Position numbers and translations under genes: made by a program. From assembly GCA_016872555.1 (NCBI GenBank), contig VGZO01000011.1, forward strand, positions 1 through 64,000: a stretch of DNA of 64,000 nucleotides, written 5' to 3'. The notes beneath the pieces are model-generated. The model was not told where the DNA came from. It worked only from the letters and a program-made list of their open reading frames with translations, and did no database searches. Below are positions 1-64,000 of the stretch, piece after piece. Numbering within the stretch: the first letter of the stretch is position 1; each line of letters begins with the position of its first letter. This DNA is from Planctomycetota bacterium. GTDB taxonomy: Bacteria; Planctomycetota; Planctomycetia; Pirellulales; UBA1268.

Positions 1-69
1 CTCGCCGTTTACACTCGTCGTCACCCGATCGGCCGTTTCCGTCCGGGGCGAGGCACAGGACCGGCGACG

Positions 70-774
70 ATGGAGTACGTGATCTGCTCGTGCCCGCGGA
101 CGGGATCGCACCTGCTGGCCGAGGCGCTGGCGGCGATCGGGGCGGGGCGACCCCGCGAGTATCTCAACCCGATCACGTCCCAGGGGAACGCGATGGTCCC
201 GCGGCCACGGTTCCTCGAGCCCGACCCGGACGGTTACTTCCAGAGGATCCGCGGCGAGAACACCGTCGACGGGATCTTCGGGATCAAGGTCCATTATCCC
301 CAGCTGGCGGTGTTCGACGGCGGAGCCGACGGGCTCGTGCGCCTCCTGCCGGCGGCGCGGTACGTGTCGGTCACGCGCCGGCGCACGCTCCGCCAGGCCG
401 TGTCCTACGCGAAGGCCACGCAGTCGCGGGTCTGGCGTGCGGGTCTCCGCGAGCACCGGCGCCCCCGGTTCAACCACCTGCGGATCATCAAGCACCTGCT
501 GTTCGTGGCCCAGGAGGTCGAGCAGTGGGAGCGCTTCTACCAGCGCCACGGCATCAAGCCGCTGAACTTGGTCTACGAGGAACTCGACGAGGACTACGGC
601 GCGACCATGCGCCGTGTCATCGGTTTCCTCGGCCTGGAAGCCGACGTTCCGCCGCGGCCCTTGGCCCGGCAGGCGGACCAGATCACCGAGGAATGGGTCG
701 ATCGGTCGCTGGGCTTCCTGCGCGGGAACGGGCTCCTGATGCGCTCCATCCGGAGGATCGCGACATCATGGTGA
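70..774 (+). CDS. Stf0-like sulfotransferase
   Basis: A 234-residue protein whose N-terminus (ICSCPRTGSHLLAEAL, residues 5-20) has the form of a 5'-PSB loop that binds the sulfate donor PAPS in Stf0-type sulfotransferases. A second typical segment is the YVSVTRRRTLRQAVSYAKA stretch around residue 100, where Stf0 proteins carry the 3'-phosphate-binding Arg/Ser residues. Length matches the family (about 230-270). By family knowledge it would transfer sulfate to a carbohydrate or lipid-linked sugar; the acceptor cannot be told. The ATG at 70 is the first start in an otherwise open frame. It is followed after 43 bp by a FemAB-like acyltransferase on the same strand, which suggests a small surface-modification group. 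Confidence 0.8.
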   Translation: MEYVICSCPRTGSHLLAEALAAIGAGRPREYLNPITSQGNAMVPRPRFLEPDPDGYFQRIRGENTVDGIFGIKVHYPQLAVFDGGADGLVRLLPAARYVSVTRRRTLRQAVSYAKATQSRVWRAGLREHRRPRFNHLRIIKHLLFVAQEVEQWERFYQRHGIKPLNLVYEELDEDYGATMRRVIGFLGLEADVPPRPLARQADQITEEWVDRSLGFLRGNGLLMRSIRRIATSW

Positions 775-817
775 GTCGATCGGCGGCGAGACGGTCCCAC
801 CGCGGGACGGCCGTGAA

Positions 818-1735
818 GTGAATTCCCGTTCGGTACTTCTCGGCGCCTTCTTCCGTGCCCTCGGCCATGCCGTCCACCAGCGCGACGGGGTCTGCTGGGT
901 CGAGGTCGGACGACTGTCGCTGATGGCGGTGCCGGCGACCGAAGCGGTCGCCGTCGCCCCGGGCGCTGTCGACACGGTGCTCCGTGACACCGGCCGCGTG
1001 GCGGCGACGTTCGTGTCGGCTGATGGAACAGGCGTACCGGCCGTCGCCTGGTGGGTGCGCGATCCGCACTACGGACTGGCCGCCGTGCAGCGGCAGTTCC
1101 GCCAGAATCTCCGCCGTGGCCAGGGGAAGGTGACGGTCCGTCGGCTCGAGTGGCGGGAGTTCCGCAGCCTTGCTTTCGAGGTCCACTGCCAGGCGGCCGC
1201 GGCCCGCGGTGGGCCGGCACCGCCGACGACCAGCGCCGGCGGCTGGAATCGCCTGTGCGACCTCCTGGCCGACGACGTCCGGTTCGAGGCGACGGGCTGC
1301 CTCGTCGATGGCAGCCTCGCCGGCTCGATCGTCTCGCTCACGGCCGATGGACTGTGCGAGGGGGTGATGGCGGACTGCACGCCGCGCTTCGCCGGTGTCC
1401 GACCCGCCCATTGGCTCTACCATCGCTTCGCCGCCGAGATGATCCGCCGGCCGGGGATCCGCGGCGTGACGGTGGGCCGGCAGGGGCTTCCGCCCCGCAC
1501 CTCGCTCGACGCCTTCAAACGCCACGCGGGATACGCGCCGGAGCCGATCCAGATCGCCGCGGTGCTCCATCCGCGCTGGCGGTCCGCACTCGAACCGGCG
1601 ATGACCCGCGCCGTGATCCGCTGGACCGCGCGGCTTCTCGGCCCCCGGGCAGGCGCCCTGGCGAACGTCAGCCTGCTGGATGCCGCGGTGGCGACGCGGC
1701 GAAGTGTCCGCGAGCGCGATCGAGCGGCCGGGTGA
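818..1735 (+). CDS. FemAB/GNAT-type (BioF2-like) acyltransferase
   Basis: A 305-residue protein with a GTG start. The FRQNLRRGQGKVTVRRL segment (about residues 93-109) resembles the basic helix at the start of the second GNAT fold in FemAB/BioF2-like acyltransferases, and the C-terminal half has the usual run of a glycine-rich strand, an RRPGIRGVTVG strand and a lysine-containing 'AFKRHAGY' motif near residue 235. Such enzymes acylate amino groups on cell-wall, exopolysaccharide or lipid precursors; the substrate here is unknown. The last 68 bp overlap, tail to tail, the 3' end of a glycosyltransferase gene on the other strand. The family call rests on motif recall. Confidence 0.65.
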   Translation: MNSRSVLLGAFFRALGHAVHQRDGVCWVEVGRLSLMAVPATEAVAVAPGAVDTVLRDTGRVAATFVSADGTGVPAVAWWVRDPHYGLAAVQRQFRQNLRRGQGKVTVRRLEWREFRSLAFEVHCQAAAARGGPAPPTTSAGGWNRLCDLLADDVRFEATGCLVDGSLAGSIVSLTADGLCEGVMADCTPRFAGVRPAHWLYHRFAAEMIRRPGIRGVTVGRQGLPPRTSLDAFKRHAGYAPEPIQIAAVLHPRWRSALEPAMTRAVIRWTARLLGPRAGALANVSLLDAAVATRRSVRERDRAAG

Positions 1736-2675
1736 AACCGGCCAGGAATCCGCCGGTGAACGCGACCAGCCGCGCCCACCGATGACCGCCTCCGAGCGAG
1801 ACCGACACCCCCACCGGCCGCGCGACGAAGCGGCGCGCGAGCCGACCGAGCAGACCGACGGCGCTTCGCGGCTGTTGCCGTGCGAACTTCCCGAACACCG
1901 CTCCGGTGCCGTACCAATTGCGGCGGATCAGCTCGGCACGGCGGTGCAGCGGCCAGATGTCCTGGTGAGTGACGCGGATGGCCGGAGCCTCATGCACGGC
2001 CCATCCCCCGGCCAGCGCCCGGAGGACGAAGTCGACGTCCTCCGCCGCCGCCAGCGGTGCGCCGACGCCGAACGTCTCGTCGAAGCCGGCCAGTGCCGTC
2101 GCGACAGCTCGGCGAATCGCGATGTTGGCCGACGTTCCGACCAGCGTCGGCAGATCCTCGACCGCGTGGACCGTCACGGTATCGGTCCGCACCGAGGCCT
2201 GAACGAAACCCCGCGTCGCGTCGTGATCGCAGGGCTCGACGTTGCCGTGAACGACGCCGACCACGGGGTGATGATCGAAGGTCGTGACGACCGACTCGAG
2301 CCAGTCATCGGCCGGTTCGCAATCGTCACCGGTCACCGCGATCAGTTCGGCGCGTGCCGCGTCGATCCCGCGGTTGAGCGCCCGGGCCAACCCCCGGTCG
2401 CGCGACGGCAGGTGACGAATCCTCGGGTCGCCGAGCGCCGTCAGTGCCGCCGCCGTCTCGGCCACACGCGCGCTTTGGTCCACCACGCAGATCTCGAAGT
2501 CCTGCCACGATCCACGGCGGATCGCCGCGATCGGGGTCAACACGGCGGTGCCCCGGTCGCGTGTCGGCAGGACGACCGAGATCCGCGGCGGTCGGGCGGC
2601 CCGGGCCCGGGTCGACGACGATGGGTTCCGCACCGGAGACGTCGTCATCGAGGTGATGCCTTGCGTGGTGTCCAT
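1668..2675 (-). CDS. Family 2 glycosyltransferase
   Basis: The GT-A fold is clear from RISVVLPTRDR near the N-terminus, the DQSA and CEPADDW segments around the nucleotide-sugar site, the GTSANIAIRR motif and an AEDVDFVLRALAGGW acceptor region, as in GT2 enzymes. By family knowledge it moves a sugar from a nucleotide donor to a glycan or lipid acceptor on the cytoplasmic membrane face. The start is uncertain: ATG at 2675 has a purine-rich GGGGG run about 10 nt upstream, ATG at 2648 also fits, and the frame stays open to 2990 without homology. The C-terminus is Arg-rich with a weak hydrophobic stretch (WARLVAFTGGFLAGF). It converges on and overlaps the acyltransferase gene. Confidence 0.8.
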   Translation of the reverse strand: MDTTQGITSMTTSPVRNPSSSTRARAARPPRISVVLPTRDRGTAVLTPIAAIRRGSWQDFEICVVDQSARVAETAAALTALGDPRIRHLPSRDRGLARALNRGIDAARAELIAVTGDDCEPADDWLESVVTTFDHHPVVGVVHGNVEPCDHDATRGFVQASVRTDTVTVHAVEDLPTLVGTSANIAIRRAVATALAGFDETFGVGAPLAAAEDVDFVLRALAGGWAVHEAPAIRVTHQDIWPLHRRAELIRRNWYGTGAVFGKFARQQPRSAVGLLGRLARRFVARPVGVSVSLGGGHRWARLVAFTGGFLAGFTRPLDRARGHFAASPPRHPAG

Positions 2676-3081
2676 TCCGCCGGTCCCCCGAACGTCGGAT
2701 GGTACCATCCCGTCCACACGTCTCGTGACGATCCGCTCGGTGCCGCCGTCGCGGCCAGCCGGGGCGCGTCGTCCACGTTCCTTCCCCGACACCATCGCCG
2801 TGGGTTCTTCCGGGAATTTCGTGGCAAGGGGGCCTGGATCCCGGAAAATCATCGGTTTTACTCCAGGGAACGTGCTGGTCCCGGCCCCCGCGGCGCCCCC
2901 TCTCCTCCAAGCTGGGCCCACAAGCCCGATGGGCGGAAAACACCGGGGAAAAGCGCCTTTGAGGGTGAATGCAGTGGGTTTCGGCCCCACTGATCACGCC
3001 GTCCGCCATGCACTTCCCCATTCTTGAACCTGTACGCCCGTCGACACTCTTCAGCCACGGAAATCCCCGAAGAGCCTCGCC
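2676..3081. other. Intergenic region between divergent glycosyltransferase and P450 genes
   Basis: About 400 bp separate two divergently transcribed genes, so promoters for both are expected here. It is less GC-rich than its surroundings in places. One perfect hairpin is visible at 2972-2992: 7-bp arms CAGTGGG/CCCACTG and a 7-nt loop. No RNA family or convincing -35/-10 pair was recognised. Confidence 0.4.
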
Positions 3082-4335
3082 GTGACCTCCCCCTCGAGCG
3101 TTCCGCAGGGCCCTCGACGGCTGCCGGCCGTGGGCCATGCCATGGCGTTCCTGCGCGACAAGCCCGGGTACTTGCTTCGCTGTCACGAGCGTTACGGGGA
3201 GACCGTCCGGCTGTCTCTGGGGGGACCGACTCTGTTGATCACGGCCCCGGAGGACGTGCGGCACGTGCTCGTCTCCGCCGCGGGACGGTATGGAAAGAGC
3301 CCGCGACTGGTCAGCGAGACGGCCCGGCGCCGACTGGGCACGAGCCTGTTCACCGTCGCCGATGCCGACCATGCCCGCCTCCGCGCGCACTCGATCCGCT
3401 GTTTCCATCCGCAACGCCTCGCCGATCGCCAGTGGCTGCTGGATCGGCACTGCGAGGAATTCGCCGCCGCCGCCGTGCGCCACGGGACGGTCGACACCGA
3501 CCGGCACCTGGCGCCGTTCGTGGCCGCGTGCATCGTCGAGGTGCTGCTCGGTACCGACAGTGCGCGGCGCCGGCCCGGGTGGAGCGCCGCGCTCGAGGAG
3601 CGCAGGCGCGCCGACGAGGCCGCGTTCGCGGTCGTGCCGCTGGCGAGGATCCGGTCCGGATCACGGCGCCGGTCGCTGTCGCGACTGGTCGCCGAGGCGA
3701 TCGTGGACGGCACCGACCCCGACGCGATCCTGCACGGCCTGCTCGACGATCCGGACGCCGATGCTGCACGGACCCTCGCACCGGGTGTCGAGCAGATCCT
3801 GCTGGCGGCTTACGAGACCACGACGATGATGCTCGCGTGGACGATCGAACTTCTCGCCCGCGCTCCCGACTGGATGGATCGATGCGGCGAGGAGTCGGTG
3901 GCGGAGCGGGTGATCTCCGAAGCGCTGCGGCTCTACCCGCCGACCTGGCTCTTCGTCCGGGTCGCCACCGCCATGGACCGGCTGCCCGGGGGTATCGCGG
4001 TGCCGACAGGCACGAAGGTCTACCTGTCGCCGTACGTGAGTCAACGCTCCTCCGCGGCCTTCGTCGAGGCCGCGCGGTTCGATCCCGACCGGTTTCTCGC
4101 CGATCGCACCGTCGATCCGTGGCGCTATTTCCCGTTCGGTGCCGGCACGAGGAGTTGCCTTGGTGAGCGGCTCGCCCGCCGGCTCGGCGCGACGTTCCTC
4201 ACCGCCCTCGCGCGGCGGGCCCGTCTCGCTCCGCTCAACCGCCATTCACCACGGCCGCTCGGGCGCGTGACGCTCCGCCCGGCGCACCCGATCCGCGTGG
4301 CGGTGGCGGAGCGCACAGGTCGCGTGGGCCGGTGA
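3082..4335 (+). CDS. Cytochrome P450
   Basis: All P450 signatures are present in a 417-residue protein: an I-helix AAYETTT at about residue 243 (the oxygen-activating acid/Thr pair), the K-helix ExxR as EALR at about 280, and the heme loop FPFGAGTRSCLGERLA with the thiolate Cys near residue 359. There is no N-terminal membrane anchor, so it should be a soluble bacterial class I-type enzyme needing ferredoxin and reductase from elsewhere; none is encoded nearby. The PAVGHAMAFLRDKPGYL start region resembles lipid or terpenoid hydroxylases such as CYP110-like proteins, but the substrate is not inferable. GTG start at 3082. Confidence 0.92.
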   Translation: MTSPSSVPQGPRRLPAVGHAMAFLRDKPGYLLRCHERYGETVRLSLGGPTLLITAPEDVRHVLVSAAGRYGKSPRLVSETARRRLGTSLFTVADADHARLRAHSIRCFHPQRLADRQWLLDRHCEEFAAAAVRHGTVDTDRHLAPFVAACIVEVLLGTDSARRRPGWSAALEERRRADEAAFAVVPLARIRSGSRRRSLSRLVAEAIVDGTDPDAILHGLLDDPDADAARTLAPGVEQILLAAYETTTMMLAWTIELLARAPDWMDRCGEESVAERVISEALRLYPPTWLFVRVATAMDRLPGGIAVPTGTKVYLSPYVSQRSSAAFVEAARFDPDRFLADRTVDPWRYFPFGAGTRSCLGERLARRLGATFLTALARRARLAPLNRHSPRPLGRVTLRPAHPIRVAVAERTGRVGR

Positions 4336-4418
4336 CGACTCTCCCCGCCGCCGACCCGCAGCGCGACCAGCCGAAGCGGCCGGCCCAGCGCGCACGGCCT
4401 TGAATCACGAGGACCGAC

Positions 4419-5015
4419 TCAGTCTTCCGAGGAGAGAGGCCCGGGGCCGAAGCGCGCGGCGGACTCGGCGATCCGCCGCTGGACACCCGCGACGATCGAC
4501 CGGATCTCTGCCAGATCGGTGTCCGGAAGATGGTGGGCCAGTTCCGCGAGGATCGGCTCCATCTCCGGCCGATGGGCGCGAAGCAGCACGGCGATGTCGT
4601 GCTCGTAGTCCTCGACCCGCGCGAACCGCCCTTGGCGGTAGAGCGACGGCAGTGCGAACAGCTTGAGCAACAGCAACCCTTCGACCGTGGCGCAGACGAC
4701 GGACCGTTCGACGAACCGCTCCCGTCGGGCATGCTCCCGTCGGACGATCTCGAACAGGGCGTGATCGGCGAGCAGGATGTCGATCTGAAGACCATCGAAC
4801 TCCGCCCGCGCGAAGCTGTCGTTGCGCTCGACGACGCGCACTTCGGGAATCCGCGGGATCTGGTCAGCAGGAATGATCAGATCGATGTCCTGGGTATTCC
4901 GGCCCGGCGCATGGACCCGCATCGCGATCCCGCCGACCAGCACGTAGCCCACTCCGCGCTCCTCGAGGAGATCGAAGAGCGCCGGGATCGCAGCCAGCAA
5001 CCGGTCGAGATCCAT
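4419..5015 (-). CDS. Nucleotidyltransferase of the AbiEii/DUF6036-like type
   Basis: The protein reads GVGYVLVGGIAMRVHAPGR..TQDIDLII, the minimal nucleotidyltransferase pattern: a GG turn followed by the Asp pair of the active site, with a further Asp in the DGLQIDILLAD strand. That layout is found in AbiEii/AbiGii-type antitoxins and related stand-alone proteins. No toxin or AbiEi partner adjoins it; the neighbours are a convergent P450 and an aminopeptidase. The frame is open to ATG 5102, but homology starts only after the ATG at 5015 (MDLDRLLAAIP), which I chose. Function beyond nucleotidyl transfer is not known. Confidence 0.65.
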   Translation of the reverse strand: MDLDRLLAAIPALFDLLEERGVGYVLVGGIAMRVHAPGRNTQDIDLIIPADQIPRIPEVRVVERNDSFARAEFDGLQIDILLADHALFEIVRREHARRERFVERSVVCATVEGLLLLKLFALPSLYRQGRFARVEDYEHDIAVLLRAHRPEMEPILAELAHHLPDTDLAEIRSIVAGVQRRIAESAARFGPGPLSSED

Positions 5016-5183
5016 GGCCGACAATCCCACCGGAGAGCGGGGATTGAAAACGATCGCCTGGGCGATCATGTCGCCAATGCACAGCGGAGACGACTGCATC
5101 AAATCATTTTACACGGCCGCGCGGTCGAATCCTGAATCACTTCGCGGCCGGTAACGAGCGCTCCGCGACTCGCCCGGCCGCCG

Positions 5184-7919
5184 TCAGGGCGCCGCCGGCG
5201 CCGGGGCGCTCCCCGCCGCAGGTGCCGCCGGCGGCGCGGGGGGCGCGACGCGCTCCTTCACCCGGCGGTCGACACCCTCGAGCTCCGCGCGCAGCTTCCG
5301 CTGCTCGTCGGCGACACGCGACAGCTCGCCGCGCAGCTCCTTCACCTCCTGCGGCACCGCCGGCTGGCGCTGGCGGAGCTTCTCCAGGGCCTCGGTCGCC
5401 ACCTTGCCGACGCGGTCGTCGGCGCCGAGCTGCGCGAACCCCTCGAGCACCGGCCGGGCGCGCGGATCGCCGAGCTCGCCCAGTGCCGCCAGCGCCGCCG
5501 AGCGGACCGGGATGCGCTGGTCGGCGGTGTGGGCGAGGAGAAACTCGCGGACGGTCTCCTTCTCGGTCCGCTCGCTGCCGAGCCGGCCGGCCGTCTCCAG
5601 CGCCCGGGCGAGGACCCGCGGCGGGAAAGCGTCGCCCCGGGCCTTGACCGTGCGCACCAGCGCCTCGAGGAGCGACTCGTCGTGGGTCGCGGCGAGGGCC
5701 GCGATCGCTCCGGCGGCCACCTCCTGACGGAACGACTCGCTCCGCAGCCCGTCGAGGAGGGCGTCTCGCGCCTGCCCGTCGCCGTACTTGGCCAGGCCCT
5801 CGAGCGCCGCGGCGCGGATCGCCGGATTGGGTTCGTCGCGGGCGACGGCGACGAGCCGCTCCATCACCTGCGGCCGGTAATAACCCGCCAGCGCCTCGAC
5901 GACGCGGCGGCGGACGCGGGCGTCGGGCTGCGCGAGCGAGCGCGAAAGCTCGTCGAGCGCCTCGTCGCTGCCAGCCGCCTGCAGCGCCGCCGCGGCCTGC
6001 TCGCGGACGCCGCGGAACGGATCCTCACGGAGCACCCGGCCGAGCCGCTCGACTGCCCCGCGCGTCTTCTTCGCGGCCAGTGCCTTGACGGCGCGGATCC
6101 GCCCGATCGGATCGTCGGCGCTTTCGAGCTGCACCAGGTGCATCGCCTCGGGGAGATCGAAATCGACGCGCGCAAGCAGCGTGTATTCCGGATCGAATCG
6201 CACCAACACCGGCTGCGCGGAGAGCGCGAAGTCGAACTCGTGGGCCGCGCCGTCGACGGCCACGGTCCGGTCGACGACCGTGCCGTCGGGGAGCACGAAC
6301 CGGAACGTCGCCGGGAAGGCGAACAGGAGGACGTCAGCCGACACCGGCTGCGTCTGCCGGATGGTGACGTGGGCCAGCTTCTCCTCCGGCTGCCAGCGGT
6401 AGTCGATCTCCAGGTCGGGGTGGCGGCCGTGGTACAGCCACTGGTCGAAGAACCGGTCGAGCGGCCGGCCGCTGGTCTCCTCGAGGACCTGGCGGAAGTC
6501 GTCGCTGGTCACCGTGCCGTAGGCGTGGCGCTCGAGGTAGGTGCGGACCGCCTGGCGGTAGAGATCGGCTCCGAGCTGGTGGCGGAGCATGTGGAGGACC
6601 CAGCTCCCCTTGGGGTAGGCCCGCCAGTCGAACTGCTCCCGCGCGTCGCGGTAGCCCTTGAAGACGATCGGCCGCGGGTCGGCGGCGTTGGGGAGGATCT
6701 TGTTTTCGGCGTCGAGCCACAGGCCGTAGAGCAGCTCCTCGGTGCCGAGGAGATGGCCGGCGTGGAGGTGGGAGTAGTAGGTGGCGAAACCCTCGTTGAG
6801 CCACAGGTGGCTCCAGTCCTTGCAGGTCACCAGGTCACCGAACCACTGGTGAGCCATCTCGTGGGCGTCGAGCGACCGGGTGGTGCGGATGTTCTCGGTC
6901 TCGCCGGAGAACAGCGTCTGGTCGGTGAGCGTGGTGAGGCTCGTGTTTTCCATCCCGCCGGCGACGAAATCCTGGATCGTCACCTGGTCGTACTTGACCC
7001 ACGGGAAGGGGACGCCGATCTCGTCCTCGAAGTAGGCCATGATCCCGGGGGTGTCGCGGAACGAGTTGGCGGCGACGGCGGCCGTCGACGGTTGCGTCCA
7101 GAACGCCAGCGGCACGTCGCGGTGCTTCCCCTCGAGCTTCACAAGGTGCCCGGCCACGAGGCACACCAGATAGCTGACGTGCGGCTTGTCCTGGAGCCAG
7201 CGCACCGCCTTGAGCCCGGTGGCGGGGTCGGTCTCCTCGCCGACGAGCCGGCCGTTGGAGAGCACGGTCATCGCCGGCGGGACGTGGCAGATCATCTCGG
7301 TGGTGCACTTCTCGTTGGGATAGTCGTGGCACGGAAACCAGTGGCGCGCCTCGTGCGACTCCCCCTGTGTCCAGACATGCGTGTCGCCGGCGGGATAGCC
7401 CATGTCGGGCGTGCGGAAGTACAGGCCACGCCGCGGCTCGGCGGAATGGTCGACGTGGAGCGTGACTTCGCGGCCGGGGGCGATCGGCTCGGGGAAGGCG
7501 ACGGTGATCGAGTCGCGCGCCACGACGACGTCGCCGACGGGCACGGCAGCACCGGCCGCCTCGGCGCGGACGGAATGGACGGTCAGGTCGACCGCGTCGA
7601 GGCGCAGCGTCGACAGCGGCCGGGCGATCGGCTTGAACGACAGCGACGTCGTCGCCCGGACCGAGTGGCGGGCGAAGTCGGGGGTGCAGTCGATCTTGAT
7701 GTGGAGCATGTCGACGGCACGGTCGGGGGCGTATTGCCGCGCCGCCGGCTCCCCCGCGGCCGCCGCGGCGGCGCCATGGTCGGCATGGCCATGGAGGTCG
7801 CCGTGGTGACAACGGCAGAGGATCTCCTCCTCGGCGGCGCCGAGCAGGCCTGCGGCCGGCAGGCCCACTGCCAGGAGGACGACTGCGACCAACGACGACG
7901 GGCGAACGGACCGGAACAT
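5184..7919 (-). CDS. Secreted M1-family aminopeptidase with HEAT repeats and coiled-coil tail
   Basis: A 911-residue protein with a signal peptide (residues 1 to about 30, hydrophobic AVVLLAVGLPAAGLLGA), a short His/Cys-rich stretch (CRCHHGDLHGHADHG), and an M1 peptidase domain. The exopeptidase motif is GGMEN near residue 321, and the zinc site is HEMAHQWFG near 351 followed by the second Glu in WLNEGFATYY. It should remove N-terminal residues from peptides in the periplasm. From about residue 595 there are HEAT-type alpha repeats (for example ALDELSRSLAQPDARVRRRVVEAL), then a charged coiled coil and a Pro/Ala-rich end. The N-terminal Ala-rich linker and HEAT extension are longer than in classical M1 enzymes and may be for docking. 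Confidence 0.9.
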   Translation of the reverse strand: MFRSVRPSSLVAVVLLAVGLPAAGLLGAAEEEILCRCHHGDLHGHADHGAAAAAAGEPAARQYAPDRAVDMLHIKIDCTPDFARHSVRATTSLSFKPIARPLSTLRLDAVDLTVHSVRAEAAGAAVPVGDVVVARDSITVAFPEPIAPGREVTLHVDHSAEPRRGLYFRTPDMGYPAGDTHVWTQGESHEARHWFPCHDYPNEKCTTEMICHVPPAMTVLSNGRLVGEETDPATGLKAVRWLQDKPHVSYLVCLVAGHLVKLEGKHRDVPLAFWTQPSTAAVAANSFRDTPGIMAYFEDEIGVPFPWVKYDQVTIQDFVAGGMENTSLTTLTDQTLFSGETENIRTTRSLDAHEMAHQWFGDLVTCKDWSHLWLNEGFATYYSHLHAGHLLGTEELLYGLWLDAENKILPNAADPRPIVFKGYRDAREQFDWRAYPKGSWVLHMLRHQLGADLYRQAVRTYLERHAYGTVTSDDFRQVLEETSGRPLDRFFDQWLYHGRHPDLEIDYRWQPEEKLAHVTIRQTQPVSADVLLFAFPATFRFVLPDGTVVDRTVAVDGAAHEFDFALSAQPVLVRFDPEYTLLARVDFDLPEAMHLVQLESADDPIGRIRAVKALAAKKTRGAVERLGRVLREDPFRGVREQAAAALQAAGSDEALDELSRSLAQPDARVRRRVVEALAGYYRPQVMERLVAVARDEPNPAIRAAALEGLAKYGDGQARDALLDGLRSESFRQEVAAGAIAALAATHDESLLEALVRTVKARGDAFPPRVLARALETAGRLGSERTEKETVREFLLAHTADQRIPVRSAALAALGELGDPRARPVLEGFAQLGADDRVGKVATEALEKLRQRQPAVPQEVKELRGELSRVADEQRKLRAELEGVDRRVKERVAPPAPPAAPAAGSAPAPAAP

Positions 7920-7959
7920 GCCTGCCTCCCGCGGGAAACCACCATGGCCGAACCGCGCA

Positions 7960-7965
7960 AGTATA
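7960..7965 (-). promoter_or_regulatory. Candidate -10 element (TATACT) for the aminopeptidase gene
   Basis: On the minus strand the sequence GAACTATACT lies about 40 bp before the aminopeptidase start codon. The same ten bases occur upstream of the ribonucleotide reductase gene at 59638-59647, also on the minus strand. The hexamer is one base from the sigma-70 consensus; no clear -35 box is visible. Confidence 0.35.
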
Positions 7966-8049
7966 GTTCGCGCTTTCTGGCCGTTCCCGGGGGAGGCGCG
8001 GTGGCCGGCACGGTGCGCGAGACCCCCGTTTTCCCGGTACCATCCGGGG

Positions 8050-8379
8050 ATGGATCTGCTGCGGGAATCGATCGCCGAGCGGGCAGCCGACTGCGAGCGG
8101 GAGCGGCTCCGGGTGCGCGAGCGACTCGCGGCCGGGCTGGCAGCCTGTCTGCCGCAGGGGAGCCGGGTCTGGGTCTACGGCTCCCTGACCGAGCCTGCTC
8201 GATTCCGCGAGTGGTCCGACGTGGATCTGGCGCTCGAGCAGGACCCGCCCGCGATGAGCATCCATCTCCTGGCGAGTCTGCTCTCGGAGCGGTGTCAACG
8301 CCCCGTCGATGTCTGCCTGATCGGCGAGACGAGACTCGAGCCGCAGATCCGACGGCATGGTGAACCATGGACCGTATAG
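8050..8379 (+). CDS. mntA: MntA-like nucleotidyltransferase (putative antitoxin)
   Basis: A 109-residue minimal nucleotidyltransferase: VWVYGSL, then SDVDLAL eleven residues after the GS pair, and a third acidic strand PVDVCLI. In MntA antitoxins of type VII systems the motif is GSX10DXD; here the spacing is one longer. By analogy it would inactivate the neighbouring HEPN toxin by adding AMP to a Tyr beside its catalytic site. It overlaps the next gene by 13 bp, which fits translational coupling. ATG 8050 is chosen because the family's helical N-terminus begins there; the frame is open further upstream to 7918 without homology. Confidence 0.75.
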   Translation: MDLLRESIAERAADCERERLRVRERLAAGLAACLPQGSRVWVYGSLTEPARFREWSDVDLALEQDPPAMSIHLLASLLSERCQRPVDVCLIGETRLEPQIRRHGEPWTV

Positions 8380-8837
8380 GACTGTCGATTCTCGAGCAGG
8401 AGCTCGCTGCCGACGCCGCCGTGATGGCGGAAGCGGCACGACTGGCGGCAGAACGACTGGCCGACGAACATCCCGGGCACCTGTCGGCCTGTGGGTACGA
8501 GCTCAACCGGTTATACAACGTGCTGGAGAAGAGCTTCGAACGGCTCTGCACGGCGTTCGAGAACCACTTCGAGAAATCGGGGGACTACCACGAGCGGCTG
8601 CTCGAACGGGTGTCGCTCGACCTTCCGGGAATCCGACCGCGGTTCGTGCCGGCCGATCACAGGTCACCGCTGCGCGAGCTGAAAAGTTTCCGGCACTTCT
8701 TCCGGCACGCCTACGAGGCGACCCTCAGAGGCGACCGCCTCGCGGAGCTTGTCGGTCACGCGCGGAGCGTGGCCGCGGCGTTTCCGGACTGGAGTCGCCG
8801 CTTCTGCGCGGCGATCCGCGCGGACCTGGGCCATTGA
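8367..8837 (+). CDS. hepT: HepT-like HEPN ribonuclease (putative toxin)
   Basis: A 156-residue all-helical protein with the segment FRHFFRHAY near residue 112. It contains RHFFRHAY, that is RX4HXY, the catalytic motif of HepT/HEPN RNases, including the Tyr that MntA modifies. The N-terminal helices (ILEQELAADAAVMAEAARLAAERL) and the ENHFEKSGDYHERLL region fit the HEPN dimer fold. The start codon lies inside the mntA-like gene (13-bp overlap), with the antitoxin first. Function as an mRNA or tRNA-cleaving toxin is inferred from the family, not shown. Confidence 0.75.
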   Translation: MDRIGLSILEQELAADAAVMAEAARLAAERLADEHPGHLSACGYELNRLYNVLEKSFERLCTAFENHFEKSGDYHERLLERVSLDLPGIRPRFVPADHRSPLRELKSFRHFFRHAYEATLRGDRLAELVGHARSVAAAFPDWSRRFCAAIRADLGH

Positions 8838-9025
8838 CTGTCGCGCGGTCGCCCCGCGCCGGCTCCCCGCACAGGACACCGGCGGGGCGGCGCTGCTCCG
8901 CCGGGGAGCCCCGCCCGCTGACGGCGCCGCCCTGGCACCCGCGGCGGGCAGGTATCATGGCCGCGACACCGGGACGGTCGCGCGGCTGCCGCGCACGGCC
9001 CTTTTCCCCCGAGGACTCGGTTGCG

Positions 9026-11740
9026 ATGCGCGTCTCTTCCCTCGCCGTGGTTGCCTGGCTGATGACCACCCTCGCCGCCGCGGCCCAGGCTCCCGCGCGC
9101 TACGAACAACCCGCCGAACGGATGCCGACCGCACCCCAGGCCAGCAGCGAGACGGCGCCGTTCGCCGTGCCGGCAGGGTTTACCGTCGAACGGCTGTTCG
9201 TCGTCCCCAAGGACGAATTGGGCAGTTGGGTCTGCCTCGGCACCGACGGCCAGGGGCGGCTCGTCGCCAGCGACCAGGGTGACAAGGGTCTGGTGCGGAT
9301 CACCCCCGCGCCCCTCGACGGCTCGCGGCCGACGGTCGTCGAGAAGATCCCCGTGCCGCTCAGCGGTGCCCAGGGGCTGCTGTGGGCGTTCGACAGCTTG
9401 TATGTCGTCTGCAATGGCGGGCCCGGCAGCGGCCTGTACCGGGTGCGCGACAGCGACGGCGACGACACCCTCGACGCGGTCGAGAAGCTCCGCGCGTTCG
9501 ACGGCGGCGGCGAGCATGGCCCGCACGCGATCCGCCTGTCGCCCGACGGCACGCGGCTGTTCATCGTCTGCGGCAACCATACGAAGGTGCCGTTCGAAAT
9601 GACCGATGTCACCCCGCCGCAGACCATGGGGGGCATCCGCCCCAACCAGCGCCGCGTCACGCTCCCGCGCGAGGCGAGCAGCCGGCTGCCCGCCAACTGG
9701 GACGAAGACGTCGTCATCCCGCGGATGTGGGATGCCAACGGCCACGCCACCGGGATCCTCGCGCCGGGTGGGTACGTCGTCAGCACCGACCGCGACGGCA
9801 AGGAGTGGGAAGTGTGGACGGCCGGCTATCGCAACGCCTACGACTTCGACTTCAACGCCGACGGCGAGATGTTCGTCTACGACTCCGACATGGAATGGGA
9901 CTTCGGCACGCCGTGGTACCGCCCGACGCGTGTCAGCCATGCCACCAGCGGCAGCGAATTCGGCTGGCGGAGCGGGTCGTCGAACTGGCCCGCCTGGTAT
10001 CCCGACAGCCTTCCAGCCGCCGTCGACATCGGCCCCGGTTCGCCGGTCGGGGTGACGTTCGGCACGGGGGCGAAGTTCCCGGCGGCGTACCAGAAGGCGC
10101 TGTTCATCTGCGACTGGACGTTCGGAACGATCTACACGATCCACCTCGAACCGCAGGGCTCAACCTACGCCGGGGTGAAGGAGGAATTTCTCTCGCGCAC
10201 GCCGCTGCCGCTGACCGACGTCACGATTCTCCGCGACGGGGCGATGTACTTCACCGTCGGCGGCCGTGGCGGGCAGTCGGAACTGTACCGCGTCAGCTAC
10301 GCCGGGCCCGAGCCGACGGCGCCGGTCGACGCGCGCGACCCTCGCGACGCCGACGCGCGCGCCCTGCGCCGCTCGCTCGAGGCGTTCCACCGGCCGGGCG
10401 ACGATGCGGCGGCGGTGGCGGCGGCCCTGCCCCACCTGGCCAGCCCCGACCGGTTCGTCCGCGCGGCGGCGCGCGTCGCGCTCGAGCACCGTCCGATCGG
10501 CCTCTGGCAGGGGAAGGTGCTCGGCGCCGCCGACGCGACGGCCGTGATCCAGGGGGCGATCGCGGTCGCCCGGCAGGCCGACCCGCCGGCGCAGCCCGCC
10601 GTCCTCGCCGCCCTCGACGCGCTCGACCCGGCCCGGCTCGTGACGGCGGACAAACTCGACCTGGCGCGGGCCTACGAATTGACGCTCGTGCGCCTGGGCG
10701 CCCCTGACGACGCGGCCGCGGCGCGGATCGCCGCCCGCCTCGGGCCGCTGTTCCCGTCGGGCGACTACGATCTCGACCGCCAGCTGGCCAGCGTCCTGGT
10801 GGCGGTCCGGGCGCCGGGGATCGTGGGCAAACTGGTGGCGGCGTTGGCGGCGCCGACCGGCTCGGCAGCGACCACCAACCTCGCGCCGCGCGAGGCCGAC
10901 CTGGATCGGCTCATCGAGCGCAACGCCTCCTACGGCGGCGCCGTCCGCTCGGCGCTCGAGAAGCGCAGCGATCTCCTCCAGATCCACTACGCCTACGTCC
11001 TCCGCGCGGCCGACGCGTCGGCCTGGACCACGGCCGACCGCAAGGGCTACTACGAATGGTTCGGCCGGGCACGGCAGTGGGCCGGCGGCAACAGCTTCCG
11101 GAAGTTCCTCACCAACATCGAGGCGGAGAGTCTGGCGCGACTGACTGAAAACGAGAAGCTGGCGCTCGAGACCCTCGGCGTCCGCAAGCCGTGGGTGGCC
11201 CCACCGCTGCCGGCGCCCGAGGGCCCGGGGCGGCAGTGGACCACCGCGGCGGTGCTCGCCGCCGCGTCCGACAAGCTCGACACCGGCCGCGATTTCGAGC
11301 ACGGCAAGCGTGCCTTCGCGGCGGCGCGGTGCATCGTCTGCCACCGCTTCGGCGAGGAGGGGGGCGCCACCGGGCCCGACCTCACCCAGGCCGCCGGCCG
11401 GTTCCAGGTCAAGGACCTCGTCGAGGCTCTCGTCGAGCCGAGCAAGGTGATCTCCGACCAGTACAAGGCGAGCATCGTGCTGACCGCCGACGGCAAGGCC
11501 TACACCGGCCGGATCGTCGCCGAGTCGGCCGACTCGCTGACGGTCGTCACCGATCCCGAGGACGCCACCAAGGCGGTCACGATCCCGCGCAGCGACGTCA
11601 CCGAGATCCAGACCTCGTCGCAGTCGCTGATGCCCAAGGGGCTCCTCGACACGCTCAACGAGGAGGAGGTGCTCGACCTGGTGGCCTACACGCTGTCGCG
11701 CGACAAGGGGAATGGTGGGCGGTTCAAGAAGAAGAAATGA
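9026..11740 (+). CDS. Secreted membrane-bound-dehydrogenase-like protein with C-terminal cytochrome c domain
   Basis: A 904-residue exported protein (signal peptide to about residue 22, ending AAAAQA). Residues about 45-420 form a beta-propeller-like dehydrogenase domain of the planctomycete/Verrucomicrobia type, with Asp-rich turns (RDSDGDDTLD, NADGEMFVYDSDMEWD). An alpha-helical HEAT-like section follows, and near residue 769 a c-type heme site CIVCHRFGEEGGATGPDL with the conserved tail LMPKGLLDTLNEEEVLDLVAYTLS. It is presumably a periplasmic redox enzyme acting on sugars or sugar-like substrates; the true substrate of this family is unknown. The C-terminus is poly-Lys (RFKKKK). ATG 9026 follows GAGGACTCGG, an acceptable ribosome site. 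Confidence 0.85.
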   Translation: MRVSSLAVVAWLMTTLAAAAQAPARYEQPAERMPTAPQASSETAPFAVPAGFTVERLFVVPKDELGSWVCLGTDGQGRLVASDQGDKGLVRITPAPLDGSRPTVVEKIPVPLSGAQGLLWAFDSLYVVCNGGPGSGLYRVRDSDGDDTLDAVEKLRAFDGGGEHGPHAIRLSPDGTRLFIVCGNHTKVPFEMTDVTPPQTMGGIRPNQRRVTLPREASSRLPANWDEDVVIPRMWDANGHATGILAPGGYVVSTDRDGKEWEVWTAGYRNAYDFDFNADGEMFVYDSDMEWDFGTPWYRPTRVSHATSGSEFGWRSGSSNWPAWYPDSLPAAVDIGPGSPVGVTFGTGAKFPAAYQKALFICDWTFGTIYTIHLEPQGSTYAGVKEEFLSRTPLPLTDVTILRDGAMYFTVGGRGGQSELYRVSYAGPEPTAPVDARDPRDADARALRRSLEAFHRPGDDAAAVAAALPHLASPDRFVRAAARVALEHRPIGLWQGKVLGAADATAVIQGAIAVARQADPPAQPAVLAALDALDPARLVTADKLDLARAYELTLVRLGAPDDAAAARIAARLGPLFPSGDYDLDRQLASVLVAVRAPGIVGKLVAALAAPTGSAATTNLAPREADLDRLIERNASYGGAVRSALEKRSDLLQIHYAYVLRAADASAWTTADRKGYYEWFGRARQWAGGNSFRKFLTNIEAESLARLTENEKLALETLGVRKPWVAPPLPAPEGPGRQWTTAAVLAAASDKLDTGRDFEHGKRAFAAARCIVCHRFGEEGGATGPDLTQAAGRFQVKDLVEALVEPSKVISDQYKASIVLTADGKAYTGRIVAESADSLTVVTDPEDATKAVTIPRSDVTEIQTSSQSLMPKGLLDTLNEEEVLDLVAYTLSRDKGNGGRFKKKK

Positions 11741-11960
11741 CGGTGACTTCCCGGGGCGTGCCCGGTCGGTGGATCGGCGGATGAAGCCTCGCTCGGGCTC
11801 GACAGAGGGGGGCGCCCCTCGCGCCTCTGCCCTCGCATCGACCCGCAGCACGGGGCGACGGGCCGATGCGAGGGCGACGGCGGAGGGGCTTCGCGGGTCC
11901 CTGGAACACGGTGGTCGTTCTGGCGTGGATCGTTTCGTCCGCGGACAAGCGGGATCAACC

Positions 11961-13892
11961 ATGCCCATTCGCACTGGCTCGCGGTCGTGGGCCGCGCTCG
12001 TGGTCGGCGTGGCGGCCGCGCTGGTCACGCCGGGCGCCGGTGCCGACGGTGGCGCGGGCGTCGACTTCGCCCACGAGGTCGTGCCGATCCTGCGGAAGCA
12101 CTGCGCGAAGTGCCACACCGGCAGCGCTCGGCAGGGGGGCTGGTCGTTCACCGACCGGGAGGTGGCGCTGGCCGGCGGTGATTCGGGGCAGCCGGCGATC
12201 GTCCCGGGCAAGCCGGCCGACAGCGAGCTATTCCTCCGGGTCACGAGCACCGATCCCGAGCTGCGGATGCCGAAGGAGGGTGAGGCGCTCCCCGCCGCCG
12301 CGGTCGACGTCCTGCGCCGCTGGATCGCCGACGGGGCCGCGTGGGAGGAGGGCTTCTCGTTCGGCGGAGCGGTGCACGAGGCGCCGCTCGAGCTCGTGCC
12401 GGTCGTGCTGCCGGAGCCGCACGACGGCCGCGTTCATCCGATCGACAGGCTCGTCGACGCCCGGCTGACTGCCGACGGGATCCCGATCCTGCCGCGCTGC
12501 GACGACGCCACGTTCATCCGCCGCGCCAGCCTCGACCTGGTCGGCCTGCTCCCCGAGCCCGCGGCCGTGGCGGCGTTCGTCGCCGACGCCGATCTCGGCA
12601 AGCGGGCGCGGCTGGTGCGCGACCTGCTCGCCGACGACCTCGCCCGGGCCGAGCACTGGATGACGTTCTGGAACGACCTGCTGCGCAACGACTACACCGG
12701 CACCGGGTTCATCACCGGCGGCCGGCGGCAGATCACCCCCTGGCTGCACCGGGCGCTGGTCGACAACATGCCGTTCGACCGGTTCGTCCGCGAGCTGGTC
12801 GCCCCCGGCGAGGAATCGCGCGGATTCGCCGACGGGATCGTGTGGCGCGGCACGGTGAACGCCAGCCAGACGGTGCCGATCCAGTTCGCCCAGAACGTGG
12901 GGCAGACGTTCTTGGGGATCAACCTCAAGTGCGCCAGCTGCCACGACAGCTTCGTCGACCGCTGGACGCTCAGGCAGACCTACGACCTGGCGGCGATCGT
13001 CTCCGCCGACCCCCTCGAACTGGAGCGCTGCGACGCCAAGACCGGCGCCGTGGCCACGCCGGCCTGGCCGTTTCCCGAGCTCGGCCAGGTCGATCCCGCC
13101 GCCCCGCCCGCCGAGCGCCGCCGGCAGCTGGCGGCGCTCCTCACCCTGCCCCGCAATGGCTGGCTGTCGCGGACGCTGGTCAACCGCCTCTGGCAGCGCC
13201 TCTTCGGCCGCGGCATCGTCCATCCGGTCGACAGTCTGCGCGCCAAGCCGTTCAGCCCCGAATTGCTCGACTGGCTCGCGGCCGACTTCGTCGCCGGGGG
13301 CTGGGACGTGCGCCACGTGCTCGAGACGATCTGCACGTCGGAGGCCTACGGCGCCGCCACGCCCCCGGTCGCCGGCCTCCCGGCCGCCGCCACGCCGTTC
13401 CGTGGGCCGCTGCCGCGGCGGCTGACCGCCGAGCAGTTCGTCGACGCCCTGTGGCAGCTCACCGGCGCCGCCCCCGACCGGCCCGATGCCGACGTGACCC
13501 GCCAGCGGCCCGATGCCTCGGCCCCGCTGCCGATGGTCCGGGCGGTGCTCGTCAAGTGCACGCCGCTGCAAACCGCGCTCGGCCGCCCCAACCGCGACCA
13601 GGTGGTTACCTCGCGCCCCGGCGACCTGTCGACGCTCGAAGCGATCCAACTGGCCAACGACCAGTCGCTCGCCGACATGCTCCGCAGCGGTGCCGGCCGG
13701 ATCCGCGCCGCGTGCGGCGACGACCCGGCGGCGATCGCCGACGCGATCTTCACCGCAGCGCTGGCGCGGCCCCCCTCGGCCGCCGAGTCGGTGGCGGTGC
13801 GCGACCTGCTCGGCACGGAACCGACCGACGCGTCGGTCGCCGACTGCCTGTGGTCGGTGATGATGCTGCCGGAGTTCCTGTTCGTGCGGTAG
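11961..13892 (+). CDS. Planctomycete cytochrome C (PSCyt1) - DUF1549 - DUF1553 protein
   Basis: A 643-residue protein with a signal peptide (to about GAGADG), a PSCyt1 c-type heme site CAKCHTGSARQGGW near residue 49, a DUF1549 domain with the second conserved KCASCHD motif near 324, and a DUF1553 domain (NRLWQRLFGRGIVHPVDSLRAKPFSPELLDWLA) reaching the usual terminal FLFVR. These proteins are nearly restricted to Planctomycetes and relatives and are usually coupled to a DUF1501 gene, thought to act in polysaccharide or glycan degradation. Here the DUF1501 gene lies 1.3 kb downstream, separated by an oppositely oriented hydrolase. ATG 11961 begins the signal peptide. Confidence 0.9.
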   Translation: MPIRTGSRSWAALVVGVAAALVTPGAGADGGAGVDFAHEVVPILRKHCAKCHTGSARQGGWSFTDREVALAGGDSGQPAIVPGKPADSELFLRVTSTDPELRMPKEGEALPAAAVDVLRRWIADGAAWEEGFSFGGAVHEAPLELVPVVLPEPHDGRVHPIDRLVDARLTADGIPILPRCDDATFIRRASLDLVGLLPEPAAVAAFVADADLGKRARLVRDLLADDLARAEHWMTFWNDLLRNDYTGTGFITGGRRQITPWLHRALVDNMPFDRFVRELVAPGEESRGFADGIVWRGTVNASQTVPIQFAQNVGQTFLGINLKCASCHDSFVDRWTLRQTYDLAAIVSADPLELERCDAKTGAVATPAWPFPELGQVDPAAPPAERRRQLAALLTLPRNGWLSRTLVNRLWQRLFGRGIVHPVDSLRAKPFSPELLDWLAADFVAGGWDVRHVLETICTSEAYGAATPPVAGLPAAATPFRGPLPRRLTAEQFVDALWQLTGAAPDRPDADVTRQRPDASAPLPMVRAVLVKCTPLQTALGRPNRDQVVTSRPGDLSTLEAIQLANDQSLADMLRSGAGRIRAACGDDPAAIADAIFTAALARPPSAAESVAVRDLLGTEPTDASVADCLWSVMMLPEFLFVR

Positions 13893-13939
13893 CGCGCTGT
13901 ACGAAGGCTCTCGTCGGCCCGGCCCGCGCGCGGGGAGCG

Positions 13940-14980
13940 TCAGTCGCCCGCCGGCCGGCCGGTGACGATCTCGACCACGCGCCAGTCGAGCCAGCGCGTG
14001 TCGGGGTCGGGCCCGCGCCGGCCGACGAAGCCGACGTGGCCGCCATGGTCGGTGGCCACGAGCCGGACGCAGTCGGGGTAGGCGACGCGGTCGGCCGCGA
14101 ACATCGAAAACGGCACGAGCGGATCGTCGCGCGACGTGATGATCGTCGTCGGGATCGCGATCGCGGGGATGAACCGCGCGGCGCTGGCGTGACGGTAGTA
14201 GTCGAGGGCATCGCGGCGGCCGATCGCCGGGGCGGTGAACCAGTCGTCGAACTCGCGCAGCGTCCGCGGGCGCGTCGGGTTGGTCGGCTTGACGGCGTCG
14301 GGGCGCGTCTCCCACCACGCCTCGAGGTGCTTGACGAGGACGCCGGTGAAGTGGCGGTCGTAGACCCGGTTGGCACGGCTGGCGATCGACTCGACGCCGG
14401 CGACCAGATCGATCGGCGGGTTGACGGCGATCGCCCGGCGCACCGCGACGGGCACGCGCGCCGGCGCCTCGCCGAGGTACTTGAGGAGGACGTTGCCCGA
14501 CAGCGAGACGCCGAACAGCGTCAGGTCGGGGTCGACACCCGTCGCCCCGCGGCAGCGCTCGACGACGGCGGCGACGACCGCCGCCAGATCGGGGGAGCAG
14601 CCGGCGTGGTAGGGCAACCGCGCCCAGGCCATGCCGGCGCCGCAGCCACGCATGTCCCAGCGGAAGACGCGGACGCCGCGGGCACCGAGCTTGGCGACGA
14701 GGCGCACGAGCAAGGGCGTGCGGTGATGGTCGGCCAGGCCGTGGGAGAGAAGGGCGACCTGGCCACCGGGCGCCCAACCGGCGGGGAGGTCGTCGTGGAG
14801 GGCCAGCGCGTCGCCGTCGGGCAATTCGACGCGGGACAGCGCCGCAGTGTGGGGCTGGTCAGGAGGGGGAAAGAACGTCGGCAGGATCGTCTGGGCGTGG
14901 CGATTGCGCAGCCACCAGGGGGGCGCGAAAGGGGGTTCGCCGCCGGGGGATGAGTCAGCGGGATGGTTACCGGGCGGCAT
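13940..14980 (-). CDS. YheT-family alpha/beta hydrolase
   Basis: A 346-residue alpha/beta hydrolase of the YheT/EMB8 type. It begins PPWWLRNRHAQTILPTF, the diagnostic N-terminal motif (N-x-H-x-Q-T), followed by SHGLADHHRTP for the oxyanion turn, the nucleophile elbow GVSLSGN, the acid in SRDDPLVPFS and the His in DHGGHVGF. Such enzymes are carboxylesterases on lipids or small esters. It stands alone and opposite to its neighbours, converging with the DUF1553 gene and diverging from the DUF1501 gene. Confidence 0.87.
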   Translation of the reverse strand: MPPGNHPADSSPGGEPPFAPPWWLRNRHAQTILPTFFPPPDQPHTAALSRVELPDGDALALHDDLPAGWAPGGQVALLSHGLADHHRTPLLVRLVAKLGARGVRVFRWDMRGCGAGMAWARLPYHAGCSPDLAAVVAAVVERCRGATGVDPDLTLFGVSLSGNVLLKYLGEAPARVPVAVRRAIAVNPPIDLVAGVESIASRANRVYDRHFTGVLVKHLEAWWETRPDAVKPTNPTRPRTLREFDDWFTAPAIGRRDALDYYRHASAARFIPAIAIPTTIITSRDDPLVPFSMFAADRVAYPDCVRLVATDHGGHVGFVGRRGPDPDTRWLDWRVVEIVTGRPAGD

Positions 14981-15131
14981 CGATCGGTGTCTTGCGGTGT
15001 CGGGCCACGACCGTGGTTTCAGGGGCCGTGCGGGGTCAAGCCTCGGCTCGGGATCTGCAGAGGGGGAAACGTGGGTGAAGCCGGTGAGTCGCGAGCGGGC
15101 CGATTCCGCGTCGGCCTCTCCCGGGATCAGA

Positions 15132-15144
15132 CTCTACAGTAGAG
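15132..15144. promoter_or_regulatory. Perfect palindrome CTCTAC-A-GTAGAG upstream of the DUF1501 gene
   Basis: A 13-bp perfect inverted repeat in the 230-bp region between the divergent YheT and DUF1501 genes, 65 bp before the DUF1501 start. It shares the core CTACAGTA with the palindrome before the ribonucleotide reductase gene. It could be an operator; no regulator is identified. Confidence 0.3.
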
Positions 15145-15209
15145 GATGTCGAGATGTGGGGTCCGGTGTGGACAGGCCGATCGCGAGACACCCCCCGGGA
15201 GACCGACCG

Positions 15210-16655
15210 ATGGCACGCCGTCCGAGCCGCGATCCGTCGCAGGCCGCTACGCGGCGCGAGTTCGTCGGCGCGCTGGCCGCCGCCGCCGGCGCGACGCTCG
15301 CGCTGCCCGAACCGCGCCGGCTGCTCGGCGCCGCACCGGTGCCGGCGGCCCGTGCCGACGCGATCATCGTCCTGTGGATGGCCGGCGGGATGGCCGCCCC
15401 CGACACGTTCGACCCGAAGCGCTACAAGCCGTTCGAGCCCGGTTTGGCGGTCGCCGACGTGATCAGCACGTTCCCGTCGATCCCCACGGCGATCGACGGC
15501 GTGCGGATCTGCCAAGGGCTCGGCGAGATCGCCTCGGTCCTCGACCGCGGCACGCTCGTCCGCTCCCACGTCCAGCCCGACCTGGGAAGCATCCTCCACT
15601 CGCGCCACCAGTACCACTGGCACACCGGCTACGTCCCGCCGCAGACGGTCGCCTGCCCGCACCTGGGCGCGTGGATGGCGCGCGTCCTCGGACCGCGCAA
15701 TGCCACCATGCCCCCGTTCGTCACCATCGGCCAGCGGCTCGAGGGGATCGGCGAGAACGAGGAGATCAAGGCGTTCACCACCGGTGGGTTCTTCGGCAGC
15801 GAATTCTCCCCGCTCAACCTCCCCTTCCCCGAGGAGGCGGCGCTGGCCGTGCGCCCCCCGCAGGGCATGGACGGCGACCGGTTCGCCGCCCGCGAGCGGC
15901 ACTTCAAGAAGCTCTTCGCCGCCTCACCCCGGCGCGAGTTCACCAGCGACTACCACCAGGAATCGCTCCTCCGCAGCGTCGACAACGCCCACCGTCTGCT
16001 GTCGTCGCGGGAGCGCGAGGCGTTCGACATCACGCTCGAGCCGAAAGAGGTCGTCGAGCGCTACGACACCGGCCGGTTCGGCCGCGGCTGCCTCCTCGCC
16101 CGGCGCCTCGTCGAGCAGGGGGCGCGATACGTCGAGGTGACGACCGAATACGTCCCGTTCCTCCACTGGGACACCCACGAGCGCGGCCACGAGACGGTGG
16201 CGCGGATGCACGGGGAGATCGATCGGCCGATCGCGGCGCTGGTCCGTGACCTCGAGGCCCGCGGCCTCCTCGACCGAACGCTGGTGGTGATCGCCAGTGA
16301 GTTCAGCCGCGACATGATCACCGAGGGGCGGCCCGGCTCGACGGCCACCGACCAGGCCAAGAGCCCCAAGGACTTCCTCCTCGAGCCGGCCCACTACGGC
16401 CAGCACCGCCACTTCACCGGCGGTTCGACGGTCGTCCTGTTCGGCGGCGGCGTGAAACGCGGCAGCGTCTACGGCCGGACCGCCGACGAGCGCCCCTGCC
16501 TGGCGGTCGAGAATCCGGTGACCATCGCCGATCTCCACGCCACGCTGTTTTCCGCGCTCGGCGTCGATCCCGCCACCGCCTTCGAGATCGAGGGGCGGCC
16601 GTTCTACGCCACCGAGGACGGCAAGGGGCGCCCCGTCGACGATCTGTTCGCCTGA
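15210..16655 (+). CDS. DUF1501 (sulfatase-like fold) secreted protein
   Basis: A 481-residue protein with a twin-arginine signal (TRREFVGALAAAAGATLAL), so probably Tat-exported. It contains DUF1501 hallmarks: VLWMAGGMAAPDTFDPK, GCLLARRLVEQGARYVEV, and a metal-site-like stretch LVVIASEFSRDMITEGRPG. The fold is related to alkaline phosphatase/sulfatase enzymes. Its usual partner, a PSCyt1-DUF1549-DUF1553 protein, is encoded at 11961-13892. The ending (ADERPCLAVENPVTIADLHATLFSALGVDP) matches the family. ATG 15210 follows CGGGAGACCGACCG, a reasonable ribosome site. Confidence 0.87.
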   Translation: MARRPSRDPSQAATRREFVGALAAAAGATLALPEPRRLLGAAPVPAARADAIIVLWMAGGMAAPDTFDPKRYKPFEPGLAVADVISTFPSIPTAIDGVRICQGLGEIASVLDRGTLVRSHVQPDLGSILHSRHQYHWHTGYVPPQTVACPHLGAWMARVLGPRNATMPPFVTIGQRLEGIGENEEIKAFTTGGFFGSEFSPLNLPFPEEAALAVRPPQGMDGDRFAARERHFKKLFAASPRREFTSDYHQESLLRSVDNAHRLLSSREREAFDITLEPKEVVERYDTGRFGRGCLLARRLVEQGARYVEVTTEYVPFLHWDTHERGHETVARMHGEIDRPIAALVRDLEARGLLDRTLVVIASEFSRDMITEGRPGSTATDQAKSPKDFLLEPAHYGQHRHFTGGSTVVLFGGGVKRGSVYGRTADERPCLAVENPVTIADLHATLFSALGVDPATAFEIEGRPFYATEDGKGRPVDDLFA

Positions 16656-16664
16656 CCGATCCGC

Positions 16665-17810
16665 TCAGGCGGCGCGGAGCCGTCCCGGCCGGCCGGCGGT
16701 GACGGCGGCGATGAGCCTGTCGCAGACGTCGTGGACGTCGGCGTCGGACAGGAGCGTGTGGGTCGGGAGCATCAGCCCGTCGCTTCCCAGCCGCGCCGTG
16801 ACCGGCAGTTCGCCGCCGCGCCGGGCATGGTCGACGCGGTACGGCGGCAGCGTGTGGATCGGCACGAACAGCGGCCGGGTCTCGACCCCCTCCGCCGCCA
16901 GGCGGCGGGCGACTCCGTCGCGGTCGATGCCCGGTGCCGGATCGACCAGCGCCGAGAACATCCACGGCGACGTCACCGCCCAGGGGGCGTCGGCGCGGAG
17001 CGTGATCCCCGCCACGCCACGGAGCCGCGACTCGTAGAGGGCGACGATCTCGCGGCGGCGGCCGACGATCGCCTCGCGGCGCTCCAGCTGCGCGCAGAGG
17101 ATCGCGGCGGCGACGTTGGTGAGGCGGTAGTTGAAGCCGACGATCGGAAAGTAGTAGCGGCGGCGTGGATCCATCCCCTGGCCGCGCAGCATCCGCAACC
17201 GCGTCGCCAGCGACCGGTCCTGGAACGTCACCGCCCCCCCCTCGCCGCAGGTCAGGACCTTGTTGCCGTAGAACGAGAAGGTCCCGATTCGTCCCAGGCT
17301 TCCCGTCGTCCGCCCCTTGTAGGTCGCGAACGTCGCCTCGGCCGCGTCCTCCACCACCCACAGCCCGTGGACCGCGGCGAGGTCGAGGAGCGGGTCCATG
17401 TCGGCCGGATGGCCGAGGAGGTGGACGGCGATGATCCCCTTCGTCCGCGGCGTGATCGCCTCCTCGACGCGCACCGGGTCGAGGCACCACGTCGACGGCT
17501 CGACGTCGACGAACACCGGCTCGGCGCCGCAGTAGCGGACCGCATTGGCGGTGGCGATGTAGGTCATCGACGGGACGATCACCTCGTCGCCGGGACCGAC
17601 GTTGAGCGCTTCGAGCGCCAGGTGGAGCGCCGTGGTGCCGTTGCTGACCCCGATCGCCTCGCCGCCGCCGCAGGCCGCGGCGAACTCGCGCTCGAAGCGG
17701 TCGAGGAACTCGCCGGTCGAGGAGATCCAGCGGCTGCGGATCGCCGCCAGCGCGTACTCCTCCTCGAGGGCCGACAGATCCGGTTCGGCGATCGCGATCC
17801 GCCCCTTCAT
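16665..17810 (-). CDS. DegT/DnrJ/EryC1/StrS-family PLP aminotransferase
   Basis: A 381-residue sugar aminotransferase. It shows VSNGTTALHLALEAL (phosphate-binding turn), EVIVPSMTYIATANAV, VVEDAAEA (Asp for the PLP pyridine), and the Schiff-base Lys in SFYGNK near residue 183, followed by TCGEGGAV. The C-terminal FVPIHTLPPY is typical. The family converts keto-sugar nucleotides to amino-sugars for surface glycans. Its start overlaps the stop of an acetyltransferase gene by 4 bp (ATGA), so the pair likely makes and N-acetylates an amino sugar. Confidence 0.9.
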   Translation of the reverse strand: MKGRIAIAEPDLSALEEEYALAAIRSRWISSTGEFLDRFEREFAAACGGGEAIGVSNGTTALHLALEALNVGPGDEVIVPSMTYIATANAVRYCGAEPVFVDVEPSTWCLDPVRVEEAITPRTKGIIAVHLLGHPADMDPLLDLAAVHGLWVVEDAAEATFATYKGRTTGSLGRIGTFSFYGNKVLTCGEGGAVTFQDRSLATRLRMLRGQGMDPRRRYYFPIVGFNYRLTNVAAAILCAQLERREAIVGRRREIVALYESRLRGVAGITLRADAPWAVTSPWMFSALVDPAPGIDRDGVARRLAAEGVETRPLFVPIHTLPPYRVDHARRGGELPVTARLGSDGLMLPTHTLLSDADVHDVCDRLIAAVTAGRPGRLRAA

Positions 17811-18325
17811 GCCGCCTGCTCCTCCGCACGGTGTTCGAGATCGACGACGCCGACGAGGCGCCGCTCGTCGAGGGCTTCGAGCCGGTAGCCGAGCGACTCG
17901 TACAGCGCCAGTGCCGGCCGGTTGCCGCGGACGACGGTGAGCCGCACCCGGTTCGCCCCGCGGCGGCGCGCGACAGCGTGGAGATGGGCCATCATCCGCC
18001 GCGCCACGCCCGCCCCGCGCGCCTGTGGGTGGACGGCCAGGCCCAGGCTCGGCACGGCGAACCCTTCGCCCCAACCGCGGAGCAGCCCATAGGCCACGAC
18101 CCGGCTCCGCGTGACCGCGACGTGGTACTCGTCTCCCGCCGGCGTGGCGATGGCGAGCCGGCGGAGCGTGGCGTGATCGAACGGATGGGGGTGGAAAAAG
18201 CGCTCCTCGCCGGCGGCGACGAGCGCCTCGAGGAGGTCGGCGACGCCCGCGACCCACGCTGGCGAGAGGGTCTGGCACACCGGCACCGCGGTGCCTGCCC
18301 GTCCCGTTTCCACCGGCAACGTCAT
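17807..18325 (-). CDS. GNAT-family N-acetyltransferase
   Basis: A 172-residue GNAT protein with the acetyl-CoA-binding motif A: SLGLAVHPQARGAGVARRMMAHLHAVARRRGANRVRL, followed by the motif B region GNRPALALYESLGYRLEALDERR. The ATG at 18325 is preceded by GGAGAG at 8 nt spacing, which fixes the start; the longer frame to 18523 lacks homology. It is translationally coupled (ATGA overlap) to the DegT aminotransferase downstream, so its substrate may be the amino-sugar made there; this is inference. Confidence 0.87.
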   Translation of the reverse strand: MTLPVETGRAGTAVPVCQTLSPAWVAGVADLLEALVAAGEERFFHPHPFDHATLRRLAIATPAGDEYHVAVTRSRVVAYGLLRGWGEGFAVPSLGLAVHPQARGAGVARRMMAHLHAVARRRGANRVRLTVVRGNRPALALYESLGYRLEALDERRLVGVVDLEHRAEEQAA

Positions 18326-18525
18326 CACGATCTCTCCGACCGGCCGAGACCCCGCGGACTCCCGCCCCGACCCAGGAGTGGTCTTCGGCAGACTCCCGCG
18401 CGGTTGTCCACGCCCCACAACGTGTCCGCTACCTCCCCACCAACCGTCTCCACCCCATCGGCCTCTCCCGACGCGCCGTCGCGGTAGGCTGTCGGTCGAG
18501 GCATCGTTCCCGTCGGAAGGCACCC

Positions 18526-18921
18526 GTGGACCACGAGCGATTATCGCGACGCCGCGCCACCGCCGGCTGCCTGGCGGCCCTGCCCCTGCCGGTCGTGGGC
18601 GGGTGCGGACGCCCCCGCGCGCCCGCCGTCGTGGCGATCGACCTGACGACGATCGACGACGAGGGCCTGCGCGGCACCGGCGCCGGGCGCGTGGCGGTGT
18701 CGTACGAATTCGCGATCCCCGACACCGCCGCCACCCGCGATGCGATCCGCCGCATCGACCGGTCGGTGGAGTTCATGCCCGGGTCGCGCGGACGCGTCGG
18801 CGCCACGGCCGGCGAGTGCCTGTGCATCGGGAGCACCCACCAGCCCGGCTGGCGCGACGTGCTGGCGCGCCTCGCCGAGTTTCCCGGGGTCGAGCGGATC
18901 GTCGAGTGCCACCACGAGTGA
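18526..18921 (+). CDS. Small hypothetical lipoprotein
   Basis: A 131-residue protein with GTG start and a GGAAGG ribosome site. The N-terminus has Arg residues (SRRRA), a hydrophobic stretch and a lipobox-like VVGGC, so it is probably an exported lipoprotein. The mature part is a compact alpha/beta domain (AIDLTTIDDEGLRGTG ... YEFAIP ... GWRDVLARLAEFPGVERIVECHHE). The pattern of a charged start, several short strands and a helix ending in 'VERIVEC' suggests a small ferredoxin-like fold. I do not recognise the family. Confidence 0.6.
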   Translation: MDHERLSRRRATAGCLAALPLPVVGGCGRPRAPAVVAIDLTTIDDEGLRGTGAGRVAVSYEFAIPDTAATRDAIRRIDRSVEFMPGSRGRVGATAGECLCIGSTHQPGWRDVLARLAEFPGVERIVECHHE

Positions 18922-19066
18922 CCGGCGCGGCGCAACTGTCTTGCCGCGGCGCGCGACGGCGGCACGGGTTGTTGCCGCGGGCGCGGTCCGCGCCGATCGT
19001 GGAGGGGGATCGGCCACACCCCCGGCCGACCGGGCATGGTCGCCGCGCGTCTCCGGAGACCCGTCG

Positions 19067-19327
19067 ATGGCCGTCGTCCCAGCCCCTCCGCTCTCCGTTC
19101 CCGGCCCCGGTGGCGTGACCGTGCCCGGTGTCTCGTTCGCGGCGCTGTCGGCCGCGACGCTGCGCCCCCTCCTCCTCCCCTGGCGGCCTCCCTGCCTGTC
19201 GCTGGCGCTGCCGACCCACCGTCGCGTGCCGGGAAACCGCGTCGACCTGCCGCGCTTCCGCCATCTCGTCACGGCGCTGCGCACGGCGCTCGAGGCCACC
19301 CAGCCGCCCGCCGAGGTGGCGCGGCGT
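19067..19327 (+). pseudogene. 5' fragment of a baeRF-like (bacterial archaeo-eukaryotic release factor family) gene
   Basis: ATG 19067 has a good ribosome site (GGAG, 8 nt spacing) and begins a coding-like stretch of about 87 codons. It contains PPCLSLALPTHRRVPGNRVD and LPRFRHLVTALRTALEAT, which resemble the first strand and helix of planctomycete baeRF-type proteins (normally about 350-400 residues, with 'GPCLSLYLPTHR'). The resemblance stops at PPAEVARR, exactly where the stop codon of the opposite-strand VWA gene begins; beyond that the frame only reads the antisense of that gene. It looks like the surviving start of a gene whose remainder was replaced when the sigma/VWA pair was placed here. 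Confidence 0.6.
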
Positions 19328-21598
19328 TCACTCCCGGGGCGGCCGTACCCCGCCGGCGAGGCGCACGAGGTCGAGAAATTCCGCGCGCAGCCCGCCGGGA
19401 TCGGCACCGATCGCCCCCCCGGCGATCTCGGCCACGCGCGGCAGCGTGGCGTCGCCGGCATGGGCGCTGTCGCGGAGGAGCATCCCGAACGCGGCGACGG
19501 CCGACGCGAAGCGCAGGTCGTCGGACGCCGAGTCGAACGACCCGCCGGCATCGACGAGGGGAAACTCCCGTTCGACGCTGTCGCGCCCCTCCGGCTGCTT
19601 GTAGCGCAGCTTCACCGTCAGCAGCTCCCGCGACGCCGGCCCCTCGGCCTCCGGGCGGGGGCGGACCGGCAGCCGCGGGCCGTATTTCAGCTCCGCCGGC
19701 TGGCCGGCATCGGCTCCGGCCGGGACATATTCGTACAGCGCCGTCACGCCGTGGCCGGCCCCGATCTCGCCGGCGTCCTTGGTGTCGTCGGCGAAGTCGC
19801 GCGTTGCCATGACGCGGTTCTCGTAGCCGAGCAGCCGGTACGACGCGACCAGCGCCGGGTTGAACTCGACCTGGATCTTCACGTCCTTGGCGATCGTCAC
19901 CGTCGAGCCGGTGAGCTGCTCGACGAGCACCTTCCGCGCCTCGCGCACCGAGTCGACGTAGGCGTACAGGCCGTTGCCGTTGTCGGCGAGCTTCTCCATC
20001 TTCTCGTCCTGGAGATTTCCCTGGCCGAACCCGAGGACGGTGAGAAACGTCCCTTCGGCAGCCTTCGCCCGGATCAGCTTCACCAGCGCCGCGTCGTCGG
20101 TGATGCCGACGTTGAGGTCGCCGTCGGTGCAGAGGATCACCCGGTTGGCACCGCCGGGGACGAAGTGCCGCTTCGCCTCCTCGTAGGCCAGTTCGATGCC
20201 GGCGCTGCCGTGCGTCGAGCCGCCGGCATCGAGCGACCGGATCACGCCGCGGATCGCCTCCGGCCGGTCGCCACCGGTGGCCGGGAGCTTGAGACCGGCG
20301 TCGCCGGCGTAGGTGACGATCGACACCCGGTCCTCCTCGCGGAGCTGGTCGACGAGCAACAGCAGCGCCTGCTTCACCAGCGGCAGCTTGTCAGGGTCGC
20401 GCATCGAGCCGGAGACGTCGACGAGAAACACGAGGTTGCCCGCGGGGCGCGTCGCGGCGGCGATCTCGCGCCCCTTGAGGGCGACGCGGACGAGGCGGTG
20501 CTCGGGGCGCCATGGGCTGGCGGCCGTCTCGAGGCGGACGGCGAACGGGTCGCCGCCGGCCGGCGGCGGGGGATCGGCGTAGCGGAAGTAATTGACCAGC
20601 TCCTCGAGCCGGACCGCGTCGGCCGGCGGGCGCTGCCCGGCGGCGAGGAACCGGCGGACGATCGTGTAGGAGGCGGTGTCGACGTCGATCGAGAACGTCG
20701 ACAGCGGAGCGGTCTGCGGATCCTGGAACGGATTCTCGACGAACCGGGCGAAACGCTCACCTGCCGGCATCGGCCGGCCCCGCCGGAACAAACCCGCCTC
20801 GGCGAATTCCTCGGCCTCCCTGCCACCGTGACCGGGTGCTTCGAGGCGCGCCGCCCCGCCGAGCCCGGTTCCAAAATACCCAGGCGTCGCAACGCCGGAA
20901 CCGACCCCCCCGCCCGGGGCCCCGGAACGTGCCGGGAACGTCGCCATCGGCCGTGCCGACTCGGCCTGCGCCGCGAGACCGGGAGCATCGGCCGGGGCGA
21001 ACGCGAATGATTCGAGTCGCTTGCCGTGCACCTGGCTCTCGCGGTCGACGGGAGCCGCCGCGGCCTTCTCGTCGACTTCGGTCACCGGCGTGGCGGCCAC
21101 GACCGCGGCGCCCGATTGACGCCGTTCACCGCCGGTCGGTTCCGGGGCCGCGGCTGGCGCCGGCGCTCCATCGCTCGCGGTGACCGGCTCGGGCTCGCGC
21201 CCGAGCCACGCCACCTGCCGCTCGCCCGCGACGCGCCCCGGCAGGGCGATCACCACGACCACGCTCGCCGCGACTGCACCGAGAGCGAGGAGCCACGGCC
21301 ACGCGGACCGCGGTGACCGGGACCGCTTCGTCGCTGGCGCCTCCCCCAGCGCCGCCACCACCGCCGCGCGGAGCACGGCACTCGGCTCCCCGGCGGGTGC
21401 CGAGCCGCGCAGCGCCCGGCCGATCGCCCGCAGTTCGTCGAGCGCGATTCGGTCGGCGGCGCTGACCGCCAGACGGGCCTCGATGCGGGCGCGCTCGGCG
21501 GAAGTGAGCTCGTCGAGGGCGAGCGCCGACAGCAGGCTCTCCTCGACCTCGCGCGGGTCGGGGAGCGGGGCGGCGGTCCGGGGATCGTCGGCACTCAT
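19328..21598 (-). CDS. Membrane-anchored VWA protein (YfbK-like, with DUF3520-type C-terminus) with N-terminal cytosolic regulator-like region
   Basis: A 756-residue protein. Residues 1 to about 95 are an acidic helical cytosolic region (EESLLSALALDELTSAERARIEARL) like the start of anti-sigma factors, then one membrane segment (AWPWLLALGAVAASVVVVIAL). A long linker and the von Willebrand region follow: STFSIDVDTASYTIVRR, the MIDAS site DVSGSM, and DGDLNVG. A C-terminal YEYVPAG..AELKYG domain resembles DUF3520. The start overlaps the stop of an ECF sigma-factor gene by 4 bp. The arrangement suggests that it senses or holds something outside and controls the sigma factor inside. Confidence 0.85.
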   Translation of the reverse strand: MSADDPRTAAPLPDPREVEESLLSALALDELTSAERARIEARLAVSAADRIALDELRAIGRALRGSAPAGEPSAVLRAAVVAALGEAPATKRSRSPRSAWPWLLALGAVAASVVVVIALPGRVAGERQVAWLGREPEPVTASDGAPAPAAAPEPTGGERRQSGAAVVAATPVTEVDEKAAAAPVDRESQVHGKRLESFAFAPADAPGLAAQAESARPMATFPARSGAPGGGVGSGVATPGYFGTGLGGAARLEAPGHGGREAEEFAEAGLFRRGRPMPAGERFARFVENPFQDPQTAPLSTFSIDVDTASYTIVRRFLAAGQRPPADAVRLEELVNYFRYADPPPPAGGDPFAVRLETAASPWRPEHRLVRVALKGREIAAATRPAGNLVFLVDVSGSMRDPDKLPLVKQALLLLVDQLREEDRVSIVTYAGDAGLKLPATGGDRPEAIRGVIRSLDAGGSTHGSAGIELAYEEAKRHFVPGGANRVILCTDGDLNVGITDDAALVKLIRAKAAEGTFLTVLGFGQGNLQDEKMEKLADNGNGLYAYVDSVREARKVLVEQLTGSTVTIAKDVKIQVEFNPALVASYRLLGYENRVMATRDFADDTKDAGEIGAGHGVTALYEYVPAGADAGQPAELKYGPRLPVRPRPEAEGPASRELLTVKLRYKQPEGRDSVEREFPLVDAGGSFDSASDDLRFASAVAAFGMLLRDSAHAGDATLPRVAEIAGGAIGADPGGLRAEFLDLVRLAGGVRPPRE

Positions 21599-22164
21599 CG
21601 GTGCACCTCAGGAGCGACGGGGGTGGGGAGCAGGTCGCGGACGAGCGGATTGGCGCGCAGCGCCGCCAGGCCGCGGTGGGCCAGCACGCGGACGTGGCCC
21701 TCGGTCTTCCCGGTGACGGCGGCGATCTCGCGGTACGAGAGACCGGCCGCCCAGAGATCGAGGGTCTCGGCCTGGAGGTGCGGCAGCGTGGCGAGGAGCC
21801 CGCGGAGAACCCCGGCCAGGTCGGCGGTCTCGGCACTGGCCGCCGGGTCGGTTTCGCGCGCGGTCGGTTGGGCGGATGGCGGCATGGCGGTGGACTCCGT
21901 GGGGAGGTCGGCGAAGGAGCGCTCGCGGCCGGCGCGGCGGAGGTGGTCGATCGCGCGGTTGCGGCAGACACGAAACAGCCAGGGCACGGCGCGGTCGCCG
22001 AGCGTCGCAGGCGACTGGGCGCAGAGTTGGACGAAGGCGTGCTGAACGGCGTCGCGGGCCGCGTCGGCATCGCCGAGCAGCCGGCAGGCATGGCGAAGGA
22101 GCGCCTGCTCGTGCGCGGCGAGCAGCGCCAATACCCAGCGTTGCCGGTCGTCGGGCGATTCCAT
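21595..22164 (-). CDS. ECF-type RNA polymerase sigma factor
   Basis: A 189-residue sigma-70-family protein with region 2 (ALLRHACRLLGDADAARDAVQHAFVQLCAQ, then WLFRVCRNRAIDHLRRA) and region 4 (LPHLQAETLDLWAAGLSYREIAAVTGKTEGHVRVLAHRGLAALR). It is an alternative sigma factor, translationally coupled to the downstream membrane VWA protein, whose cytosolic N-terminus may restrain it. The linker between regions 2 and 4 is long (about 40 residues, Pro/Ala-rich). Confidence 0.9.
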   Translation of the reverse strand: MESPDDRQRWVLALLAAHEQALLRHACRLLGDADAARDAVQHAFVQLCAQSPATLGDRAVPWLFRVCRNRAIDHLRRAGRERSFADLPTESTAMPPSAQPTARETDPAASAETADLAGVLRGLLATLPHLQAETLDLWAAGLSYREIAAVTGKTEGHVRVLAHRGLAALRANPLVRDLLPTPVAPEVHR

Positions 22165-22313
22165 CGGCTCGTCCTCGGGGCCGATCCGGGGGCTTCACGT
22201 CCCCCGGCCGACAGGATCACGGCGGGGGTGGTGATCTGTTACAAGGGATCCTGCAACGATCGATTGTCGGTGATTCACCAGCCGTCCGCGCCCTGCCTGC
22301 CCCCTCGCACCCG

Positions 22314-23474
22314 ATGACCGACCCCGCCTTCGCCGACTGCCCCGACCGCCGCGGCACCGGGTCCGAGAAGTGGGATCGCTGGCCCGGCGACATCCTGCCG
22401 GTCTGGGTGGCCGACATGGACTTCCGCACCGACCCGGCGGTGCTCGAGGCGCTCCACCGGCGCGTCGACCACGGTGTCTTCGGATACACCGCCGATCCCC
22501 CGGGGTTCGCCCCGAGCCTCGCCGGGCATCTCGAGCGCCGCTTCGGCTGGGTGATCGACCCGGCCCACGTGATCGGCATCACCGGTGTCGTGTCCGGCCT
22601 GGCGGTGGCGGCGCGGCTGCTGGCCGCGGCCGACGACGAGATCATCTCGTTCACGCCGGTCTATCCGCCGTTCCTCTCGCTTCCCGGCCGCGCCGGCCGG
22701 AGGCTTTTGCGCGTGCCGCTGGCGAGCGACGGCCACGGCTGGTCGATCGACCACGCCGCCCTCGCCGCCGCGGTTTCGCCGCGGACCAGGCTGGTGTGGC
22801 TGTGCCATCCACACAATCCCACCGGCACGGTGTTTCCGGCTGCCGAGCTCGTGAAGATCGCCGACCTCGCCGAACGTCACGGCCTCACGGTCGTCAGCGA
22901 CGAGATCTGGTCCGACCTGCTCCTCGACGACGATGCCGGCGGCCCCGTCCACGTGCCGTTCGCGAGCCTCGACCACCCGGCCGCGCGCCGCGCGGTGACG
23001 CTCGTCGCTCCGTCGAAGACCTGGAACATCGCCGGATTGTGCTGCGCCGCGGCGATCGTGCCGGATGACGCGGCACGCCGCGGGTGGCGGGCCGCCGGTA
23101 GCGGACTGTTGCCGATGGTCAATCCCCTCGGCTACGCCGCCGCCGAGGCGGCCTGGAACCATGGCGAGCCATGGCGGCGCCGGCTGGTGGCCCTGCTTCG
23201 CGACCATCGCCGGAGGGTGGTCGAGGCGGTGGCCGCGATCCCCGGTCTGGCGTGCATCCCCCCGCAGGCCACCTACCTGGCCTGGATCGACTGCCGCGCC
23301 AGCGCCGTCGCCGATCCCCAGGCCGCCTGCGAGGCTGCGGGCCTGGGCACCTCCGACGGGCACGAATTCGGCGCCCCGGGATTCATACGGCTCAACATGG
23401 CCTGCCCCACGCCACGGCTGGACGAGGCTCTCCTCCGGCTGCGCCAGGCGTTTGTGCCGGGAAAACCGGCTTGA
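22314..23474 (+). CDS. PatB/MalY-type PLP aminotransferase / C-S lyase
   Basis: A 386-residue fold-type I PLP enzyme. The start region RRGTGSEKWDRWPGDILPVWVADMDF is diagnostic of the MalY/PatB cystathionine beta-lyase subgroup. Further motifs are CHPHNPTGTVF, VVSDEIWSDLL and the PLP Lys in SKTWNIAGLCCA, with a C-terminal Arg in GFIRLNMACP. It would cleave C-S bonds (cystathionine, cysteine conjugates) or transaminate; the choice cannot be made from sequence. It is the only gene in its transcription unit. Confidence 0.88.
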   Translation: MTDPAFADCPDRRGTGSEKWDRWPGDILPVWVADMDFRTDPAVLEALHRRVDHGVFGYTADPPGFAPSLAGHLERRFGWVIDPAHVIGITGVVSGLAVAARLLAAADDEIISFTPVYPPFLSLPGRAGRRLLRVPLASDGHGWSIDHAALAAAVSPRTRLVWLCHPHNPTGTVFPAAELVKIADLAERHGLTVVSDEIWSDLLLDDDAGGPVHVPFASLDHPAARRAVTLVAPSKTWNIAGLCCAAAIVPDDAARRGWRAAGSGLLPMVNPLGYAAAEAAWNHGEPWRRRLVALLRDHRRRVVEAVAAIPGLACIPPQATYLAWIDCRASAVADPQAACEAAGLGTSDGHEFGAPGFIRLNMACPTPRLDEALLRLRQAFVPGKPA

Positions 23475-23587
23475 GTGCCGGCGGCCGAGGCCTGAAGATG
23501 CACTTCTGGCCGGCCGTCGCTACCTGGAGCCGGGTGGCACGTTCTGTTTGAGTGGGCCCGAGCGGCCACCACCCCGAGGATCAACCG

Positions 23588-23860
23588 ATGCTGCACGTGA
23601 CTTTCCTGGCTGTCCTTCTCGGCTGTGCCGCGGTGTCCCTGCCGGCGCTTGCCCAGGACAAAAAGGCCCCTGACCCCGAGAAAACGTTCAAGCGCAAGGA
23701 CAGCAATGGCGACGGATTCCTGTCGCTCGACGAATTCAAGGCGAAGCTCAAGGACAAGCAGCTCGAGAACGCCGACCGGCGGTTCGGGCGGCTCGACACC
23801 AACTCCGACAAGAAGCTCTCGCTCGAGGAGTTCAAGGCCGGCATCAAGCCGAAGCCCTGA
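23588..23860 (+). CDS. Secreted EF-hand protein
   Basis: A 90-residue protein with a signal peptide (FLAVLLGCAAVSLPALAQ). It has two EF-hand loops: DSNGDGFLSLDEF (complete calcium ligands) and DTNSDKKLSLEEF, where the usual Gly at position 6 is Lys, so the second may bind more weakly. It probably binds calcium in the periplasm. It lies 70 bp before the second DUF1549/DUF1553 gene on the same strand and could be co-transcribed. Start at ATG 23588 after GAGGATC. Confidence 0.82.
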   Translation: MLHVTFLAVLLGCAAVSLPALAQDKKAPDPEKTFKRKDSNGDGFLSLDEFKAKLKDKQLENADRRFGRLDTNSDKKLSLEEFKAGIKPKP

Positions 23861-23931
23861 CCGCGCCGAATTCTGCCGAGACGGGGTGCGCGGCCCGGCC
23901 GGCCCCATGGCTTCCCCGTGGAACCGACACG

Positions 23932-25947
23932 ATGACCTCTCGTCCCTTGCCACCTGACCGCGCTCCGATCGCCCGCCCCGGTGTGCTGCCGTGGCTGGCG
24001 GCCATGGCCATGGTCGGCACGGTCGCCGCGGGGCTGGCTGGCGCCGCGGAACGAAAACCCGTTCCCCGGCGCCAGGCCGTGCCCCCGTCGCGCCTGCCCA
24101 AGGCGGTCACCGACGAGCCGCGCGGGACGGTCCTCGACATCGCCCCGGTCGACCGCTCTCGGCGGGCGGCGGTGGCCGCTGCCGCGGCGCGGATCGACGA
24201 GTTGGTCGCTGCCGGCTGGCAGGCGCGCGGCGTCGAAGGAAGCCGGCCGCTCGACGACGCGCGCTACGTGCGGCGGATCTACCTCGAGCTCGGGGGCCGG
24301 ATCCCGACCCACGACGAGACCGTCGCCTTCCTCGCCGACGACGACAAGGCGAAACGCGCCCGGCTGGTCGAGGATCTCCTCGGGAGCCCCGACTACGTCA
24401 GCCACTTCTACAACTACTGGGCCGACATCCTCCGGCTCACCGAGCGGCCGCAGCGCGCCTTGTTCTGCGAGCCCTACCTCGACTGGGTGAAGCGTTCGAT
24501 CGCCGCCAACCGGCCGTTCGACCAGTGGGTCCACGAGATGCTCACCGCCGACGGCAAGGTGTGGGACAACCCCGCCGTCGGCTTCCAGCTCCGTGACCTG
24601 GGGATGCCGTTGCCGTATGTCGACAACACGGTGCGGGTGTTCCTCGGCACGCAGATCGGCTGCGCCCAGTGCCACGACCATCCGTTCGATTCCTGGACGC
24701 AGCACCAGTTCTACGAGTTGGCGGCGTTCACCGCCGGGACGCGCGGCGGGTTCGGCGGCAAGCTGCCCAAGGAGCAGCGCCAGGCGCTGCGCACCGACGC
24801 CACCGCCAAGGCGATCCGCGGCCTGGTCCTCGCGGCGCGGCGCGAGGCGCGCGATGGCAAGGTCGACAACGGGTTCATCCAGTTCCTCCAGGCCAACGGC
24901 GCGATCGTCAGCCACCACGACCAGCCGCTGCGTCTCCCCCACGACTACAAGTACGACGACGCGGCACCGAACGACACCGTCGCGCCGAAGGTCCTGTGGG
25001 GCGAGGTGCCGAGTGCCGCCGAGGGCGCCGACGGCCGCGAGCGCTTCGCCGCCTGGGTCACGGACCACGACAATCGCCAATTCGCCCGGACGATCGCCAA
25101 CCGGCTGTGGAAGAAGGTGATGGGGGTCGGGCTCGTCGAGCCGGTCGACGACTTCCGCGCCGCCAATCCCCCCTCCCACCCCGAATTGCTCGAGCACCTC
25201 ACCGACCTCGTGCTCGAGCTCGACTTCGACCTCCGTGAATTCGTCCGCGTGCTGGTCTCGACCGGAACGTTCGCCCGGCGCGCCGTCGTCCACGATCCTG
25301 CCGCCGGCACGCCGTTCGCCTTTCCCGGCCCGGCCCTGAAGCGGATGACGGCCGAGCAGCTCTGGGACTCGATCCTGACGCTCGTCGCCGCCGACCCGTG
25401 GGACTACCAGCGGCCCACGGCCGACGCATTCGCCGCTGCCGCCGATCTCGACCTCGCCCATGGGAAGGTCTCGCTCGACGACGCCGAACGGGCCTACCGC
25501 CGCTACCTGTCGGCCTATGGTCCCCGGCAGACCAAGCTCCAGCTCCAGAAGCAGTATGGCTACCAGGGGCAGGTGCTGGCCCGCGCCAGCGAGCTGCCGA
25601 CGCCGCTGCCGCTGGGGCATTTCCTCCGGCAGTTCGGCCAGAGCGACCGGGAGAGCATCGAGGGGGGACGGACCGTGGCGACGATCCCGCAGATGCTCGC
25701 GATGTTCAACGGCCCGATCACCCATGCCATGCTCGAGCGCGGCAGCGTGATCCACGGCGAGATCGTCGCCGGGGATCCGCGCGCGGCGGTCGACGTGATC
25801 TTCCTGTCGGTCCTCTCGCGGACCCCCGACGCCGAGGACCGCCGCCTGGCGATCGCCGAGATCACGTCCGCCGACAATCCCGCGACGGGCGTGGGAAACG
25901 TCATCTGGGCACTGCTCAACACGCGCGAGTTCCTGTTCATCCAGTAG
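23932..25947 (+). CDS. DUF1549/DUF1553 secreted protein (no PSCyt1 domain)
   Basis: A 671-residue protein with an N-terminal membrane or signal segment (WLAAMAMVGTVAAGLAGA). DUF1549 spans about residues 75-260 and includes the conserved IGCAQCHDHPFDSWTQ motif near 244. DUF1553 follows (FARTIANRLWKKVMGVGLVEPVDDFRAANPPSHPELLEHL) and ends FLFIQ. Unlike the copy at 11961 it lacks the N-terminal CxxCH cytochrome domain. It is followed after 149 bp by its DUF1501 partner on the same strand, with a copy of the 107-bp palindromic element between them. Confidence 0.9.
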   Translation: MTSRPLPPDRAPIARPGVLPWLAAMAMVGTVAAGLAGAAERKPVPRRQAVPPSRLPKAVTDEPRGTVLDIAPVDRSRRAAVAAAAARIDELVAAGWQARGVEGSRPLDDARYVRRIYLELGGRIPTHDETVAFLADDDKAKRARLVEDLLGSPDYVSHFYNYWADILRLTERPQRALFCEPYLDWVKRSIAANRPFDQWVHEMLTADGKVWDNPAVGFQLRDLGMPLPYVDNTVRVFLGTQIGCAQCHDHPFDSWTQHQFYELAAFTAGTRGGFGGKLPKEQRQALRTDATAKAIRGLVLAARREARDGKVDNGFIQFLQANGAIVSHHDQPLRLPHDYKYDDAAPNDTVAPKVLWGEVPSAAEGADGRERFAAWVTDHDNRQFARTIANRLWKKVMGVGLVEPVDDFRAANPPSHPELLEHLTDLVLELDFDLREFVRVLVSTGTFARRAVVHDPAAGTPFAFPGPALKRMTAEQLWDSILTLVAADPWDYQRPTADAFAAAADLDLAHGKVSLDDAERAYRRYLSAYGPRQTKLQLQKQYGYQGQVLARASELPTPLPLGHFLRQFGQSDRESIEGGRTVATIPQMLAMFNGPITHAMLERGSVIHGEIVAGDPRAAVDVIFLSVLSRTPDAEDRRLAIAEITSADNPATGVGNVIWALLNTREFLFIQ

Positions 25948-25962
25948 TGACCGTCGCTGTCG

Positions 25963-26069
25963 GTGGACGAAGCCGGCCATGGCCTTCGTCCACCCGGGCG
26001 CGCCGGGGAAACGCCGCAGATTTCACCGTCCGCCGGCATCCGCACCCCCCGGCCAACCACCGTGTCCAC
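25963..26069 (+). repeat. 107-bp palindromic element, divergent copy C
   Basis: It begins GTGGACGAAG and ends TGTCCAC, 15 bp after the DUF1553 stop codon. It aligns without gaps to the copy at 54356-54462 (my count: 77 of 107 identical). The first 31 bases form a hairpin with a 10-bp stem; relative to the other copies one A-T pair is replaced by G-C on both sides (positions 7 and 25), a compensated change. Confidence 0.7.
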
Positions 26070-26096
26070 GGCCCTTCCCACCGCGAGCCATCTCCG

Positions 26097-27395
26097 ATGA
26101 CCGACCGCTCGATCCGCAGCCGCTCGTTCGACGACCGCTCCACCCGGCGCCGGGTCCTGGCCCACGCCGCACGCGCCGCGCTCGGCGTCGGATTCCTCGA
26201 CACCGTGGCCGGGGCGACGCGCGGAGCGGTAGCGGCCGGGGGGAAGCCCGCCCACGCCAACGTCATCTGCCTGTTCATGAAGGGGGCGATGAGCCACATC
26301 GACACCTTCGATCCCAAGCCGGGGCGCGAGGAGCAGGGGGAGACGCGGACGATCGGCACGGCGGTTCCCGGGGTGAGTTTCGGCGCCGGCCTGCCGCGCC
26401 TCGCCGCGCTCGCCGACCGGCTGGCGATCGTCCGCAGCCTGTCGACCGAGACCGGCGCCCACGAGCCGGGCGTGTACACGATGCGCACCGCCTACGCGCC
26501 GCTGGGGAGCATCCAGCACCCCGCGCTTGGCGCCTGGGCGCTGCACGCCGCCGGAAAGCGCGCCGGCGACCTGCCGGGGTACGTCTTGGTGGGCAACGGC
26601 AACGAGCATCCCGGCGCCGGCTTCCTCGACCCCAAGCTCGCCCCGGTCCCCGTTGCCGACCCGAAGCTCGGCCTCGAGAACACGCGCCGGCCCGGCTACC
26701 TGTCGGAGAAGAACTTCGAGCGCCGGCTGGCGCTCGCCGACCGCATCGACCGCGACTTCCGCCGCGCCTACGCCGGCCCGCAGGTCGAGGCCTACAACCA
26801 GATGGTCCGCGAGGCCGTCCGCCTCCTCGGCAGCGACGACCTCGGCGCCTTCGACCTGTCGCGCGAGCCGGAGGGGATCCGCGAGCGCTACGGCGCCAGT
26901 GCCTTCGCCCAGGGCTGCCTTCTCGCCCGGCGACTCGTCGAGGCGGGCGTGCGGTTCGTGGAGGTCGAGTTCGGCGGCTGGGACATGCACCGTGAGCTGT
27001 TCGACGAGCTCCCCGCCAAGGCGGCGCAGCTTGACGGCGCGATGGCGACGCTGCTGACCGATCTCGAGGAGCGCGGCCTGGCCGCCGGGACGCTGGTGGT
27101 GCTGGTCTCGGAGTTCGGCCGGACGCCACGGATCAACGAGAACGCCGGCCGCGACCACCATCCGGGCGTGTTCTCCGCGGTCCTCGCCGGCCACGGGATC
27201 CGCGGCGGGGTCGTCCACGGGGCCAGCGACGAGCGCGGCCACTCGCCGGCGGCCGACGGCGTCAGCGTGGCCGATCTCAACACGACGATCGCTGCGGCGG
27301 CGGGGCTGCCCTTCGACCGCGAGTTCATCGCCCCCAATGGCCGCCCGTTCAAGATCGGCGGCGGCGGTAAGCCGATCGCGACCGTGCTGGCGTAG
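26097..27395 (+). CDS. DUF1501 (sulfatase-like fold) secreted protein
   Basis: A 432-residue protein with a Tat-like start (STRRRVLAHAARAALGVGFLD). It carries the DUF1501 signatures CLFMKGAMSHIDTFDPKPG, GCLLARRLVEAGVRFVEVEFGGWDMH, LVVLVSEFGRTPRINENAGRDHH (probable metal ligands) and the terminal GRPFKIGGGGKPI. It forms a standard planctomycete pair with the DUF1549/DUF1553 gene just upstream. The two DUF1501 proteins of this window differ strongly in the last third, so they are not recent duplicates. Confidence 0.9.
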   Translation: MTDRSIRSRSFDDRSTRRRVLAHAARAALGVGFLDTVAGATRGAVAAGGKPAHANVICLFMKGAMSHIDTFDPKPGREEQGETRTIGTAVPGVSFGAGLPRLAALADRLAIVRSLSTETGAHEPGVYTMRTAYAPLGSIQHPALGAWALHAAGKRAGDLPGYVLVGNGNEHPGAGFLDPKLAPVPVADPKLGLENTRRPGYLSEKNFERRLALADRIDRDFRRAYAGPQVEAYNQMVREAVRLLGSDDLGAFDLSREPEGIRERYGASAFAQGCLLARRLVEAGVRFVEVEFGGWDMHRELFDELPAKAAQLDGAMATLLTDLEERGLAAGTLVVLVSEFGRTPRINENAGRDHHPGVFSAVLAGHGIRGGVVHGASDERGHSPAADGVSVADLNTTIAAAAGLPFDREFIAPNGRPFKIGGGGKPIATVLA

Positions 27396-27547
27396 CCGGC
27401 CCGGGACTGCGGCGGAATCTGGGCAAAAGACCGCTGGCTTTGCCGGCGCCTCTCGTGGTAGAGCGTGCGGTCGCGGTCGCCCGTCTCTCAATCCGTACCG
27501 GGATGCGGCCGATCCAACCACCGGACGAGTCCCCAGGGAGAGACCTG

Positions 27548-27982
27548 ATGGCCAGCCGCAAGTCGTCGAAGAAGTCGATCACCCAGCAGGCCGTCGGTCT
27601 GGCCACGATGGGAATGCCGGCACCGGTCCAGAAGGTCGCCACCAGCCGCTGGGGGACGCGGCTCCTGATCCTGGCGATCCCGATCCTCCTTGCCACTGGC
27701 GTGCTCTCGATCCGCTGGGTCAACGGGCTGCCCAGCTTCTCCTTCAACGCCGACCGCGCCGCGGTCGTCGGCCAGCAGGTGGAATCCGAGGCCCGTCGCG
27801 CCGCGGCCCAGTTTGCCTCCCGACAAGGCTACGCCCAGCCGGGCGTGCCGCAGCAGTCCTTCGCGCCACCGGCGCAGTACCAGACCTACCAACCGGCACC
27901 GGCGCCGCAGCAGGCCTACCCTGTCTACCAGGCCACTCCTCAGCCACAGGCAACGCAGCAGTATTACCCTGCCTACCGCTGA
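27548..27982 (+). CDS. Small single-pass membrane protein with Gln/Pro/Tyr-rich tail
   Basis: A 144-residue protein: a basic Ser/Lys-rich N-terminus (MASRKSSKKSITQQ), one membrane segment (LLILAIPILLATGVLSI), and from about residue 97 a low-complexity Gln/Pro/Tyr/Ala tail made of loose repeats such as QQSFAPPAQYQTYQP, QQAYPVYQ and QQYYPAYR. ATG 27548 is preceded by GGGAGAGACCTG. I recognise no family. The tail may be periplasmic and sticky; two palindromic elements follow the stop codon. Confidence 0.65.
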   Translation: MASRKSSKKSITQQAVGLATMGMPAPVQKVATSRWGTRLLILAIPILLATGVLSIRWVNGLPSFSFNADRAAVVGQQVESEARRAAAQFASRQGYAQPGVPQQSFAPPAQYQTYQPAPAPQQAYPVYQATPQPQATQQYYPAYR

Positions 27983-27993
27983 TCTAGCTTTCC

Positions 27994-28101
27994 GTGGACA
28001 AAGCCATCCCTGGCCTTTGTCCACTCAGGCGACCGCGGGAAACGCCAAGGGTTTCCCGGGTCGCCGTCGGCCGCATCCCGCGGCCGATCCTCGCTGTCCA
28101 T
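27994..28101 (+). repeat. 107-bp palindromic element, copy A
   Basis: It starts 11 bp after the preceding stop codon with GTGGACAAAG, whose complement CTTTGTCCAC follows 11 nt later (10-bp hairpin). Over its first 96 bases it differs from the copy inside the gene at 53057-56407 at only six positions (94% identity). One extra base near the end makes it 108 bp. Confidence 0.8.
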
Positions 28102-28157
28102 GGACAAAGCCATCTGAGGCCAGTGTCCACTCAGTAGACCGCGGGAAACGCCAAGGG
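28100..28157 (+). repeat. Partial palindromic element, copy A'
   Basis: It repeats the first ~58 bases of copy A directly behind it (ATGGACAAAGCC ... GTGTCCAC ... GCGGGAAACGCCAAGGG), then stops. The hairpin is imperfect here. It lies in the 239-bp gap before the Xaa-Pro aminopeptidase gene. Confidence 0.65.
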
Positions 28158-28221
28158 CGATGGGCTACGATCTCACCAGCGGGGTGAGGGAATCCCCGCG
28201 CGACACGACGGGGGGCCCGCC

Positions 28222-29511
28222 ATGCGGCACGCACCGATCGACGCCGCGCTGTTCTGCGTCAACCGCGACCGGCTGCGGGCCCTGCTCCCGCCGCGGAGCG
28301 TGGTGGTCGTCCACGCCGCCGACGTGCTGCCGACCAACGGCGACGGCACGCTCCGCCTCGCCCCCGCCGCCGATCTGTTCTGGCTGACGGGCATCGAGCA
28401 GGAGGAGAGCGTGCTGGTGCTCGCGCCCGACGCGATCGATCCGGCCCAGCGCCAGATCCTGTTCATCCGCCAGCCCAACGAACTGCTGGCGACGTGGGAG
28501 GGGGAAAAACTCTCCAAGGAGAAGGCCACGGCGATCTCCGCGATCGCCAAGGTGCGCTGGCTGACCGAGCTGCCGACCGTGCTCCACGGATTGCTCTGCG
28601 ACTGCGACCGGGTGTGGATCGATTCCAACGAGCACGAGCGCTCGAGCACCGAGATCGAACCGCGCGACCTGCGGCTGGCGCGGGATCTGATGCACCGCTA
28701 CCCGCTCCACCGCTACGAGCGGCTTCAGCCCGTGATGCGCGGCTTGCGCGCGGCGAAGTCCGACATCGAGATCGACCTCGTGCGCCAGGCGATCGATATC
28801 ACCGCCGCCGGGCTGTCGCGCGTCCTCGCAGCGCTCCGCCCCGGCGTGATGGAATACGAACTGGAGGCGGAGCTCGTCGGCGAGTTCACCCGGCGGCGAG
28901 CGCGGATGGCCTACGAGCCGATCATCGGGTCGGGGAAGAACGCCTGCGTGCTCCACTACCTCGACAACGACCAGGAGTGCCGCTCCGGCGACCTGGTGCT
29001 GATCGACGTCGGCGCCAACTACGGCAATTACGCCGCCGACCTGACGCGCACCTATCCGGTCAGTGGCCGATTCACCGCGCGGCAGCGCGCCGTCTACGAC
29101 GCCGTGAAGCGGGTCTTCGACCGGGCCGTCGCCCGGACCACCGTCGGCACGCGGATTCGCGACTGGAAGCGCGCCGCCCAGATCGACATGGCCGACGAAC
29201 TGGTCGGGCTGGGGCTGATCACGGCCGAGGAGCGCGCCGGCGACTCGGCCGAGGAGCCCGCCTGCCGCCGCTATTTCATGCACGGCCTGGGCCACTCGCT
29301 CGGCCTCGGTGTCCACGACCTCGCCCCGCAGGACGGCCCGCTGGCCGCCGGCTGGATCATGACGGTCGAGCCGGGGCTGTACATTCCCGAGGAGGGGATC
29401 GGCGTCCGCCTCGAGAACGACATCCTCGTCACCGAGCAGGGCCCGATCGATCTCTGCAGCCACGTGCCGATGGACGCCGACGAGATCGAGCGCCTCCTCG
29501 CGGCCCGCTGA
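28222..29511 (+). CDS. Xaa-Pro aminopeptidase (M24B)
   Basis: A 429-residue creatinase-fold metallopeptidase. The N-terminal domain includes DLFWLTGIEQEESVLVL. The catalytic domain supplies the metal ligands: the Asp pair in LIDVGANYGNYAADLTRTY, His in GLGHSLGLGVHD, and Glu in TVEPGLYIPEEG and RLENDILVT. It removes N-terminal residues preceding Pro, in the cytoplasm (no signal peptide). Length and motif order match E. coli PepP. Confidence 0.93.
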   Translation: MRHAPIDAALFCVNRDRLRALLPPRSVVVVHAADVLPTNGDGTLRLAPAADLFWLTGIEQEESVLVLAPDAIDPAQRQILFIRQPNELLATWEGEKLSKEKATAISAIAKVRWLTELPTVLHGLLCDCDRVWIDSNEHERSSTEIEPRDLRLARDLMHRYPLHRYERLQPVMRGLRAAKSDIEIDLVRQAIDITAAGLSRVLAALRPGVMEYELEAELVGEFTRRRARMAYEPIIGSGKNACVLHYLDNDQECRSGDLVLIDVGANYGNYAADLTRTYPVSGRFTARQRAVYDAVKRVFDRAVARTTVGTRIRDWKRAAQIDMADELVGLGLITAEERAGDSAEEPACRRYFMHGLGHSLGLGVHDLAPQDGPLAAGWIMTVEPGLYIPEEGIGVRLENDILVTEQGPIDLCSHVPMDADEIERLLAAR

Positions 29512-29560
29512 TGGCCGCCGGGCCCGGCGCACCGCGTCGCCACACGGCAGTGCCGATCGC

Positions 29561-29566
29561 TATACT
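29561..29566 (+). promoter_or_regulatory. Candidate -10 element (TATACT) for the FKBP gene
   Basis: TATACT lies 64 bp before the FKBP start codon within GATCGCTATACTCGCC. The hexamer matches the elements proposed at 7960 and 59629. No clear -35 box is seen, so this rests on the hexamer and position alone. Confidence 0.3.
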
Positions 29567-29629
29567 CGCCACCGGCTGGGAGGGCCCCGTCGGGGTCGGT
29601 CACCGGCCGCCCCCGTGGAGCCCTTTCCG

Positions 29630-30100
29630 ATGCGCTTCGCCGCCTCCCTCCTGCTCGCCTCCCTGCTCCTCTTCCCGGAGACCGCCGTGCACGCCGCCGA
29701 CGCCGAAGTTCCCCATCCGTCGCTGCCCGAAGGCGCCGGGAAGATCGATGCCGACGCCCTCAAGACCTTCACCGCGACTCCGTCCGGTCTGCAATACCGC
29801 GTCCTCCGCAAGGGAACCGGGATTTCTCCGAAGTCGAGCAGCACCGTCAAGGTCCACTACCACGGCTGGCTCGACGACGGGAAGGTGTTCGACAGCTCCT
29901 ACAAGCGCCGCGAGTCGATCGAGTTCCCGCTCTCCGGCGTGATCCCTGGGTGGACCGAGGGGATGCAGCTTGTCGGTAAGGGGGGCATGATCGAGCTGCT
30001 CATCCCGGCGAAGCTCGGCTACGGCAAGCGCGGCGCCCCGCCGGTGATCCCGCCCGACGCCACGCTCCACTTCCTCGTCGAGTTGCTCGAAGTCAGGTGA
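29630..30100 (+). CDS. FKBP-type peptidyl-prolyl cis-trans isomerase, exported
   Basis: A 156-residue protein with signal peptide (FAASLLLASLLLFPETAVHA) and a complete FKBP domain: SGLQYRVLRKGTG, VKVHYHGWLDDGKVFDSSYKR, the PLSGVIPGWTEGMQLVGKGG core and LGYGKRGAPPVIPPDATLHFLVELLEV. It would speed proline isomerisation during folding of exported proteins. ATG 29630 has GGAG 9 nt upstream, which decides against the in-frame GTG at 29615. Confidence 0.92.
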   Translation: MRFAASLLLASLLLFPETAVHAADAEVPHPSLPEGAGKIDADALKTFTATPSGLQYRVLRKGTGISPKSSSTVKVHYHGWLDDGKVFDSSYKRRESIEFPLSGVIPGWTEGMQLVGKGGMIELLIPAKLGYGKRGAPPVIPPDATLHFLVELLEVR

Positions 30101-30125
30101 TTCGGCCGCCGTCCGGCGGGACACG

Positions 30126-33100
30126 TCACGGCGATTCGACCGTGATAGCGATCACGATCGGCGCCGTGCCGTCGGGACCCTTGAGCAGTTCCAACCGGGC
30201 CACGGGCTCCGCCCGCTTCGGTTCGACGCGCACCGTGCGCACCTGGCGTCCGCCGAGGTCGGCGGCGAACGTGCTCTGCGGCACGTCGACGCGGCGGATG
30301 TAGTCGGCGACGTGCTCGCCGTTGACCAGCGGATGGTCCTCGGTCGCCCCGTCGTCGTAGACGATCCGCACGATCATGCTCGTCGAGCCCGTGCCGATCG
30401 CGGGGAATCCCCAGCCGGCGATCCCGCCGAGCAGATGAATCGCCCGCGCCGGCCCACCGACGGGCACCGTCACGCTCCGCGGCATCTTCGGCGGCAGGTA
30501 GCCCTGCGGACCATTGAGCATGACGACGTTGGGGAGCGTGTCCCCCTGCGGGTCGACGAGGTGAAACGGGACGCCGCCGTAGGTCTTCGGCGCCCAGTCG
30601 GGAAACACGAGCCGCTCGACCGGGTTCTCCGAGGCGTAGAACAGCCCCCGGGTGCTGACCGCCGTCGCCACGGGCCCCAACGGCAGTGGCACGAATTTCC
30701 CGCGCGCGGTGAGGAACGCCAGCAAATCGGCGATCCCGGCGGCCGGGATCTGTTTCTCGAACCCGACGGGCATCAGGGAATTGGGCGACGGCTGAAAGGC
30801 CTCGATCTCGTCGCGCTGGATCGGGTGCCGCTTCCCCTCGGCGTCGACGATCTCGATCGCCGTCCGGCTCTCGGCGGCAAGTAACCCCGTCACCACGCGA
30901 CCGTCGTCGGTGGCGACGGTGTAGGCGCGGAAGTTGCCCTCCACCGAACGGTTCGGATCGAGGAGGTGGACGAGCAGCTCCTGCGGTGGATGGACGGCCA
31001 TCCCGGTGAGGTCGGGTCCCACCTGGCCCCCTTCCCCCGAATGCCTGTGGCACTTGGCACACTGCTGCGCGAAGACTCCCTTGCCGCGCGCGACGTCGCC
31101 CCCCGCGAGCACCACCGGCAGCACCTCGTCGATCACCTTCTGCCGGTCGGCGTCGGCCAGGCCACCCGCCTTGGCAAGCGCCTTCCGCGCCCGGTCGCGG
31201 AAGCGCCGGTCGGGGTTTTCCGAGAGCGTGCTGCGCTCGACCAAGGGGATGTCGCCGGCGGCGAGCTTGCCTCCCTCCATCCGTTCGACGATCCGCTGGG
31301 CGCCGTCGCGGGCCGCGAGCACCCCGCGCACCGCCGCTTCCCGGACCGCGGGGGTGAAGCCGCCGAGACGGTCGAGGAGCGCGGGGATCGCCTCCGGAGC
31401 CTGCGACCGCGCCGCCGCGGTCACCAGCAGCGCCGCCAACTGGGGGCTCGTGCGCCCGCCGGTGCGCGTGAGCAGCTCCTCGACGACCGCCGCGTCGGCC
31501 GGGCGCAGCGCGACCAGCCGTTCGGCCGCGTCGCCACGGTCGGCGTCGCTCCCCGATCCGTCGATCACCGCGACCAGCGCCCGGCTGATCGACTCGACGT
31601 GGGCGTCGAGGACGTCGCTGCCGGTGCGCTGCACGAACGTCACCAGCTGCCCCTGTGCCGCCGGCGGCAGGCGCTCGACGAGCCGGGCGATCGCGGCGCT
31701 GGCGGCGGCGTCGAAGGCGAGCCCCGTGCCCCGCGGCCAACCGCGCGCGAGCCCGGCCAGGCAGGCCCCGGCCTCGTCGGCCGGCGCCTGCTCGAGGCCG
31801 ATGACGATCCGGTTGACCAAGGCGCCGTCACCCCCGCGGGCGACATGTTCACTGACGCGCTCGACCAGCGCGAGCTTCCGCGGCGACGGCGCGACGGCCG
31901 GCTCGTCGGCGACGACCGCCGCCAGGGCGGCCACGGCGGCGGCCGCGGGCAGATGCGCCGCCTTGGGCACCGTGCCGAGCAGCCACGGGAGGACGTCGCC
32001 GGCATGCACGGCCGCCGCAGCGGTCGCCGCATCGGCGAGGACCGGATCGGCGAGCGTGCCTGGTTGGGCGAGAAGCCGGCGCACCAGCTCCCCGGCCAGC
32101 GGCGACGACGGGCACTCCGAGAGCATCTCGAGCAGCGCCAGACGCACCAGCGGCGTGCGATCGGCGCCGACTTCGGCCCGGTCGACCGCCACGAGCGTCG
32201 CCTCGTCGCGCGGCAGCACGCGAAGGGCGGTGGCCCGCACCCCGGCCGACGGATGCCCCAGCGCCCCACGGGCGGCGTCGAGAGCGCCCAGATCGGTGCC
32301 GGGGCCGGCGAGCACACCGAGCGATGACATCGTCCACAGGGCGTGAATCGCCGCCGGATCGAGGCCGATCGCGTCGATCGAGCGCGCCTGGACCAACCCG
32401 ATCAGGGCCGGCACGGCGGTGGCGGCGTCGCTGCGGGTCACCAAGGCCCGCTGCGCGCGCTCGCGCCAAAACATGTTGTCGTCGCGGAGCCCGGCGACGA
32501 GCGCCGCGACGTCTGGCCGCACCGGTGGTGCCGCCGGCGGCTGGCCGACGAGCCGCGCGGGGCCGACGCGCCAGATCCGCCCGTGCGTCTTGTCGCGGAG
32601 CGGCGTCTGGTAGGCGTTGCCCTTGCCGTTCTCGAAGCCGGCGGGCGTGGGATTGTGCTGGACGATGTAGTTGTACCAGTCGATCACCCACACGACCCCG
32701 TCGGGACCGACCTCGGCCTGGATCGGCGCCGACCATTCGTCGTCGCTGGCGACGAGGTTCCAGGCCATCCGGCTGCGGAAGCCGGCACCGACGGGCTGGA
32801 GCTGGAACGTGGCGACGACATGGCCGGTCGGCTCGCAGACGAACGCCGCGCGGTTCCAAAACTCCGCGGGGAAGGCGCGCGCCGTATAGAGCCGATGCCC
32901 GGCGGCGGCGGTGAACCGGCCATGGTGGTCGACCTGACGGATCGGCGCCACGCCGTCGCCGCGCGGGGCGAGCTCCATCTTCGGCGTCCCGGCGATCCCG
33001 CCGAGCGTCGTCGCGCTCCAGCCGCGGACGCGCTCGTAGACCCGCGCCGGGAGCGGCATGTGCTCGCTGGGGTTGCCGTTGGCCGTCGAGCCGAAGACAA

Positions 33101-34595
33101 GTCCCTCCTCGCTGAAACCGAAACCCCAGGAGTTGTTGTTGGTGCTGCGGAGGAACTCGAGCTTCGACCCGTCGGGCAGGAACCGGAAGAACCCCTGCCC
33201 GAAGCGCAGCTTCTCCCCGCCGACCTCCCCCTCGAAGCCGGAGTAGCCGACCATCCCGTAGACCCAGCCGTCGAAGCCCCAGGTGAGGTTGCTGGGGCCG
33301 GAGTGGGTGTCGCGCGTGCCCCAGCCGGTGAACAGCTCGCGGCGGATCTCGGCGCGGCCGTCGCCGTCGCCGTCCTCGAGATACAGCATCGACGGCACCT
33401 GGGCGACGATGAAGCCACGGCCGTGGTGGAGCAGACTGGTGGGGATCGACAGCCCCTCGGCATAGACCGTGCGGGCATCGGCGCGGCCGTCGCCATCGGT
33501 GTCGGTGAGCATCACGATCCGGTCGCGCCCGACGCCCTCGCCGGGCAGGACGATGTCGTTGGGGTAGTCGACGCTCTCGATGACCATCAGCCGCCCCGTC
33601 GTGTCGAACGCCAGCGCCAGCGGCTTGGCGGCGAGGAGCGGCTCGGCGGCGTACAGGCCGACGGCAAAGCCCTCGGGGGTGATCGCGTGGCGGCGCGATT
33701 CCTCGGGGTCGAGCGCCTGCTGCATCGTGGTCTTCGGCTCGAGCTGCTTGCCCCACTGCGAGGCATCGGGGTCGTAGAACGGCACCTTGGCCGACTCATA
33801 GGTGAACGGCGCCAGCCCGGCGGCGGCACGGGTCACCACCGGATGGTCGACATACGGCCCCGCCGCCGCCGGATCGGTGCCGGCGGCGAAACGGATCCCG
33901 CGCTCGACGAGGTTGTGGAACCCGGGGTGGCTCCAGGTGCGCTCGTCGTGGCCCCAGGCGGTGTAGAACACGCGCCCCTTGCCTTCGGTGCGGACCCACG
34001 TCCACGGCTCGCGGTGATCCCCCTCGACGCGCTCCTCGAGGACGGTGCAGCCGCGCGGGTTGTGGCGCGTGTGGACGTAGGTCTCGTCGAAGCTCGAGAA
34101 CCCCTGGAAGCCCTTCATGATCGGGTGGTCGGGGGCGACCGACTCGGTGCGAAACTCGGTCGCGCCGTGCTTTTGGAATTGCGCCCCGACGAGGTCGACC
34201 CAGGCTGGCGAGTTGCGGAAGCAGTAGCTGGCGCAGTGGAGCGGCACGAGCCCCTTGCCGTCGCGGACGAAGTCGAGCAGCGCCGCTTCGCGGGCCGGGG
34301 GAAGCTCGTCGATGTTGGCGTACACGGCGAGGACGTCGTAGGCCGCGAGCGTCGCCGGCGCGAGGTCGTCGAGGTTTTCGGTGTAGACCAGCTCAATCCC
34401 ACGCGCGGCGAGAACCGGCTCGAGCTGGGCATGGCGCTCGGTGGGCGCGTGGTGCCCCTGGTCGCCGAGGAACAACACGCGGATCGGCGCTGCCGGGGCG
34501 GCGCCGGCGCTGCCGGCGGGCCCTGCGACGAGGGCCAGCGTGGCGGCAAGCGCTCCGATCACGGACGACGTGGCACGGGGGGGGGAGACGGGCAT
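30126..34595 (-). CDS. 1,489-residue ThuA - dehydrogenase - HEAT - cytochrome c fusion, exported
   Basis: Domains in order: signal peptide (VIGALAATLALVAGPAGSAGA); ThuA-like domain at about residues 35-245 (RVLFLGDQGHH, FVRDGKGLVPLHCASYCF, RVFYTAWGHDERTW); membrane-bound dehydrogenase propeller at about 300-700 with TDTDGDGRAD and EDGDGDGRAEI turns; a long HEAT-like helical section; a c-type heme site CAKCHRHSGEGGQVGPDLTG near 1179 with its LMPVGFEKQI tail; and a C-terminal jelly-roll-like domain from about 1300 that resembles carbohydrate-binding modules. ThuA proteins act in trehalose or sucrose oxidation, so a periplasmic sugar oxidase role is likely but inferred. The start at ATG 34595 is set by the signal peptide. 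Confidence 0.87.
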   Translation of the reverse strand: MPVSPPRATSSVIGALAATLALVAGPAGSAGAAPAAPIRVLFLGDQGHHAPTERHAQLEPVLAARGIELVYTENLDDLAPATLAAYDVLAVYANIDELPPAREAALLDFVRDGKGLVPLHCASYCFRNSPAWVDLVGAQFQKHGATEFRTESVAPDHPIMKGFQGFSSFDETYVHTRHNPRGCTVLEERVEGDHREPWTWVRTEGKGRVFYTAWGHDERTWSHPGFHNLVERGIRFAAGTDPAAAGPYVDHPVVTRAAAGLAPFTYESAKVPFYDPDASQWGKQLEPKTTMQQALDPEESRRHAITPEGFAVGLYAAEPLLAAKPLALAFDTTGRLMVIESVDYPNDIVLPGEGVGRDRIVMLTDTDGDGRADARTVYAEGLSIPTSLLHHGRGFIVAQVPSMLYLEDGDGDGRAEIRRELFTGWGTRDTHSGPSNLTWGFDGWVYGMVGYSGFEGEVGGEKLRFGQGFFRFLPDGSKLEFLRSTNNNSWGFGFSEEGLVFGSTANGNPSEHMPLPARVYERVRGWSATTLGGIAGTPKMELAPRGDGVAPIRQVDHHGRFTAAAGHRLYTARAFPAEFWNRAAFVCEPTGHVVATFQLQPVGAGFRSRMAWNLVASDDEWSAPIQAEVGPDGVVWVIDWYNYIVQHNPTPAGFENGKGNAYQTPLRDKTHGRIWRVGPARLVGQPPAAPPVRPDVAALVAGLRDDNMFWRERAQRALVTRSDAATAVPALIGLVQARSIDAIGLDPAAIHALWTMSSLGVLAGPGTDLGALDAARGALGHPSAGVRATALRVLPRDEATLVAVDRAEVGADRTPLVRLALLEMLSECPSSPLAGELVRRLLAQPGTLADPVLADAATAAAAVHAGDVLPWLLGTVPKAAHLPAAAAVAALAAVVADEPAVAPSPRKLALVERVSEHVARGGDGALVNRIVIGLEQAPADEAGACLAGLARGWPRGTGLAFDAAASAAIARLVERLPPAAQGQLVTFVQRTGSDVLDAHVESISRALVAVIDGSGSDADRGDAAERLVALRPADAAVVEELLTRTGGRTSPQLAALLVTAAARSQAPEAIPALLDRLGGFTPAVREAAVRGVLAARDGAQRIVERMEGGKLAAGDIPLVERSTLSENPDRRFRDRARKALAKAGGLADADRQKVIDEVLPVVLAGGDVARGKGVFAQQCAKCHRHSGEGGQVGPDLTGMAVHPPQELLVHLLDPNRSVEGNFRAYTVATDDGRVVTGLLAAESRTAIEIVDAEGKRHPIQRDEIEAFQPSPNSLMPVGFEKQIPAAGIADLLAFLTARGKFVPLPLGPVATAVSTRGLFYASENPVERLVFPDWAPKTYGGVPFHLVDPQGDTLPNVVMLNGPQGYLPPKMPRSVTVPVGGPARAIHLLGGIAGWGFPAIGTGSTSMIVRIVYDDGATEDHPLVNGEHVADYIRRVDVPQSTFAADLGGRQVRTVRVEPKRAEPVARLELLKGPDGTAPIVIAITVESP

Positions 34596-34775
34596 GCGCT
34601 CTGGCTCCGGGGCCCGTGGACCCACGGGCCGAGCCGGCGATAATACCAGGACGATCTCCTCCCTCCGGCCTCGCGACCGCGGCAGCACGTGGCGGAGGGC
34701 ATGCCCACGTCCCATGTGCTATTCTCTCCGCCGGCGTCACGGGCCCGACTCGAATCCCGAACACCGGAGCCAATC

Positions 34776-35576
34776 ATGCGCCGTTGCGTGATCGCACTCG
34801 CCCTGGCCCTCACGGCCACGCTTGTCCGCGGCGACGACTGGACGCCGCCGGAGAATCCCGACCCGACCGCGATCCTCCGCGAAGCCGAAGCCGACACCCG
34901 CGCGAAGCGCTACGACCGCGCCTTGGCGAAGCACGTTTGGTACCACGACCACGCGCTCGAGTTCGATCAAGGCCAGACCGGGGTCAGGCTGTCGTTCGCG
35001 TTGTCGAGTTGGCTGACCTTGGCCGAGCAGTACCCACCGGCGCTGGTGACGCTCCGGCAGGCCCGCGATGCGGCCGGGCAACGGGCGGTCGCCGGGGGGG
35101 AGCGACTGGGGGCATTCGCCGCGTTTCAGGAGTTTGCGGCGCTCAACGACAAGCTCGACGAACGGGCCGAGACGCGGAAGCTGTTCGAGACGCTCGACCA
35201 ACTCGCTCCCGAGCAGGCGGCCGCGGTGTTCGGGATTGCCCGGCGGTCACTGATCGACGCCAAGGCCCACGCGCTCCTCGCCAAATACGTCTCGCCGAAA
35301 AGCGACGTCGCGCAGATGAAGCAGATGCTCGCGCTCAACCAAAAAATGGCCAAGGAGAACAATCAGTTCGGCCCGGAGCTCGTGCGGTTCGCGAGGCAGA
35401 CCTTCATCAGCGACGCGGCCACGCTGGTCGCGATCCTCGCCGTCAATGGACGCAAGGCCGAAGCCGAGGAGGTGGCGGAGAGCGTGCGTGGTTCGCTCGA
35501 CGACCGCGCGTTCCACGGCGCTCTCGACAAGGCACTCGAAGGGACGTTCCCGCCCGAGTTTCCTGCGCGTTCCTGA
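34776..35576 (+). CDS. Exported helical protein of unknown function
   Basis: A 266-residue protein with signal peptide (VIALALALTATLVRG). The mature part is alpha-helical with TPR-like spacing (ILREAEADTRAKRYDRALAKHVWYHDHALE, then AFAAFQEFAALNDKLDERAETRKLFETLDQLAPEQA). No catalytic motif is visible. It would act as a scaffold or binding protein in the periplasm. ATG 34776 follows CCGGAGCC. It converges with the oxidoreductase gene, the two stop codons lying 13 bp apart. Confidence 0.65.
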   Translation: MRRCVIALALALTATLVRGDDWTPPENPDPTAILREAEADTRAKRYDRALAKHVWYHDHALEFDQGQTGVRLSFALSSWLTLAEQYPPALVTLRQARDAAGQRAVAGGERLGAFAAFQEFAALNDKLDERAETRKLFETLDQLAPEQAAAVFGIARRSLIDAKAHALLAKYVSPKSDVAQMKQMLALNQKMAKENNQFGPELVRFARQTFISDAATLVAILAVNGRKAEAEEVAESVRGSLDDRAFHGALDKALEGTFPPEFPARS

Positions 35577-35589
35577 AGCGGCGGTCAGC

Positions 35590-36738
35590 TCAGGAACTGA
35601 GCGTCCACTCCGGGAGTTTCTTGATCACGCCACCGGCCATGGCCGACTCGTGTGCCAACAGCCCGGTGCAGGTCCAGTTGGCGCTCTGGCGGTGATCGGG
35701 ATAGGGCGCGCGCCCCTCGACCAGCGCCGTCACGAACTCGTGGACGAGATGCGGATGGCTGCCGCCATGTCCGCCCCCCTGCGTGAACGACAGGTGCTGG
35801 TGGTCGTCGGCGTCGTACACCCCGCCGGTCGTGAACCGGCGGATCGGCTCGGGCAGCAGGTGGGCAAAATCGGGCACCGGCACCCGGGCGGGGATCTCCG
35901 GCTCCGGTTTCTTGGCGGTGTGGAGAACCGGCTCCTCCCCCTCGACCAACTGCCACTCGAAGCTCTTCTTCGAGCCGTAGACGTCGAAGCTCTCGCGGTA
36001 CTGCCGCGCCGTGTCGAACAGCGAGCGGATGATCCGGGCGACGACGTCGCTGCGGTGCAGCTTGACATGGGCGCTTTCGATCGCGAACGGCGAGCCATAG
36101 CGGCCGATCAGCTCGTCGCGGATCCGCCCCGAACCGAAGCAGCTCACCTCGGCGGCATCCTTGCGCTCCAGTGCCAGGCACGGCCCGACGCAGTGCGTCG
36201 CGTAATGCATCGGCGGCAGGCCGGGCCAGTAGTCGGGCCAGCCGTCCATGTCCTGCTGGTGGCTCGCCTGGAGGAACTGGATCTTCCCCAGCTCGCCACG
36301 GTCGGCCAGCTCCTTGATGAACAGGAACTCACGGGCGTAGACGACCGTCTCGGCCATCATGTAGCGGAGCCCGGTCCGTTCGCAGAGGTCGACGATCTTC
36401 TTGCAGTCGTCGACGCTCGTCGCCATCGGCACGGTGCACATCACGTGCTTGCCCGCCTCGAGGGCGGCGATCGACATCGGCGCGTGGTCGGGGATCGGCG
36501 AATTGATGTGGACGGCGTCGACCTCGGAGTCGCGGAGGACGTCGGCATATGACGTGTAGCGGCGCTCGATGCCAAACGCCATGCCGATCTGGTCGAGCTT
36601 GTCGCGCGAGCGCTGGCAGATCGCCGTCAGCTTGACATGCGGGTGGCGCTGGTGGATCGGGATGAACTCGGCGCCGAAGCCGAGGCCGACGACCGCGATG
36701 CGGACGGGACGGTCGCCAAACGGGGCGGTGGAGGGCAT
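35590..36738 (-). CDS. Gfo/Idh/MocA-family oxidoreductase
   Basis: A 382-residue NAD(P)-dependent dehydrogenase. The Rossmann start is RIAVVGLGFGAEFI, the nucleotide-binding half includes INSPIPDHAPMSIAALEAGKHVMCTVPMATS, and the EAGKHVMCTVPMA segment stands where the family has EKPxA, so the usual catalytic Lys of EKP is replaced (TVP). The C-terminal half has HYATHCVGP with the active-site His. Substrate is probably a sugar or inositol derivative. The missing EKP lysine is common among planctomycete paralogues but may mean altered catalysis. GGAG lies about 9 nt before the ATG. Confidence 0.87.
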   Translation of the reverse strand: MPSTAPFGDRPVRIAVVGLGFGAEFIPIHQRHPHVKLTAICQRSRDKLDQIGMAFGIERRYTSYADVLRDSEVDAVHINSPIPDHAPMSIAALEAGKHVMCTVPMATSVDDCKKIVDLCERTGLRYMMAETVVYAREFLFIKELADRGELGKIQFLQASHQQDMDGWPDYWPGLPPMHYATHCVGPCLALERKDAAEVSCFGSGRIRDELIGRYGSPFAIESAHVKLHRSDVVARIIRSLFDTARQYRESFDVYGSKKSFEWQLVEGEEPVLHTAKKPEPEIPARVPVPDFAHLLPEPIRRFTTGGVYDADDHQHLSFTQGGGHGGSHPHLVHEFVTALVEGRAPYPDHRQSANWTCTGLLAHESAMAGGVIKKLPEWTLSS

Positions 36739-36879
36739 CGTGATGGCTCCGCAAACTGGGAAATGACCGGGTCCGTGGTGGGTTGCTCCCTCGGTGCGGT
36801 GCCGGCTTGACTGCGCCGGGAACCACGAGGGTTCCGTGAGGCTCTCACCGAATCCTGACTGAATTCATACACAACGCTC

Positions 36880-36912
36880 GCGCCCTCCTCACGAGTATTC
36901 CATCGAGGGCGC
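36880..36912. promoter_or_regulatory. Inverted repeat GCGCCCTC-N17-GAGGGCGC in a divergent promoter region
   Basis: Two perfect 8-bp arms (36880-36887 and 36905-36912) sit in the 256-bp gap between the divergent oxidoreductase and DUF1559 genes, 83 bp before the DUF1559 start. The spacing of 25 bp between arm starts would suit a dimeric regulator, but no regulator is known. Confidence 0.3.
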
Positions 36913-36994
36913 CTAGTCTGACCGCGTCGCGGGAAGGAGCCAAGTCCGGCACCGCGACCGGCGACGATTGTCCCTCACCCATCCGAGGTTATCC

Positions 36995-38161
36995 ATGCGT
37001 CATTCGGTTTCACGGCGGGCGTTCACGCTCGTCGAACTGCTGGTCGTGATCGCGATCATCGGCACCCTCGTCGGACTGCTCCTCCCGGCCGTCCAGGCCG
37101 CGCGGGAAGCGGCCCGGCGCAGCCAGTGCACCAACAACATGAAGCAGATCGGCCTTGGTGTCCACAACTACGAGTCGGGCATGAAGCGGCTTCCACACCC
37201 CGGTCAGTGCGATTCGACCGGTGCCTCGTCGACGACGTACATGATCCACTCCACGCCGACATTGCTTCTGCCCTACATCGAGCAGACGAGTGTCTACAAC
37301 CTGCTCGACCACTCGACGCTGCCGACCGCTCTCGGGGCCACGCTCCATTCCAGCGGCCAGTATTTCCTGATGGGAACCGCCCAGATCCATCCGACCGCCA
37401 AGGGGCGTCCGTATGACGATCCCTCCAACGTCAATTTCCAGCGCGCCGGCAAGACGAAGATCGACACGTTCGTCTGTCCGTCGACGCCGCTGGGCAACGA
37501 CGGTCGCGACCCGGTTCATGGCTACGGTGGCATCGACTACATGTTCATCGCGATCTCCGACGTCAACAGCACCCCCGGCGACCCGCTGTACGGGCAGCGC
37601 ACCGTGCCAACTGGCTCCACCGCATGGCTGGCGCAGGTCGTCGGCGGCTGTCTGTCGTGCGACGGTGGCGGCGGGAAGATGTCGCGGATCAGCGACGGAA
37701 CCGCCAACACGTTCCTCTGCATCGAGGATGCGGGGCGGGCCCACCCGAGCGTGGCGAAGTTCGGCGCGCTGTCGTCGCGGATCTCGCCGATGGGCACCGG
37801 GCAAGCCGATCCGGTGAACTTCGGCTCTGCCCTGCCCGGATCCGCCGGCGGCCGTCGTGTGTACGCCTGGATCGATCCTGACGCGGCGACAAACGGCTAC
37901 TCCGGGCCGAGCAACGCGATCGCGCCGGGCTCGCGGGCGGCGAAGATCAACAACTACGCCAACCCGATCGGCGGCCCGGTGGAATGTCCCTGGTCGACCA
38001 ACAACTGCGGCCCCAACGACGAGCCGTTCTCGTTCCATCCGGGTGGTGTCGTGGCGGTCATGGGTGACGCTTCGGTGCGGTTCGTCGCCGACACCATCGA
38101 CGGCGTCGTGGTGAAGTGGCTCGTCGGAGCCAACGACGGCGTCCAGGCATCGGCTGACTGA
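36995..38161 (+). CDS. DUF1559 pseudopilin-like protein
   Basis: A 388-residue protein with a type IV prepilin-like N-terminus: [42 protein letters not shown]. The prepilin peptidase site and Glu+5 are in 'AFTLVE'. The C-terminal part has the family's [16 protein letters not shown] and [22 protein letters not shown] segments. This is one of the largest paralogous families of planctomycetes; members are thought to form pseudopilus or surface structures. A small lipoprotein gene follows, as is usual. Start at ATG 36995 with GAGG 9 nt upstream. Confidence 0.93.
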
Positions 38162-38176
38162 GCTCACAACAGGACG

Positions 38177-38215
38177 TGCCGGCCGGTACGGCCCCATCTG
38201 CCGTACCGGCCGGCA
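38177..38215 (+). terminator. Rho-independent terminator after the DUF1559 gene
   Basis: A perfect 16-bp stem (38177-38192 with 38200-38215, arms TGCCGGCCGGTACGGC and its complement) with a 7-nt loop, followed by TCTTTCTT. It starts 15 bp after the stop codon. It is one of the longest perfect inverted repeats seen in the window. Confidence 0.82.
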
Positions 38216-38282
38216 TCTTTCTTCCGCACGGTCTGTCTTCCATCGACCCGCGCAGGGTCGTGTCACCCGAGGGTCTTTCGTG

Positions 38283-38681
38283 ATGCGCGGTCCTGTCTCC
38301 GGCAACGTCGTGGCCACCGTCATGATCCTGGTGGTGACGGCCGTGGCCGGATGCTCCGGCAATCCCGGTACCGTCCCAGCGGGCAAACCGTTCAGCGGCA
38401 CCGTGAAGACTTCCGCCGGCAAGCCCGTCGGCAACGTGATGGTCCACTTCCATCCCCTCAAACCCGGATTCTCCTACGGTACCGAGGTGGCGGGCGACGG
38501 CACGTTTTCAAGCGAAGCCCCTCCGGGCGACTATGCGTGGTCGCTGCGCCGTTCCGAGAAGGCCAAGGCGGCGGACGCAGATGCCGGCTACAAGGCCGTC
38601 CCGGCGGCGTTTCAGGAGACCGATCTCAAGCGGAAGGTGCGGATCGACGCCGGCGGCACGGTCAACATCGTCGTCGAATGA
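38283..38681 (+). CDS. Small lipoprotein with carboxypeptidase-regulatory-like domain
   Basis: A 132-residue protein with signal peptide and lipobox (VTAVAGC, then SGNPG) followed by a beta-sandwich of the transthyretin/CarboxypepD-reg type: FSGTVKTSAGKPVGNVMVHFHPL ... EAPPGDYAW ... GGTVNIVVE. Genes of this kind habitually follow DUF1559 genes in planctomycetes. The adjacent GTG at 38280 is an alternative start. It is separated from the DUF1559 gene by a strong terminator, so it probably has its own promoter. Confidence 0.8.
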   Translation: MRGPVSGNVVATVMILVVTAVAGCSGNPGTVPAGKPFSGTVKTSAGKPVGNVMVHFHPLKPGFSYGTEVAGDGTFSSEAPPGDYAWSLRRSEKAKAADADAGYKAVPAAFQETDLKRKVRIDAGGTVNIVVE

Positions 38682-38755
38682 CGATCTGCCCCAGTGAGCT
38701 GGCCTTGCCGTCCGAGCCAGCGGCCTGCGGGCCAGGATTCGCGTGATCTCGTTCA

Positions 38756-38779
38756 TGAGGCCTCGTTCCTGAGGCCTCA
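38756..38779 (+). terminator. Hairpin with 9-bp stem (TGAGGCCTC/GAGGCCTCA)
   Basis: A perfect stem with a 6-nt loop 74 bp after the lipoprotein stop codon. Each arm also contains the self-complementary GAGGCCTC. No T-tract follows, so termination is possible but not certain. Confidence 0.4.
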
Positions 38780-39340
38780 GTCTCGTCGCCCGGGTCTCGT
38801 GGCCATCGTCTCGAAGCGAGCATGCTCCGCTCCCTCGCTGCGGCTGGTGCCGGCATGAAGTCGGCTGGTTGCGGTGAGTTGTCGGTTTCTCCTCGAGGGC
38901 ATCGGTCGCGCCATGGCGGCGCCACGGCACGAAGACTCACCTCGCACGATTCCTGACGTGCTTCATCGAGGGGATGTCATCTCTCTGGCCAAGGACTTTC
39001 GGCAAACCGATCACGTGGTCGCCATTGACCGCAACCCATCCACCTCGAAATCGACAATCTTCCGACGAAACCTCGAAACCGGGAAGCTGGGTGAAATCCG
39101 CTGATTTCGTCGGCGGTCGTGGATGGCCACCACGATGGAGGCCGATGACGGGCTGCCCTTTTGGCACACGTGGTGTTCGTACTCAGTGGCACATACCTGC
39201 TGTTTTCTTTGTTTCTCAATACACATCAACAGAAGGAGAACCCGCTGGATTTGCGGCTCCCGCAAGGGTTTTTCGCCGACCCGCGACCAGGTACAATGAG
39301 CGTTTTCCCATCGACCCCGTCCTGGTGGACGTAGACCCTT

Positions 39341-39370
39341 CATTCGGGGTATCTGCATTCGGGGTATCCG
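39341..39370 (+). repeat. 15-bp tandem repeat before dnaN
   Basis: Two adjacent copies of CATTCGGGGTATCTG, with one mismatch in the second, end 18 bp before the dnaN start codon and directly abut its GAGAGGA ribosome site. They could be a regulator binding site or a recent slippage product. Confidence 0.6.
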
Positions 39371-39388
39371 GAGAGGACGCCTGTCGGC

Positions 39389-40516
39389 ATGAACGTCCGT
39401 TGTGTTCGTGAGCCGTTGCTGGCCGCCCTGCAGAGCGCCGCGGCTGTGGTTCCGAGTCGCTCCCCCAAACCGGTCCTCACCAACGTCAAGCTCGAGGCGG
39501 ACGGTGGCCAGGCAGTGGTTTCGGCCACCGATCTGGAGATGGGGATCCGCGTGACGCTCGACGGCGTCGAGACGCGAGCCGCCGGGGCCGTGCTGCTCCC
39601 GGCCGGCCGGGTGATGGCGATCGTCCGCGAAAGCCCGCCGGGGACGACGTTCGACATCGAGTCCGACGGAACTGCCGTGATCGTCAAGGCACCGCGGTCC
39701 CAGTTTCGGCTTCCGGCCGAGGATCCGCTCGAGTTCCCCGCCGTGGCGACGTTTCCCGGTGAACCGTGCTACGAGCTCACGACGGCTCTTGCGCGCGAGA
39801 TCGTCCGCCGCACGGTGTTCGCCACCGACAGCGAATCGAGCCGGTATGCCCTCGGTGGCGTGCTGGTCGAGCTGGCCGCCGGCAGCGGCCCGGCCGGCAG
39901 TGTGATCGCCGTCGGCACCGACGGCCGGCGGTTGGCAAAGATGGAGGGTCCGGTCACCGTGGCCGGTGGTCGACCGGCCGACGGTCAGCCGATCGTGCCG
40001 GCCCGGGCATTGCAACTGGTCGAGCGCTGTTTGGGAGCTGCCGATCAGCCGGTCCACTTCGCCGTGCGTCCCGCCGAGATTCTCGTCCGCAGCGGAGCGA
40101 CCACGATCTCGGCGCGGCTTGTCGAAGGTCGTTTCCCGCGCTGGCGCGATGTCCTCCCGGAACGGACCGACGCGACGCGGGTCACGGTCGCCGTCGGTCC
40201 GCTGCTGGCGGCCGTCCGCCAGGCGGCGATCGTCACCAACGAGCAGTCGAAGGGAGTGGAGTTCGCGTTCGAGCCCGGTCAACTGGTGCTCACCGGCCGG
40301 TCCGCGGAGAGTGGCGAGAGCCGGATCGAACTGCCGATCGACCACTCGGGCACGACGGTGCGGATCAAGCTCGATCCACGGTTCGTCGGCGACTTCCTCC
40401 GCGTGCTCGATCCGACCGCGACGGTCACGGTCGAGCTCACCGACGCCCAGAGTGCCTGCGTCTGCCGCACCACCGACGGGTATGGCTACGTGATCATGCC
40501 CCTGGCGGCCGACTAG
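39389..40516 (+). CDS. dnaN: DNA polymerase III beta subunit (sliding clamp)
   Basis: A 375-residue clamp with the three-fold repeated domain layout: LLAALQSAAAVVPSRSPKPVLTNVKLEADGG at the start, AVVSATDLEMGIRVTL, FATDSESSRYALGGVLVEL in domain two, VGTDGRRLAKME, and GYVIMPLAAD at the end where the peptide-binding 'MP(M/L)R' region lies; here it is IMPLAAD, lacking the usual terminal Arg/Leu. It holds the replicative polymerase on DNA. It begins the dnaN-DUF721-gyrB block; ATG 39389 has GAGAGGA upstream. Confidence 0.95.
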   Translation: MNVRCVREPLLAALQSAAAVVPSRSPKPVLTNVKLEADGGQAVVSATDLEMGIRVTLDGVETRAAGAVLLPAGRVMAIVRESPPGTTFDIESDGTAVIVKAPRSQFRLPAEDPLEFPAVATFPGEPCYELTTALAREIVRRTVFATDSESSRYALGGVLVELAAGSGPAGSVIAVGTDGRRLAKMEGPVTVAGGRPADGQPIVPARALQLVERCLGAADQPVHFAVRPAEILVRSGATTISARLVEGRFPRWRDVLPERTDATRVTVAVGPLLAAVRQAAIVTNEQSKGVEFAFEPGQLVLTGRSAESGESRIELPIDHSGTTVRIKLDPRFVGDFLRVLDPTATVTVELTDAQSACVCRTTDGYGYVIMPLAAD

Positions 40517-40614
40517 ACGATGGCCACCCCGGGGCGCGAGCGGTTCCCGTTTCCCTCCCGGTCGGCGGGAGCCCTCGCGCGGTTCCAGACGCGACCCCCC
40601 GACTCGGTGACACG

Positions 40615-41001
40615 ATGAGCGACGCTTCCGACGCCCAGGGCCGCTCGCGCCGCGACCGTGGCCCGCGTCCCGTCGGCGACCTGCTCGCCCGGCTGCTGGC
40701 TCGGACCGGCTACGACCGCGAGCAGGCGCCGCGCCAGCTCGACGCCGCCTGGCCCCTGGCGGTGCCCCAAACGCTGCTCGGGCTGGTCGTGCCGGGGCGC
40801 GTCCGCAAGGGGGTGCTCGAGGTGCTCGTCAGCCACTCCGCCGCCGCACAGGAATTGGGGTTCCACAAGGCGGAGATCATCGGGCGCTTGGCGGCGGTGC
40901 TGCCCGACGAGCCGATCACCGACATCCGCTGCCGGCTGTCGGCGTTCGTCGCCCCCCGCCCCGCCGGGACCGGCGACGGCCCGAGCCGCGACGCAGTTTG
41001 A
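40615..41001 (+). CDS. DUF721 (DciA-like) protein
   Basis: A 128-residue protein with the DUF721 pattern: PVGDLLARLLARTGYDREQAPRQLDAAWPLAVP, then the beta-strand region GVLEVLVSHSAAAQELGFHKAEIIGRL. DciA proteins of this family help load the replicative helicase in bacteria without DnaC. Its place between dnaN and gyrB is the usual one, though recF, often present here, is missing. ATG 40615 is 99 bp after dnaN; an in-frame extension into dnaN exists but is not coding. Confidence 0.7.
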   Translation: MSDASDAQGRSRRDRGPRPVGDLLARLLARTGYDREQAPRQLDAAWPLAVPQTLLGLVVPGRVRKGVLEVLVSHSAAAQELGFHKAEIIGRLAAVLPDEPITDIRCRLSAFVAPRPAGTGDGPSRDAV

Positions 41002-43482
<2,481 letters not shown>

Positions 43483-43507
43483 CCGGCGCCCCGCGGAGCC
43501 TCTTGCC

Positions 43508-44755
43508 ATGCGCGTCCTCCCGCGGCTGTCGTTCGGCGTCGGCGACCGCTTCGCCCACCAGGCCGAAGCCCAGTTGGCGGCGTTCGAGTCCCTCGCCGCC
43601 GCCGGCGTCGTCGTCGCCCCGGTGTGGAACAAGTCGAACCGCGAGCACACCTTCCTCGGCACCGAGCCGGAGAGCGTCCGGGCCGCCGCCGCCGCCGCGG
43701 TGGTCGCGCGGCGCTGGCCGCACCCCTGGTTCGTCGACGCCGACCACGTCCGCCTCGACACCGTCGAGCGGTTCCTGGCGTCGAGCGACTTTTTTACGAT
43801 CGACGTCGCCGACGCGATCGGGCGACCGGCGCCCGCGGCCGACGTCGCCGCGTTCCTCGCCCGTCACCCGGAGCTGTGCCGGCCGGTGGCGGTGGCCGGG
43901 ATCGCCGCGCCGCTCGACCTCGACGGTGACCGGGCGGCGGCGATCGTCGGGGCGTTCCTCGAGGCCTGCCGGGAGGCGGGGGCGATCTGGGCCCGGATCC
44001 GCGCCGCCAAGGGAGACGACGTCGTCATCGAAGTCAGCATGGACGAGACCGACGCGCCGCAGACGCCGCCGGACCTACTCGTGATCCTCGCCCTGCTGGC
44101 CGATCAGGGCGTGCCCCTGCAAACGATCGCCCCGAAGTTCACCGGCCGGTTCAACAAGGGTGTCGACTACGTCGGCAACGTGGCCGCGTTCGAGCGCGAG
44201 TTCACCACCGACGTGGCTGTGCTCGCCCATGCCCGCGAGGCGTACGGCCTGCCCGAAGGCCTCAAGCTCTCGGTCCACTCCGGGAGCGACAAGTTCACGC
44301 TCTACCCGGTGATCCGTCGCGTCCTGGCCACGACCAACGCCGGCGTCCACGTCAAGACCGCTGGCACGACGTGGCTCGAGGAGATCATCGGCCTGGCCGA
44401 GGCGGGGGGCGCGGGGCTGGCACTGGCCAAGGAGATCTACGCCTACGCCCGCGACCACGTCGACGAGCTGTGCGCACCCTATGCGTCGGTGATCGACATC
44501 GACGTGGCGCGTCTGCCGACCGCCGCCGAGGTCGCCGGCTGGAGCGGCGCGCGGATGGCGGCGGCGGTGCGCCATGTTCCCGGCAGTCCCGCTTTCAATC
44601 CGCACGTCCGCCAGTTGCTCCACGTGTCGTTCAAGGTCGCCGGTGCCCAGGGATCGCGGTACACCGACCTGCTGGTCGCCAATCGCGCCGTCGTCGGCCG
44701 CGAGGTCACCACCAACCTCCTCGACCGTCACCTGAAGCCGCTGTTTCTCGCCTGA
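43508..44755 (+). CDS. uxaE: Tagaturonate/fructuronate epimerase-like protein (UxaE family)
   Basis: A 415-residue protein matching UxaE-family epimerases: LSFGVGDRFAHQAEAQL at the start, VVVAPVWNKSNREHTFLGTEPESV, FVDADHVRLDTVERFLASSDFFTIDVADAIG, and LKLSVHSGSDKFTLYPV with candidate metal ligands. The Thermotoga enzyme interconverts tagaturonate and fructuronate in uronate use. Planctomycetes carry paralogues whose substrates are untested. It starts 25 bp after gyrB and opens a run of six sugar genes, so it may work on a related acid or ketose. Confidence 0.8.
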   Translation: MRVLPRLSFGVGDRFAHQAEAQLAAFESLAAAGVVVAPVWNKSNREHTFLGTEPESVRAAAAAAVVARRWPHPWFVDADHVRLDTVERFLASSDFFTIDVADAIGRPAPAADVAAFLARHPELCRPVAVAGIAAPLDLDGDRAAAIVGAFLEACREAGAIWARIRAAKGDDVVIEVSMDETDAPQTPPDLLVILALLADQGVPLQTIAPKFTGRFNKGVDYVGNVAAFEREFTTDVAVLAHAREAYGLPEGLKLSVHSGSDKFTLYPVIRRVLATTNAGVHVKTAGTTWLEEIIGLAEAGGAGLALAKEIYAYARDHVDELCAPYASVIDIDVARLPTAAEVAGWSGARMAAAVRHVPGSPAFNPHVRQLLHVSFKVAGAQGSRYTDLLVANRAVVGREVTTNLLDRHLKPLFLA

Positions 44756-44762
44756 GGTTCGG

Positions 44763-45596
44763 ATGCCACCGTCGAGCGCGATCACGGTCTGTCTGGTCGA
44801 GGAAGCCCGCCACGGGCCGTTCGTCCTCCACGAGCCGCCGTCGGCGGCCGGTGCCGAGGCGGCGGTCGCGACGGCGGCGGCAGCGGGATTCGACGCGATC
44901 GAGATCTTCCCGCCGTCGGCCGCGGAGGTTCCGCCCGGGCTCGGGCGTCTGGTCGCCGCCACCGGCCTGCGCGTGGCCGCGGTCGGCACGGGGGCCGGCT
45001 GGGTGCGGCACCGGATCCACCTCTGCCATCCCGACGAGGCGGTCCGGCGTGCCGCCGAGGAGTTCATCGCCGGGATCGTCGACGTGGCCGCGGGTCTCGG
45101 GGCCCCGGCGATCGTCGGCTCGCTCCAGGGCTCGAGCGGGCCGGAGGTGCCGCGCGGCGAGGCGCTGTCGCACCTCGCCGACGCGCTCGGGAGGCTCTCC
45201 GCCCGGGCGCGGAGTCACGGCCAGGTCCTCCTCTACGAGCCCCTCAACCGCTACGAGAGCAATCTTCTCAACCGCCAGGCCGACGCGGCGGCGTTCCTGG
45301 CCGAACACACGCTGGGCGACGTCCGGCTGCTGTGCGACCTGTTCCACATGAACATCGAGGAGCCCGACATCGGTGCGGCGCTGCACGCCTGCGGCCGGCT
45401 CGTCGGCCATGTCCATTTCGCCGACTCCAACCGCCGCGCGCCGGGGATGGGGCACACCCCGATGGAGCCGGTGATGGGCGCGCTGAAGGCGATCGGGTAC
45501 GACGGCTACCTCTCCGCCGAGATCCTGCCGCTGCCCGACGGACCGACCGCCGCCCGGACCACGATCGAGAGCTTCCGCCGCCTCGTCACCGCCTGA
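44763..45596 (+). CDS. TIM-barrel sugar isomerase/epimerase (hydroxypyruvate isomerase-like)
   Basis: A 277-residue xylose-isomerase-like TIM barrel. The four metal ligands sit in YEPLNRYESN (Glu), LLCDLFHMNIEE (Asp), HVHFADSNRRAPGMG (His) and LSAEILPLPD (Glu), the layout of hydroxypyruvate isomerases and D-tagatose 3-epimerases. It would isomerise a ketose or short keto-acid. It is 7 bp behind the UxaE-like gene and clearly part of the same operon. Confidence 0.87.
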   Translation: MPPSSAITVCLVEEARHGPFVLHEPPSAAGAEAAVATAAAAGFDAIEIFPPSAAEVPPGLGRLVAATGLRVAAVGTGAGWVRHRIHLCHPDEAVRRAAEEFIAGIVDVAAGLGAPAIVGSLQGSSGPEVPRGEALSHLADALGRLSARARSHGQVLLYEPLNRYESNLLNRQADAAAFLAEHTLGDVRLLCDLFHMNIEEPDIGAALHACGRLVGHVHFADSNRRAPGMGHTPMEPVMGALKAIGYDGYLSAEILPLPDGPTAARTTIESFRRLVTA

Positions 45597-45615
45597 TGCC
45601 CGTGGGAGCCCCGCG

Positions 45616-46068
45616 ATGCTCGACACCCCCCTGCTCCACCCCGAGATCCTCCGGGTCCTCGCCCGTGCCGGGCACCATTCCAAGGTGCTGATCGCCGACG
45701 GCAACTATCCGGCCGACAACGCCCGTGGTCCGCGCGCCGAGCTGGTGTCGCTGCAACTCTCCCCCGGCATCCCGACTGTCGCGCAGGTGCTCGCCGCCGT
45801 ACTGGCGACGGTCCGCGTCGACGAGGTGTTCACGATGGGGGTCGACCGTGCCGATTCCTACGCCGCCGCGACGCCCGGGGATCCGCCGGTGTGGGCCGAG
45901 TACCGGCGGATCCTCGCGGCCTCGGGGAGCGCCGTCGCGCTGGAGCCGATCGTCAAGTGGGATTTCTACAAGGCGGTCGCGTCGTCCAACCACGTGCTCA
46001 CGATCCAGACCGCCGACACGATGCCCTGGGCGAATCTCCTCCTCTCGCTCGGCTGCCGGACGTTCTGA
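45616..46068 (+). CDS. RbsD/FucU-family sugar mutarotase
   Basis: A 150-residue protein with the RbsD/FucU pattern: [29 protein letters not shown] (the active-site His and Asp region), [30 protein letters not shown], and the terminal [18 protein letters not shown]. Proteins of the FucU branch interconvert the anomers of L-fucose, giving the form the next enzyme uses. In this gene order it supports deoxysugar, probably L-fucose, use. Confidence 0.88.
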
Positions 46069-46101
46069 GTCGTCGCGCCAACCTCCCAGGTCGATCCCGC
46101 C

Positions 46102-47034
46102 ATGCAATCCCGTCCGCTCGGCCGCACCGGCCTCGAGGTGCCGATCCTCGCCTTCGGGGCCAGTTCGTTGGGGGCGGAGTTCCGCAGCGTCACGCTCGAC
46201 GAGGCCCTGGCGAGCGTCCGCGCCGCGCTCGACTGTGGCCTGACGCTCATCGACACCAGCCCGTTCTACGGCCGCGGGATGAGCGAGGTCCTCCTCGGCA
46301 TCGCGCTGGAGGGGGTGCCGCGCGACGCCTACCTGCTGTGCACGAAGCTCGGCCGCTACGACCTGGCGCACTTCGACTTCTCCGCCCGGCGCGTCGCCGA
46401 GAGCGTCGACGTCTCGCTCCACAGGCTGCGGACCGACCATCTCGACATCGTGCTGTGCCACGACGTCGAGTTCGTGCCGCTCGGGCAGATCGTCGAGGAG
46501 ACGCTGCCGGCGCTGCGGAAGGTGCGCGACGCGGGCAAGGTCCGGTTCATCGGCTTCAGCGGCTACCCGCAGAAGATCTTCCGCTCGATCTGCGACCGGA
46601 CCGACGTCGACTGCGTCCTCAGCTACAACCAGTACACGCTCCAGAACACGCGCTTCGCCACCGAGACGCTCCCCTGGCTGACGGAACGGGGCATCGGGGC
46701 GATGAACGCCGGTCCGTTCTCGGCCCGGCTGCTCACCGACGCGCCGTTGCCGGCGTGGCTCAAGGAGCCGGAGCCGGTGAAGGCGGCGGCGCGCGAGGCG
46801 GCGGCGCTGTGCCGCTCCCGGGGCACGCCGCTCGCCAAGCTCGCGCTGCAGTTCGCGCTGGCCGATCCGGCGATCGCCACGACGATCGCCGGCAGCGCCA
46901 ATCCGGCCAACGTCCGCGCCTGGGCGCGGTGGGCCGCCGAGCCGCTCGACGACGACCTGCTCCGCGACGTGCAGGCGCTGTTCGAGCCGGTGCGCGACAT
47001 CGGCCACGTCGAGGGGCTGCCGGAGAACAACTGA
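46102..47034 (+). CDS. Aldo/keto reductase (sugar dehydrogenase-like)
   Basis: A 310-residue [25 protein letters not shown], the catalytic Tyr in [16 protein letters not shown], Lys in [17 protein letters not shown], His in [11 protein letters not shown], and the C-terminal [16 protein letters not shown] cofactor site. It resembles plant L-galactose dehydrogenase and bacterial L-fucose dehydrogenases, which oxidise C1 of the sugar to a lactone. The fuconolactonase-like gene follows with 1 bp between stop and start, so the lactone is its likely product. Confidence 0.87.
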
Positions 47035-47035
47035 C

Positions 47036-47896
47036 ATGCGCCTCGACGCCCACCAGCATTTCTGGCGCTACCGGCCGGAGGAGTATCCCTGGATCGGCGC
47101 CGGCATGGAGCGGCTGGCGCGGGATCACCTGCCCGCCGACCTCGCTCCGCTGGCCGCGGCGGCCGGGATCAGCGGCACCGTGGCGGTGCAGGCGCGGCAG
47201 TCGCTCGCCGAGACCGAATGGCTCCTCGACTTGGCGGAGACGTCGGCGCTGGTTCGCGGCGTCGTCGGTTGGGTCGACCTCCGATCCGCGACCGTCGCCG
47301 ACGACCTCGCGCGGCTCGCGCGGCGGCCGGCGCTGGTCGGCGTCCGCCACGTCGTCCAGGACGAGCCCGACCCGCGGTTCCTCCTCGGCGCGGCATTCGT
47401 CCGCGGGATTGGCCAGCTGGCGGCGCATGGACTGGCCTACGACCTTCTCGTCTACCCCCACCAGCTCGCCGCCGCGGAGGAGCTGGTGGCCCACTTCCCG
47501 GGACAGCGTTTCGTGCTCGACCACCTCGGCAAGCCGGCGGTCAAGCGCGGGGAGGTGGCGCCGTGGCGCGACGACATCGGCCGCCTCGCCCGCCACGCCC
47601 ACTGCTGGTGCAAACTCTCCGGATTGGTCACCGAGGCTGCCTGGCAGGAGTGGTCGCGCGCGCAGTTCACGCCGTACCTCGAGGTGGCGCTCGAGGCCTT
47701 CTCGCCGGCGCGGCTGTTGTTCGGGAGCGATTGGCCGGTGTGCACGCTCGCCGCCCCGTACGCCGACGTGGTGGGGATCGTCGAGGATTTCGTCGCGCGG
47801 CTCGCGCCCGGGGAACGGGAGGCGATCATGGGCGGCTCCTGCGCGGCGTTCTACCGGCTGCCGGAGGCCGACAGCCCGACGGAGCGCCGGCGATGA
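47036..47896 (+). CDS. Amidohydrolase-family sugar lactonase (L-fuconolactonase-like)
   Basis: A 286-residue metal-dependent hydrolase of the COG3618 type: [18 protein letters not shown] supplies the HxH site, then [30 protein letters not shown] and [16 protein letters not shown] with the Asp ligand. The family hydrolyses L-fuconolactone and related lactones to the acids. The HQHFW and KLSGL features match this subgroup. The start is 1 bp after the aldo/keto reductase stop, and the stop overlaps the alcohol dehydrogenase start (ATGA). Confidence 0.85.
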
Positions 47897-48924
47897 ACGC
47901 CTGGGTCCTCGAAGAGCCACGCCGGTGGCGCCTGGCCGACGTCGCCGAACCGCCCCCGCCGGGGGACGGCGAGGCGGTGATCCGCGTCCGCGCCGTGGGG
48001 ATCTGCGGCACCGATGTCGGTGGCTACCTGGGGAAGATGCCGTTCTTCAGCTACCCGCGGATCCCGGGGCACGAGCTGGGCGTCGAGGTCGTCGCGGTCG
48101 GCGCGGGGGTGGCGAACGTTCGCCCCGGCGACCGCTGCTGCGTCGAGCCGTACATCAACTGCCAGGACTGTTTCTCCTGCCGCCGCGGTCTGACCAATTG
48201 CTGCGAGCACCACCGCACGCTCGGCGTCCACTGCGACGGCGGGCTGCGGCCGCTGTTCACCGTGCCGGCCCGCAAGCTCCATCCGGCGCCTGGCCTCGCG
48301 CCGGAGCAGTGCGCCCTGGTCGAGACGCTGGCGATCGGCTGCCACGCCATCGACCGTGCCCGCGCGGTCGCCGGCGAGACGGTGCTCGTGATCGGGGCCG
48401 GGCCGATCGGCCTGTCGGCGGTCGTGTTCGCCCGCCTCGCCGGCTGCCGTGTGATCGTCGTCGACGTCGCGGCGTCGCGTCTGGCCTTCGTCCGCGAGCG
48501 CCTCGGCATCCCCGACACGCTCCCGGCCGGCGGCACCGAAGCCACCGCCGCGGCGCTCCGCGAGCTCACCGCCGGGCGGGGCTGCGAGGTGGTGATCGAC
48601 GCCACCGGCAGTCCGGCGAGCATGGCCGCGGCGCTCGAATACTGTGCGTTCGGCGGTCGCCTCGTCTACGTGGGTATCACGCAGTCGGAGATCGCCTTCC
48701 CGCACGCCCCGATCCTTCACCGCCGCGAACTGTCGATCCTCGCCAGCCGCAACGCCCTGTCGCGCGACTTCACCAGGATCATCGGGCTGGTCGACGAGGG
48801 GCGGATCGACACCCGTCCCTGGATCACCCACCAGGTCGCGTTCGCCGACGTCGGCACGGCGTTTCCCCGGCTCATCGAGCCGGGATCGGGGATGGTCAAG
48901 GCGGTGGTGACGATGCCCGACTGA
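47893..48924 (+). CDS. Zinc-dependent alcohol dehydrogenase (MDR family)
   Basis: A 343-residue MDR dehydrogenase: ICGTDVGGY with a catalytic zinc Cys, [12 protein letters not shown] with GHE, a structural zinc lobe [16 protein letters not shown] (four cysteines), and the Rossmann motif VIGAGPIGL. In oxidative fucose-type pathways an enzyme of this kind oxidises the 2-keto-3-deoxy acid or the sugar itself. As the last gene of the operon it could serve either step; sequence does not decide. It overlaps the lactonase gene by 4 bp. Confidence 0.88.
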
Positions 48925-49004
48925 GCCGCCCCCGGGCCCCGCTTGCGGCCGCGGGCGGCGCCGGTTTGAATAGCCCCCCCGTTCTCCCCTCACAGGACCC
49001 AGCC

Positions 49005-50210
49005 ATGGCCAAGAAGACCGTCGCCGACATCGACCCGCGTGGCAAGGCGGTGCTCGTGCGCGTCGATTTCAACGTGCCCCAGGACGATGCCGGCGCGATC
49101 ACCGACGACCGGCGGATCCGGATGGCGCTGCCGACGATCCGCTCGATCCTCGATCGGGGTGGCAAGGCGATCCTCATGAGCCACCTCGGCCGCCCTACGG
49201 GCAAAGGTCCGGAGCCCGAGTTCTCGCTCGCGCCGGTGGCGGCGCGGCTCGGCGAGTTGCTCGGCCGGCCGGTAGTCCTCGCCGCCGACACCGGCGGTCC
49301 CGACTCGGTCGCCAAGGCCAAGGCGCTGCGGCCGGGAGAGGTGCTCCTCCTGGAGAACGTCCGGTTCAACAAAGGGGAAAAGAAGGGTGACGACGCCGCC
49401 TACGTCGCCGGCGTGGCGGGGCTCGCCGATGCCTACGTCAACGACGCCTTCGGCACCTGCCATCGCACCGAGGCGAGCATGCACGCCGTGCCGGTGGCGA
49501 TGAAACAGGCAGGTCGACCGGCGGTCGTCGGGTTCCTCGTGGAAAAGGAGGTCCGCTACCTCGCCGACGCGATCGCCCACCCGAAGCGCCCGTTCGTGGC
49601 GATCCTCGGCGGCAAGAAGGTCTCCGACAAGATCGCGGTGATCACCAACCTCCTCCACGTCTGCGACCACGTCCTCATCGGCGGAGCGATGGCCTACACG
49701 TTCTCGCTCGCCGAGGGAGGTGCCGTCGGCAAGTCGCTCGTCGAGCCCGACAGGCTCGAGCTGGCCAAGCAGTTGCTCGCCACGGCGGCCGGCAAGCTCG
49801 TCCTCCCCGTCGACACGCACTGCGCCGACGACTTTTCATCGGCGGCCGCGAAGCGGATCGTGCCCGCCGGGAAGATCCCCGACGGCTTCGAGGGCCTCGA
49901 CATCGGGCCGGAGACGGCGCGGAAGTACGCCGCGATTATCGCCGCTGCCGGGACGGTCGTCTGGAACGGCCCGATGGGGGTCTTCGAGATGCCGCCGTTC
50001 GACGCCGGGACCCGGGCCGTGGCCGACGCCGTCGCCGCCGCCACGGCGCAGGGAGCCGTGACGATCATCGGCGGCGGCGACTCGGCGGCGGCCGTCGAGC
50101 AGCTCGGCTATGCCGACCGCGTCAGTCACATCTCCACCGGTGGCGGGGCGTCGCTGGAGATGCTCGAGGGCAAGGCGTTCGCGACGGTGGCCGTCCTCGA
50201 CGACGCCTGA
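49005..50210 (+). CDS. pgk: Phosphoglycerate kinase
   Basis: A 401-residue Pgk: [77 protein letters not shown], and the C-terminal nucleotide site [19 protein letters not shown] with [13 protein letters not shown] and [16 protein letters not shown]. Glycolytic ATP formation from 1,3-bisphosphoglycerate in the cytoplasm. Alone in its unit; an 80-bp gap with little GC bias separates it from the sugar operon. Confidence 0.96.
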
Positions 50211-50230
50211 CGGCATCGGGAAAAACAACG

Positions 50231-50263
50231 GGGGCCGTGACGACGCATGGTCGCCACGGCCCC
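50231..50263 (+). terminator. Terminator-like hairpin after pgk
   Basis: 14-bp arms (50231-50244 and 50250-50263, GGGGCCGTG core) with one mismatch and a GCATG loop, 21 bp after the stop codon. An A-rich run (GGGAAAAACAAC) precedes it; no T-tract follows on this strand. Confidence 0.55.
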
Positions 50264-50598
50264 TCGGTGAACTGATGCGCTGTCTGCGAACGGGGAGAGC
50301 ACTGCGAGACTGACGCGGATCAGGGACGGCCGGAGCCTGTCCCGGTCGGGGATCCTGGTCAACGCGGTTTGGTTTGGCACCTCCGTCGGGACGCGATCTG
50401 TTCGCTGGCGCCGGCTCGCACCGGCGGCGGCGTGACCGGGCCGTGGCGTTACCACGGGCCACGGACAGAAACAGCTTCGGCGCGCCGGTCCGGACGGCTC
50501 CACATCCGTGTCGGCGGCGCGGTACAACCCGAACCAACCGTCCGCACCGCGCGGTGCGGCCGCTGCACCGGCGAGAACCTGAACCGGAGGCCGTGTCG
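50264..50598. other. 335-bp intergenic region between pgk and the sialidase-like gene
   Basis: No gene or RNA family was recognised. It is GC-rich without strong promoter hexamers; the last bases hold the GGAGG ribosome site of the next gene. Apart from that I see nothing definite in it. Confidence 0.35.
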
Positions 50599-51705
50599 AT
50601 GGTCCCGAGTCCTACCGTCCCGCGCCCTCGCCCCACCGGGTGCCGTCCGCTCGTGCCGGCAGCGCTGATCACCGCCCTTGCCCTCGCGGTGCCCGATGCC
50701 GGCGCCGACACCCCCGCCGTCGATCCGGGGCTCGGCGCGGCGGCGGTGCGGCTGCGCGAGTTCGTCTGCCCGCGCGGCTCCCCGACGCGTTCCTGCCACG
50801 CCAGCACGATCGAGGTGGCGGCCGACGGCACACTCGTTGCTTCCTGGTTCGGTGGCAGCGACGAGGGAGAGCCGGACGTCGGCATCTGGGTGTCGCGGCG
50901 CGGGGCAGCGGGCTGGAGCGTGCCGACGCGCGTCATCGACGGCACGCAGCGGGACGGCACGCGCCACCCGTGCTGGAATCCCGTCCTCTTCCAGTCGCCG
51001 GGCGGACCGCTGCTGCTCTACGCCAAGGTCGGGCCGTCGCCGAGCACGTGGTGGGGGGTGGTCTGCGAGAGCACCGACGGCGGCCGCTCGTGGGGGGCGC
51101 TGCGGCGCCTCGGCGACGGGATCGTCGGTCCGGTGAAGAACAAGCCGGTGGTCCTCGCCGACGGCGTCGTGCTCGCCGGCAGTTCGAGTGAGGACGACGG
51201 CTGGCGCGTCCACTTCGAGCGCTCGACCGACGGCGGGAGGAGCTTCACGCGCCTCCCCGCGGTCAATGACGGCCGCGCGGTGATGGCGATCCAGCCGAGC
51301 ATCCTCCTCCTCGGCGGCGGCAGGCTGCTGGCCCTGGGACGGACGCGGAGCGGCAAGCTGTTCGAGGTCGAATCGGGCGATGCCGGGAGGAGTTGGTCGG
51401 CGCTCGGCCTCGGGACGATTCTCAATCCCAGTTCCGGGACCGACGCGGTTTCGCTCGCCGACGGCCGCCACCTGCTGGTCTGCAACCCCGTCGCCGCGGG
51501 GCGAACGCCGCTGGTGGTGGCGGAGAGCGGTGACGGCCGGGCGTGGCGCGACGTCGTGGCGCTGGAGACGTTTCCCGGGGAGTACTCCTACCCGGCGATC
51601 ATCCAGGCGCCCGACGGGCTCGTGCACGTCACCTACACCTTCCTCCGCGAGGCGATCGTCCACGTCGTCATCGACCCGGCCGCACTCGGCAAGGACGCGC
51701 CGTGA
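50599..51705 (+). CDS. Exported sialidase-like (BNR/neuraminidase fold) protein
   Basis: A 368-residue protein with signal peptide (LVPAALITALALAVPDAGA) and a six-bladed sialidase-type propeller. Asp-box-like turns are STDGGRSWGAL, STDGGRSFTRL and SGDAGRSWSAL; SCHASTIEVAADGTLVASWFGGSDEGEPDVGIWVSRR is the family N-terminus. Homologues hydrolyse sialic acids or related acids from glycans, but planctomycete members may differ. Start codon preceded by GGAGG. The stop overlaps the next gene's GTG start (GTGA). Confidence 0.87.
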   Translation: MVPSPTVPRPRPTGCRPLVPAALITALALAVPDAGADTPAVDPGLGAAAVRLREFVCPRGSPTRSCHASTIEVAADGTLVASWFGGSDEGEPDVGIWVSRRGAAGWSVPTRVIDGTQRDGTRHPCWNPVLFQSPGGPLLLYAKVGPSPSTWWGVVCESTDGGRSWGALRRLGDGIVGPVKNKPVVLADGVVLAGSSSEDDGWRVHFERSTDGGRSFTRLPAVNDGRAVMAIQPSILLLGGGRLLALGRTRSGKLFEVESGDAGRSWSALGLGTILNPSSGTDAVSLADGRHLLVCNPVAAGRTPLVVAESGDGRAWRDVVALETFPGEYSYPAIIQAPDGLVHVTYTFLREAIVHVVIDPAALGKDAP

Positions 51706-53024
51706 ACGGCCGGCCGCGGCAGGTCACCGCCGCGCCGCACGGCCATGTCCTCACCAACGCCGCCGTCTGGTCTGCCGACTCGCGCTGGATCGTGTACGAC
51801 GTCCGCAGCGATCCTGCCGGGAGCCGGTTCGATGGCACCGCGATCGAACGCGTCGATGCCGACACCGGCCGGGTCGAGCGCCTGTACACAGCGACGGGCG
51901 GCGCGTGCTGCGGCGTCGTCACCGCCAGCCCCGTCGACGACCGCGTGGTGTTCATCCACGGTCCTGAGCGCCCCACCCCGGACTGGGCGTATGGCCCGGC
52001 GCGGCGGCAGGGGGTGGTGGTGCGTGGCGCCGCACCGGGCCGGGCAGAAGCGCTCGACGCCCGCGACCTGGTGCCGCCGTTCACCCCGGGCGCCCTCCGC
52101 GGCGGCACGCACGTCCATGTCTTCTCCCCCGACGGTGCCCTGGTGAGCTTCACCTACGAGGATGCCGTGCTTCCCGAGCGGCCGCCACCGGGTGGCGAGG
52201 GGAACCTCCGGGGGGTCGGTGTCGCCGTCTGCGGCCGGCCGGTGACGGTGCCGCGGACGCACGCGCGCAACCACGACGGCAGCGCGTGGAGCGTGCTGGT
52301 GACGACGCTCGCCGACGTGCCGCGACCGGGCAGCGACGAGATCTCGCGCGCCTACGAAGAAGCCTGGGTGGGAAGCCGTGGCTACCGGCGCGCCGACGGC
52401 TCGTGGCAGCGCTACGCACTGGCCTTCCAGGGGCAGGTGCGCTCGGCGGCCGGTGAGCCGTTCGCCGAGGCGTTTCTCGTCGACCTGCCCGACGATCCGG
52501 CGGCGTGGACCGCGCCCGGTGCGGGGCCGCTGGCGGGAACGCCGACGACGCGTCCCGCGCCTCCCCGCGGCGTGGTCCAGCGCCGGCTGACGTTCACCAC
52601 CGACCGCCGCCATCCCGGGATCCAGGGACCGCGCCATTGGCTGCGGTCGAGCCCCGACGGCGAGCGGATCGGCCTGCTCATGAAGGACGATGCGGGAATC
52701 GACCAGCTGTGGACGGTGTCGCCGCGGGGGGAGCTCACCCAGCTCAGCCGCTCCCCGGCGCCGATCGCCAGCGCCTTCAGCTGGAGCCCTTCCGGTGCCG
52801 CCGTCGCCTGTATCGTCGACGGCAGCGTGTGCCTCGTGGACGCGGCCGACGGCCGGGTCCGCGGGCTCACCGAACCGATCCGGGGCACCAGCGCGCCGCG
52901 CCCCGAGGCCTGTGTCTTCTCCCCCGACGGCAGGCGGATCGCCTTCGTCCGGACCGTCCCCACGCCACTCCCTGGCGGCGCGCGCCGCGACTGCAACCAG
53001 ATCTTCGTGGTCGACGTCGGTTAG
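51702..53024 (+). CDS. DUF3748 (TolB-like propeller) protein, YidR-type
   Basis: A 440-residue beta-propeller with TolB-like blades (WSADSRWIVYDVRSDP, FSPDGALVSFTYEDAV, SSPDGERIGLLMKDDAG, FSPDGRRIAFVRTVP). The order and the pieces HVLTNAAVWSADSRW, GNLRGVGVAVCG and RTHARNHDGSAWSVLV fit DUF3748 proteins such as E. coli YidR. It has a GTG start that overlaps the sialidase-like stop by 4 bp, so the two are co-translated. Function is unknown, but the link to a sialidase-like protein suggests glycan handling. Confidence 0.75.
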   Translation: MNGRPRQVTAAPHGHVLTNAAVWSADSRWIVYDVRSDPAGSRFDGTAIERVDADTGRVERLYTATGGACCGVVTASPVDDRVVFIHGPERPTPDWAYGPARRQGVVVRGAAPGRAEALDARDLVPPFTPGALRGGTHVHVFSPDGALVSFTYEDAVLPERPPPGGEGNLRGVGVAVCGRPVTVPRTHARNHDGSAWSVLVTTLADVPRPGSDEISRAYEEAWVGSRGYRRADGSWQRYALAFQGQVRSAAGEPFAEAFLVDLPDDPAAWTAPGAGPLAGTPTTRPAPPRGVVQRRLTFTTDRRHPGIQGPRHWLRSSPDGERIGLLMKDDAGIDQLWTVSPRGELTQLSRSPAPIASAFSWSPSGAAVACIVDGSVCLVDAADGRVRGLTEPIRGTSAPRPEACVFSPDGRRIAFVRTVPTPLPGGARRDCNQIFVVDVG

Positions 53025-53056
53025 CAGCCCGTGGGCACGATGGCCCGCGGCGCCGA

Positions 53057-56000
53057 TCACCCGGCCATCAGGTAGGCGATCAGGTCGCGGACCTCGTCGT
53101 CGGTGAGGCCGTCGAGGAGCCCCTCGGGCATCAGCGACACGCCGGCGTCGCGCAGCTCCTCGATCTCGTCGGCCGGCAACGTCTCGCGCCCGGCCGCGGT
53201 GCGGAGGACGACCGCGTCGGCAGTCCGCCGTTCGAGGAGGCCGGCGACGACACGCCCGTCGTCGAGGATGGCTTGACGGAGGCGGTAGTCGGGTGAGACG
53301 ACCGCCGATGGGGTGACGACGTTGGCCAGCAGGTAGTCGAGATCGTGGCGGCCCGCCCCGGTGAGGTCGGGGCCGAGCGCTTCCCCGTCGCCGTGGAGCC
53401 GGTGGCAGGTCGCGCACAGCCGTTCCCACAGCCGCCGCCCCGCAGCGGAGTCGGCGGCGGCCAGCACCGCGGGCGTGAGCCGGGCGCGGCGGGTGTCGAT
53501 CGAGACGCGGCCGCTCGCGGAAGGGCGCGCGGCGACTGCCGCTTCGAGCCGCCGCGCGAGCGCCCCGTCGCGGAGGGCGCGCACCTGGCGGACGACGTCG
53601 GGCCCGACGTCGGCGGCGGCGATCCGCCCCGTCTCCACGGCACTGGCAAGCGCAGCGGCCCACTCGCGCCGTGACACCAGCGCCATCAGGGCGCCAGCGC
53701 GGGTCACGGGGTCGAGCCGGGCATACTCGGCCACGATCCGCTCCGCCCCCGCTGGTTCGCCGGCCACGGCCAGACCGCGGAGGGCCGCCGCCCCGAGCCC
53801 CGGGACCGTGAGCACCGCCGCGCTGGTGGCCGAAAGCCCCGCGCCGCGGCTGTCGGTGAGTGCCGCGAGCGCCGCCGCGCGCCGTGCGGCGGGCAACGAG
53901 TCGTCGAGGACAAGCCGGCCGAGCCGCCCATCGGCGCCGGGCAGGCCGAACAGCGCCTCGAGGGCGGCGACATTCTCGCCGATCGGCACGGCCAGGGGCT
54001 CGTCGGCGTCCGCCGCTGCCGCGACGGCAGCGGCGTGGAAGCGCTCCCACCCCGCCGGCGGGAGGGCGCGGCGCCTCCCCGTCCACCCGGCCCGCAGGCC
54101 GGTAAGGCAATCGTCGATCCCGGCTGGTCCTTCGTCGGCTGCGGCGGCGAGAAGCGCGCTGAGTGTCGCGGCAGCATCGCCGCCGGTCGCCCGGCGGACG
54201 ATGTCGCGGCGCAGCCCAGGCCAATGGGCCCGGTCCGCCCACGGCACCGCGGCGGCCTTCCAGACGGCGACCGCGCCGCCCGGGTCTGCGGGGATCGCGG
54301 GCAGCAATCCGAACCAGACCATCGCCCCGAGATCGTGATGGTCGGCCCCTGGCCCGTGGAAAAAGTGATCGGCCGCTGGATGCGGCCGACGGCGCCCCGG
54401 GAAACCCTCGGCGTTTCCCGCGGTCGCTTGAGTGGACAAAGGCCACGGAGGGCTTTGTCCACCGACAGCCAGCGCCCGCCCGGGAGGCGCGTCGTCTACC
54501 GTGGCCGGGGCGGCTCCGGCGGCCGAGTCTTCGACATGGTCGACCAGCGCCGCCGCCAGCGGCGCCCGGGCACGGGGAGGAAGGCGCTGGAGCACCGTGG
54601 CGAGGGCGAGGCGGACCTCGGGGTCACGTTCGGCCGCGGCGTGATGCACCAGTCGTTCGACCGCCACCGCTGCCGGCGCGGCCGTGCGCGGCGGCTGCTC
54701 ACCGGTCGCGAAGTCGAGCGGCCATGCATCGCTGAGGAGGCGGATCGCCCACACGCGGATCGCCGGCTCGGCATCGTCGAGAAGCGGCAGGAGGCGCCCG
54801 GTGGCAAGCGCGCCTGTCGCCCACAGGCCCCACAGGCCGCGGAGCCGCAGCGTCGTCGTCGCCCCGTCGTCGAGGAGGCGCTCCAGGGCCGCCCGCGCGG
54901 TGGCCGGCAGCGGCCGGTCGGGTGTCGCCGCGCGCCTGTCGGCGAGGAGCCGGAGAGCCATCCGGGCCTGCCAGCGGTCGGCCATGAGGAGGCCGACGAG
55001 ATCGTCGGTCGACAGCGTCGCCAGATCGCGGAGCGGAGCGCGGACGGCGCCGGGGACGGCGAGGCAAAACACCCGGCCGCTGGTGCGGTGGACGCCGGTC
55101 GCCTCGTGGCATTCCCCGGTGTCGCTCCAGTCGAGGATCGCGAGGGCCCGGTGCGGGAGCTCGACGATGTCGATCCCGCGGAAAAACGGATCGCCGAACA
55201 GTGCCAGATCCGCCTCGTGGCGACCGACGATCCCCTGCGGCGTGTGGTCGAGCCGGTCGACGTTGATCCGGCGGCCATGGAGATTGAGCGTCAGGAGCCG
55301 GCCGCGCAGGTCGTCGGGCCAGCCCGGTTCGTCGGGCACCACCACGCAGCCGGCGTGGGCGTGGCCGCCGCCATGGGCATCGGCCCGGCCGTCGCGCGAT
55401 TCGGTCCAGTGGCGCGAGGCGTCGAAGTGCTCGTGGTCGGCGTGCGGCGGGAGCGGGTCGGTCACGAACGGATGCGGCTCGACGGTGTGCGATCGGGCGT
55501 AGTGCGCTCCGGGGAGGAGACGCCACAGGTGGCCGTTGACGGTGTTGACGAAAAACCCCTCGCCACGGTCGTCCCAGTCGTGGCCCCAGGGGTTGGTGGT
55601 GCCGTGGCAGACCGCTTCGAACACCTTCCGCTCCGGATGGTAGCGCCACATTCCACCACGCAGGGGGACACGGGCCGCGGCAGCGACGCCCGGCGGCCCG
55701 ATCGCGCCGGGTGAGCTCGCCCCGCAGCGGCCGTACAGCCAGCCATCGGGCCCCCACGACAAGCCGTTGGCGAACGTGTGGTGGCTGCCCTCCGACACCG
55801 TGAACCCGTCGAGGACGGTTTCGGCCCGGTCGGCGCGGGCGCTGGCGTCCGTGGGGGATGGATCGGCTGGCCAACCGTCGGGAGGCCGGTCGCCGGCGGG
55901 GATGAACAGCAGCCGCGGCGGGCAGAGGAGCCACAGGCCGCCGCGCCCCACGGTGAGGCCCGTCAGGCCGACGAGGCCGTCGACGAGCACGGCGTGGTGT

Positions 56001-56407
56001 TCCGCCACGCCGTCGCCGTCGGCATCCTCGACGAGCGTGACACGGTCCCGCCAGCGCGTGTCGGTCCGCAGCGGCCGTTCGGCGTAGGTCAGGTTCTCGG
56101 CGACCAGCAGCCGCCCGGCCGCATCGACGGTCGCGGCGATCGGGTTGACGATCACCGGCTCACTGGCCAGGAGCGTGATCTCCATCGCGACGCGCGTCGC
56201 GACCGCGGCCCGGGCTGTTTCCGCCGGCAGCGGGTCGCCGGCGCGCTCGCTGTTGATCGTCGCGGCGCCATCCGGCGTGGCTGCGCGCACGGGATCGACC
56301 GTCCCCGGCCGGTGGCCCGATGCCACGCCGCAGGCGAGCAGCACCACGGCGCGGACTGCCGCACGCCGCCGCGCTGCACGCCGTGAAGAAACGTCGAGGA
56401 CGACCAT
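53057..56407 (-). CDS. Exported membrane-bound-dehydrogenase-like cytochrome c protein carrying an in-frame repeat element
   Basis: A 1,116-residue protein: signal region with RRAARRRAAVRAVVLLACGVASG, a dehydrogenase propeller to about residue 470 (TLVEDADGDGVAEH; PPRLLFIPAGD; NGLSWGPDGWLYGRCG; LAILDWSDTGECHE), HEAT-like helices, and a c-type heme site CATCHRLHGDGEALGPDLTG near 998 with LMPEGLLDGLTDDEVRDLIAYL at the end. About residues 649-684 (GGQSPPWPLSTQ and onward) are encoded by a copy of the 107-bp palindromic element; homologous sequence resumes at ADHHDLGAMVWFG. The insert falls between helices and leaves the frame open. ATG 56407 is preceded by a hairpin. Confidence 0.85.
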   Translation of the reverse strand: MVVLDVSSRRAARRRAAVRAVVLLACGVASGHRPGTVDPVRAATPDGAATINSERAGDPLPAETARAAVATRVAMEITLLASEPVIVNPIAATVDAAGRLLVAENLTYAERPLRTDTRWRDRVTLVEDADGDGVAEHHAVLVDGLVGLTGLTVGRGGLWLLCPPRLLFIPAGDRPPDGWPADPSPTDASARADRAETVLDGFTVSEGSHHTFANGLSWGPDGWLYGRCGASSPGAIGPPGVAAAARVPLRGGMWRYHPERKVFEAVCHGTTNPWGHDWDDRGEGFFVNTVNGHLWRLLPGAHYARSHTVEPHPFVTDPLPPHADHEHFDASRHWTESRDGRADAHGGGHAHAGCVVVPDEPGWPDDLRGRLLTLNLHGRRINVDRLDHTPQGIVGRHEADLALFGDPFFRGIDIVELPHRALAILDWSDTGECHEATGVHRTSGRVFCLAVPGAVRAPLRDLATLSTDDLVGLLMADRWQARMALRLLADRRAATPDRPLPATARAALERLLDDGATTTLRLRGLWGLWATGALATGRLLPLLDDAEPAIRVWAIRLLSDAWPLDFATGEQPPRTAAPAAVAVERLVHHAAAERDPEVRLALATVLQRLPPRARAPLAAALVDHVEDSAAGAAPATVDDAPPGRALAVGGQSPPWPLSTQATAGNAEGFPGRRRPHPAADHFFHGPGADHHDLGAMVWFGLLPAIPADPGGAVAVWKAAAVPWADRAHWPGLRRDIVRRATGGDAAATLSALLAAAADEGPAGIDDCLTGLRAGWTGRRRALPPAGWERFHAAAVAAAADADEPLAVPIGENVAALEALFGLPGADGRLGRLVLDDSLPAARRAAALAALTDSRGAGLSATSAAVLTVPGLGAAALRGLAVAGEPAGAERIVAEYARLDPVTRAGALMALVSRREWAAALASAVETGRIAAADVGPDVVRQVRALRDGALARRLEAAVAARPSASGRVSIDTRRARLTPAVLAAADSAAGRRLWERLCATCHRLHGDGEALGPDLTGAGRHDLDYLLANVVTPSAVVSPDYRLRQAILDDGRVVAGLLERRTADAVVLRTAAGRETLPADEIEELRDAGVSLMPEGLLDGLTDDEVRDLIAYLMAG
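54356..54462 (-). repeat. 107-bp palindromic element, copy B, inside a coding sequence
   Basis: Read on the minus strand it starts GTGGACAAAG and ends CTTTTTCCAC, with 10-base ends that are complementary except for one base. It is 94% identical to copy A over 96 bases and keeps the host gene's frame open, coding for about 35 residues that begin within GGQSPPWPLSTQ. The internal hairpin (10-bp stem, 11-nt loop) is intact. Confidence 0.85.
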
Positions 56408-56409
56408 GC

Positions 56410-56451
56410 GGTGGGATCCCGCAGCACGGGATCCCACCGCTCCTGAGCGGC

Positions 56452-56459
<8 letters not shown>
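56410..56459 (-). terminator. Two adjacent perfect hairpins between nrdJ and the downstream gene
   Basis: On the minus strand the first hairpin (56439-56459, 9-bp stem, 3-nt loop) covers the nrdJ stop codon. The second (56410-56438, arms GGTGGGATCCCG and its complement, 5-nt loop) ends 2 bp before the next ATG. There is no T-tract, but the pair would form easily in RNA and would mask the start region of the next gene. Confidence 0.55.
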
Positions 56460-59589
<3,130 letters not shown>

Positions 59590-59628
59590 CGGCGGTCCTC
59601 CGGTCAGGCAAACGTGTCCACACCAACA

Positions 59629-59644
59629 AGTATACTACAGTATA
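59629..59644 (-). promoter_or_regulatory. Palindromic promoter element of nrdJ (TATACT-AC-AGTATA)
   Basis: A perfect 6+2+6 inverted repeat containing TATACT hexamers on both strands, about 42-55 bp before the nrdJ start. It is an AT-rich island in GC-rich DNA, so a -10 region is likely. The symmetry and setting recall NrdR boxes, which also are AT-rich palindromes over nrd promoters, but only one is seen whereas NrdR sites usually come in pairs. Confidence 0.45.
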
Positions 59645-60146
59645 GTTCCCGTGCCGCCGGCTCCCGGGTCGTCGGGGCGGGAATCTCCGGTGCCGGCCGG
59701 TGGCTCGGGCCGGAGATGGCTGGGCTCCATCCCCCCGGCTCAGGTGGTTCCGACAGGCTCCCCCCCGACCGGTTCCCGAGCGATCCGGTCGGCAGTCGGG
59801 AGCCAAGTTCGCGCTGCCCGGGACTCCCCCCGGCCACCACGGCATGTCAGGGGCGCAAAGACAGCGAAAAAGCAGATCCATCTGCATGCTATCGCAAGAT
59901 CTGGTAGACGAGAGCTCGCGGACCACTTCATATGGTCCTCACGGAGCCGGGGCGTGAATGTAGCCACTGGTCGGGGGGAGTCAAGCCGCATTCGGCCAAC
60001 CTTGTCCCGACGGTCGTAAGTCCGCTGGTTCCTTGGTTTTTGTGGGTGTTCTCCAGCCCTGGTTGCACCGCCGTGACCGACCAGCTTTCGGTGGGGGATC
60101 GCGACGGCGAGCGGCATGCCGGTCTGGCGGCGGACGCCACTGCCAA

Positions 60147-60173
60147 GCGTTCGCTCGCCAGCCGAGCGAACGC
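60147..60173. promoter_or_regulatory. Perfect 11-bp hairpin upstream of the DJ-1/PfpI gene
   Basis: Arms GCGTTCGCTCG and CGAGCGAACGC with a CCAGC loop, 87 bp before the GTG start. It may be an operator or an RNA structure in the leader; without a T-tract a terminator is less likely. Confidence 0.45.
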
Positions 60174-60259
60174 CGCGAACAATGCCCGGCGAGGGGCCGC
60201 GGGTTTCCCACCGGCCGAGCACGCGTGCATGAACGATCCGCAACACGACGAGGTGGCCG

Positions 60260-60829
60260 GTGAACGACACGATCGGGGTTGGTATCGGCTCCGGCCTGCG
60301 GATCCTGGTGATCGTCGGCCAGGACTACGAGGATCTCGAGCTGTGGTATCCGAAGCTGCGGCTCGAGGAGGCCGGAGCGCACGTCACCGTCGCCGGTCCG
60401 GTAGGTGGGCAGGTGTACTCCGGGAAGCATGGCTATCCCTGCCGCGCCGATGCGGCCCTCGCCGAGATGGAGAGCGCCGATTTCCACGGCGTCGTGATCC
60501 CCGGCGGCTGGATGCCCGACGCCCTGCGCCGTGACGGCAAGGTTCTCGACCTCGTCCGCAGCTTCGCTGCCGAGGGCAAACTCGTGGCGGCGATCTGCCA
60601 CGGGGGTTGGATCCCGATCTCGGCCGGTGTGTACCGCGGCGTGCGGGTGACCGGCAGCCCCGGCATCCGTGACGATCTGGTCAACGCCGGAGCACGGTGG
60701 AGCGACGAGCCGGTCGTGATCGACGGCAATCATGTCACCAGTCGCCGGCCGGGTGACCTGCCGGCGTTCTGCCGGGGGATCCTCGCGGTGCTCGCGCAAC
60801 GGGCTGCCGGCGGTCCCCGGACGGCGTGA
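60260..60829 (+). CDS. DJ-1/PfpI-family protein
   Basis: A 189-residue class I glutamine-amidotransferase-like protein: RILVIVGQDYEDLELWYPKLRLEEAG carries the Glu, GVVIPGGWMPD the oxyanion turn, and VAAICHGGWIPISAG the nucleophilic Cys with its neighbouring His, as in PfpI proteases and stress-linked glyoxalases. It probably handles damaged proteins or aldehydes. The closing GVRVTGSPGIRDDLVNAGARWSDEPVVIDGNHVTSRRPGDLP is the family C-terminus. GTG start, preceded by GAGG. Confidence 0.9.
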   Translation: MNDTIGVGIGSGLRILVIVGQDYEDLELWYPKLRLEEAGAHVTVAGPVGGQVYSGKHGYPCRADAALAEMESADFHGVVIPGGWMPDALRRDGKVLDLVRSFAAEGKLVAAICHGGWIPISAGVYRGVRVTGSPGIRDDLVNAGARWSDEPVVIDGNHVTSRRPGDLPAFCRGILAVLAQRAAGGPRTA

Positions 60830-61014
60830 CGGGCACCGGCACCGCCGCTGGCCGGCACGCGGTCCGTGAGGGGCCGCGGTCGGCTCCGCGCGCGTCGCCC
60901 CGGCCGATCGGGGGATCCGGCCCCGGCGTGGTGGTTTCGAACGGGGCACGCGGACGACCGGGGGCCGCGTGTTCGGTGTCGGTCGGTGCGGCGGCCGTGG
61001 TACCATCCGGAGGT

Positions 61015-61539
61015 ATGCCATCCGACCCCGCCATCTCCGTCGACGCGCTCAAGAAGACGATCCGAGCCCTCGGCCTGCGCTGCACGGCGGCCCGGCTGGC
61101 GGTGCTCCAGCACCTGATCGCCGCCACCGGTCCCGAAACGCACGCCGAGGTCTCACAAGCCCTGGTGGACACAGGCTTCGACCGGGCGACGATCTACCGC
61201 AACCTCACCGAGCTGACCGAGGCGGGTCTCGTGTCACGGATCGAGTTGGGGGATCATGTGTGGCGGTTCGAGATTCGCAAGGTCGGCCGCGACGGCACCC
61301 GGTCGATCAGCCACCCGCATTTCGTCTGCACCTCCTGCGGGGAGGTGTCGTGCCTCGACGACGTCGACGTCGCGATCACCCCCAAGCCGCCGGTTCGGCC
61401 GGCCGAACCGAAGCCCGCGCCCGCACGGCCGGGGCGGCCGCGCGCGGCCGCGGAGCGGATCACCGAGCCACCGGAGAAGCCGGCGATCCACACCGTCACC
61501 GACGTGCTCCTCAAGGGGCGCTGCGGGAACTGTGGGTGA
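61015..61539 (+). CDS. Fur-family transcriptional regulator with Pro-rich insert
   Basis: A 174-residue Fur homologue. The winged helix is LKKTIRALGLRCTAARLAVLQHLIAATGPETHAEVSQAL with FDRATIYRNLTELTEAGLVSRIEL; metal sites include HPHFVCTSCGEV and the C-terminal CGNCG, two CxxC pairs for structural zinc. Between them lies a run of about 35 residues rich in Pro, Ala and Arg (PKPPVRPAEPKPAPARPGRP) not found in standard Fur proteins. Regulates metal or peroxide response genes by family knowledge. The GGAGG is only 1 nt from the ATG at 61015, so initiation may be weak or at another codon. Confidence 0.87.
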   Translation: MPSDPAISVDALKKTIRALGLRCTAARLAVLQHLIAATGPETHAEVSQALVDTGFDRATIYRNLTELTEAGLVSRIELGDHVWRFEIRKVGRDGTRSISHPHFVCTSCGEVSCLDDVDVAITPKPPVRPAEPKPAPARPGRPRAAAERITEPPEKPAIHTVTDVLLKGRCGNCG

Positions 61540-61540
61540 C

Positions 61541-63385
61541 GTGGCCCGTCTGGCGGGCTCATGGTTTCGGGCCTGTAGCCGGCTGATCGCGATCGTCCTC
61601 GGTCTGGCCGGAGCAGGCGTGGTCCCCTCCGCTCCGGCCGCTCCCCCGGCCGCCGTCGCGGCGGGGCTCGACGAGCAGGCCACGATCCTGCGCGGCCGCG
61701 CCGACGCTCTCGGAATCCGTGGCATCCTCCGCCTGGCACTCGAGGCGGCCGGGGCGGGCCACGATGCGGCGATCGTCGACGACGCGCTGTTCTGCGCGCG
61801 GTCGATGCAGGATCGGGACCCCGCCAGTCAGTGGGTAGGGAACTTCCGCTGGCGACTCGGCGACGAGCGGGTGATCGACGAAAACGCGGTCGAGTTCGCG
61901 GTGCAGCTGCTCTCGCTGATCGCGCTCGACCACCGTGCGCGACTCACGCCGGAGTCGCTGCGGCGACTCGACGAGCTCCTCGCCGACGCCCTCCCCGCGC
62001 TCCGCCGACACCGCGTGCCCCTCGGCCAGACCAACATCGCCCTGACCAGGATCTGGAACCTCCTCGCCCTCGGCCTCCTCGGCGACGCGGAGGCCCGGCG
62101 CGAAGGTGAGGAAGCCTGGCACTCCTGGCTCGACTTCACCCGCGCCCGCGGCATCACCGAAGCGCTCTGCCCGACCTACTATGGTGTCGACCTCGACGCC
62201 CTCGGCCTGATCGCGACCCGCGCCCAAGCAGACGTGGTGCGCGGGGAGGCACGGCAGGTCCTGGCGTACCTCTGGACGTCGATCGCCGCTCATTGGTACG
62301 CGCCGAGCGGCCGCCTCTCCGGGCCCCACGCGCGCGACACCGACTGGTTGTTCGGCCGTGGGCTACTCGACGAGCATGCCGCCGCCGCCGGGTGGATCCC
62401 GTTTCCGGAGGCGGGCGACGCCACCGAGTGGCTGCCCGGGAGCCGCCATGCCGGGCTGACGGTGTTCCGCACGGCCTGCCAACGGCCGCCGCCCCCTGTC
62501 GTCGATCGGTCACGGTGCAGCCGCGTGCCCCGGTTCGTCGTCGAACGCCACGGCACGCACCCCTGGCAGCGGTCCACCGACCACGTCGGCCGACTGGGCA
62601 GTATCGGCATCGCCGGCGAGACCCGCGGCGCCGAGGACAAGGCGCTGGTCGTCAACCTCGGCGGCGGCGCGACGACGGTCAACGTGACGCTGGTCTACGA
62701 CGGCCACGGCGATCCCTACGGCCGGCGCCGCGACGTCGGCGCCGACGGCCACCGCAAGGCGCGCCATCTGCGGCCATTTCTCGTCAGCTCCCAGGACGGC
62801 CCGCGCGTGACGGCCGCCTGGCACCTCGATCCCGCCGATCCGGTGCACCGCCTCGAGGGAACGGAGCGGTCGGTCGCCGCCCACCTGCTCGTGCCGGCCG
62901 ACGCCACGGTCTGGGACGAGGCCGGGCCGTGTGCCAGCGGGGCCGTGCTGCCGGCCGACGCGGTCGCGTTCGTCGAGCGTGAGGGAACCGTGCTCGCACT
63001 GCGCTCGGTCGTGCCCACCGCGACGGAACGCTCTCCGGCACGGTGGCGGCTGGTCGACGACGGCGCACGCCATGGCGCGCGGCGCCTCTCGGCGGAGCCG
63101 GCGGGGGGTGGCGGGCTGGCGGCGCTGCTGGTGATCCTCGACCTCGAACTGTGCGAGGGGCTCGGTGCTGCCGGCTTCGCCGCCTTGCGGAGGGAGTTCG
63201 CGGCGCGGGGGGTGACCGCCGAGCGATCCGCCGACCGTCTGGCGGTGCGCGGCAGCCTGCCGCTCGAGGCCGATCTCGTCGCCCGCCGGCCGCTCGCCTT
63301 CCGGCCGCTGCTGGCCGAGGGCGCCCTGCTCTTGCTCGACGGCGCCGAGGTCGGCCGGCCGCTGCTCGCGCCGGCGACCCCGTGA
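61541..63385 (+). CDS. Exported protein of unknown function, possible alpha-toroid enzyme
   Basis: A 614-residue protein with an N-terminal hydrophobic segment (LIAIVLGLAGAGVVPSAPAA). The first half is helical with paired-helix spacing (VEFAVQLLSLIALDHRARLTPESLRRLDELLADAL; TNIALTRIWNLLALGLLGDAEARREGEEAWHSWLDFTR), as in alpha/alpha-toroid lyases and glycosidases; the second half is beta-rich (ALVVNLGGGATTVNVTLVYDG), as in the C-terminal sandwich of heparinase-like enzymes. I do not recognise the family. GTG 61541 was chosen; GTG 61532, overlapping the Fur stop, is an alternative. Confidence 0.6.
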   Translation: MARLAGSWFRACSRLIAIVLGLAGAGVVPSAPAAPPAAVAAGLDEQATILRGRADALGIRGILRLALEAAGAGHDAAIVDDALFCARSMQDRDPASQWVGNFRWRLGDERVIDENAVEFAVQLLSLIALDHRARLTPESLRRLDELLADALPALRRHRVPLGQTNIALTRIWNLLALGLLGDAEARREGEEAWHSWLDFTRARGITEALCPTYYGVDLDALGLIATRAQADVVRGEARQVLAYLWTSIAAHWYAPSGRLSGPHARDTDWLFGRGLLDEHAAAAGWIPFPEAGDATEWLPGSRHAGLTVFRTACQRPPPPVVDRSRCSRVPRFVVERHGTHPWQRSTDHVGRLGSIGIAGETRGAEDKALVVNLGGGATTVNVTLVYDGHGDPYGRRRDVGADGHRKARHLRPFLVSSQDGPRVTAAWHLDPADPVHRLEGTERSVAAHLLVPADATVWDEAGPCASGAVLPADAVAFVEREGTVLALRSVVPTATERSPARWRLVDDGARHGARRLSAEPAGGGGLAALLVILDLELCEGLGAAGFAALRREFAARGVTAERSADRLAVRGSLPLEADLVARRPLAFRPLLAEGALLLLDGAEVGRPLLAPATP

Positions 63386-63390
63386 GCGGC

Positions 63391-64000
63391 TCAGTACCAG
63401 AGGCCGACGCGTACCAGGAAGGTGTCGTCGGGACGGTAGTCGGCGGTGTCGGTGACGTAGTACTCGACCAGCCGGCCGGTGACCCAGCCGGTCTCGACGC
63501 GGACGCTCGCGCCGAGATCGGCGGGGCGGCGTTCCCAACCGGCCAGCAGCCGGTAGTCGTGGTACACGACGACGTCGTCGGCGCCGTCGTCGCGCCGCAC
63601 CGCCCACTGGTTGCCGCCGAACTCGCCGGCGAGGTACAGCCAGTGGCTCGCCCGGGGCCGCTCGGCAATCCGCCATGCCAAGCGCGGACGGGGAAAGATG
63701 AGCTCGTAGCGCCGGTCGTCCGCCGGGGTCCAGAGCAGGCCGCCGGCGGGCAGCAGATTGACGTCGTAGCGGTCGAGGTAGATGACGCCGGCCACGACCC
63801 GCAGCTCGTCGGTCGCCTCCCAAGCGCCGAAACCATGTCCGGTGATCCGCAGCGCCTGGGCGGAGTCGTTGTGGAAGTCGCTGTACCACCCCGGTGCGAC
63901 CGCCAGATCGACGCCCAGCCGCGCGCCGGCCTTGCGGAGCCAGCGCGCCTGCAGCCAGGCGTCGTACAGGCCGGCCGGCAGGCCGGGGTCGGCCGGCCCC
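63391..64000 (-). CDS. Outer-membrane beta-barrel protein (5' end outside window)
   Basis: The frame is open from the stop at 63391 to the window edge, so only the last ~200 residues are present. The segment consists of amphipathic strands with Tyr/Trp ends: LRVVAGVIYLDRYDVNLLPAGGLLWTP, RYELIFPRPRLAWRI, HWLYLAGEFGGNQWAV, YHDYRLLAGWERR and a terminal Trp-Tyr. It resembles a planctomycete barrel family I associate with DUF6268, which is unproved here. It converges with the unknown exported protein, the stop codons 5 bp apart. Confidence 0.65.
   Translation of the reverse strand, partial: GPADPGLPAGLYDAWLQARWLRKAGARLGVDLAVAPGWYSDFHNDSAQALRITGHGFGAWEATDELRVVAGVIYLDRYDVNLLPAGGLLWTPADDRRYELIFPRPRLAWRIAERPRASHWLYLAGEFGGNQWAVRRDDGADDVVVYHDYRLLAGWERRPADLGASVRVETGWVTGRLVEYYVTDTADYRPDDTFLVRVGLWY

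Follow-up and report, generated by a model that had tools for sequence, protein, structure and literature searches.

The host gene and its insert

The window, the whole stretch of 64,000 nucleotides that was analysed, carries on its minus strand a gene for a PVC-type heme-binding CxxCH protein (53057-56479; 1140 aa, including a 40-residue insert), with a TIGR02604 domain at the N-terminus, a TIGR02603 domain at the C-terminus and a cytochrome c motif. Lying in frame within this gene is a copy of a 119-bp element (54352-54468, minus strand), which comprises consensus positions 1-117 at 95.7% identity and lacks the last two consensus bases (TG), so that 117 of the 119 bp are present. The full element, with the consensus CTGTCCGTGGACAAAGCC...CACTTTTTCCACGGGCTG, has imperfect terminal inverted repeats (CTGTCCGTGGACAAAG / CAGCCCGTGGAAAAAG) and contains no transposase gene. 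At the window copy, the left terminal inverted repeat reads CTGTCGGTGGACAAAG (54453-54468, minus strand), and the right one (54352-54365, minus strand), which reads GCCCGTGGAAAAAG on the plus strand, is two bases short. Of the two copies of the 4-bp target, the left one reads CTGG (54469-54472, minus strand), and its right-hand counterpart is degenerate, reading CAGG at about 54348-54351. The simplest explanation for the missing TG and the degenerate right target is that a small deletion occurred later and left the frame intact.

Three hairpins lie between the ends, all on the minus strand: hairpin 1, GTGGACAAAG...CTTTGTCCAC, with a 10-bp stem (54432-54462); hairpin 2, around GGGAAAC...GTTTCCC (54391-54428); and hairpin 3, GGCCGC...GCGGCC followed by TTTTT (54368-54390), which resembles an intrinsic terminator by its pattern. 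An earlier sequence-only reading of this DNA had placed a palindromic repeat at 54356-54462. The repeat is real, but those bounds are too narrow, and the GTGGA/TCCAC motifs taken for its ends form the base of hairpin 1.

The same reading held that the repeat was inserted in frame and left the host frame open, which is borne out, with 40 extra residues in place of the estimated 35 or so. Numbered from the TTG at 56479, these are residues about 671-710, and they sit directly before a conserved DHHDLG motif, where the preceding linker is variable in all ten orthologs that we aligned. In this alignment, the extra residues occur in the window protein and in none of the nine others. When 421 residues of the host protein around the insert were used as a tblastn query against the sister genome and nearest relative, G001, a single in-frame match of 381 residues was obtained in a fragment of the ortholog, exactly 40 aa shorter. 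A search of 72 genomes likewise leaves residues 675-702 uncovered in orthologs that have separate matches on both sides. The occurrence of the same residues in homologues from distant planctomycetes had been named among the observations that would speak against an insertion; the aligned orthologs are without them, and the claim has survived. As one of the tolerated insertions, the window copy occupies a variable interdomain linker.

Copies in the window, the genome and the family

Two related copies listed by the sequence-only reading (27994-28101 and 25963-26069) are real and have been revised in extent. The first is an intergenic copy of 102 bp on the plus strand (27988-28089; consensus positions 1-102) that has lost its right end; CTAG precedes it at 27984-27987, with a TGA stop shortly upstream. 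In tandem with it is a second, partial copy (28094-28157, plus strand; positions 1-64) that had escaped notice. The other is a degenerate intergenic copy at 75% identity (25957-26071, plus strand; positions 1-115), which starts nine bases past the stop codon of a gene.

Beyond the window, the element is abundant in its own genome, G000, where blastn with the window copy as query finds at least 49 places, and a covariance model, the type of search that had been proposed for finding further copies, gives at least 130 matches (E up to 0.1, 150 candidates scored), up to 98% identical. These numbers exclude chance as the source of the repeat. The genomes searched are unannotated drafts, at least some of them metagenome-assembled, and copies near contig ends were excluded. 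With the covariance model at E up to 1e-10, copies are present in 56 of the 72 genomes searched from the same family, representing 11 of its 12 genera, while 15 genomes that belong to the order's other families yield a single marginal match (E 0.008). An exact-pattern search of a genome collection recovers the repeat in two planctomycete metagenome-assembled genomes, REEB424 and K_DeepCast_35m, and a search of a plasmid collection and of viral contigs did not find it. One copy from another genus (G060:C94:13638-13756) scores 148.4 bits, equal to the best G000 copies, where copies of that genus are otherwise divergent; it may reflect recent horizontal transfer or assembly contamination.

Target duplication and mobility

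Among the 51 copies with both ends, exact 4-bp flank pairs are found in 10, a number reached in none of 5000 permutations (2.5 expected), and 123 flank bases match, against 95 in permutations. The same 51 copies give no duplication signal at 2, 3, 5 or 6 bp. The target consensus is C-T-(A/G)-N (CTRN), and in other genera CTAG flanks most copies at both ends. The duplications of many other copies contain mismatches, as does that of the window insertion with its degenerate right-hand target. An empty site is available for the copy at C24:14884, whose G000 flanks overlap by 4 bp in G001, leaving a single TCAG and no element. Three other copies are present at full length in both genomes, and some insertions are therefore older and some newer.

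Placement relative to genes and reading frames

The majority of copies are intergenic or located at the ends of genes, probably through the purging of genic insertions. In a census of about 90 G000 copies with usable flanks, made on fetched stretches with a codon model from five seed genes, we resolved three in-frame intragenic cases, all of the 119-bp type and with no frame in common. Besides the window copy, these include L002 (G000:C20:73944-74062), where the element runs in the opposite direction to the gene and lengthens an outer-membrane beta-barrel protein by about 41 residues, an insert absent from the orthologs in all three congeneric genomes, and L007 (G000:C40:39371-39489), which lies in frame inside the Pfam domain of a biopterin-dependent aromatic amino acid hydroxylase gene. 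L007 is flanked by perfect CTAC duplications, and 28 codons downstream of the copy there is a TGA, at a position where we take tryptophan to be expected in this family; the gene is probably a pseudogene or contains an error near the contig end.

An intact insertion adds 119 + 4 = 123 bp, or 41 codons, and therefore does not shift the frame; the length is exactly 119 bp in 29 of 40 full copies in G000 and in 19 of 23 in the G001 sample. The consensus is open in all three forward frames and in two of the three reverse frames, as compared with about 68% of frames in random genomic 119-mers, and 56-60 of 69 copies likewise have the three forward frames open. The earlier statement that the same frame is open in all full copies is accordingly true but incidental.

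Copies also adjoin stop codons: 22 of 73 (about 30%) begin at most one base away from where a coding ORF has its stop codon. This position comes partly from the choice of CTAG/CTGA targets, and where such a C-TAG or C-TGA target is hit the stop codon stays intact because the 4-bp duplication regenerates CTAG or CTGA. CTAG is very rare (24 sites outside copies in the 406 kb examined), and stop codons account for a quarter of those sites and for a similar share among copies. For CTGA, 8.3% of sites are stop codons, whereas six of the nine copies at CTGA abut stops (Fisher p 2.5e-5), an excess that is likely due to the loss of harmful insertions. The orientation of copies at stop codons seems biased at first (16 left versus 6 right), but this bias disappears when copies with both ends are considered alone (5 versus 6).

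A probable partner: an IS1182-like element

Related genomes contain IS1182-like elements of about 1.49 kb that encode a DDE transposase with DDE_Tnp_1 and DUF772 domains. The best model for this transposase is NF033551 (IS1182, NCBIfam), which it matches at 193 and 182 bits, below the curated cut-off of 270. Three copies have CTAG on both sides: L177 (1491 bp, with a 453-aa ORF), L172 (1485 bp) and the deleted L168 (1120 bp). Their ends match one end or the other of the repeat at 13-16 of 18 positions, and over all IS1182-like copies, the others of which show one such end, the range is 12-16 of 18; at other CTRN sites, 12 or more matches to the right end occur at 0.08%. In G002, a DDE_Tnp_1 gene adjoins CTAG|CAGCCCGTGGCCCAAG. 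The terminal bases alone are common to the repeat and the IS1182-like element. Since these ends are held in common with CTAG-flanked IS1182-like elements, the best interpretation of the repeat is that it is a MITE belonging to this IS.

The IS1182-like transposase occurs in 13 of the 72 family genomes and has no match in the window's own genome, where an active source is missing, was lost, or lies in unassembled DNA. Two internally deleted IS1182-like relics, L155 (G002:C247:4435-4691) and L151 (G008:C245:7188-7777), are possible steps toward short derivatives. IS701 (DDE_5), which has the CTAG target in common with the 119-bp repeat, was considered as a partner and rejected, as it has ends of its own (TAGTACTAC/GTATTACTCCGTTA), and MITE-like ends adjoin its remnants. 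Two congeneric genomes have one such IS701 remnant, with a MITE-like end next to it, in syntenic position (L111, G000:C25; L108, G003:C190).

Hairpins and a possible RNA role

Folded as single-stranded DNA, the consensus forms the three hairpins at -41 kcal/mol (z -7.1). Over 16 copies from eleven genomes, the stem covariation score is 0.253, against 0.101 for shuffled alignments (0 of 500 as high) and at most 0.117 for slid versions, and the stems contain 43 double-change cells versus 13. Related sequences can exceed shuffles in the absence of structure, but the slid controls are also far below the observed score. The hairpins could serve transposition or RNA stability, or could result from repeat-templated repair of palindromes. 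Comparison with Rfam gave chance-level matches only, and no family.

Origin of the repeat

We hold with high confidence that the repeat is a 119-bp non-autonomous DNA transposon (MITE), very probably moved in trans by an IS1182-like transposase with the same ends. It is short, lacks a transposase gene, has terminal inverted repeats, is spread in multiple copies with 4-bp target duplications, has an empty site, differs in presence and absence between close relatives, and has its ends and the CTAG target in common with copies of an autonomous IS. The trans-acting step and its chemistry, which we infer from sequence, would consist of an IS1182-like DDE transposase acting on the 119-bp element, with insertion at CTAG-like tetranucleotides and duplication of 4 bp. 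Insertion into a gene would usually preserve the frame, adding 123 bp of sequence with few stops, and where the target lies on a C-TAG or C-TGA stop, the duplication would preserve that stop.

Transposition that involves a Y1 tyrosine transposase proceeds through single strands and does not produce a target duplication. A REP-like palindrome, or a TIR-type relative, mobilized by such an enzyme (RAYT/TIRYT) would account for the short palindromes, the tandem copies and the high copy number, and the GTAG/CGTC REPs and other RAYT/TIRYT-associated repeats, likewise abundant short palindromes, are known in planctomycetes (PMC3733652). However, PF01797 has no match in the 98% complete genome of the window, while control genomes did give matches, and the absence of a Y1/RAYT transposase there makes a REP unlikely. 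Together with the clear 4-bp duplication, the empty site and the existence of a DDE IS whose ends are the same, this leaves such an origin extremely improbable. Only slightly less remote is an element like the Rickettsia palindromic elements (RPEs), whose spread would be selected for in-frame genic insertion and which would encode a conserved peptide. The three in-frame copies, in the window gene, the beta-barrel protein and the biopterin hydroxylase, have the appearance of such an element, and the sequence-only reading had implied gene invasion of this kind. That implication is not supported by three copies among about 90, in differing frames and both orientations: most copies lie outside genes, the three peptides differ because their frames differ (one being read from the opposite strand) and no peptide is conserved, the consensus is open in every forward frame anyway, and the hydroxylase gene contains a nonsense codon as well as its copy.

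That the repeat is a regulatory RNA or terminator at gene ends, selected and kept for its hairpins and not just a mobile parasite, is also unlikely, if less so. The compensatory stem changes across genera, the terminator-like hairpin 3 with its TTTTT, and the 22 of 73 copies that abut stop codons speak for such a role. Against it, full copies at stops are unbiased in orientation (5 left, 6 right), conservation of the T-run does not extend to other genera, the position at stop codons arises partly from CTAG/CTGA targeting, no Rfam family corresponds, and copies are polymorphic between sister genomes. Somewhat more doubtful still is the idea that the element has been shaped to spare genes, its length plus duplication being a multiple of three, its sequence poor in stops and its target such that stops are regenerated, with the hairpins kept by compensatory change for transposition or an RNA.

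Comparison with known systems

The MITE of the window resembles in its behaviour MITEPsy1 of Pseudomonas syringae, a MITE of about 100 bp with imperfect 18-nt terminal repeats that is attributed to ISPsy2 and that duplicates 4 nt of its CTAG or YTAA target on insertion, its transposition having been demonstrated (PMC3189936). The two are alike in their 4-bp CTAG-type duplication, but the ends of the 119-bp repeat differ from those printed for MITEPsy1 (PMC3189936), so they are not the same family; their hosts belong to different phyla. QMITE1 and QMITE2 of Coxiella burnetii lie at gene 3′ ends or between genes, and occasionally in frame within ORFs or where they give a stop (PMC5896051). The 119-bp repeat is alike in its gene-end and intergenic placement with occasional in-frame insertion into ORFs; the QMITEs differ in size and duplications, and no IS1182-like link is described for them (PMC5896051). 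In-frame fusions by MITEs are described as not unusual, with RPEs as the extreme case; the peptide that RPEs encode is conserved, and almost half of them are located in genes (reviewed in PMC10969869). The 119-bp repeat is like RPEs in the in-frame genic insertion of a palindromic repeat, and unlike them in its few genic copies, its target duplication and its IS partner. In the searchable literature, including searches that combined IS1182 with CTAG or MITE, we found no description of this 119-bp MITE family. The repeat seems to represent a MITE family that is undescribed, has been active recently and is shared by most genera in one uncultured planctomycete family, with a probable parent IS identified.

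The window gene offers a case of in-frame protein lengthening by a MITE for which the unoccupied gene is available in a close sister genome. A simple rule of tolerance for high copy number is contained in the sum 119 + 4 = 123 and in the regeneration of stops by CTAG/CTGA. On the practical side, insertions of about 40 residues could pass for protein features, and the repeat breaks assemblies. Tandem arrays, composed mostly of right-truncated copies with a unit of 102-124 bp, are often located at assembly breaks, as at the G000 contig ends C1:211146-211450, C58:1-233, C52:24376-24686 and C9:1-212, and in C23 and C70.
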